A DNA stretch of 32,363 nt, taken from the NCBI GenBank assembly GCA_031258945.1, contig JAIRME010000022.1:1-32363 (forward strand), written 5' to 3'. Both the position numbers and the translations under genes were made by a program. Of the stretch, positions 1 through 32,363 are shown one piece after another; positions within the stretch are counted from its first letter, which is position 1, and every line of letters begins with the position of its first letter. The DNA comes from Mycoplasmataceae bacterium (GTDB lineage: Bacteria > Bacillota_I > Bacilli_A > Mycoplasmatales > Mycoplasmoidaceae). The notes beneath the pieces were generated by a model, which saw only the letters and a list, made by a program, of their open reading frames with translations, had not been told where the DNA came from and made no database searches.

Positions 1-36
1 TTTATTATAATTTTTCATGACGATAGGACAATCGTT

Positions 37-59
37 AGCACCCTCATGGGTGTTTTTTT
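37..59 (+). terminator. Rho-independent terminator of a gene left of the window
   Basis: A 7-bp stem (AGCACCC paired with GGGTGTT, one G-U pair) with a TCAT loop runs straight into seven T residues on the plus strand. The T-run and the G-U pair make sense only for rightward transcription. It therefore ends a gene or RNA lying to the left of the window. Confidence 0.8.
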
Positions 60-460
60 ATTTTTCATTCTAATTATTGTCACTTAAATTAGTTTGTCAC
101 TTAATTTATTTTCACTCCAAAATTAAAATGTAAGTATTGATAGAAATAGTTAGATAAAAGGATAATCTCTATGAATTGTAACTATTTCTATTAATATATA
201 TAACGAATGATTTTACGATATTTTATTTGTAAATATCTTACTGTAACGCAATTTGAGTGTAAACAAGAATTCATTTTCTTCCATCTGTGGTTAGGTAGTT
301 TCAAAGCTACCTGAATTCAAGGGAATTAGTAAGAAGTTCACGAAAATTCCTATAAAATGCAACTCTCCGTATATGGGGGGGGCATCTAGGAATAAATAGC
401 CATTTATTACCGTTATTTCAGTTTTTGTTAGCATTTGGATATAAACTAATTCATTAAATA
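60..460. other. Gene-free region with inverted repeats and a G8 run
   Basis: No open frame worth calling is present, even with TGA read as Trp. It holds a 13-bp perfect inverted repeat (140-152 with 179-191), a possible promoter TTGATA-N18-GATAAT at 137-166 that overlaps the left arm, and a hairpin AGGTAG/CTACCT flanked by GAATTC on both sides near 269-316. There is also a pair GGAATT/AATTCC near 319-349, a run of eight G at 375-382, and an AT-rich hairpin AATAAAT/ATTTATT at 391-408. The order of small hairpins would suit a small RNA, but I match it to no known family. Confidence 0.4.
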
Positions 461-1063
461 TTAGAGTTTCATTTCTATTATTTTATTCACCAATTCACGA
501 ATTGCTTGGCCACGGTGATTTATTTTGAGTTTCTCTTCAATTGTTAATTTTGACATAGTTACATTGTATCCATTTGGGATAAAAATTGGATCATGAGTTA
601 AACCGTTGTTAATGTTAATAATAATTTTAGACAATTTACCATTTAATTTTCCATGAGTTTGAATAACTTCTCCGCTTGGAAATATACAAGTCACGACCGA
701 TACAAAATATGCAGTACGGAATGGTTCTTTTATGTTTTTCATTGCATTTAATAATTTAGTCAGTTGCTTTTTACGTGTAGCATTTGCCCCTGCATAGCGA
801 TTTGTATGTATGCCAGGTTTACTATTAAGTGCATCCACACATAAACCACTATCTTCAGCAATTGTTACATATCCAGTGTCTTTGCATACTTGTTTGGCTT
901 TTAATAAACTATTGCCAGCGAATGTCCTTTTGGTTTCTTTTATTGGTTTTTGATAATTGATATCATTTAAGCTTAAAAATTTATATTTACTATTTAATGT
1001 TCTCAAAGCATGCACCATTTGTTTAAATTTAGTTTGATTATTGGTAGCAATTACAATTGTCAT
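461..1063 (-). CDS. rdgB: XTP/dITP diphosphatase (RdgB/HAM1 family)
   Basis: House-cleaning nucleotide pyrophosphatase that hydrolyses non-canonical dITP, XTP and dITP-like nucleotides to monophosphates, keeping them out of DNA and RNA. The 200-residue product has the family layout: N-terminal TNNQTKFKQ substrate-binding segment (about residues 7-15), the catalytic AEDSGLCVDAL block near residues 69-79, RYAGANAT, and the NHRGQA motif near the C-terminus. Length is normal for the family. Its ATG lies two bases after the obg stop, so it is probably translated with obg as the last gene of a leftward operon that starts with the membrane-protein gene at 3148. No convincing minus-strand terminator follows it. 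Confidence 0.93.
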   Translation of the reverse strand: MTIVIATNNQTKFKQMVHALRTLNSKYKFLSLNDINYQKPIKETKRTFAGNSLLKAKQVCKDTGYVTIAEDSGLCVDALNSKPGIHTNRYAGANATRKKQLTKLLNAMKNIKEPFRTAYFVSVVTCIFPSGEVIQTHGKLNGKLSKIIININNGLTHDPIFIPNGYNVTMSKLTIEEKLKINHRGQAIRELVNKIIEMKL

Positions 1064-1065
1064 AA

Positions 1066-2355
1066 CTACTTGTCTATAGTGAACTCATTCCCATAGATAA
1101 GCAAAGTATCACCGGGTTTAGCACCTATGTTTTTGGCGGTTGTTTCTACCTTAATTGTTTGCATTTTTTGATTGTAACGTACGATATTATCTTTAGTATC
1201 TAATGGTATTTTATTTGTTCAGTATCGCATATATTCACTTTCAACTTGTCATTTATCTTTTTGAACTTGAATGATTTTTAAATCTTTTGTAAAATCTTTT
1301 TGTTGCTTTAATTCAATAATTTTAGTTTTGGCAGTTTTATTCAATAATTTAATTTTATTTTCATCTTGAATTTTCAAAAACATTTGATAAGTTTCGTCAA
1401 TTAATTCTTTTACACCACTATTATTCAAAGCACTAATAACATGTAATTTATTTTTAATAATTTTTTTTAATTTCAATATATTTTCTTGTGTTCCATTAAT
1501 ATCACTCTTATTAGCTGCTAAAATAATCGGTTTGGCAAGCAATGCTTTGCTATATTTTCTTAATTCATTATTGATGATATTGTAAGAATGGACAATGTCA
1601 TCATTGTCTTGCGGATTTAACGATATTAAATGAATGAGAATAGAACATCTTTCAATGTGTTTAAGAAATTCATGACCAAGACCTTTGCCTGCCGCCGCAC
1701 CTTCAATTAAACCGGGTAAATCAGCTATTACCATTTTAGCATTATTAACTTGAATGGTACCTAAAATGGGAATAAGTGTCGTAAATTGATAATTACCTAT
1801 TTTGGATTTAACATTGGAAATTTTGCCTATTAAAGTGGATTTACCAGCATTTGGTAAACCCACTAACCCTACATCTGCAACATATTTTAACTTCAAAATG
1901 ACTATTTTTTCTTCGCCCAAATCTCCATTTTCATGCAAAGTTGGAGCGCGATTAAAAGATGACTTGAAAAAAGCATTGCCTCGTCCTCCCTTACCTCCTT
2001 CACAAATTGTAAAAGTTTGTCCAGATTCTAATAAATCCACTAATAATTCATTTGTATTTAGATCATAGATTGATGTACCCAATGGTAAATTAATATAAAT
2101 ATCTTCTCCGCGACGTCCGGTTTCTTTAGCTGTACGACCATTTTCACCATTGGGAGCAACAATTGATTTATGATTCCTTCATTCAAACAAAGTATTAACA
2201 TTGTGATCTCCTACTAAGATGATGTTCCCGCCATCTCCTCCATTTCCGCCATATGGCCCTCCCATAGGTACATTGGCTTCACGTCGTCACGAAACAATAC
2301 CGTTACCACCATTACCAGCTTTTAAATTAATAATGCATTCATCTACTAATTGCAT
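1066..2355 (-). CDS. obg: Ribosome-associated GTPase Obg (CgtA)
   Basis: Obg-type GTPase acting in large ribosomal subunit maturation and stress signalling. The 429-residue frame, read through several TGA(Trp) codons, shows the glycine-rich N-terminal Obg fold ([23 protein letters not shown]), then the G domain with G1 GLPNAGKS at about 166-173, DLPG and the NKSD base-recognition motif. It ends in the C-terminal OCT domain ([17 protein letters not shown]). The start is ATG at 2355, the only one that keeps the whole Obg fold. With the standard code the gene would wrongly appear truncated at both ends. It sits between a membrane-protein gene 22 bases upstream and rdgB 2 bases downstream, and is probably co-transcribed with both. 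Confidence 0.95.
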
Positions 2356-2377
2356 AAAGTTACTAAATTTTAGCAAA

Positions 2378-3148
2378 TTAATTATCTTTACTTATGTCAA
2401 TGTGTGTAAGGTCATCTTGTTTTTTATATTGATCTTTTAGTTCTTTTAGTGTTTGTTGCAATTTACTACGCTCTTTTTCTTGACTGACAATATCAATGAT
2501 TGCTTGTTCAGCTAACTGACTATGACTAATAGAGTTATTAATCAGTCAATTAATAATTAAGAAAGTGCTAATAAGAGTCGCAAAAAAAATTGCTACTTTT
2601 AAAAAAATCATCGTGGAATCATTATTGGAACCGGGAAGAAATCCACAAAAAATAAAAACATTAGAAGACAAAATAATAGGAACAGTAAATATTAATATGT
2701 CTATATTTGTTTTCTTGAAGATATATAACACTAGTACTAATGCAACACTCAAAACTGATCATGAAATTATGGGGATTAAAATGAAAGGATTAAATTTTAC
2801 ATTTATTGATAAAATCGTCATACCGCTCGAAAAATATTCTTGGGCATAGTTCAAAAAATCATTAGCATTTCCTAATGTAGTTTTAGGAATGTCAGAAGTA
2901 GTAGGGTGTTGGGCTCAATATTGGAGTTCAGTTTGATATTGGTTAGGGTTAAATAGTCAATGATAGTTTTCGCTAGTAACTTTGCCAGATCATTCGTTAC
3001 CATGGTATGGGATAAGTCATTGTAAATGTAAAAAATTCATATCCCCCAAAAGTAATCAAATTAGAAGAAAGCCTAATAAAACACATACACTGAAAATTGT
3101 AACAATGATGTTTTTAGTTAAGTGTTGTGTTTTGTAAGCCAAACGCAT
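2378..3148 (-). CDS. Hypothetical four-helix membrane protein
   Basis: I do not recognise the family. The 256-residue product starts MRLAYKTQHLTKN and is rich in TGA-encoded Trp. Predicted membrane segments by hydrophobicity lie at roughly residues 13-35, 118-143, 148-172 and 182-204. Between the first two is an extracytoplasmic-looking stretch rich in W, N, Y and T (about 36-117), and the C-terminal 50 residues are charged and coiled-coil-like (SQEKERSKLQQTLKELKDQ). It lies 22 bases upstream of obg on the same strand, so it probably heads the obg-rdgB transcript. With the standard code only a 68-residue internal fragment would be seen. No catalytic motif is visible. Confidence 0.75.
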
Positions 3149-3226
3149 TTTAATGTATTTAATTATATTTGGGGTTTTGAACAAAGAAAGTGATAAAAAA
3201 TTTTCGAATAGATAGTTACTAATATA

Positions 3227-3232
3227 TATAAT
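3227..3232 (+). promoter_or_regulatory. Likely -10 box of the PFOR gene
   Basis: TATAAT lies 41 bases before the PFOR start codon, in the 124-base gap between the divergent membrane-protein gene and PFOR. No good -35 box is visible. A ribosome-binding site AAGGA is placed correctly before the ATG at 3273. Confidence 0.4.
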
Positions 3233-3272
3233 TGCTTTAATTTTATTAAAAAGAAAAAATTAAGGAAAAAAT

Positions 3273-6785
<3,513 letters not shown>

Positions 6786-6821
6786 TTATTCTTGTTGCAA
6801 GATATACTTGTTAAACTTAAT

Positions 6822-8954
6822 TTAATTTTTTTTGGCTTCCATGATTGTAACTTTTTTATTTTTGTCTAAGTAAACTTTATATGGTATATTCTTCTTAATA
6901 TCATTAGATAGTATCTTATTAGCCAAATAATTTTCAATGTGTTTTTGGATGTAACGTTTAATTGGTCTTGCACCATAAGTTGAGTCATAGCCTTCTTGAC
7001 GAACTTTGGTTAATAAAGAATTCTCAAATTGAACATAAATGTCTTCGCCTTTTAAACGTTCGGCTAATTCATTTAATGATTTTCAGATAATTTCATTAAT
7101 AACTTTTTCATCCAAAGGATTAAAAATAATAATTTCGTCAATTCGATTAATAAATTCTGGCTTCAAATATTTTTTAAGTTCAATTAACGCTTGTTGTTTT
7201 TTATAATCCAAAATTTCTTGGTGACCCAAATTAGTAGTCATGATAATAATCGTATTTTTGAAATTCACCAACCGTCCTTGAGCATCTTTTAATTGCCCGT
7301 CATCCAACACTTGTAATAGTATATTTAGTACATCGCCATGGGCTTTTTCGATTTCATCAAATAATACAACAGAATATGGTCTACGTCTAACAGCTTCAGT
7401 TAATGCCCCTGCCTGTTCATAACCTATGTATCCTGGGGGAGCGCCAATCAGTTTAGAAATTGAATGCTTTTCCATGTATTCGCTCATATCAAAACGTACC
7501 ATTGATTTTTCACTGTCAAATAGTTCGTATGCCAAAGTTTTAGCTAATTCAGTTTTTCCTACTCCGGTAGGCCCTAAGAAAAGAAATGAACCAATGGGAC
7601 GATTAGGGTCGTTAATACCTGCTCGTCCTCTTAGAACAGCTTGTGCTACTAAATCAATTGCTTCATTTTGCCCTTTCACTCGTTTGCTTAAATCTTGATG
7701 TAAATTCAATAATTTAGCACGTTCTTCACTCATTAGTTTATTTAAAGGAATACCAGTAATTTTGGAAACAACTTCACCGATTTCATTAGTTGTAACAGCA
7801 TCTCTAATAATTTGTTTACCTTCAGCTTGAATTTTTTGTTCGTAATCTTTAATTTTCTTTTGCAAATCTGGAATAACTACATATAAAAGTTTACTTGCTT
7901 TTTCAAATTCACCTTCACTCTGTCAACGATCAATTTTTTGTCTTGAAACTTCAAGTTCCTTTTTAAAATCAATTAGTTTTTGGTGTTCATTTTTTTGTTT
8001 AGTTCATTCTTCATTACGTTGTTTTTGTTCTTCTTTTAGTTCTTCTAATTCTTTCTCAATAATTTTTAAACGTTGTTTAGATTTATCATCTGTTTCATTT
8101 AACAATGCGGCTCGTTCTGTTTCAACATGAATAATTTCACGATTAATTTGATCTAATTCCGCTGGAAGCGAATGCATTTCAGTTTTAACACGTGCTGCTG
8201 CTTCATCAATTAAATCAATGGCTTTGTCTGGTAAATAACGATCCGAGATATAACGGTCTGACATATTTACAGCTGCAATTAATGCAGAATCATGAATTTT
8301 AACTTGATGGAATAATTCTCATCTCTCTTTCAAACCGCGCATAATAGTTATGGTTTCTTGTTTAGACGGTTCTTTTACAAAGATTTTTTGCATGCGTCGT
8401 TCTAGAGCTGCATCTTTTTCAATATATTGGCGATATTCATTTAAAGTGGTGGCACCAATAATTTTCACTTCCCCTCGAGCCATCATAGGTTTGAAAATGT
8501 TAGCAGCGTCCATGGAACCTCCACCAGTTCTACCTGTGCCAACTAATTGATGTACTTCATCAATAAAAAGAATAATATTCCCGTGCGATTGTTTTACTTG
8601 TTTAATTACATTATTTAAACGTTCTTCAAATTGACCCTGGTAGGAAGCACCACTAATTAATGATGGCAAAGATAATTCGTAAATTGTCTTATTTTTTAAA
8701 TTATCTGGTACATCATTGTTAATGATGCGTTGCGCCAACCCTTCTACGATAGCTGTTTTGCCTACCCCAGGCTCACCAATTAATACAGGATTATTTTTAG
8801 TTTTACGTGAAATAATTTCAATTAATCGGCGTATTTCTTCATCTCTTCCAATAATTGGGTCAATTTTATTATCTATCACATCTTGATTTAAATTGCGTCC
8901 ATATTTACTTAGTGGATCTTTATTATTTTCCGGGGGTTTATAGTTGAAATCCAT
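6822..8954 (-). CDS. clpB: ClpB disaggregase, short form without N-domain
   Basis: AAA+ chaperone that threads aggregated proteins through a hexameric ring, working with DnaK. The 710-residue frame begins directly at the first nucleotide-binding domain ([11 protein letters not shown], Walker A GEPGVGKT at 60-67). It then has the long middle coiled coil (about residues 230-370) and the second AAA+ module with GPTGVGKT at about 461-468. The Clp N-terminal substrate domain (about 150 residues) is missing, as in M. genitalium ClpB, so this is a lineage trait and not a truncation. A good SD (AGGAG) lies 10 bases before the ATG. Expression should be heat-inducible through the CIRCE operator upstream. 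Confidence 0.95.
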
Positions 8955-8984
8955 AATATGTTATCTCCTAAATTTATTCAGGAG

Positions 8985-8990
8985 ATTATA
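8985..8990 (-). promoter_or_regulatory. clpB -10 box
   Basis: TATAAT on the minus strand, about 30 bases before the clpB start codon. Its -35 region falls inside the CIRCE palindrome, so a bound repressor would block RNA polymerase. Confidence 0.6.
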
Positions 8991-8997
8991 ACACATA

Positions 8998-9028
8998 AAT
9001 TAGCACTCTACATATGAAAGTGCTAATT
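8998..9028. promoter_or_regulatory. CIRCE operator (HrcA binding site)
   Basis: TTAGCACTC at 9000-9008, a 9-base spacer, then AAGTGCTAA at 9018-9026. This is the CIRCE consensus (TTAGCACTC-N9-GAGTGCTAA) with one changed base, and the symmetry extends by two more A/T pairs outward. It overlaps the clpB promoter. The HrcA repressor itself is not in the window. Confidence 0.92.
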
Positions 9029-9043
9029 TATCTTTTTAATAAG

Positions 9044-9745
9044 TTATAAACTAATTTTAAATTGATTGTATGGTATTTCCACTTCCTGAGAACGACCGAA
9101 GAAATCAATCATAATAACTGCTACACCTTTAGAGTCGTCCAATTTTTTGATTTCACCTGTCATTCCTGCAAAAGAACCTTCCAAAATGTCAATGTTATTA
9201 CCAATTTTAGCATCTGTTCTATAAATTACTTTATTTTCGTCAGATGTTGAAATGCTGCTATTGTTACTAGTTGCTTGTTCAGTTTTTGAATCTTCAATAA
9301 TGACTTCGCCTTCACCACTTACTCTAGCATATTCTTCAATTGTAATTGGAATTGGCACAGCTCCCTTACCTGAAGAACCAACAAATCCTAATACACCGGG
9401 TGTATTACGAATAGCAAACCAAACATTACGATCATAGATCATATTAATAAAAATGTAACCAGGAAATTTGTTAATAACTCTAACTCTAGTTTTCTTATAT
9501 TTCCCATCTTGCATTACTTCTCAAGTGGTAGTTTTTGTTTTTTTAGGATTTTGCGGAATTTGTTCGCTATCTTTAGCAAAAGTTTCAACGGTTTCTTCTT
9601 TTGTCTTAAATATACGTATCTGCCCTACATATGAATCATAACCGTAATTATGTATTTTTTCTTGGATAGCTTCAGCAATCGAATCTTCCTTACCACCTAT
9701 TGCAGTAACGATGAATCATTGCGATTGTTCAATTTGATTTTCCAT
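9044..9745 (-). CDS. nusG: Transcription termination/antitermination factor NusG
   Basis: Binds RNA polymerase near the clamp and modulates pausing, termination and coupling to ribosomes. The 233-residue product has the NGN domain (WFIVTAIGGKEDSIAEAI, then FPGYIFINM and TPGVLGFVG) and a C-terminal KOW domain (IDILEGSFAGMTGEIKKLD). It is longer than the usual 180 residues because of a K/T/P-rich insertion near residues 50-78 and a Ser/Asn/Glu-rich linker of about 25 residues between NGN and KOW. The start is ATG at 9745 with AGGAG eight bases upstream. It lies 9 bases downstream of secE, as in many bacteria. Confidence 0.95.
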
Positions 9746-9754
9746 ATTTTTCTC

Positions 9755-10297
9755 CTAACCTCTTGGGATTACATTAATGAGATAATCTAATCCTAAAAAT
9801 ATTAATGCCATAATGCTTACTAGTATTAAAATGATACCAAAATCTTTTAATACTTGTTTACCACGGATTCAAGTAACCCGACTAAATTCTTTTCCCACAC
9901 CAAAGAATCAACGTCTAAAACGGAACGAAAAACTTTTTCTTAATTCTTCAGAACTTAAATTTAAAATACGTTGTTCATCTTGTCTAAATTGATTGATTCT
10001 TTCTTTACGATAAGCTTTAAATTGTAATTTAGCATCCTTCTTTGATAATTTATTGCTAGCCACTTGTGTTTTAAAATCATTTAATTTATTTTTAATATCT
10101 TCTTTACACCGTTTCTCATATTTATTGATCTCTTGATTTTGTTTAACATATTCTTCTCTAATTTTTTTACGTTCAGCCATTTTAGCTTGTTTATTTGCGA
10201 GTTTTTGTTTATGCAAATTTTCGTAAAGTTTTTGGCGTTCTTGTTTTTTTAATTGTTTGGGATCAACACCTGGTTGATTAATTTCATTATTAGTCAT
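9755..10297 (-). CDS. secE: Preprotein translocase subunit SecE with long N-terminal extension
   Basis: Small essential subunit that clamps SecY in the membrane translocon. The C-terminal part is classical SecE: the amphipathic segment FFGVGKEFSRVTWIRGKQVLKDF (residues about 130-152, described from its ends) leading into one membrane helix (GIILILVSIMALIFLGLDYLI). The first 125 residues are a highly charged Lys/Glu/Gln-rich extension, probably coiled-coil, making the protein 180 residues instead of the usual 60-75. Identity rests on the helix and on the rpmG-secE-nusG order. Its ATG overlaps the rpmG stop by one base (TAATG), so translation is coupled. The TGA codons in the conserved segment are read as Trp. 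Confidence 0.88.
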
Positions 10298-10443
10298 TAA
10301 CGCGTCTCCTTGTGTACTGTAACCTTATTACACTTAGGACAATACTTATGTAATTCTAAACGTTTTTCTTTATATTTGTTTACAGTAATATGGTAATTAC
10401 GTGCATTGCATTCTTCGCATATTAATGTCGCTCTAACTCGCAT
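10297..10443 (-). CDS. rpmG: 50S ribosomal protein L33 (zinc-ribbon type)
   Basis: A 48-residue protein of the large ribosomal subunit, MRVRATLICEECNARNYHIT and onward. Two CxxC pairs (CEEC near residue 9 and CPKC near residue 35) form the zinc ribbon of the C+ L33 type. Downstream is secE, overlapping by one base. A minus-strand terminator lies between it and the sigma-factor gene, so its promoter should be in the short gap 10444-10475. Confidence 0.93.
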   Translation of the reverse strand: MRVRATLICEECNARNYHITVNKYKEKRLELHKYCPKCNKVTVHKETR

Positions 10444-10475
10444 ACGTCCTCCTAAGATTGATTTCGCTTGGATTT

Positions 10476-10500
10476 AAAAAGGTGCTGTTACCAACACCTT
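10476..10500 (-). terminator. Terminator of the sigma-factor gene
   Basis: On the minus strand AAGGTGTTG-GTAA-CAGCACCTT forms a 9-bp stem with one G-U pair and a GNRA-type tetraloop, followed by a short T-run. It begins 12 bases after the stop of the sigma-like gene and separates it from rpmG-secE-nusG. Confidence 0.8.
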
Positions 10501-10511
10501 AATGCGTAGCA

Positions 10512-11090
10512 TTATATACAATGTTGACGATATTTGCGACAAATTAAGCGGTATTTATTTGCTACTGCTTTAGGCTTGACATGAAGTATATGAGAAATTT
10601 CTTCATTTGTGTACCCTTGCATTTTATATTTAATGATTCGTCTATCAAATTTAACTAATCGATTAATATATTCATTAATTTTCTCTAATTCTATTTCTCG
10701 AACTGTATTTTCATGTAAATCAATATGACTAGCATAATTAGAATATCAGTCATAGTTTTCTTCTAATCGATATGCCGTGTTTAAAGCATGATGACCTAGT
10801 TGTAGCATTTTACTACCATAACGAATTATCATAGATTTATTAGTAGTTAATAATGCTTGAGTAAATGTATATTGTTTTTGTTTGGTATTAAAATTATCTA
10901 AACATTTTATGAAAGACAAATATGAATATGACATAAAGTCTTGATTTTCTAAACAAATGTTAGGGAAGAAACTCCTTGCTATGCTAGATGTAAACTTTTC
11001 TAATATTTCTCTTTTTTGTTCATAAAGTTTGTCTCTAATCAACAAATCTTTACTATTTTGGTATTGCTCTATTAAACTATTTTCATTCAT
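10512..11090 (-). CDS. Sigma-70-family factor, SigH-like
   Basis: Probable alternative sigma subunit of RNA polymerase, 192 residues, with only region 2 and region 4. Region 2 is recognisable in FMSYSYLSFIKCLDNFNTKQ, and a helix-turn-helix of region 4 is near the C-terminus (RRIIKYKMQGYTNEEISHIL and following residues). The order sigH-rpmG-secE-nusG is the same as around sigH of Bacillus subtilis, which supports orthology. In M. genitalium a SigH-like protein (MG428) switches on recombination genes, so a similar role is a fair inference. The gene has its own terminator. The short gap upstream (11091-11158) holds no clear promoter. Sequence divergence is high, so the exact subfamily is unproven. 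Confidence 0.75.
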
Positions 11091-11158
11091 AACTATACAT
11101 TTTTACCACAAAAAAATATGCAAATTGTCCTAAATTTGTCCGGTTTTTGTCCAGACTT

Positions 11159-13111
11159 CTACTTGCGTAAATCTTTTAAGTACAAATAATTTGAAGGTTT
11201 TGTGCGAATTTGTTTTTGCAATTGCGATAAGAATTTAACTGCTTCTTGATTGTTTTCAAAAATTTCTTTTTTAACATTAAATCCAGCTTTTTCATTGTGA
11301 TGTTGAATGTATTCGCTATATTTTAAATATTGCATTAATTGTTTTTTAGTCTTATTCAAAAAATTATTTGATATTTCTTTATATTTTGTACGGAATATAG
11401 GATCTGACAAATCTTCGTAATTTTCATTTACTAATCTATTACGTTTATTGAAAAAATTAATAGCAGACAAATAAAATTTACCTTTCAAAAATGATCAACC
11501 ATCTAATGTTCTAAATTCATAGTTTAGTTTTTGTTGATTATTCGGATGATTAATCATTCGCAAACGATATTTTCTCTTGTAGTAACCGAAATATACAGAT
11601 GTGATAAAGATAGCGCAAATAAGAAAGAAACTCATTTCGACTGCTAGGGCAGCAATGTTATTTACACCACCTATATTAATAGCATTGTGAAACAAGTCAT
11701 AGAAATGATCAAAGACTACTACTATCAAAGAAATTAAAGCTAGTGGATATAAAAATCATTCTAATAATGAATTTTTCATGCAACGCTCTAGAGCATATTT
11801 AATAACCGCTAACAGGATAATAGCATAAATAATAATATAGAAAACGCTAGCCGCAGAAATAATTGTGTTAATATTAATAAAATTAGCTTTTGGTCCAACG
11901 ATACCAACAATAATATCCGGAATAATCGCTCACATGCCAATCGTAATTAAAGAAATCGTAATGTGTAGTTTCATTGCCCCGATTGGAAAACCTTCATGAT
12001 TCAATTCAGAAAATTTATTACTAATATAACCTTCAGTAGACATTGGTTGCAAAGTTGTACCACCATATAAGGCTGCCTGTGAAATTATGTTACCTCGCAT
12101 GGCAATCGTACTGACAATCATGATAATAGGACCGGCATAAATTAATCAATGAAATCAATGGGAGTTGTTGGCATTTGTTAGAACAATTCAAAAACCAGTG
12201 TTAATATTTTGCATCATGACAGATTGAGCGAACATAAAGACAATAATCATTGATATATAAAAACCAACACTCAAAATCATTACAATCATGATACCTTTAC
12301 TTACATTTTTTTCAGGTTCTTTAACGGTACTACCAGCGGAAGCAAATGCCTCAAAACCAGTGAAATAATAAAAACAAGCACAAAAGGCTGATAAAAAGTG
12401 TGAAAAATTAAAATTAGAATTTTGTGCTCAATCTACGGCATTATTAGAATTAACCGGCAAAGCAGCAGCAACGATACCAAATGCCACTAAAAAACCAGAA
12501 GAGGCTCATTTAATCAATAGAGAATATTTTGCAACTTTTTTATAAGTCTTAGCTCCAAAAAAAGCAACGAGCGCAAAAACAACGGCCAATGCTAAACCAA
12601 TTAAATCATACGCTAAATAACTTCAATTATGCAAATGTTTAGTTCAATCACATCATCAATACGAGGCATTCGGATCACCAGCTGACATGGATGGGTCAAA
12701 ATTAGCTTTTACAAACATTAAAATTTGATTGGATAATACCATCGGCATAATGATGTAGTTTAAAAATAAAATTAAAAAGCCAACAAACCTACCGAATGAA
12801 CTACGCGCGAAAATATAGGCACCACCATTATCATCTTGTTTATGATATCTTGATAACTTAGCGAAAGCATATGCACAAATACTAGCAATGATTCCCATTA
12901 ATAAAAAGATTCAAATAATGTGGAAACCCAAACCATAGGCTCCTTCATTAATTATTTTGCCTGTGCTAGGATCAGTTCTTTGTCGGTCGGCAAGTAATGC
13001 TAAACTTCCAAGAAAAGGAATGCCGACGGTAAAATTGAAACCGTTTCAAATAAATTGTTTTAATGTAAATTTGTGACTTGTCTTTTTTAGTGAGGTTTTA
13101 TTAGATGCCAT
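11159..13111 (-). CDS. APC-superfamily amino-acid permease with long cytoplasmic tail
   Basis: Membrane transporter, 650 residues read through many TGA(Trp) codons. The N-terminus (FTVGIPFLGSLALLADRQ) corresponds to the first helix with the substrate-binding GIP motif. It is followed by about eleven more hydrophobic segments, including SICAYAFAKLSRYHKQDDNG and FYYFTGFEAFASAGSTVKEP, which are typical of the amino acid-polyamine-cation superfamily. After the last helix (about residue 495) comes a charged, Lys/Asn-rich tail of about 150 residues of unknown function. Substrate cannot be told from sequence. The start ATG at 13111 is 80 bases from the divergent uvrB gene. With the standard code it would be cut into at least five fragments. 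Confidence 0.87.
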
Positions 13112-13169
13112 ATTTTTATTCGCTAAACATGTAACAAGTTCATTATAGAAACAATATTTCATTAATTTG

Positions 13170-13175
13170 TATAAT
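13170..13175 (+). promoter_or_regulatory. uvrB -10 box
   Basis: TATAAT lies 16 bases before the uvrB start codon. Transcription would begin only about 10 bases before the ATG and no SD is visible, so uvrB mRNA may be nearly leaderless. Confidence 0.45.
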
Positions 13176-13191
13176 CTTTGTTGACTTTTAA

Positions 13192-15168
13192 ATGAAAAAA
13201 TTTCAACTAACTACTTCAATGACACCGAAAGGTGATCAGATTAAATCTATTAGCCAGTTAACTATCAATATAAAAAAAGGTATTAAATCACAAGTTTTAC
13301 TAGGAGCAACTGGAACCGGAAAAACTTTTACCATTGCTAATGTGATTGAAAAAATTCAACAAAATACTTTAGTTATTGTACACAATAAAACATTAGCTGC
13401 TCAGTTGTATAGTGAATTTAAGGAATTATTTAAGAATAATCGCGTTGAATATTTTGTGTCTTATTTTGATTTTTATCAACCGGAAGCCTATATTCCACGT
13501 AGTGATACTTATATTGAAAAAAGTGCAATGGTTAATCAAGAGATTGAAATGTTGCGCTTATCTACCATTAATTCCTTGGTTTCAAGCGAACCTACTATTG
13601 TAATAGCATCAGTCGCTGCTATTTATGCATCAGTAGCTCCAAGCGATTTTGAAATGTATCGAATCGTATTGTCTAAAAATACTGTTCGTAATTTAAAACA
13701 ATTGCAGTATGATTTGGTACGATTACAATACCAAAGAAATAATATTGATTTAAAACCAGGAACTTTTCGTTTAAAAGGCGATGTATTAGAAATTGCTCCA
13801 GGTTATACTGATACGTTTACTATTCGTATCTCTTTCTTTGGAGACATGATTGAAGAAATCGCTTTAATGGATACTTTAACTGGTGAAGTTAAAGAAAAAT
13901 GGGATACTTATGTTATTGTACCAGCTAGCGAATACATCATGAATAAAAAACGTTGGAAAGAATCAATGACTCTTATCAAAGAAGAACTCAAACAACGCAT
14001 CAGCGATTTTAAAAAACAAAATAAATTACTTGAAGCACAACGAATTGAAGAACGTACCTTACACGACGTCGAATCATTAGAAGAATTAGGTTATTGTAAT
14101 GGAATTGAAAATTATTCAAGACATTTAGAATTACGTGCCGCCGGTTCTACTCCATATACTTTATTTGATTATTTTTATGCTAATAATTGGTTAATGGTTG
14201 TTGATGAATCCCACATGACCATTCCTCAAGTGAGAGGAATGTACAACACCGATCGCTCTCGTAAACTTACCTTAGTTAATTATGGTTTTCGTTTGCCATC
14301 AGCATTAGACAATCGCCCACTTAATTTTGATGAATTTCAAGCAAAAGTTGATAAAGTCATTTATGTTTCTGCTACACCTAATGAATGGGAAATTGAAAAA
14401 TCAAATCAAGTAGTGGTCGAACAAATTGTTCGACCAACTGGTTTAGTAGACCCACAAATTGAAATCCACTCAGCCAAATATCAAGTTGATGATTTAGTAG
14501 TGGAGTTACAAAAACAAATTGAAAAAAAAGAGCGCACCTTTGTTACGGTTCTTACCATTAAAATGGCTGAAAATTTAACTGATTATTTACAAAAGCAAAA
14601 ATTTAAAGTAATGTATATGCATAATGAATTAAAAACCTTAGAGCGTGCCAAAATTATTAATGATTTAAGACGTGGTAGATATGATGTAATTGTAGGCATT
14701 AACCTTTTACGCGAAGGGTTAGATGTTCCAGAAGTTTCGCTTGTTGCCGTATTTGATGCAGATAAACCGGGATTTTTTCGGAATGATAAAGCTCTTATTC
14801 AAACTTTTGGCCGAGCGGCTCGTAATGTCAATGGACGAGTTATCTTATACGCAAATAACAAAACGGAAGCCATGCAAACAGCCATTAATGAAACTAACCG
14901 ACGTCGTGCAATACAATTAGCTTATAACAATAAAAAACATATCGTTCCTAAAACAATAGTTAAACCCATCTTTGACGATATCACGTCCAAAGATGACGCG
15001 AAAGTAGTAGAAGCATACTTCAAGAGTAACAAAATTGACTTTAAAAAACAAACTAAGGCAATCGGCATATTAAGAAAGGAAATGCTCCAAGCATCTAAAA
15101 ATCAAGAATATGAACGCGCAGCTTTTTTAAGAGATACTATAATTGAATTAGAAAGTAAAAGTAAATAA
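13192..15168 (+). CDS. uvrB: Excinuclease ABC subunit B (UvrB)
   Basis: DNA-damage verification helicase of nucleotide excision repair; it takes over lesions from UvrA and recruits UvrC. The 658-residue product has Walker A GATGTGKT at 38-45 and the lesion-probing beta-hairpin region ([12 protein letters not shown] through [13 protein letters not shown]). It also has the DEAD-like VVDESH motif, helicase motifs V and VI ([22 protein letters not shown]) and a C-terminal UVR motif ([19 protein letters not shown]) that binds UvrC. The length is complete. This is one of few long genes here with no in-frame TGA, so it is also intact under the standard code. uvrA is not adjacent. Confidence 0.97.
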
Positions 15169-15170
15169 AA

Positions 15171-15637
15171 ATGCCAAAACTCTATAAAATTTATCGTTAT
15201 CGTTTTTACTATTGTACCAATAAGTATTTGTTTTATTACTACAACCTGTGGGAATAAAGACTACCCTTTGTATTATCGTAGTTTAAAATCTCACAATGGG
15301 AAAGATATAGGTTTGGATATTTCTTTGTTTGAAGTAGATTTTGCTTCTTTTGTATTAACAGATATATATTTATGGGTATATGAAAACTCTTATGTTTTCT
15401 ACTCTGATACTTTTTTAGATATGACATCTGGTTCAAGCGGAAGCATGATCATTGACAAAGATACAAAAAAAGTTGTTGCTGTATCATTGGGGTGGTTATT
15501 ATCATCCAACTTCAAGTACTACATTTTATCCTTGCGGTGTAATATTAAATACTGATGAAAATAGTAATACTGGCAAATGAAAAGAATATAACAAGCTAGA
15601 CATGATAAGTACTATTGTTGGTGCGAAGATATATTAA
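15171..15637 (+). pseudogene. Decayed lipoprotein peptidase remnant (DUF31/MIP-like)
   Basis: A broken gene just after uvrB. Reading ATG at 15171 gives MPKLYKI and then needs a frame change into FIVIVFTIVPISICFITTTCG, a lipoprotein-type signal with a Cys. In the same second frame follows DMTSGSSGSMIIDKDTKKVV, a serine-protease-like GSSGS motif as in mycoplasma DUF31/MIP peptidases. At a G-rich spot near 15490 another frame change is needed to continue as GGYYHPTSSTTFYPCGVILN and end at 15637. At about 150 residues it lacks most of the protein expected between signal peptide and active-site Ser. Its end overlaps the end of convergent tatD. It is probably a dead copy of a surface protease; the family assignment rests on a short motif. 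Confidence 0.6.
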
Positions 15638-16394
15638 ATAATTCAATTGCATTTTTATACAATTGATTAGCTAATTCCTCTTCTTTAATTTGAAGAATTT
15701 TGCTCATTTCTTTTACAACATATGGTACATTTAAAGGTGAATTCACTTTGCCTCTGAATGGCTCTGGTGTCAATCACGGAGCATCTGTTTCACTTAACAA
15801 ATGATCTAAAGGAATTTTTTTAATTGATTCTTTTAAATCTTTTGCACTGTTGAAAGTAATAACACCATTAATAGAAATGTAGAAATTTAATTTAACATAT
15901 TTTTCTACTAGTTCAACATTACCAGTAAAACAATGAATAATGACTTTTAAATCCTCGGCATATTCTTCTAGAATTGACAATGCATCTTCATGTGCATCGC
16001 GAATATGGACCATCAATGGCAATTTATATTTATGTGCTAATTTAATGTGTTCAATAAAAATTAGTTTTTGTTCATTTTTATCGTAATTTTCATAATGATA
16101 GTCTAATCCTGTTTCACCAACTGCCACAATGTCTTTGTTTTCACGCAATAATATTTCAATTTCATTCATGGCTACATTGATGTCTATTTTGTCTATATCA
16201 TTAGGATGAATACCTACACAAGCATAAACATTTTCTGACTCATTAGCATGTTTAACTGCTAATGCACTAGAATTTACATCAGTGCCGATATCTATATAAG
16301 AAATATTTAATTTTTTACATTCATTAGCAATTTCAGTGGCTTGACCATCTAATGGAGAATAATTGGTGTGAGTATGAACGTCAAAATATTTCAT
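15612..16394 (-). CDS. tatD: TatD-family metal-dependent DNase
   Basis: TIM-barrel metallohydrolase with 3'-5' exonuclease activity in characterised members. The 260-residue product carries all metal-ligand motifs in order: FDVHTHTNY at the N-terminus, VGIHP, GETGLDYH, MVHIRDA, HCFTG and ETDAPWLTP, where the Trp is a TGA codon. Its ATG overlaps the mnmE stop by one base (TAATG), so it is translationally coupled as the last gene of the serS-tmk-holB-mnmE-tatD block. The same order (MG005-MG009) is known from M. genitalium. Confidence 0.94.
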
Positions 16395-17719
16395 TATTTA
16401 CCTACACAAAATTTACGAAATAACTCATTGTAGAAATTATATTCTTTTCCCTTGCCCAATATACTATCAATATTGATTAAAGCTTCGTGCAAATGCTGCA
16501 TGGTAAGATCTAATGGTTGTTTTTTATTAATTAATATTTTTATATTTTTAAATTCTTCAACTATCTGCTGCATATAGCCGATAGAAGTGGTAGATTGTAA
16601 AACAATATCATTGTAGTCAATATTTATTTCAGTTTGTAATTTTCTAATTAAAGAATCAATCAAATTATCAATTTTATTTAATTTTGCTGACACTCTGATT
16701 CCTTTGATTGCAACTTTGCTTACCAGATCATTTTTATTGATAACGATAATATATTTTTTATCGAAAAGTTGTCTTTGAATTTGTTTGTCTTGACGATTCA
16801 AAGCTTTGGAACCGTCAATTACTCATAAAATTAAATTTGCTTTTTGTAAAGATTCTATTGTTTTTTTTATTCCCATTTTTTCAATCTCATTTTTACTAAA
16901 ATGCATTCCTGCTGTATCTATTAAATTAATCATTGTTCCATTAAGATTGATGTGAGCATCAATCATATCACGTGTTGTACCTGGGATATTCGACACAATA
17001 GCTCTTGGTTGATTCAATAATGCGTTGAACAATGAAGACTTACCTACATTTGGTCTACCAATAATTACTACTTTAATACCCTCAAAAATAGAGATTGCCT
17101 TAGTAGAATTTTCAATCATTTTTTCAGCAATCTTAGTGAACATGTCTATTTTTCTTTGAAATTGTTTAACAGTAATATTTGGTACATCGTCAAATTCGGG
17201 GTAATCAATATTGACCTCTACTTGGCCTATTAATTGAAATAAATTTTCTCTAAATTGTTTAAGTTTATTAAGAGTATTTACATTCAAACCAATATTGGCT
17301 AACGTAATCGCTTTTTCACTAGTGGCATTAATTAAATTATTAATAGATTCAGCTTCATGAATACTTAACTTATTATTCATATAAGCTCTTTGTGTAAATT
17401 CACCAGCTAACGCTAAAGTACATCCATGTCTAATTAATAATTGAATAATTTTATTAGCTAAATAATACCCGCCATGACAATTTATTTCAATTAGATCTTC
17501 GCCTGTGTATGATTTTGGTGACACAAAAGTGTTTATTAAAACATAGTCAATAACTTCTCATTTGTCTAATATCTTAGCCTTTTGAATGCAAAATCCCTTT
17601 TTTACAATCTTTTTATTGGTAACTTTATTAATAATATAAAAAGCTTTAGAACCAGATATTCTAATAATATGAATAGCTCCATTCATTGGCGGAGTAGATA
17701 AAGCAACAATCGTTTTCAT
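16394..17719 (-). CDS. mnmE: tRNA modification GTPase MnmE (TrmE)
   Basis: Works with MnmG to install carboxymethylaminomethyl-type groups on wobble U34 of certain tRNAs, which is important for decoding, including UGA as Trp. The 441-residue product has the N-terminal folate-binding domain ([30 protein letters not shown]), the helical domain and a G domain with G1 GRPNVGKS at about 221-228, GTTRD and DTAG. The C-terminus is FCVGK, keeping the essential Cys of the C(I/L/V)GK motif. In-frame TGA codons are read as Trp. Start and stop both overlap the neighbouring genes by one base (TAATG). Confidence 0.95.
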
Positions 17720-18522
17720 TATGTATTACTTTGTAAAATAGATCATATGTTATCAAACAACAAAATCTTAATAGGATTGACATTAATGTTAGTTAATAAC
17801 TCAAATAATTTTTCGTTATTAGGTAGAATGGCTATAAGTATTTTTAAGACTAACTCTATCTGTTTATAGTTAAATTTAGCAAATTGTTCTTGTAATTGTT
17901 TGATGCTTATTAAATCATTTTTTTTGTCAATAAATATCTTCGCTAAATTGTATGCATTGTTAAAAGTATTATCTCGTAGATCCGTGTTTATATCATCATA
18001 GCTATGATAAACACGACTAATTATTTGTTTTTGTTCTATGGTTAACTTAAACTGGTTTAATTTTTCATTTGTTGATTTTATATTACTTTTAAGAATATAA
18101 GTTTGGCAACGACTTTTAATGGTTGGTAATACTAAATTAATTGATCTAGTTGTCAATATTGCATATGTATTTTTGGGTGGTTCTTCCAGAAATTTTAATA
18201 GTGAATTAACCGCCTGACTAGTAGCATATTCAATACCATAAATGATATATATTTTAATACCTCTCTCTTCAACTCCAGTTTTAGAAAATCGATTGATAAT
18301 ATTTAATATGTCTTCTTTTTTAATGTTACTGGCATATCCATTCACAGAAATATTGTCATAGTATGTTTTATTTTCTATTTTTTGCGCTCATTTATCATTA
18401 GGTAAAATAGCAACGATAGATTTAAGATAATCTTGAATAAATGCATGTAGATCGCACAATTTTGACTCAACTAAAAGAATAGCATGTGTTTTATTTTTAA
18501 TATTAATTATGTTGTTATACAT
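17719..18522 (-). CDS. holB: DNA polymerase III delta-prime subunit
   Basis: Subunit of the clamp loader that opens and loads the sliding clamp. The 267-residue product lacks an ATPase P-loop, as expected for delta-prime, but keeps the AAA+ core. This has the sensor segment TSQAVNSLLKFLEEPPKNTY followed by LTT, then LPTIKSRCQ, the SRC arginine-finger motif. The first 60 residues and the C-terminal collar are poorly conserved. The start is ATG at 18522, overlapping the end of tmk by 8 bases; the stop overlaps the mnmE ATG. Identity is supported by position between tmk and mnmE as in M. genitalium. Confidence 0.9.
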
Positions 18523-19174
18523 AATGTTCCTTAATTTTTTTTAAAATAATTTTTAAAACATCATTTGTAACATCGTTGATAGATTTTGAAGCATCAACTT
18601 CAATGATAGTTTTGTTAAAATCATCATCAATGATTTTACGATATCCTTCATAAACTAGTTGATGCAGACTTAATTTTTCTTGATCTAGACGATTAAATTC
18701 ACGCAATTCATTATTGTGAATTCGTTCTAGTCCTTGTTCAGGCTTTACCATAAGTACAATAGTTAAGTCAGGTAAAATATTATTGATGCCAAAAGCGTTA
18801 ATATTTCATACTTCTTTAATTCCTAATTTTCTAGCATATCCTTGATAAACCAAAGATGAATGAATATAACGATCACACAATACTAAATTACCTTTTTGTA
18901 AGTTTGGTTGAATAAAATCTTTTACATGTTGAGCACGACTGGCTGCAAATAATAAAGTTTCAGCTCTTGGAGAAATTTGATATTCAATTTTATTCAATAA
19001 AATATTACGAATATCTTCAGCAATAGGATTGTTTCTGCCACCAGGTTCACGAGTGATACTAATATGGAAAGAGTATTTATTTTTTTTCAGAAAATTATAG
19101 ATATTAGCTAAAATGGTAGATTTCCCGCTGCCATCTGGGCCTTCAAAAGTAATAAATAATCCGTTTTTATTCAT
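18515..19174 (-). CDS. tmk: Thymidylate kinase
   Basis: Phosphorylates dTMP to dTDP for DNA synthesis. The 219-residue product has the P-loop FEGPDGSGKS near residues 10-19, TREPGG, the DR(Y/H) segment CDRYIHSSLVYQGYAR, and LPDLTIVL followed by the LID region (RIHNNELREFNRL). One in-frame TGA after GIKEV is read as Trp. It is 30 bases downstream of serS and overlaps holB by 8 bases, so it is in the same transcript. Confidence 0.95.
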
Positions 19175-19204
19175 TTAATATGATTAATTTCCTTTCTTCA
19201 TTTA

Positions 19205-20476
<1,272 letters not shown>

Positions 20477-20502
20477 TTTATTACCTACTCTTTTAAGTCG
20501 TC

Positions 20503-20531
20503 GTATTATATTAAATGTTTTAATATAATAC
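20503..20531. promoter_or_regulatory. Symmetric divergent promoter (serS operon / pcrA operon)
   Basis: A perfect 13-bp inverted repeat (20503-20515 and 20519-20531) with a 3-base spacer carries a TATAAT on each strand. The plus-strand box is 20524-20529 and the minus-strand box is 20510-20505. Each -35 region would coincide with the opposite -10 box, so the two promoters are interleaved and probably exclude each other. Confidence 0.65.
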
Positions 20532-20554
20532 TCTCGTCTATTAAAAAGGTTGAT

Positions 20555-20869
20555 ATGGGAAAAATTAAATTAAATATTGAAATTGATTGTGAAGTATATG
20601 AAGCTATTAAACAACAATATGAAGAAATGTCTAAGATATTGAATAATAAAATCAATGTTAATAGTGTAGATGAATACATTGAAAATATTCTTGTTTCGTG
20701 TGCTAAAAGTGGTGAACAAATGAAAAAACTTGGTTCTAAATTTAACGATATGTTTGAAAAATTTGGTGGTTTTGGTAATTTGGGAGATTTAGATTTAGAA
20801 AGTATTTTCAATCCTAAACCCAAAGAAAAGAAACCAGAAACACCTAAATCATCTAATCTAAAAAATTAA
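20555..20869 (+). CDS. Conserved-looking small acidic/basic protein, unknown function
   Basis: I do not recognise this 104-residue protein. It starts MGKIKLNIEIDCEVYEAIKQ, a beta-strand then helix pattern, and continues with a helical stretch (EEMSKILNNKINVNSVDEYI). A Gly/Phe-rich turn (FEKFGGFGNLGDLDL) and a Pro/Lys tail follow. The N-terminal part recalls short DNA- or RNA-binding ribbon-helix-helix folds, but this is only a shape resemblance. It is preceded by a good -10 box and an AAAGG site, and ends one base before the glycosyltransferase ATG. It is therefore the first gene of a four-gene operon ending with pcrA. Confidence 0.7.
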   Translation: MGKIKLNIEIDCEVYEAIKQQYEEMSKILNNKINVNSVDEYIENILVSCAKSGEQMKKLGSKFNDMFEKFGGFGNLGDLDLESIFNPKPKEKKPETPKSSNLKN

Positions 20870-20870
20870 A

Positions 20871-21812
20871 ATGAAACTTGCCATTGTATATCATGTATAT
20901 AAAAATTCCGCCTCGCTAAAAAAATCGTTAGAAAGTATTTTTAGTCAGACTGATCAAAATTTTGAATTTATTTTTATTAATGATGGTGCTTCCGCTTCCA
21001 TTAATAAAATTATTAAGGAATTTAATTTTTCTAAACTTAAGAAATTTACATATCTTAAATATAGTCAAAATCTTGGACATGCTGTTAGTTTTAATCAAGC
21101 AATTGCATCAATTAAAGCCGAATATGTAATGTTTGTGGGTTCTAATTTTATTCCAAACAAATCATTTATAAAATTAGTTAATGGTATTTTAAAAAACAAT
21201 CCAAATACTGATGTATTGTCTTTTAACTGCGTTAAAAATGATAATACTTACCAAATATTTAATAAGTTAAATAGCAAAATGAAATTAATGTTGGATCAAT
21301 CAATGAAAGACAAACTTTTTTCAATCAAATTATTACATAAACATAAAATTCTTTTGAATGAACAATTATATTCTCCATTAATATTTATGTACCAAACATT
21401 GAACTTGTTTAAAAAATGAATAATCGTTGATTTTCAACATGCTAGTTATGAAAAAAATAAAATCTATACCTATAATTTTTACGATATTTTTAAACAAAAT
21501 GATAATTTGATTGATGAATATTCTCAAACTAAATTTTGACATTCTCATAATGATTTAATTGAATACTTCATGATAAACTATATTATTCTTATTTTTCTCA
21601 TTCGTATTTTCCATGCTTATTCACAAAAATCTATTAAACAAAATGCATTACAAGAAGTAAAAACATGATTAGATAAAAACTTTCCTAATTGACGTAATAA
21701 TAAAATTTTGAACAATCCTAAAAATCGTCAACCGGAATTATCTATAGCTTTTGTTAAGTTTAAATTTAAAACTAATTATGTCAATAAAATTATTAGAAAG
21801 TATAAATTGTAA
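20871..21812 (+). CDS. Family-2-like glycosyltransferase with atypical metal site
   Basis: A 313-residue GT-A type protein. The nucleotide-binding half is clear: AIVYHVYKNSASLKKSLESI, FEFIFINDGAS and SQNLGHAVSFNQAI, as in family 2 enzymes. The place of the metal-binding DxD reads FVGSNF, with no acidic residue, so catalysis may be changed or lost. The C-terminal half contains a hydrophobic stretch (MINYIILIFLIRIFHAY), probably membrane-associated, and several TGA(Trp) codons. Mycoplasmas use such enzymes for glycolipids and capsule. The stop overlaps the ATG of the next gene (TAATG). Acceptor and donor are unknown. Confidence 0.75.
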
Positions 21813-22564
21813 TGCCTAATGTATTGTCTTCAATTAGTAGTAGTCAAAATCCTAAAGCTCGATATGCTTTAGCTAAAGCTTCCAATCGTATTTTTGCTCG
21901 TATCTTGGACGCTGCTATTGTTTTAATTCTATCGTTTGGGGTTGCTATTATTATTGTTGTTACAGATAAAGCCGGCATTAAAGCTGCACTTAATTTACAA
22001 CAAACATGAAGATATTTATTAATGTCACTTATATCAACTATTATTTTTGTATTTTATTTTTTGTTGCTACCATATCTAACTAAAGGTAAAACTATTGCTT
22101 TTTTTATGTTTAAATTGCGTATCTATAATCTAATACCCACTAAAAATTTCTTTATTAATCTTGTTAAGCGCGAGTTTTTTTTGTGAATTGTAGTAGTTTT
22201 TGCAAATTTAGTATTGGGTATTACTTTGTGTACAATGTCTTCTAATGATGCCGCTGATTTTTTGAAACGATTAATGCAATCTGATGACAACGCAAAAACT
22301 AGTCAAGCTTCTGTCGTGATATTTCAAGTACTATATGCTATTGGTGCAATATTATTGTTATTTGTTGTTATTCATATGTGTATTAACAACAAACGTCGTT
22401 GTTTTATAGATCATATTAGTGATACAGTAGTGATAAAATTGGTTGACATATCTAGTAACGAATCCAATTCATCATCAAATACCAAAATTGGTGGTCGAAG
22501 ACGAAATTATGGTTTGCCAGGAGAAATTATCGGTAGTGCAGAGAGTGAAATAGATTCTTTATAA
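21812..22564 (+). CDS. RDD-family membrane protein
   Basis: A 250-residue integral membrane protein of the RDD family, whose function is mostly unknown. The signature ASNRIFARILDAAIVLIL near residues 23-40 has the conserved Arg and Asp. It is followed by the loop GKTIAFFMFKLRI, which is the usual second RDD signature between helices. About four or five hydrophobic segments are visible (around residues 33-55, 70-90, 118-140, 168-190), and the C-terminal 60 residues are polar and Ser/Asn-rich. Trp is TGA at several sites. It is coupled to the upstream glycosyltransferase by a one-base overlap and lies 7 bases before pcrA. Confidence 0.75.
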
Positions 22565-22571
22565 TGTTGTC

Positions 22572-24758
22572 ATGTTAGATTTATCTAAACTTAATCGCAA
22601 TCAATTGGCAGCTGTGCGAGCAGATGATGGGCCGGTTTTAATTATCGCAGGAGCCGGAACCGGCAAAACGCGTGTATTGACTGCTAGAATTGCATATTTA
22701 GTTGAGCAAAGGAAATTTAATCCTAATCAGATTTTGGCTTTTACTTTTACTAATAAAGCTGCCAACGAAATGCGAACACGTATTAGCAACACACTAGAAC
22801 ATGCTTTTATCCCTTGGATTGGTACCTATCATGCTACATGTTTAAAAATATTAAAGGAAGATATCCATCATTTGAAACGTGCTAATAATTTTAATGTGAT
22901 TGATGATGAAGATCAGTTAACCATTATTCGTGAAATATTCAAGGAAGGAGAAATATCGGTAAAAGATATCAAACCTAAAAAGGCATTAGAAATTATTCAA
23001 AAGGTTAAAATTGACGAAATTGATCTTACTAAAATTAATTCTTTGCAAAAATTACATGAATTGAAAATCTATCGTTGGGAAGAATTAAGCTCTTTTCGTC
23101 ATATTGTTAAAAATTATGAAAAGAAATTGATAAAGTCAAATTTATTAGATTTTGATGATTTGCTTATTTTGACTCGTAAATTATTTAATGATCATCCTAC
23201 TATAAAAGAAAAATGACAAAATAAATTTACATATATTTTAGTTGACGAATTTCAAGATACTAATCTCATTCAATTTGAAATATTCAATGCATTAATTAAT
23301 CCAAAATCACAAAATATTTTTGTTGTAGGTGATCCTGATCAAACCATTTATACATGAAGAGGGGCGTATCCTAATATTTTTACTGATTTTTTACATAATT
23401 TTAAAAATGCTAAAACATATGTATTAGATTTGAATTATCGATCTACTAAAAACATATTAAAAGTTGCTAATAGTTTAATTAAAAATAATAAAGAGAGAAT
23501 TGATAAAGAGTTAATTACCAATAATGTTGAAGGTAGTACAGTCATTGTGTACACAGGAGATACAGCTCAACAAGAAGCCAACTATATTGTTAAACAGATA
23601 CAGAAAATGTTTAAGAACAAAAATTACACATATCATGAAATGGCCGTTTTATACCGCGCTAAACATTTGTCACGTTTAATTGAACAAGAGTTCATTAATA
23701 ATAATATCGCTTACTATGTTTATGGTGATATTCGTTTTTACCAAAGACGTGAAATTAAAGATTTGATTGCTTATTTAAAATTGATTGCCAAACCTAGTGA
23801 TGAATTATCATTGAAACGAATTATCAATATTCCAACACGTGGGATTGGTCTTGTAACTATAGAGAAAATTAACCAATATGCAGTTGAACATGATCTTAAA
23901 TTTCATGATGTGTTATTACAAATCGCTAATAATGAAATAGATGCTCAATGAGCAAAAACTAATATTAAGCAATTTATGATTTTATTAGAACATATTTATA
24001 AGGAAACTAAAACTTTATCAATATCAGAAATTTTAAAAAAAATCATCCAAATTATTAAATATGAAGATTATATAAAAACTCTAGATCAATCTGAAGAACG
24101 TTGAGAAAATATAAAAGAATTGATAACAGCTATTGAAGAATATCAATTTAAACATCCCAATAGTTCATTAGAAGAATTTCTAGATGAAATTAGTTTATAT
24201 ACAGAGGCAGATGATAATAAAAATAGAATGCATAATTCTGTTTCTTTAATGACTATTCATTTTGCTAAAGGAACTGAATTTAAAGTAGTTTTCATAATTG
24301 GTTTAAATGAAGGAATCTTTCCTACCAGACATTTAAATTATGAAACAGATATGGAAGAAGAACGTCGTATCGCATATGTTGGTATTACTAGAAGCATGGA
24401 AAAACTTTATTTAACATGTAATTTAGGTTTTTCACCTATTTCTTCTGAAAAATTGATTCCTTCTCGCTTCATCAAAGAAATTGGTAAAAATAATTATCAA
24501 ATGGATAGTTCTGAAATGGTATCAATTAGTAAAGCAGATTTAGATTGATATGATTCTAACACTATTGCAGATTTTCAAAATAATTACAACACTGAAATAA
24601 TTAATTTTAAAATTGGCGATGTAATTGTACATACTATATTTGGTAGCGGTGTAATTATTGGCATTAATGGTGATATGTTAGATATAGCATTTAAATCTCC
24701 ATTTGGGATTAAATCATTAATCAAAAATCATAAGTCCATTAAAAGATTAAAACATTAA
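22572..24758 (+). CDS. pcrA: UvrD/PcrA-type 3'-5' DNA helicase
   Basis: Superfamily 1A helicase for repair and for clearing blocks at replication forks. The 728-residue product has all motifs in order: Q motif (LNRNQLAAV), Walker A AGAGTGKT at 26-33, Ia (FTNKAANEMR), II (VDEFQDTN), III (GDPDQTIYTWRGA), IV (LNYRST), V (MTIHFAKGTEF) and VI (EEERRIAYVGITR). A C-terminal Tudor-like segment (GDVIVHTIFGSGVI), which in PcrA contacts RNA polymerase, ends the protein. TGA codons encode Trp in motif III and elsewhere. It is the last gene of the operon starting at 20555. Confidence 0.95.
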
Positions 24759-25111
24759 ACAAGTATTTTTGGTTTATAACGATTATAAATTCATATCTAT
24801 ACTTTTCTTTGCCCATGATTTGTCCTTTTGTTAATTAAATGATATATTGGGACAAAATCGCTGATCCTTTGTTCGGGACATTTTCCCTGAATTTTTAGAA
24901 AAAATTTGACTTATTTAATATCAACCGTTATACTTAATTCACTGAAATCTCAAATAGCGAGAGTAACGCCTAAATGCGCACCCCTTTTATTTTGCTTTAT
25001 ACATCTCGCACATATTTTATAGATTTGTGCTAATTATTTTCCTATTTTTGATTTCAATTGAAATGAAAGGAATCTAATTAACCATTTAATGGTTATTGAA
25101 AAAAAGTGTTT
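24759..25111 (+). promoter_or_regulatory. 353-base gap with strong promoter at 24906-24934 and a GC-richer stem
   Basis: No gene is seen here. TTGACT (24906-24911), a 17-base spacer and TATACT (24929-24934) form a near-consensus promoter, but it lies about 180 bases before the next start codon. The transcribed leader would carry GCGAGA (24957-24962) pairing with TCTCGC (25004-25009) around a GC-richer segment. Palindromes TTTCAATTGAAA and AACCATT/AATGGTT lie just before the glycosyltransferase gene. A long regulatory leader or a separate small RNA is possible. Confidence 0.5.
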
Positions 25112-26011
25112 ATGTATAAATACTCAATTATTATCCCTGTTTACAACATTCATACAAACTATCTAATGCAATGTTTGAATAGTGTTAAGCAGCAAACATA
25201 TGACAATTATGAATGTATTTTGGTTAACAATAATGCAAATAGTCATAATATATCCTTTATGCAAAAATGAGTAAACGAGCATAAAGATAAATTTAAATTA
25301 ATCCGTAATCAATTGGGTAATTGTTCTGGTACAGCAAAAAATATTGGAGTAAGAAATGCTACCGGTGATTTTATCATTTTTCTTGATGCTGGGGATTATG
25401 TTGAACGTACAATATTAGAGACAATTAACAAATATGCCAAAAAATATTGTAACTTACAGATTCTTTCTTTTGGTGCCACATGATTAACTACTAATAATGA
25501 ACTAGTAAAATTAAAACAAAATTATGATAGATGACAACCATACACTTTAACGAACATTAATCTTAGTCATAATTTGGTAAAAGACAAAGTTCATACTTGG
25601 AGTAAGTGTTATGCTAAAAATTTTTTAATTGAAGGAGATATTTGACATCTTGATAAATTAGAATGTGAGATAGATATTTATTTTCACATAGTTACTTATT
25701 CTAAAGCTAATCAAATTTTTGTAATAGATGAGCCGTTGTATGTTCGTCGTCAAGAATTACATACTATTCAATGTAAACATATTCATCCCAAAGAAAAATT
25801 ATTTAATTTAATGGATTATGCTTTCAAAGCATTTGAAATAATTCGTAAGGATGATTCTGTTTTAGCCAAATATTTTTACACTTTTTTCAAATTTTTCTTT
25901 GAAACTTATGCTGTTAATGAATTCACTAATATTAAAAAAGAAGAATGGTGAGATGATGTTAATACACGTTTTACTAAAATGTATCAATGATTGATTCAAA
26001 TTGGACATTAA
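25112..26011 (+). CDS. Family-2 glycosyltransferase
   Basis: A 299-residue GT-A fold enzyme that transfers a sugar from a nucleotide donor. The N-terminus SIIIPVYNIHTNYLMQCLNS and the segment AKNIGVRNATGDFIIFLDAG followed by DYV are typical of family 2, with the metal-binding aspartates of FLDAGD present. The donor-site motif usually VDDGS reads VNNNAN. It is a single-gene unit behind the promoter at 24906. Compared with the other glycosyltransferase in the window (20871-21812) it keeps the acidic site, so it is the more likely active enzyme. Several TGA(Trp) codons lie in the C-terminal half. Substrates cannot be told. Confidence 0.85.
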
Positions 26012-26080
26012 TAGCAATATCTACCATTATCTTCATTTCTTTTCATCGTCAATGAAAGTGTTAACTATAAAAAATAACCA

Positions 26081-26452
26081 TTAAGCTTCGATTTTAACTT
26101 TAGCACCAACTGATTCAAATTTTTTCTTAATTTCTTCAGCTTCTTCAGGTTTAATATTCTCTTTAATAATAGCCGGGGTCTTTTCCACTGCCCCTTTAGC
26201 TTCCATTAATCCTAAACCAGTTGCTTCTCGGAATGTTTTGATAACTGCTACTTTTTGAGCCCCTGCATCCACTAATGAAATAGTGACAGAAGTTGGTGCT
26301 TCAGTTGGCCCAGCGGTTGCAGGAACTGCTGCCACAGGAACTGCAGCGGTTACACCAAATGTTGTTTCAATTTCTTTTACTAGATCGTTTACTTCTAGCA
26401 ATGTCATTTCCTTTAATGTTTCAATAATTTGTTCTTTTGTTAATTTTGCCAT
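26081..26452 (-). CDS. rplL: 50S ribosomal protein L7/L12
   Basis: Stalk protein of the large subunit that recruits translation GTPases. The 123-residue product has the N-terminal dimerisation domain ([20 protein letters not shown]), an Ala/Pro/Val-rich hinge ([16 protein letters not shown]) and the globular C-terminal domain ([20 protein letters not shown]). It is 21 bases downstream of rplJ and is co-transcribed. Confidence 0.98.
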
Positions 26453-26473
26453 ATTTTTTTTACCTTTTCTATT

Positions 26474-26962
26474 TTATTGTGTTTTACGTTCACCAACGGC
26501 TTTAATACCATATGCTAGATTACGAACTGATGCTTGTAAACAAGATAGTAGCATTGATAATAACCCTTCACGTCCAGGAATACTAGCGATTTTTGCTAAT
26601 TTGTCTGGTGATATATGATTAGATTCCAAAATTCCGTCTTTGTATTTCACAAAAGTATGCGTTTTCATAATTTCGTGCAATTCTTTAAACGGAGTAATTT
26701 CATCACCATTAGCAATTAATATTGCATTTGGCCCTTGCAGTGAAATGAATCCTTCTAATTTAGCCAAATTAATTGCTCTTGTGTAAATGTTATTTTTAGA
26801 TACATACATTTTTGCATTTGCTGCATGTAATTTTTTACGTAAGGTAGTTAATTCTTTTGCTGTTAAACCCAAATATTCAAAAATAATGATGGATTTAGCT
26901 TTGGCTAATTGTTCAGCAAGTTTTTTTGATTCTTGTTCTTTTGTTTGAATGATTGTTTTCAC
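26474..26962 (-). CDS. rplJ: 50S ribosomal protein L10
   Basis: Base of the ribosomal stalk, binding 23S rRNA and L7/L12 dimers. The 162-residue product has the L10 signature (SIIIFEYLGLTAKELTTLRK, then KMYVSKNNI), a GPNAILIANGDE segment and a C-terminal helix for L12 binding. Translation starts at GTG (26962), with a strong SD (GAGGAGG) at the right distance. A structured leader upstream should let the L10-L12 complex repress its own operon. Confidence 0.97.
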   Translation of the reverse strand: MKTIIQTKEQESKKLAEQLAKAKSIIIFEYLGLTAKELTTLRKKLHAANAKMYVSKNNIYTRAINLAKLEGFISLQGPNAILIANGDEITPFKELHEIMKTHTFVKYKDGILESNHISPDKLAKIASIPGREGLLSMLLSCLQASVRNLAYGIKAVGERKTQ

Positions 26963-26984
26963 AATTTTAACCTCCTCAAGTATA

Positions 26985-27120
26985 TTCGCATTAACAATTA
27001 AAATGACTTAGGTGAATCCACCAAAGTCATTTGAAATGTACAAATATTTGTATCACCTCGGTAACATAATTAAGGTATTTTCCCGTTACTGTCTTTGGTT
27101 AATGCTTTGTAAGTATATAT
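26985..27120 (-). ncRNA. L10 leader (ribosomal-protein autoregulatory element)
   Basis: On the minus strand, upstream of rplJ, AACCAAAGACAGTAACGGG (27099-27081) and GTTACCGAGGT (27066-27056) match the conserved parts of the L10 leader that L10(L12)4 binds. Next comes a strong hairpin, AAATGACTT/AAGTCATTT enclosing GGTG/CACC (27001-27032), which could act as an attenuator or block access to the ribosome-binding site. A possible -10 TATACT lies at 27117-27112. Confidence 0.85.
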
Positions 27121-27595
27121 ATTTTTTTAAAATTCAATTATTTATTTTTTCATAAAACGTTTAACCATTTTATTAAATTCATTCATAAATATTTAGGTGA
27201 ACCAACAAAAATTCACTCAATCAAACATTGATTTAGTATTTTTTGTTTTTTTAAGTTCTTTGCTAACAATTCAATTTTGCTTCGAGCTTAGTTTAAAGTA
27301 ATCTGGCGGTTATGCTAGGAGTTGGAACCCTAAGTCCAAAGATTATACACCACTTTCAACATATTGCTAAACTACCCTATTACCATTTTTAATAGACTTC
27401 GTAATAGGATAGACTTGCTGGCAAGAGTCTTGTTTAGTGGCCTTTTGAAATAAAAGTGCAATATTAAAAGAAAAAGCGTGTTTTCGGAAAACACGCATTT
27501 ATCCCTATTACCATTTTTAACTCTTATATATTAAACGATTTTTAGGAAAATTGCAAACTTTTTTTCAAAGTGGGTTATTTAGTTTTTATAAATCT
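27121..27595. other. Gene-free structured region with 18-bp direct repeats
   Basis: No gene is seen. CCCTATTACCATTTTTAA occurs twice in direct orientation (27375-27392 and 27503-27520). Around the first copy CCTATTAC/GTAATAGG forms a stem, next to the hairpin AGACTTGC...AGTCT, and both are enclosed by CTAAAC (27367-27372) and GTTTAG (27434-27439), a branched layout typical of RNA. This could be the edge of the accessory element at its right or an unassigned RNA. Confidence 0.4.
27466..27496 (-). terminator. Minus-strand terminator
   Basis: GCGTGTTTT-CGG-AAAACACGC forms a 9-bp stem; on the minus strand it is followed by TTTTTCTTTT. It would stop leftward transcripts coming from the accessory region before they reach rplJ. 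Confidence 0.75.
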
Positions 27596-27605
27596 TTAGA
27601 TTAAA

Positions 27606-28111
27606 TAGCCAACGGTTATTGGTAGGCATAATCCTAAACCATTTACATGAGATAGTAAACCTATAAGTGTATTTACCGTTACTATTGAGAACGATTGAAA
27701 ACTAGTTACAACACTACGACAAGAAGCGGAACCTACAACAAACAATATGCTAACGTGAGTCGTTAAGGGTATGAGTGAAGAAAAACAATTTTTATATGGA
27801 AAGACGTGTAATGCTATGCAACTAGAACCAACGCTGTGGTACGTGCCAGAAGTGGTGATCTTTTTATTGTTTTTCGTTAATCGCATTTAATCTTCGATCG
27901 CAAGAAGCAGTCTATTAAATGTGCAAAGATTTGGGTGTTGAATCACCATTTTTTAGTTTTGCTAATTAATTAGATTAGTTAATTTCTATAAAGAAAGAAC
28001 CAAAGAAATATATAAGTAATATCTTTTTACTAGAAATATTATTTACAAAACACAATACCGTCAAATTAACCGTTTTTTATTTTTAAGAAGTAGTTAGGTA
28101 TTCCAAATCTC
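27606..28111. other. Unassigned region with weak open frames on both strands
   Basis: On the plus strand a frame with TGA as Trp is open from 27609 to 27890 (NDWKLVTTLRQEAEPTTNNM and FLYGKTCNAMQLEPTLWYVP are samples). It lacks an early ATG. On the minus strand a 96-residue frame starts at ATG 27886 and ends at 27596. Neither shows a family motif or good SD. A plus-strand hairpin GGTG/CACC followed by six T lies at 27934-27954. Base composition is less AT-rich than nearby. It may be a decayed gene or an RNA. Confidence 0.3.
27934..27954 (+). terminator. Weak plus-strand terminator
   Basis: GGTG-TTGAAT-CACC followed by ATTTTTT on the plus strand. The 4-bp stem is short, so this is tentative; it would end a rightward transcript from the 27.6-27.9 kb region. 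Confidence 0.4.
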
Positions 28112-29101
28112 TTAATTCGTTTCTATACGCTTATAAAGCGTTTTAGCATATCTATTTGAATAATGGGTAAATTCATTAACGTGATTCATAACGGACATTC
28201 ATTTATTTTGGAAGAACATATTACTAGTTTTAATAATGGTTCCGTTGATTAAACAATTAGCAACATCAGTGGCATCAACATTACGAATTGATGAAATGAT
28301 ATAGTGTTCCATTACAACACGAGGTGTATTACCCAAGACCATGGCAATTGTTTGAATATCAATATTAGCTTCAGACATAATCGTAGCTAATGTTCTTCTT
28401 AAACTATGCGCTGATCAATAGAAACTAAATTTAGCTCATTGTCGAAATACACGGAAACCTTCACCAATAATAGATATGCTTAATTTTTTATTGTCTTCAA
28501 CAAAATATTTATAACATTCAACAGGAATATAAATCTCACGTTGCTTACAAGTTTTTTCAGTATTAATAATAATTTCAGCACGCTCTGATAAATCAATTTG
28601 AGATTTAATAAAACGTTGTGCAGGAGATAATGATCAATTAATATTACATAATTCACCAATTCTCATACCAGAGCATAATAGAGCTTCAAAAGCATAATAA
28701 ATTTTTAAACGACATAAACGAGTGTGTTGACGTTTATTAATAACCATTTTACTTAGTGGTAAATTTATTCATTCATTGAATTTGCGACGTATTAATGAAA
28801 TTTGTTGTTGATCTAAACGCGTTGTCATTTTTGAAATTTCACCAGGATGAGATTCGATTCACTTATCATTAAATTTATCATAACCGTAAAATAAATTAAA
28901 TGACCAACGAAACATACTAGTTGTACTGTGAGCAGAATTTTTATTTTTCATTAATCTAGTAATGCTATTAGCTTTAAAAATGTTTTGTTTTGGATTTTTA
29001 CTGAAACATAAACGATATTTTTTTAGCAAATAGTAATAGTATAGATTTTTGCGTTGCTTGGCTAAATTTAATAATTTTTTAAAAGTGATAATTGGTTTCA
29101 C
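28112..29101 (-). CDS. Tyrosine recombinase / phage-type integrase
   Basis: Site-specific DNA recombinase, 329 residues read through several TGA(Trp) codons. Catalytic residues can be placed: Arg147 in SGMRIGEL, a Lys in the beta-hairpin (NTEKTCKQREIYIP), His232 and Arg235 in AHSLRRTLAT, and nucleophile Tyr267 in VVMEHYI. The usual LGH motif reads LGN (Asn258), a change of the third active-site His. About 60 residues follow the Tyr, longer than in XerC/D. The start is GTG at 29101 behind a strong SD (AAAGGAG). In mycoplasmas such enzymes serve integrated elements or invert promoters of surface proteins. Here the neighbourhood suggests an integrated element. Palindromes cover its upstream region, so it may be autoregulated. 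Confidence 0.85.
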
Positions 29102-29109
29102 AAAACTCC

Positions 29110-29175
29110 TTTACCCATAATGGGTAAACAAATATACATACCAATATGCATGTTTTAGTAATGGTAAATATTTAC
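29110..29175. promoter_or_regulatory. Three palindromes upstream of the recombinase gene
   Basis: TTTACCCAT-A-ATGGGTAAA (29110-29128) is a perfect palindrome that touches the recombinase SD. ATACATA-CCAA-TATGCAT (29134-29151) is near-perfect, and GTAAATATTTAC (29164-29175) is perfect. Placed in a row over the leader and promoter region they look like operators or recombinase binding sites. The first could also form an RNA hairpin that hides the ribosome-binding site. Confidence 0.55.
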
Positions 29176-29198
29176 TTTGTAATTGAAATTATTAATCT

Positions 29199-29624
29199 TT
29201 AAGAAATAGTTAATGTAGTTGTAAATGGCGCCAAACTTTCTACGCTATCAACTTTAATTTGAAGAATAAAAGTATACACACCAACTTCAGATGCACTAGT
29301 TCATTTAACTTTATCATCAGAAATGGATAATCATGACGGTAAAGTTTGACTACCAGTCATTAAAATAACAAAATTAGGAGTAGGAGTTTTTCCGCCGTTT
29401 TTTGAATCACCTTCGATTAAAAATTGAAATGTTTGATCAGATTCTCCAGAAGTTTGAGCATTACCAAGAACGGTTGTAGGCCCATCTGTAATTGAAATTT
29501 TACTAATAGTATAACTTGGCAAACATGTCGTCAAAATAGCTGTTGTAATTCCACCAAAAGCAAAAAATGCAAACATTATTACAATTACTTTATTTTGTTT
29601 TATTCATGTTAATATTCTCTTCAT
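29199..29624 (-). CDS. Small secreted or anchored protein with one Ig-like domain
   Basis: A 141-residue product. The N-terminus KRILTWIKQNKVIVIMFAFF is a basic segment followed by a hydrophobic helix that continues to about residue 36, a signal peptide or signal anchor. The rest looks like a single beta-sandwich of the putative-Ig/cadherin-like type: PSWLSISDDKVKWTSASEVG followed by VYTFILQIKVDS, the usual 'LPxWLs...GxYtFtlqvtDs' pattern. Trp codons are TGA. An SD (AGGTGG) and a -10 TATAAT (29656-29651) precede it. It lies between the recombinase and the structured RNA, so it may be a surface or virion protein of the element. No ligand can be inferred. Confidence 0.6.
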
Positions 29625-29734
29625 ATTTGTCCACCTAAAAAACTTTTCATATTATATTACGTTTTAAATTAAATCGCTTTTGGTTCTTTGGCGATATGCA
29701 ATACAATTTTTAATGCAAGCAGTTTACTGCTAGA

Positions 29735-29768
29735 AAAGAACAAATAAAGGTTCCACTAAGAACCTTTG
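29735..29768 (-). terminator. Likely terminator of the structured RNA
   Basis: AAAGGTTC-TTAGTG-GAACCTTT on the minus strand (29747-29768), an 8-bp stem followed by ATTTGTTCTTTT. The T-rich tail is interrupted, so termination may be partial. Confidence 0.5.
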
Positions 29769-30597
29769 TACCAGTTTGGAGCTACAAATATGAAATTTGT
29801 TTTCTTTTGGGACACAGCCCTTGGCAAGAGCATAGACCTATTTAAAGACGATTATCAAAATGATAATCAGTAAAAAAGTAATTATTACGTTTTTGATAAC
29901 GTATAATCCATTTGTTTTTAAGTAGGTTTGCTCTTGCCAAGGGTGAACCTTTTTTGATATACATCACCTCCATGAAAAATGGAAAAGCATAAAGCGAAGT
30001 CTTATGCTAAAATTTCAAAAACAAAGGTGATGTTAAAAAGGTTCATTTATTGAGGCGACTTTCTTTTATAAAAAGAAACGGGTCGGCAATAAGCGGTTTG
30101 ATGAAAAAAACGCGGGCAAAATTTCACTAGCTTTAGGGCCTCTTGAGTTTTGGAAATTTTGCCTAATGCTTAAAAAGATTTATTAAGCATTAATAAATCT
30201 CCCATTTTAAAACAAAAGAAGTCGGCAAGAATTGCCGTGCACTTCTTTTGCGAGTACAACGAGTTTTCTTATACATGCCACCGCGAAACCCTCTGGGCGC
30301 CGTAGGCGAGATGCGAACACGGGCGGCGGTCAGATGCTATGCATCTTGACAGATTGAGTCAACCCTTAAATTAAAGGGTTGGTGAAAGATGTGACTCAAT
30401 TGATTTGAGACACCGCCGAGTTTCGTTTGTCTATTACCTTATTAAACAAACGAAACTGGCTTTGACAACCACACCTCACACCACCCTAATTTATTAGGGT
30501 TTTAATTTATTAAAATGAGAGAGAATAGTTTCCGGTGCTTTTGCAGCGGAAACTATTCTCTCTCATGGTGTGATGGTGTGGTTCTTAAAATTTTCTT
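29735..30597 (-). ncRNA. Giant highly structured non-coding RNA candidate (GOLLD/ROOL-like in style)
   Basis: About 860 bases without a plausible reading frame but full of long paired segments. Main stems, plus-strand coordinates: 29818-29832/29929-29943 (15 bp) enclosing hairpins 29850-29868 and 29881-29907; 29944-29954/30035-30045 plus 29961-29969/30025-30033; 30060-30067/30071-30078; 30115-30125/30153-30163 (11 bp); 30213-30222/30241-30250 with inner 30223-30228/30232-30237. Others are 30324-30330/30412-30418 (7 bp, all but one G-C) enclosing 30332-30346 and 30353-30361/30392-30400; 30419-30430/30446-30457; and 30467-30482/30567-30583 enclosing two small hairpins and a perfect 20-bp stem (30515-30534/30547-30566). 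A consensus promoter reads leftward into it and a hairpin with a T-rich tail lies at its left end. I cannot assign it to a family. Confidence 0.65.
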
Positions 30598-30602
30598 AGA
30601 AA

Positions 30603-30631
30603 ATTTTAACATATTAAAAAATATTTGTCAA
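30603..30631 (-). promoter_or_regulatory. Consensus promoter of the structured RNA
   Basis: On the minus strand TTGACA (30631-30626), a spacer of exactly 17 bases and TAAAAT (30608-30603). It is the best sigma-70-type promoter in the window and points left into the structured region; the predicted start is about 30597. Confidence 0.75.
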
Positions 30632-30683
30632 TGTCCTTAATTTATAATATTTTTGATTTCCACGATCAAAGGAAATGAATATC

Positions 30684-31469
30684 ATGGTGTCTAAGAAAGA
30701 AAAAATACAAGAAATTTTAAAACAACCGAGCATAAAAACATTACTTTTTATACTCGTTAAATGAAGTAATTTAACAAGACCTCAAATGGCTAAATTAATT
30801 AATTTAAGTGAGCGTCAAATAACTAATCTTTTAAAAATTATTGATCCTAAGCCTTACGAATCTGAAGATAAAGGTTTAAACTTAGTTGTCTTTAAAGAAT
30901 ACCCTTATAGCTCCAAAAGATTGTATAGCGCAACAAGTTATGCACAACGTCGATTAGGCGTCGTTAAAGGCATAGAGAATGGCAACCGAATAAAGTTATC
31001 CGCTAGATACGATACTAAATTTAATTTCTACGAAGTAGAACATACAGATTGATGTATTAAAGCTTTATTAAAAGAATTTGATAATAAACCTTTTGATTGA
31101 AAGCAGTATCTAACTGCACGAGAGATAGGCCAACGATGATATGAAATTTATAAAGATATTAAAGAAATATGGCACGCTGGCGTTGAAGAGAGAAAACCAG
31201 ATTTATTAATTTTAAACAAGGATTTAAAAGGACAGATTTGTATCGAAGTAGAAAATACTCCTAAATCTGAAAAACGTATGCGCATAGTTTTAAGAAGTCT
31301 TTATGCACTAGGCGACTATGCTAAACGTTTTAAGCAAGTTAAAATTTATGCGAATGAAAAACTACCAGTCTATAACAAATGGAAAAATTTGATACCATAT
31401 ATTGACTCGGGTGATGCTCCAGAGCATTTAGAAATTCTTAAACTCCATGAAAGTTTAGAGAAATACTAA
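30684..31469 (+). CDS. Winged-helix DNA-binding protein with nuclease-like C-terminal region
   Basis: A 261-residue protein read through several TGA(Trp) codons. Residues 1-55 form a helix-turn-helix (KWSNLTRPQMAKLINLSERQ followed by ITNLLKII). The C-terminal half has PDLLILNKDLKGQICIEVEN followed by TPKS, a PD-x-ExE-x-K arrangement like PD-(D/E)xK nucleases and like the replication-relaxation proteins of Firmicute plasmids and integrative elements. I infer a role in replication or mobilisation of the element. The ATG at 30684 has AAAGGA ten bases upstream; another in-frame ATG at 30675 is too close to it. The gene is divergent from the structured RNA and convergent with the RHH gene. Confidence 0.65.
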
Positions 31470-31478
31470 TTAACAGTC

Positions 31479-31539
31479 TATCTATAAAATGTATAGATAA
31501 TATTTTATCTATATAAATATAGATATTTTTTTATAGATA
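31479..31539. repeat. Left octamer array (TATCTATA/TATAGATA)
   Basis: Five exact copies of one octamer: TATCTATA at 31479 and 31506, and the reverse complement TATAGATA at 31492, 31518 and 31532. They are spaced 12-14 bases start to start, in the gap between two convergent genes. The phasing of a little over one helical turn suits cooperative binding of a dimeric protein. Confidence 0.8.
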
Positions 31540-31542
31540 CGT

Positions 31543-31929
31543 TTATTTAATTATGCTTTCAATAAAAGCTTTGATAAAACCGTTCACTGTTGTGCCGTTT
31601 TTTCTAGCAATAGCTTCAAACTTAACATAATCATCAGCTAAAATACTACACCCAGCATTTTTATATACTTTTCGTTCTAAATTTTTAGGTTGTTGTAATT
31701 TAGCAAGCACTAATTTTGTATCTATATTTTTTATAGATATCTTTTTATCTACACTGTGTGTAGATACATTAGATTTTGTTTTGTGCATAATGTAATTAGA
31801 CAATTGTTCCAAAGTTGCCGTACGTAAAGATTTATTATTTTTGTCTTTAATACGATATTTGTTTGTGTCTATCTGGTCTACTGTTCATCCAGTTAATTTT
31901 TCATATTGTTTGATGATTTGTTTATTCAT
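31543..31929 (-). CDS. Ribbon-helix-helix-like DNA-binding protein
   Basis: A 128-residue basic protein. The C-terminal 45 residues read VYKNAGCSILADDYVKFEAI then ARKNGTTVNGFIKAFIESII, a strand-helix-helix pattern with the polar turn between helices seen in CopG/Arc/Omega-type repressors. The N-terminal 50 residues (NKQIIKQYEKLTGWTVDQID) are helical and unassigned, and the middle is Lys/Ile-rich. The start is ATG at 31929 with SD AGGA; Trp16 is TGA. Octamer repeats lie upstream, downstream and inside the gene, so it probably binds them as autorepressor, copy-number regulator or partition protein. Fold assignment is by eye. Confidence 0.65.
31719..31766. repeat. Octamer repeats inside the RHH gene
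   Basis: TATCTATA (31719) and TATAGATA (31732) are exact; TATCTACA (31746) and TGTAGATA (31759) are one-base variants forming their own inverted pair. Start spacing is 13, 14 and 13 bases, the same phasing as outside the gene, although the bases also encode the Lys/Ile-rich middle of the protein. Confidence 0.75.
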
Positions 31930-31939
31930 TTTTATTTCC

Positions 31940-32037
31940 TATCTGTATAACTTTATCTATAAAAATCATAATACATTATCTATAGAACTATATAGATATC
32001 TTTTTATCTATATTTATATAGATACTTTTTATAGATA
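31940..32037. repeat. Right octamer array upstream of the RHH gene
   Basis: TATCTATA at 31954, 31977 and 32005; TATAGATA at 31991, 32017 and 32030; a one-base variant TATCTGTA at 31940. It covers the whole promoter region of the RHH gene, as expected for autoregulation, and could also serve as an iteron origin or centromere. Confidence 0.8.
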
Positions 32038-32042
32038 TCGTC

Positions 32043-32094
32043 AATAAAGAAAAATCATGGTAAGTAAGCTTTTAAGGGCTTAAACCCATGATTT
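32043..32094 (-). terminator. Terminator of the coiled-coil protein gene
   Basis: AAATCATGG (32052-32060) pairs with CCATGATTT (32086-32094), with an inner stem TAAGC/GCTTA. On the minus strand it is followed by TTTTTCTTTATT. It ends the partial gene to its right and insulates the octamer array. Confidence 0.8.
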
Positions 32095-32129
32095 AGTTAA
32101 GAATAGTTTGTTTTGAATTGTGAATTTGA

Positions 32130-32363
32130 TTAAGGATGAGATTTCATGTAGTCAGTAACGACTTTATTAAATTCATCTTGTTTATCTAAACGAGTGTTGA
32201 TGGTTTTGAAACCAGTACGCATTTCCTCTGCCAACTTTTCTACCGTTTGCTGTAATGATGTCACTACTGAACGCAAAGGAGGTAGATTGGAACTTGAAGA
32301 GGTTGTATTATCTGGACTAGGACCAGGATTATGTGGTTTACGTTTCTTAGTTTTCGTTTTAAC
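32130..32363 (-). CDS. C-terminal part of a coiled-coil protein (cut by window edge)
   Basis: The last 77 residues of a minus-strand gene that begins outside the window. A Pro/Ser/Asn-rich linker (KPHNPGPSPDNTTSSSSN) is followed by a heptad-like helix (LQQTVEKLAEEMRTGFKTIN then TRLDKQDEFNKVVTDYMKSH). No family is recognised. A short C-terminal coiled coil often serves for oligomerisation. It may belong to the same accessory element. Confidence 0.6.
   Translation of the reverse strand, partial: VKTKTKKRKPHNPGPSPDNTTSSSSNLPPLRSVVTSLQQTVEKLAEEMRTGFKTINTRLDKQDEFNKVVTDYMKSHP

Follow-up and report, generated by a model that had tools for sequence, protein, structure and literature searches.

A probable ICE in a Mycoplasmataceae genome with a MOBC-like relaxase candidate and an upstream palindrome array as candidate oriT

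Organization of the locus

We analysed a 32,363-nucleotide stretch of a Mycoplasmataceae genome (the window, contig C28). Named relatives of the source genome include the MAGs Cc175_bin15 and Po218_bin18. The right part of the window holds the following features (ICE, integrative conjugative element; G numbers denote genomes and C numbers contigs; where no strand is given, none is assigned).

26990–27116, −: leader of ribosomal protein L10; with it the conserved chromosomal features end at the left border (Rfam RF00557, 6.9e-8)
27146–27282: piece that looks like the right-hand end of the related ICE G044:C63, joined to the promoter side of rplJ (E 2e-9, 72% across 144 columns)
27203–27306, −: attL-like end with GCCA, inverted repeat and terminator-like hairpin; imperfect direct repeat of C30:14320–14426 beside tRNA-Trp
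27303–27376, −: tRNA-like remnant with a degenerate acceptor stem, at the left end of the ICE; parts of it are common to the G037 and G044 ICE left ends
27361–28050, +: conserved noncoding stretch, candidate structured RNA
28112–29101, −: tyrosine recombinase (integrase; PF00589, 1.6e-9)
29199–29624, −: Ig-like (He_PIG) putative lipoprotein (PF05345, 2.5e-4, under the Pfam cut-off)
29680–30640: palindrome array, candidate oriT or single-strand-active region (from folding and comparison)
30462–30585: conserved oriT-candidate module of closing stem, small hairpin, TTTTAATTTATTAAAA linker and long hairpin (covariance model R1)
30515–30566: 24-bp hairpin with TAGT/ACTA core, common to six ICEs and conserved in place
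30603–30631, −: promoter-like site, TTGACA-17-TAAAAT with TG
30675–31469, +: MOBC-like relaxase candidate (wHTH and PD-(D/E)XK)
31479–32040: TAGATA/TATCTA iterons within the RHH gene and on either side of it
31543–31929, −: RHH-like protein (C-terminal RHH-like stretch), candidate relaxosome accessory or partition protein
32130–32363, −: coiled-coil protein of a family repeated in the genome, cut by the contig end, its N-terminus in contig C30
32286–32363: 78-bp overlap with G000:C30:1–78; the ICE runs on in C30 to about 14375

Each of the parts listed in the initial annotation, from the recombinase to the coiled-coil protein, is present at or near the place it was given. In the integrase, R147, K183, H232, R235 and Y267 are invariant in 10 relatives, and N258 occupies the usual His/Trp place. 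The Ig-like protein, whose signal peptide ends in a lipobox-like LTTC, is 62% identical to its counterpart in the ICE of relative G037. The TAGATA/TATCTA motif occurs 15 times within 611 bp, where 1.4 would be expected from shuffles, which reach at most 5; its copies are separated from the array by the relaxase gene and resemble RHH sites. RHH homologues in other ICEs are diverged and come with different iterons.

Borders and extent of the element

Sequence comparison makes it almost certain that 27.2–32.4 kb of the window is the left end of an ICE, about 19.4 kb in size, of which the window holds the left quarter. DNA similarity to the rplJ upstream regions of relatives ends at about 27120–27160, just past the L10 leader. 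A left border beside the rplJ leader had been proposed before and is real; the start then placed at 27466 has to move leftward, as the left att-like repeat occupies 27203–27306 and homology with a second copy sets in at 27361. The flanking att-like direct repeats are imperfect and of about 100 bp, and their local alignment scores 60 against a maximum of 48 in 300 shuffles; the att layout of the G037 ICE is identical in kind (71 versus 43). ARAGORN made no call for the tRNA-like remnant.

tRNA-Trp(CCA) adjoins the ICE with its 3′ end. This site is found without the ICE in G037, G041, G043, G053 and others. Beside rplJ, the element is missing from the loci of 30 relatives. The same genes in the same order are not common to all relatives, since the element is absent at these 30 loci and is flanked by att-like repeats, and the earlier proposal of an integrated mobile element at this place is borne out. 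Att repeats together with a comparable empty site are the layout expected of an ICE. In relatives, tRNA-Trp does not adjoin rplJ, so the left flank must have been rearranged.

The right border, anticipated beyond the window, was located in contig C30. The join of window and C30 rests on the 78-bp overlap, which falls in a repeated gene and is also found in contig C3, and on synteny: the gene order of C30 is that of the ICE copy of G037, all of it on a single contig. C30 encodes an SSB-like protein, YoeB (4e-21), VirD4 (PF12696, 1e-7), a VirB4 resembling the Mbov_0397 type (NF045975, E 1.9e-55, 188 bits against an equivalog cut-off of 590 bits) and a VirB6-like protein (NF045889, 3e-7). Both conjugation ATPases, VirB4 and VirD4, are thus present in C30 and a site-specific recombinase in the window. 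With the VirB6-like gene and the relaxase candidate, they replace the initial idea of a phage- or plasmid-like replicon that its recombinase had captured with that of an ICE.

A prophage was considered and rejected: in the window part PHROGs gave integrase families only, with two weak phage integrase matches, and C30 carries T4SS genes. Scans of viral_contigs with the relaxase and the integrase returned no match. We also considered whether the VirB4/VirD4 pairs found on chromosomes of the genus are ICEs, and discarded this reading because conserved housekeeping genes surround them.

It is rather improbable that the element is a decayed or immobile island with domesticated transfer genes. Read with code 4, every ICE gene is intact, and the genes are syntenic with the G037 copy and, from the RHH gene onward, with the G044 copy, the copies standing at different sites; decay would nevertheless agree with the rearranged left flank, the contig fragmentation and the lone VirB4/VirD4 genes in chromosomal surroundings in many genomes of the genus.

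A MOBC-like relaxase candidate

The protein encoded at 30675–31469 is very likely a MOBC-like relaxase, judging from its residues and its predicted fold. A MarR-like wHTH is followed by a PD-(D/E)XK domain with the spacing E-x-E-x3-K-x3-R, and D176, E191, E193, K197 and R201 are invariant. In MOBC relaxases a Tyr, Y181 of TraX, directly follows the Arg. At this position the window, G037, G055:C3 and G050 have Met, and G055:C18 and G043 have Tyr. We write MOBC-like rather than MOBC because this Tyr is replaced by Met in the lineage of the window.

The structural model is of moderate confidence (pLDDT 68). The fold predicted for the C-terminal domain matches BamHI, Nt.BspD6I and Can2 and that for the N-terminal domain MarR/ArsR wHTH proteins, in both cases with Z of 6–7.5, all below 8. 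Foldseek with the model gave no match at E ≤0.001, and searching PDB sequences with the profile of the relaxase returned nothing. Matches to NF041423 (MobC) have E-values from 0.043 to 3.8e-4 and 13–20 bits, against a cut-off of 200. A tblastn search of plasmids with the window protein gave 0 matches; relatives on Spiroplasma plasmids surfaced through the profile (hhalign 97.1%, 5e-11).

The palindrome array and the noncoding stretch

The region between the Ig-like and relaxase genes had been taken for a giant RNA, cargo or structural component of the element. Its folding energy is extreme, −346 kcal/mol on the + strand (z −15) and −343 on the − strand (z −22), but it is composed of near-perfect palindromes and is strand-neutral, energy and covariation being equal on both strands. 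An initial MAFFT/alifold analysis put a duplicated hairpin out of register, and we therefore used a model-based alignment of the 125-nt module. Covariance model R1 finds the module in three ICEs only, each time 85–100 nt ahead of the relaxase start. Across 36 genomes, module matches lie beside the relaxase only, and the matches of R1 in distant ICEs are weak and strand-ambiguous. In six ICEs a hyper-structured stretch immediately precedes the 5′ end of the relaxase gene. Several Spiroplasma plasmids that carry VirB4/VirD4 have a similar one in this position; there it falls on the “IRR” described for pSci plasmids. One Spiroplasma relative, L223, has no array.

Between two ICEs we counted 19 double Watson–Crick changes and 0 G-U changes, and among Spiroplasma arrays 47 double against 5 G-U comparisons. 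This rarity of G-U is only suggestive, because the control, acceptor stems of tRNA-Trp from the same genomes, likewise shows 0 G-U changes. Comparing G-U with A-C changes across entire regions as a test of strand (WC 765, GU 26, AC 18) was indecisive, and the tRNA control lessens the weight of this test too.

A giant noncoding RNA carried by the ICE, ROOL/GOLLD-like in kind, would start at the − strand promoter at 30631–30603 and run toward the Ig gene. That site, with 11 of 12 matches and a TG, points into the array and is kept in G037, and the unpaired TTTTAATTTATTAAAA linker is conserved, both of which, like the folding energy, agree with a transcript; promoter-like sites in total are no more numerous than in shuffles. 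We nevertheless hold such an RNA to be quite unlikely: the far end of the array has no good terminator, Rfam covariance models, ROOL and GOLLD included, find nothing here up to an E of 5, G-U changes are nearly absent, and the array is always tied to the relaxase gene, even on plasmids without this integrase. Since the array is strand-neutral, palindromic and tied to that gene, a role as oriT fits better, and the tempting RNA reading should be corrected. We consider it reasonably likely, from these sequence features, that the array is the oriT region.

The array might instead be mainly a leading region like sso of ICEBs1 (PMC4595007) or Frpo of F (PMC9849209), both single-strand-active, with the true nic elsewhere, for example at the iterons around the RHH gene. 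The position of the iterons on the other side of the relaxase gene and the binding of direct repeats by the MOBC relaxase TraX (PMC12857230) fit this arrangement. It seems unlikely, however, as among ICEs the palindrome is conserved and the iteron motif differs in every one.

The noncoding stretch at 27361–28050 looks more like a genuine RNA than the array does. Its identity to the G037 ICE is 79–80%, against 69–70% for the ICE genes, and its consensus fold has z −7.5 on the + and −4.7 on the − strand, with coding controls from −3.2 to +2.1. Rfam holds no family for either region.

Proposed transfer cycle

Taken together, we give about 80% probability to the reading of the locus as part of a ~19.4-kb ICE with an oriT array and its cognate relaxase candidate. 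The integrase would excise the ICE as a circle; the relaxase, aided by the RHH protein on the iterons, would bind and nick the array just upstream of its own gene; and VirD4 and VirB4 would pump the single strand into a neighbour cell. The hairpins may also serve second-strand synthesis in the recipient, where the integrase would insert the ICE at a tRNA 3′ end. The ICE can probably excise itself and move between wall-less gut bacteria. Since a specific protein is now named as relaxase candidate and the DNA region next to it is defined, the question of transfer becomes testable in vitro.

Comparison with known systems

Giant RNAs such as ROOL and GOLLD likewise combine a very stable predicted structure with a mobile element; unlike them, the array has no Rfam match, is strand-neutral and is linked to a relaxase. 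MOBC relaxases combine wHTH and PD-(D/E)XK folds (PMC12857230). TraX of pAD1 and MobC of CloDF13 share this architecture and the E-x-E-x3-K-x3-R spacing with our candidate and, as here, have inverted-repeat DNA beside the gene. The candidate differs in having no significant match to the curated MobC model, in the Met at the putative catalytic Tyr and in the placement of the iterons, which are found beyond the gene and have the look of RHH sites. The residues of the pAD1 relaxase and the layout of its oriT2 are reportedly described by Francia et al. (2013).

Mycoplasma ICEs (MICE, such as ICEA of M. agalactiae) resemble the element in carrying genes for a VirD4/TraG-like and a VirB6/CDS16-like protein and a VirB4 of the Mbov_0397 family, which the VirB4 of C30 matches below the equivalog cut-off, and in their size (~20–27 kb), a minimal T4SS for wall-less cells and a surface lipoprotein; at a guess by analogy, our Ig-like protein may correspond to MICE CDS14. 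In these best-studied mollicute ICEs the enzyme is a DDE transposase and insertion is random (PMC6030558). In place of that mutator-like enzyme, the element has a tyrosine integrase, together with tRNA-associated ends and a recognisable relaxase candidate, which brings tyrosine-integrase ICEs of this kind into the mollicutes.

Conjugation-like exchange is known in spiroplasmas and for mycoplasma ICEs, and for both spiroplasma plasmids and mycoplasma ICEs the oriT has so far been a guess (PMC2386487, PMC6030558). Saillard et al. (2008) proposed the IRR of pSci plasmids as a possible oriT and found no relaxase (PMC2386487), and MOB-suite types all Spiroplasma plasmids matched here as “non-mobilizable”. 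In pSci and pSKU146 plasmids, a homologous relaxase-like gene lies directly 3′ of the multi-hairpin IRR, with VirB4_plasma and VirD4; these differ from our element in being free plasmids, with a shorter relaxase (~200 aa) and other hairpin sequences. We think it somewhat better than an even chance that an overlooked module is common to the conjugative elements of Spiroplasma and of gut Mycoplasmataceae, a MOBC-like relaxase whose gene is immediately preceded by an array of near-perfect palindromes evolving by matched Watson–Crick double changes, and that this array is the long-sought oriT both of pSci-type plasmids, as their IRR, and of the ICEs of wall-less bacteria.

Element and borders

With a probability of about 95%, we read the whole element beside rplJ as an integrative conjugative element (ICE). 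Its genome assembly (835 kb in 46 contigs) is that of a mollicute with genetic code 4, and the window is the complete contig C28. Core genes fill the first 27 kb, ending with rplL, rplJ and the L10 leader, and likeness to the DNA upstream of rplJ in relatives stops at about 27120-27160. The parts within the window are as follows:

27361-28050 (+): conserved noncoding stretch
28112-29101 (-): integrase
29680-30640: palindrome array; the module next to the relaxase gene is 30462-30585
30675-31469 (+): winged-helix and PD-(D/E)XK protein, relaxase candidate
31543-31929 (-): RHH-like gene
32130-32363 (-): coiled-coil gene, cut by the contig end

The initial annotation had suspected an integrated phage- or plasmid-like element with its right border past the window; the comparisons agree with the integration and with the position of that border. 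The integrase region occurs in none of 30 other rplJ loci, and the element runs on in contig C30 with genes for an SSB-like protein, YoeB, VirD4, VirB4, a VirB6-like protein, a 1042-aa protein and two small proteins, up to the 3′ end of tRNA-Trp(CCA), beyond which lies ymdB.

Profile matches of proteins on C30
VirB4: Mbov_0397 ICE ATPase, 1.9e-55
VirB6-like, 553 aa: Mbov_0396 ICE membrane protein, 3e-7
VirD4: TraG-D_C, 1e-7
YoeB: 4e-21

C28 ends in the same 78 bases with which C30 starts. This end is also present on a third contig, C3, because the coiled-coil gene belongs to a repeated family, and the join of C28 and C30 is therefore supported by synteny but not proven. In the relative G037, the public metagenome-assembled genome Mycoplasmataceae bacterium Cc175_bin15, one contig carries integrase, Ig, structured region, wHTH protein, RHH, coiled coil, SSB, VirD4, VirB4 and VirB6-like protein, and G044 is syntenic from RHH onward. 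The coiled-coil family, variable at its N-terminus, has further members in chromosomal contexts on C3, C4, C7, C8 and C35, and its repetition accounts for the assembly break at the window end. No antitoxin was identified for the YoeB-family toxin gene (L063 1132-1410, on C30).

We infer that the ICE is excised, nicked and transferred. VirB4 genes that share 31-35% identity with that of the ICE, most of them accompanied by a VirD4-like gene, also lie among housekeeping genes in many genomes of the genus (L135-L145; G046, G048, G039, G054, G047, G049, G038, G051, G042, G035, G045), where integrase and relaxase are not nearby; they are perhaps a domesticated DNA-transfer machine.

Integrase and target site

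Arg147, Lys183, His232, Arg235 and Tyr267 of the integrase are unchanged across ten relatives, and Asn258 occupies the usual His/Trp place. Its homologues are scattered over many loci in 17 of 95 genomes from the family, which is expected for a mobile element. A further integrase of this family, present with its N-terminal portion at the end of contig C46 (L065 10593-10885), probably marks another element in the same genome.

The tRNA-Trp locus at the right end, downstream of ymdB, is free of the ICE in G037, G041, G043, G053 and others; the G044 contig terminates at the tRNA-Trp end, and the G037 ICE adjoins a tRNA with anticodon UCA. Direct repeats, which the initial annotation had proposed to look for as attL/attR, were found at both ends of the window and G037 ICEs as an imperfect repeat of ~100 bp (tRNA-like GCCA, inverted repeat, terminator-like hairpin), with alignment scores of 60 versus a shuffle maximum of 48 and 71 versus 43, respectively. 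Just inside the left end of these two ICEs and that of G044 lies a degenerate tRNA-like sequence. The left flank of the window ICE holds a fragment similar to the right end of the G044 ICE, and tRNA-Trp and rplJ are not neighbours in relatives; earlier insertions and a rearrangement on the left side are therefore likely.

Palindrome array and conserved noncoding stretch

The array folds far more strongly than shuffles on both strands, with 18 helices made of 210 Watson-Crick, 9 G-U and 3 A-C pairs. The region beside the relaxase gene is likewise hyper-structured in four other ICEs (z -9 to -15) and in a sixth, in G064. A covariance model built on the 125-nt module and run against 36 genomes of the genus has no matches apart from three, all of them 85-100 nt upstream of a relaxase start. 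Between the window and contig C3 of the public metagenome-assembled genome G055 (Mycoplasmataceae bacterium Po218_bin18), 22 pairs of the module are unchanged and 19 show double Watson-Crick changes, with none changing to G-U; in six Spiroplasma plasmids, seven pair positions vary, with 47 double-change comparisons versus 5 G-U.

The initial annotation took this array for a giant RNA. Energies and covariation do not differ between strands and the changes are almost all Watson-Crick, so hairpins acting as DNA, double- or single-stranded, would fit better; the rarity of G-U is not decisive alone, since tRNA-Trp acceptor stems of these genomes also lack it. From sequence, we consider the array probably the oriT region of the relaxase. 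In published work on mycoplasma ICEs, the oriT is a guess (PMC6030558). The G037 ICE (L048 5449-6041) has the hairpin AAAAGAAGTCGGCAA in two copies with compensatory changes between them, which suggests that the array grows through hairpin duplication. A hairpin block in G043 (L049 11162-11236), 84% identical to window 30214-30288, is inverted relative to the relaxase gene.

Of the two noncoding regions, 27361-28050 would be more likely to be a genuine structured RNA of the ICE. It is 79-80% identical, with several indels, to the G037 ICE (L048 2824-3508), versus 69-70% for ICE genes. Its consensus fold is biased to the + strand (z -7.5; coding controls -3.2 to +2.1) and its pair changes include G-U and double ones; no Rfam family matched it. 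An RNA of ~600 nt at the ICE left end is possible.

RHH protein

TAGATA/TATCTA motifs flank and overlap the RHH-like gene (15 versus 1.4 expected); the iterons at 31719-31751 fall within its coding sequence. RHH proteins of other ICEs are diverged (20-30% identity) and so are the motifs beside them: TTATTAA in G037 and GTAGAC in G055 contig C18. Protein and site look like a pair private to each ICE. Relaxosome accessory proteins are frequently RHH, and by analogy this one is a candidate accessory or, alternatively, a partition protein.

Relaxase candidate and known systems

No Pfam family matched the 264-aa protein, and its MobC profile matches were all sub-threshold. When it is aligned with six relatives, D176, E191, E193, K197, R201 and F219 are invariant. 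In its AlphaFold2 model (pLDDT 68), residues 12-77 match MarR/ArsR winged helices and residues 117-264 match restriction/nicking endonucleases, both with Z 6-7.5. The relaxase profile also has weak matches, at the C-terminus, in another family of the order (G233, L212; G234, L210; G243, L211).

TraX of pAD1, the MOBC prototype, is reported to have the spacing E-x-E-x3-K-x3-R (Francia et al. 2013), and the window protein has the same. TraX has a Tyr after the Arg, as have relatives in G055 (contig C18) and G043, whereas the window's lineage has Met, and the protein is therefore named MOBC-like. We regard this assignment as very probable. According to a review (PMC12857230), the two domains combined in MOBC relaxases are a winged HTH and a PD-(D/E)XK nuclease.

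The profile search over 320 genomes of the order extends to Spiroplasma plasmids, where a protein of ~200 aa aligns to the candidate with 97.1% probability and retains the catalytic residues. It is present in 42 to 46 plasmid records, mostly annotated as "hypothetical protein" and in a few as "replication-relaxation family" or "BlaI/MecI/CopY". Saillard et al. 2008 (PMC2386487) found nothing relaxase-like among the pSci CDSs of S. citri and proposed that a cluster of inverted repeats located upstream of pF, the IRR with its repeats IR1-IR5, might be a transfer origin. In pSci1 and pSci2, the relaxase relative lies directly 3′ of the hairpin cluster and, judged by position, would be pF.

Follow-up and report, generated by a model that had tools for sequence, protein, structure and literature searches.

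In a window of 32,363 nucleotides, the complete contig G000:C28 of a draft genome of 835 kb in which TGA encodes tryptophan, we identified a cluster of nested inverted repeats (29735-30610) that is non-coding and raised in GC. It is probably the transfer origin (oriT) of an integrative conjugative element (ICE), a DNA site and not primarily an RNA gene, and the adjacent gene (30675-31469) probably encodes its MOBC-like relaxase.

Architecture of the palindromic region

The right end of the window is the start of an integrated element, and the contig stops before any transfer genes. The element presents, in order, an integrase gene (minus strand), a surface protein gene (minus), the palindromes, an HTH gene (plus) and the gene of a small protein (minus). 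These features and the parts of the region are given below, where G006, G021, G033 and G035 are genomes of the same genus, with the contig after the colon:

28112-29101, minus strand: tyrosine-recombinase integrase of the element
29199-29624, minus strand: small putative surface protein, present in the G021 element too; its Ig-like (He_PIG) match is sub-threshold
29746-29767: outermost left-end hairpin, terminator-like on the minus strand
29818-29943: domain closed by a perfect 15-bp stem, with inner branches
29944-30045: domain with closing stem TGAACCTTTT/AAAAGGTTCA, inner CATCACC/GGTGATG and two hairpins
30054-30087: hairpin GGCGACTTTCTTTTATAAAAAGAAACGGGTCGGC; also in G021
30114-30163: hairpin GGGCAAAATTTC/GAAATTTTGCC
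30213-30250: most conserved hairpin, AAAAGAAG-CGGCAA/TTGCCG-CTTCTTTT; 84% identity over 75 bases in G006, two copies in G021
30322-30417: GC-rich stem around further hairpins; G021 and G033:C18 have similar stems
30418-30457: hairpin GAGTTTCGTTTGTC..., arms 89% complementary
30468-30582: core three-way junction, basal stem P1 around hairpins A and B; in all six homologous regions, with strong covariation in the three alignable ones
30483-30500: hairpin A (ACCCTAATTTATTAGGGT)
30515-30566: hairpin B, arms of 24 nt, 96% complementary
30585-30609: AT palindrome TTAAAATTTTCTTAGAAAATTTTAA, overlapping the -10 element; conserved in G021
30603-30631, minus strand: promoter TTGACA-N17-TAAAAT, its -10 preceded by TG, directed into the palindromes and on towards the genes for the lipoprotein and the integrase
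30675-31469, plus strand: candidate relaxase gene (code 4), N-terminal HTH and C-terminal PD-(D/E)XK-like motif
31543-31929, minus strand: gene of a 128-aa protein, possibly an auxiliary protein to judge from its C-terminus, which resembles ribbon-helix-helix; no Pfam hit

A first-pass annotation of this DNA had read the region as a giant structured RNA, and the features on which it drew are present. The 15-bp stem (29818-29832/29929-29943) is 100% paired; the stem 30515-30538/30543-30566 (24 nt, 96%) is nested within the bulged stem 30468-30582; and the 7-bp GC-rich stem at about 30322-30417 encloses further hairpins. GC content is 0.371 inside the region as compared to 0.298 in the whole window and 0.28 in the flanks, the longest ORF is an unsupported 65 aa (code 4), in keeping with the claim that no credible gene lies here, and the leftward promoter (30631-30603) agrees with the consensus at 11/12 positions. 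Folding of 921 nt gave an MFE of -339 kcal/mol on the plus strand and -336 kcal/mol on the minus strand, against shuffle means of -206 and -195, respectively (z of -16.8 and -17.5, thus about -17 on either strand; 20 dinucleotide shuffles per strand, of which 0/20 reached the native energy). Because the two strands fold equally well, the doubt about orientation expressed in that annotation was justified.

None of the 4227 Rfam families matches it, and its proposed membership of the GOLLD or ROOL class is not upheld: neither family matched the window or the five homologous stretches at the gathering score, and neither appears in the list of matches with E up to 10. The Rfam matches overall were tRNAs on the homologous contigs and, elsewhere in the window, a ribosomal protein L10 leader (RF00557, 62.6 bits; 26990-27116, minus strand) before rplJ-rplL, an ordinary feature beside the element. 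We found no second copy of the region in its own genome, no match among plasmid DNA, just a 37-bp chance-like match to Cellulophaga phages among phage DNA, and no match among genome contigs with an over-specific DNA pattern.

Conservation, covariation and strand symmetry

A DNA search over 149 related genomes returned two good partial homologues, and HTH, DNA and integrase searches brought the set to six regions in five genomes of the same genus (the window, G021:C17, G033:C3, G006:C21, G033:C18 and G035:C4). All six have a core in which the P1 basal stem surrounds the A arm and a long hairpin B (20-24 bp); the A arm forms a distinct hairpin in the window, G021:C17 and G033:C3, and weak or absent in the other three. 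Each region sits within an ICE-like element and is non-coding, built of inverted repeats and followed directly by the HTH/PD-(D/E)XK gene (6/6), as would be expected of an oriT beside its relaxase gene, while 15 other integrase-bearing stretches that lack this gene have no such region beside the integrase. In three of the six (G006, G035 and G033:C18) the module faces the other way with respect to the gene.

Alignment of the three alignable cores (A4) revealed that 94.8% of cells pair and that 20/46 pairs have changed on both sides, with 1 one-sided change. This level of compensatory change was reached in 0/500 shuffles, indicating that the core structure is under selection. Across the six cores the ratio of Watson-Crick to G-U pairs was 265:7 for the plus strand and 272:5 for the minus strand, so that G-U pairs make up about 2%, and folding energies displayed no consistent strand preference. 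A 26-bp hairpin of Spiroplasma plasmids behaves similarly, with 10 pairs changed on both sides and 1 on one side. An RNA helix would generally be expected to show more wobble intermediates. Strand symmetry, the scarcity of G-U pairs and the near absence of one-sided changes thus fit DNA palindromes better than RNA, a reading to which the flipping orientation of the module and its constant neighbour gene also point.

Four further observations concern the wider set of loci. The most conserved hairpin is a tandem pair in G021 (L035 5603-5735), and the GCGTTCTTTTGTATCCTTTTCTTT motif has a second, partial copy in G006 (L036 8867-8921), 2 kb off the structured region. A degenerate HTH gene without palindromes adjoins tRNA-Val, -Glu and -Asn genes (L043 2750-3854), perhaps an element scar at a tRNA cluster. 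There is another very stable, low-GC intergenic fold (L110 901-1100; -72 kcal/mol per 200 nt); the integrase ~7 kb away lacks the HTH gene.

A candidate relaxase and a parallel in Spiroplasma plasmids

The HTH protein of the window alone has no Pfam match, and HTH families match several members of its protein family. A profile built from eight relatives and run over 320 genomes of the order had matches confined to the same genus and to large-genome mollicutes, and it recovered the pF-like proteins of Spiroplasma plasmids (E 3e-9 to 4e-5). Only the profile reached Spiroplasma, as tblastn of two HTH proteins against plasmids gave no match; a plasmid search with one profile-found relative then returned 42 records, all Spiroplasma. 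Viral contigs matched neither the HTH protein nor the IRR motif described below.

Several features of this family recall MOBC relaxases, which are PD-(D/E)XK, restriction-endonuclease-like enzymes; TraX of pAD1 has a winged HTH at its N-terminus (PMC12857230). Firstly, D176, E191, E193, K197 and R201 are invariant in eight and in 15 sequences, a PD-(D/E)XK-like pattern (D, E-x-E, K, R); secondly, the NCBIfam MobC model (NF041423) matches 13/15 family members (best E 1.1e-7), all below its curated cut-off; thirdly, Replic_Relax matches one member (7e-4). Taken singly, the window protein scores no better than E 0.043 against MobC, and at the same loose threshold the model has weak matches in 6/14 control genomes, so the MobC assignment rests on the family, not on the window protein. 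AlphaFold models were too low in confidence to confirm a nuclease fold (pLDDT 47 for the window protein alone, 59 for a pF alignment); residues 1-49 align with HTH regulators (Z up to 4.9), Foldseek with these models returned nothing below E 0.77, and VIA-align gave HTH-like rows only, with no nuclease listed. In the CloDF13 record mobC is unannotated and no clear MobC ORF was found. From these sequence similarities, the family that includes pF is best read as one of putative MOBC relaxases.

The link to pF connects the region to earlier work on Spiroplasma citri plasmids, in which five inverted repeats (IRR) upstream of pF were proposed in 2008 as a possible transfer origin, with both replication and conjugation named as possible roles; no S. 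citri plasmid gene resembled a relaxase (PMC2386487). At most Spiroplasma loci examined, the DNA upstream of the pF-type gene folds at -79 to -97 kcal/mol per 200 nt, and such a fold is missing at that place in L128, L131 and L152. This folded DNA corresponds to the published IRR. IRR-like DNA occurs in 42 plasmid records, all Spiroplasma. Neither direct alignment nor a covariance model of the Spiroplasma IRR core matched the region in the window (the model's best hits had E of 1.1 or more and lay elsewhere), so the link consists of position, architecture and homology of the adjacent protein.

The pF-position proteins of pSci1 and pSci3 (~196 aa) are annotated as BlaI-type regulators or hypothetical. 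At two S. citri loci (L150 4001-4591 and L151 1563-2156) the annotation is BlaI/MecI/CopY, probably from the HTH alone, and MobC-type similarity suggests another role. In hairpin B of the Spiroplasma IRR core (e.g. L155 2231-2340), two neighbouring C-A/A-C mismatches are fixed in 13/16 sequences and the loop is nearly invariant; this could possibly be a protein recognition or nick site.

A probable transfer origin, rival readings and known systems

Related elements carry genes of conjugation type. The G021 and G033 elements encode TraG and VirB4-like proteins, and the G021 homologue combines integrase, coupling protein and VirB4 in one element. We take the region to be a transfer origin in preference to an RNA gene since it lies directly before the gene of a probable DNA-nicking enzyme, a position kept in every region found and matched by the absence of the region beside the integrase in the 15 stretches that lack that gene. 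The same conclusion is suggested by the pF homologues that follow the published IRR (PMC2386487), by the MobC matches and invariant D, E-x-E, K and R, by the TraG and VirB4-like genes, by the strand symmetry of the palindromes, and by the inversion of the module relative to the gene, which a DNA site would tolerate. Against it, the region is long for an oriT (~860 bp), a strong promoter reads into it in the window and G021, and neither a nic site nor relaxase-binding direct repeats were identified within it; positions 29400-31000 hold no array of direct repeats. A nic site is, however, not recognisable by sequence alone, and among MOBC systems direct repeats are documented for pAD1, whose TraX binds five of them, and may not be general.

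In transfer, the integrase would excise the element, the N-terminal HTH of the relaxase would bind the palindromic region and its PD-(D/E)XK domain would nick one strand there; a TraG-like coupling protein would pass this strand to a minimal VirB4/VirB6-type channel, and the palindromes, folding on the single strand, might aid recognition, re-closure or second-strand priming in the recipient. Tentatively, this may represent a mollicute-specific initiation of conjugation, in which a minimal MOBC-like relaxase acts on a large and folded oriT. The long palindromes of this oriT would drift in sequence yet stay perfectly paired, probably via repair or template switching while single-stranded.

Read instead as RNA, the region would yield a large structured non-coding transcript of ~860 nt from the minus strand, running from the promoter at 30603-30631 to an end near 29740 and analogous to but outside GOLLD/ROOL, or else would serve the lipoprotein and integrase genes to its left as a long structured leader. 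Its elaborate, conserved and covarying structure would suit either; moreover, the promoter with its TG-extended -10 is strong in the window and G021 (0/200 shuffles as good in either) and moderate in G033:C18, and in the window it brackets the region together with the leftward terminator-like hairpin at the far end (29767-29746). However, G033:C3, G006 and G035 have no comparable promoter, neither energies nor wobble pairs favour a strand, double-sided changes outnumber one-sided ones 20 to 1, the helices are perfect over 20-26 bp, Rfam offers no match, and the link with a relaxase-like gene is constant. The case for a large minus-strand RNA is weakened by these data and we consider it unlikely: of the first-pass reading, a real, conserved, multi-branched structure in a mobile element with a leftward promoter stands, and its RNA nature is in doubt. 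Because this promoter is real, a transcript from the region is possible, and it could coexist with a DNA site on the same DNA.

No likelier is a role in replication of the excised element, as its origin or as a single-strand initiation site, with the HTH/PD-(D/E)XK protein as replication initiator and possibly an oriT role as well. The family name 'replication-relaxation', the SSB and AAA+ loader-like genes in the elements and the location of Spiroplasma IRRs, mostly before regions of positive GC skew (PMC2386487), speak for it; against it, no iterons or DnaA-box cluster were noted, that same paper names replication and conjugation alike, and the same elements encode a coupling protein and VirB4. 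That unrelated mobile repeats or hairpins were piled up by insertion is highly improbable, despite the doubling of one hairpin in G021 and incomplete IRRs elsewhere on pSci6 (PMC2386487). We rejected this idea, which the first-pass annotation had named as a refutation of its own, given the lack of a second genomic copy, the same architecture with the same gene in five genomes, and stems kept through compensatory change.

For conjugation in wall-less bacteria, a recognised relaxase and oriT have so far been lacking. A plasmid survey found no relaxase in any Tenericutes plasmid and called all of them non-mobilizable, and its reference set held no MOBC-associated oriT (PMC7105883); PLSDB likewise labels all 42 Spiroplasma plasmids found here non-mobilizable. 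If correct, our reading would supply the missing relaxase and oriT for Spiroplasma plasmids and related ICEs, and with them a defined gene and site for experiments, which could also serve as a marker for re-typing such plasmids and ICEs.

Among known systems, MOBC relaxases (MobC of CloDF13, TraX of pAD1) share with the candidate its predicted N-terminal HTH, a PD-(D/E)XK-type motif and a mobile element with TraG/VirB4-type genes, whereas the candidate is very divergent in sequence and no direct-repeat binding array was found. GOLLD and ROOL resemble the region in their large ornate predicted fold and mobile-element setting, but the region differs in its lack of an Rfam match, its strand-symmetric palindromes and its relaxase-like neighbour. 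Mycoplasma agalactiae ICEA is likewise an ICE of a mollicute and has VirD4/VirB4-like genes; non-coding regions and one hairpin were suggested for its oriT, and, unlike here, it uses a DDE transposase instead of a tyrosine integrase and no such palindrome cluster has been reported (PMC6030558). In a literature search that took in few subscription journals, no paper joined IRR/pF to a MobC-like family, so that priority is provisional. Of earlier publications, the IRR paper (PMC2386487) comes closest. The IRR lies on a plasmid rather than an ICE, is shorter (~300 bp), has further hairpins between core and gene and was published without a relaxase assignment. Like the region, it is made up of long inverted repeats placed immediately before a homologous HTH/PD-(D/E)XK-like gene, with a basal stem around a short and a long hairpin and long perfect hairpins covarying on both sides, and the IRR plasmids of S. 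citri and S. kunkelii, like the ICEs here, carry conjugation-type genes alongside. To that work we add the MobC-like family link, ICE-borne relatives, and the evidence from covariation and strand symmetry.

Follow-up and report, generated by a model that had tools for sequence, protein, structure and literature searches.

A putative ribbon–helix–helix gene family in probable integrative conjugative elements of mycoplasmas, with a different DNA word arrayed in and around the gene at each locus

Members of the ribbon–helix–helix (RHH; MetJ/Arc) superfamily share a β-α-α domain of about 45 residues, which forms dimers with an antiparallel DNA-reading strand. Superfamily members that recognise short repeats close to the genes encoding them are already well known. 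Those that serve as relaxosome accessory factors (SmpO, MobC, NikA, Aux) are encoded beside the relaxase gene of a conjugative element, bind oriT near nic and stimulate transfer; those of partition systems (Omega, ParG, ParR) are encoded together with a ParA or ParM NTPase. The closest functional analogue of the locus described here is SmpO of the pWBG749 family of staphylococcal plasmids, together with its oriT sites ossA and ossB (PMC8136818). As in the present case, SmpO is an RHH protein of a conjugative element, and its alleles each read their own short sites next to the gene. In the part of that report drawn on here, the sites are dyad-symmetric, one residue of the RHH β-strand switches specificity, and autoregulation is proposed (PMC8136818). 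Partial texts of four further papers supply other points of comparison. The RHH genes for MobC of RA3 (PMC4175270) and for Aux1 and Aux2 of pLS20 (PMC5675868) lie beside a relaxase gene, an arrangement also met in one relative below (G006). For Omega of pSM19035, also an RHH protein, numerous short parS repeats of either orientation span the promoter of its own gene (PMC9499535). The λ O protein has repeated binding sites, oriλ, in the middle of its own gene (PMC3985674).

The locus to be compared with these systems lies in the window, by which the whole 32,363-nt stretch of DNA analysed is meant. Its features are given below; word clusters have no assigned strand.

28112–29101, minus: tyrosine integrase (PF00589, E 1.6e-9).
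29199–29624, minus: membrane or lipoprotein-like protein with a weak putative Ig domain (PF05345, E 2.5e-4, below cut-off).
30684–31469, plus: convergent gene for a 261-aa MobC-like protein of the replication-relaxation family (NF041423, E 0.043, far below cut-off).
31479–31539: downstream word cluster, five exact copies, in the 3′–3′ gap between the convergent RHH and MobC-like genes.
31543–31929, minus: RHH gene, 128 aa in code 4 (TGA = Trp), assigned from the open reading frame, an AF2 model, VIA structure matches and relatives; predicted α-β3-α N-domain (aa ~1–53), disordered linker (aa ~54–91) and C-terminal RHH domain (aa ~92–128).
31719–31766: linker-codon word cluster, two exact and two one-mismatch copies, alternating in orientation and in two reading frames.
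31940–32037: upstream word cluster, six exact copies and one with one mismatch, between the RHH start codon and the end of the upstream gene.
32053–32093, minus: conserved hairpin followed by a T-rich tract, the probable terminator of the upstream gene, outside the array.
32130–32363, minus: 3′ part of a gene for a coiled-coil-like protein (by appearance), cut by the contig end; stop codon placed by eye.

The octamer TATAGATA/TATCTATA occurs 18 times in the window, compared with a mean of 2.5 and a maximum of 7 in dinucleotide-shuffled versions of it (0/100 reach 18). Thirteen exact copies fall within 31479–32037; an earlier note on this DNA had counted eleven or more, on both sides of the gene and within it, and the count stands. 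Across the gene and 250 bp on each side, the shuffle maximum is 4 (0/100 reach 13). The copies form three clusters, before, inside and after the gene, separated by stretches of 187 and 195 bp that hold no exact octamer. Successive sites are spaced by 13, 14, 12 and 14 bp in the downstream cluster, by 13, 14 and 13 bp in the linker cluster (two of its four sites with one mismatch), and by 14, 23, 14, 14, 12 and 13 bp in the upstream cluster (one site with one mismatch). The constant 12–14-bp phasing claimed earlier describes most spacings and is broken by the one of 23 bp. The further claim that phasing runs through the coding region is right for the linker codons (~aa 55–71), to which the inner cluster is confined; the codons of both folded domains have no exact octamer. 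Within the clusters the octamer alone is conserved and the spacers differ. The genome of the window (G000; 835,014 bases in 46 contigs) holds 72 octamers, 33 and 39 on the two strands, so distributed that octamers are not equally common elsewhere: 59 lie in the ~834 kb outside 31479–32037, against 13 within it. Because the word read backwards, taken as a control, totals 78 genome-wide, the copies elsewhere are at chance level, and away from this locus nothing marks the octamer out as scarce or otherwise unusual. A scan of the upstream cluster returned no promoter-like consensus. As RNA, the downstream cluster folds better than shuffled versions (z −3.5 and −2.9). RNA hairpins were ruled out as a general reason for the repeats, since the words of one relative (G021b) are mostly direct repeats.

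A Pfam search with the window protein gave no match. An AF2 model, built from a four-sequence alignment, predicts an α-β-β-β-α N-domain (aa ~2–51, pLDDT about 90), disorder at aa ~54–93 (pLDDT below 50), and helices at aa 98–110 and 115–127. Among the 50 VIA matches listed, 10 align to model residues 85–128, at Z 3.0–4.2, weak by the tool's standard. All 10 are what we take to be RHH proteins (PutA, Arc, AmrZ, DinJ, ORF56 and others). Pfam RHH_7 is matched by one of four members (E 0.0013) and not by the window protein itself, and a Foldseek search alone gave no significant match. On this evidence, the C-terminal domain is very likely an RHH domain. The RHH-like protein of the earlier note is thereby retained: the 10 C-terminal matches, all of weak Z and to proteins classed here as RHH, and the RHH_7 match of the relative do not point to an unrelated fold. 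The N-domain has no convincing fold assignment; its best VIA match is T7 Gp1.2 (Z 4.7). The same domain also occurs near the C-terminal end of long proteins in the genus (L012, 1489–3105, minus; L016, 1–1692, plus; L018, 1360–3126, minus; L019, 1495–3168, minus). The long protein of L018 has a weak condensation-domain match, and two of these proteins adjoin a TatD-like gene, as judged by eye.

A single-sequence search found relatives in 4/149 genomes, that of the window included, and a profile search in 14/95 genomes of the family. At the level of the order, a six-sequence profile matched 12/320 genomes, all but one from the genus of the window; the exception, G136, is similar at the domain level only. 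Two matched genomes are the Mycoplasmataceae MAGs Po218_bin18 and Cc175_bin15, presumably from termite guts. Direct tblastn beyond the genus gave no matches among phages, plasmids and viral_contigs, and a genome_contigs search returned three loci, each a copy of one already known. The comparison set comprises seven loci in five genomes, so that the gene–repeat pair recurs in four other mollicute genomes, all of the same genus. The loci, with their approximate words, are as follows.

G000: window gene, word TATAGATA/TATCTATA.
G033a: L006 6217–6636, word TTAATACA.
G021a: L007 6925–7341, word GTTAATAC.
G021b: L008 8534–8971, word TATAGTGAA.
G033b: L037 14450–14887, word TGGTAGACA.
G019: L034 3887–4681, word GGTATACC.
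G006: L046 9284–9793, word TTAGTAAAC.

Weak profile matches were not counted as members. These are L012, L016, L018 and L019 (N-domain only), L015/L050, L017/L051, L025, L027/L069, L061 and L063/L067; also not counted were L021 and L022 (an unrelated AAA protein, by eye). The counts likewise exclude L003/L009 (G025), cut by a contig end, and L026/L028/L047 (G021:C9), a broken copy with the word TATAGTGA; L066 (G006:C4) stands outside the seven-locus set. In the broken copy (L047 2482–2859, plus) the TATAGTGA clusters are still present. L069 (1300–2319, minus) and L061 (595–1668, plus) encode a Fic-like core, by eye, followed by two C-terminal RHH-like repeats; k-mer counts against shuffles revealed no word array around them. 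G136, whose genome measures 2.1 Mb and which belongs to the same order, has two copies (L063 and L067), near transposase sequences, of an RHH-like gene preceded by what looks by eye like a ParA-like fragment, possibly a true ParA–RHH partition pair.

The six relative loci carry arrays at the same three positions as the window, each with a different word, and in 7/7 loci words adjoin the start codon. Over the gene and 250 bp on each side, the most frequent 7-mer exceeds all 100 shuffles in 7/7 loci and the most frequent 8-mer all shuffles in 6/7 (G006, 5/100). The same test on eight control loci, with RHH-like or N-domain genes, revealed no enriched k-mer. One real exception exists: L029 of G021 (1231–1785, plus; G021:C28) encodes a full-length relative without an array, with a relaxase relative about 2 kb off, and provides a natural case in which to ask why the array is needed. 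In the 32–80 kb examined of each contig, strong sites occur almost only at the RHH gene; elsewhere, G019 has three word pairs at the junctions of nearby ORFs, and G021b has one pair within a duplicated block. Some clusters share duplicated blocks of 24–116 bp, including a 57-nt duplication at 91% in G033a, and to judge from these sequences word identity may derive partly from duplication. In the element of G021b a 116-bp word-cluster block is duplicated at 98% (L005 1382–1497 and 2980–3095), beside two related genes.

The presence of words inside the genes was assessed by a swap test. The 170-bp flanks of each gene, without its coding sequence, supplied one 7-mer per locus, whose copies were then counted in all seven genes; the flank words were partly picked with the whole locus in view, ties going to the 7-mer seen in the whole locus. 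Every gene contains its own flank word (7/7; 2, 4, 1, 3, 4, 2 and 4 copies, 20 together), and words of other loci occur in 1/42 combinations. The tied alternatives AACAATA (G033a) and CTATAAA (G021b) have no copy in the coding region. Codon-shuffled genes hold on average 1.2 own-word copies and at most 7 (0/5000 reach 20); for single loci the codon shuffle is weak in G021a (1172/5000 reach its one copy) and modest in G000 (60/5000). The flanks alone are significant in 4/7 loci (0/300 shuffles), with 17/300 in G033a, 51/300 in G006 and 74/300 in G033b. In-gene words lie mainly in the disordered linker. The exceptions are one copy close to the stop codon in G033a and another in G033b, a variant pair likewise by the stop codon in G006, and, in G021b, two looser matches within or bordering the N-domain codons plus one close to the RHH strand. 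Because the in-gene words stand in mixed frames and orientations and encode unrelated short peptides, they are not a peptide repeat. Together with the swap test and codon shuffle, this supports an earlier suggestion of selection for DNA sites on top of coding.

The surroundings of the gene point to a mobile element. The integrase family of the window is present in 5/5 genomes and on the contig of 7/7 RHH loci. A MobC-like protein, recognized by mutual similarity and weak NF041423 scores, is encoded beside or near the RHH gene in G000, G021a, G033a and G033b; scores of its relatives (0.019 in G033b, 0.012 in G005) are likewise far below cut-off, and its predicted structure had a mean pLDDT of 46.5, so was left unused. 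The lipoprotein-like gene sits at the same place in G021a, and the coiled-coil-like gene is likewise upstream of the RHH gene in L004 and L009. The hairpin at 32053–32093 is conserved in G000, G021a and G025 and is also found behind copies of the upstream gene that occur without an RHH gene (L080 and L082, in G000:C7 and G006:C14). Since these solitary copies carry it too, it is probably that gene's terminator, and a role as oriT was rejected on the same ground; it probably marks former insertions of integrative conjugative elements (ICEs). VirB4_plasma, of the mycoplasma ICE family, is matched in G006 (1.6e-77) and G021a (7.4e-60), and the elements of the relatives also carry coupling proteins. 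In G006 a MobP3 relaxase gene (2.9e-10) begins 4 bp past the RHH stop codon. The RHH gene has a relaxase relative close by in 2/7 loci (G006 and G021b, 4 kb off in the latter); in G019 one lies 37 kb away on the same contig, and none was found in G000 or G033. SSB-like and DnaC/IstB-like genes share a gene block with the RHH gene in G021a. By these conjugation genes of the relatives, a location of the RHH loci in ICEs is supported, in agreement with the mollicute mobile element that the earlier note had envisaged. The window itself holds the integrase end of an incomplete element, the contig ending at 32363. Just outside the element, a ribosomal protein L10 leader (RF00557; 26990–27116, minus) precedes rplJ/rplL-like genes. 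An antitoxin reading, suggested by a RelE/YafQ gene 1.4 kb from the RHH gene of G021a, was dropped, there being no toxin gene beside the window gene.

A model that we regard as moderately probable is of a two-domain ICE protein whose gene is its own binding platform, and which represses itself and marks the ICE. The proposed steps are these. (i) The C-terminal RHH domain would form dimers that read the octamer. (ii) Sites 12–14 bp apart, in either orientation, would seat several dimers side by side. (iii) The three clusters (promoter side, linker codons and 3′ end), about 230–250 bp apart, would be bridged into one nucleoprotein complex. (iv) Once assembled, the complex would act as repressor of the RHH gene; transcription of that gene probably begins in the upstream cluster, after the upstream gene's terminator. 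(v) Through the N-domain, which may be a docking domain common to host and ICE, the complex would mark the ICE region for the mobilisation or maintenance machinery. (vi) Reader and word would change together, giving each ICE lineage a private specificity, as for SmpO and oriT. The parts of the model differ in strength. Autorepression is quite probable; with the hairpin probably terminating the upstream gene, transcription of the RHH gene would begin in the array, a position that suits such control. Bridging of the clusters is put forward tentatively. A relaxosome or oriT-like role as the main function is possible, with doubt slightly the stronger.

The protein might instead be a plain autorepressor: it would silence only its own gene or the ICE, and the inner and 3′ clusters would be auxiliary looping operators. 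The sites beside all seven start codons and the extra word pairs at neighbouring ORF junctions of G019 fit such a role, and RHH relaxosome proteins such as RA3 MobC also autorepress, according to the text available (PMC4175270). What it leaves unexplained is the fast change of specificity and the downstream cluster of G000 and G021a, which is flanked by two convergent stop codons, a place with no evident purpose for an operator. On account of that cluster, a complex across the gene with an added ICE role is favoured, and autorepression as the whole function appears somewhat unlikely.

The earlier note had proposed partition or replication control. As a partition system, the array would be a centromere and the RHH protein a ParB-like binder of the Omega, ParG or ParR type, retaining the excised circular ICE. 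ParR repeats have a spacing near the 12–13 bp seen here, which counts for partition. Omega/parS, with its repeats in both orientations over its own promoter, is a precedent (PMC9499535), and for SegB it is described, in the portion of the paper used, that RHH partition sites can lie within genes (PMC12284271). The genomic context speaks the other way: the element is integrated in the chromosome here, and none of the ParA-like (PF13614) genes of the five genomes lies beside an RHH gene, the one on the same contig being 42 kb away in G021 (adjacency in the window being judged on an element cut by the contig end). A StbA/ParM search of the five genomes was silent, as was its control, and carries no weight. 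Partition is less likely for want of an adjacent ParA-like gene, and we consider it rather unlikely. The recurrent neighbours are the integrase and mobilisation proteins, and the earlier proposal stands as one of several candidate roles.

Replication control could also take the λ form, an origin inside the initiator gene, with the RHH protein opening the ICE origin and the N-domain recruiting a helicase loader. We know of no RHH replication initiator, and ICE replication usually proceeds from oriT; both points count against such an origin, as does the fact that the clusters lie around the gene no less than within it. The SSB-like and DnaC/IstB-like genes of the G021a block would suit it, and the array is iteron-like and within the gene of its presumed binder, as oriλ is within gene O (PMC3985674). 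Any unwinding element would be masked in this AT-rich genome. An origin seems quite improbable.

In the preferred model of a self-binding ICE protein, the RHH protein would be the reader of the words. Across seven loci, words tend to be more alike where the last 45 residues of the RHH protein are more alike (r 0.48; 81/5040 permutations as high); across six, the correlation of word similarity with RHH-domain identity is r 0.50 (19/720 permutations). The corresponding values are r −0.22 (585/720) for the first 55 residues, the N-domain, and r 0.09 (265/720) for the integrase. In this small sample of six to seven loci, the word thus correlates with the RHH domain, not with the N-domain or the integrase. 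RHH-domain identity is highest between G021a and G033a (48%), whose words share TTAATAC. A T-K-I/L-K motif in the presumed strand accompanies words with GTnnAC (G033b, G019 and G006; from the alignment, by eye for G019), and C-S-I/L accompanies the words of the remaining loci. The residues flanking the strand I/L presumably face the DNA, as in Arc. Identity between G000 and G021a is 65% for the integrase, 67% for the MobC-like protein and 63% for the lipoprotein, but 29% for the RHH protein, and each of the two loci has its own word. The pattern looks as though the reader and its sites change, or are swapped, together. In all likelihood, so far as sequences can tell, the RHH protein is the reader. 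Another ICE protein, either the integrase at arm sites or the MobC-like protein, would have in its favour the same-family integrase on all seven contigs and the MobC-like gene close by in four; word similarity does not track integrase identity, and both proteins are 65–67% identical between two loci with different words, so that such a reader is very improbable. Self-spreading short palindromic repeats or slippage, with no protein reader, could draw on the larger duplications that contain some repeats (116 bp at 98% in G021b, 57 nt at 91% in G033a) and are the least probable explanation, since in G000 the octamer alone is conserved between differing spacers, the words are concentrated at one gene, occupy the same three positions across seven diverged loci and vary with the RHH domain, and no equal density was seen at other genes in 32–80 kb per contig.

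What stands out most is that protein and word co-vary across the family, and that the sites extend into the codons for the protein's linker. In the open-access literature, no family with sites in its own linker codons and a different word per member was found. It is conceivable, if somewhat doubtful, that the linker is kept since its codons are binding sites of the same protein, so that gene, protein and array make up one exchangeable unit. If so, ICE lineages of one genus swap or diversify this unit while neighbouring genes stay 63–67% identical, and a private code keeps co-resident ICEs, of which G021 and G033 each have two kinds, from acting on one another. The family provides seven natural protein–word pairs for decoding RHH specificity, a natural system for following joint change of a protein and its target sites, and an example of protein sequence shaped by DNA-site selection. 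It also offers a candidate cis-acting control region for the little-studied ICEs of gut mycoplasmas, and a search rule for the DNA target of an unknown regulator: seek a flank word in its linker codons.

Set beside the known systems, the locus has partial likenesses. The parS heptads are 7 bp long, contiguous and overlap promoters, in contrast to the 12–14-bp spacing here; Omega works with the ParA protein Delta, of which no adjacent counterpart was found here (PMC9499535, in part). The oriλ iterons are 19 bp long and belong to an unrelated initiator, and the text available describes no clusters flanking the gene on both sides (PMC3985674). In style, the Aux1 site TGGTACCA and the Aux2 site TGTGCAT, present in three copies, resemble the words here (PMC5675868); MobC and Aux, likened by description, differ in that the accessible accounts describe no in-gene array (PMC4175270, PMC5675868). 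The relatives' VirB4-type ATPase is of the same family as that of mycoplasma ICEs (NF045975 VirB4_plasma, Mbov_0397 family). The elements here carry a tyrosine integrase, whereas the M. agalactiae ICE is assigned to a Mutator-like superfamily (PMC6030558). SmpO comes closest. Its GNNNNC core is also met by 3/7 words here (GTAGAC, GTATAC and GTAAAC; PMC8136818). The differences, on the part of that account used, are of position and number: the RHH domain is N-terminal in SmpO and C-terminal here (PMC8136818), and the SmpO sites are two per oriT, upstream of the gene, whereas here up to 15 lie in three clusters, one of them in the coding region.
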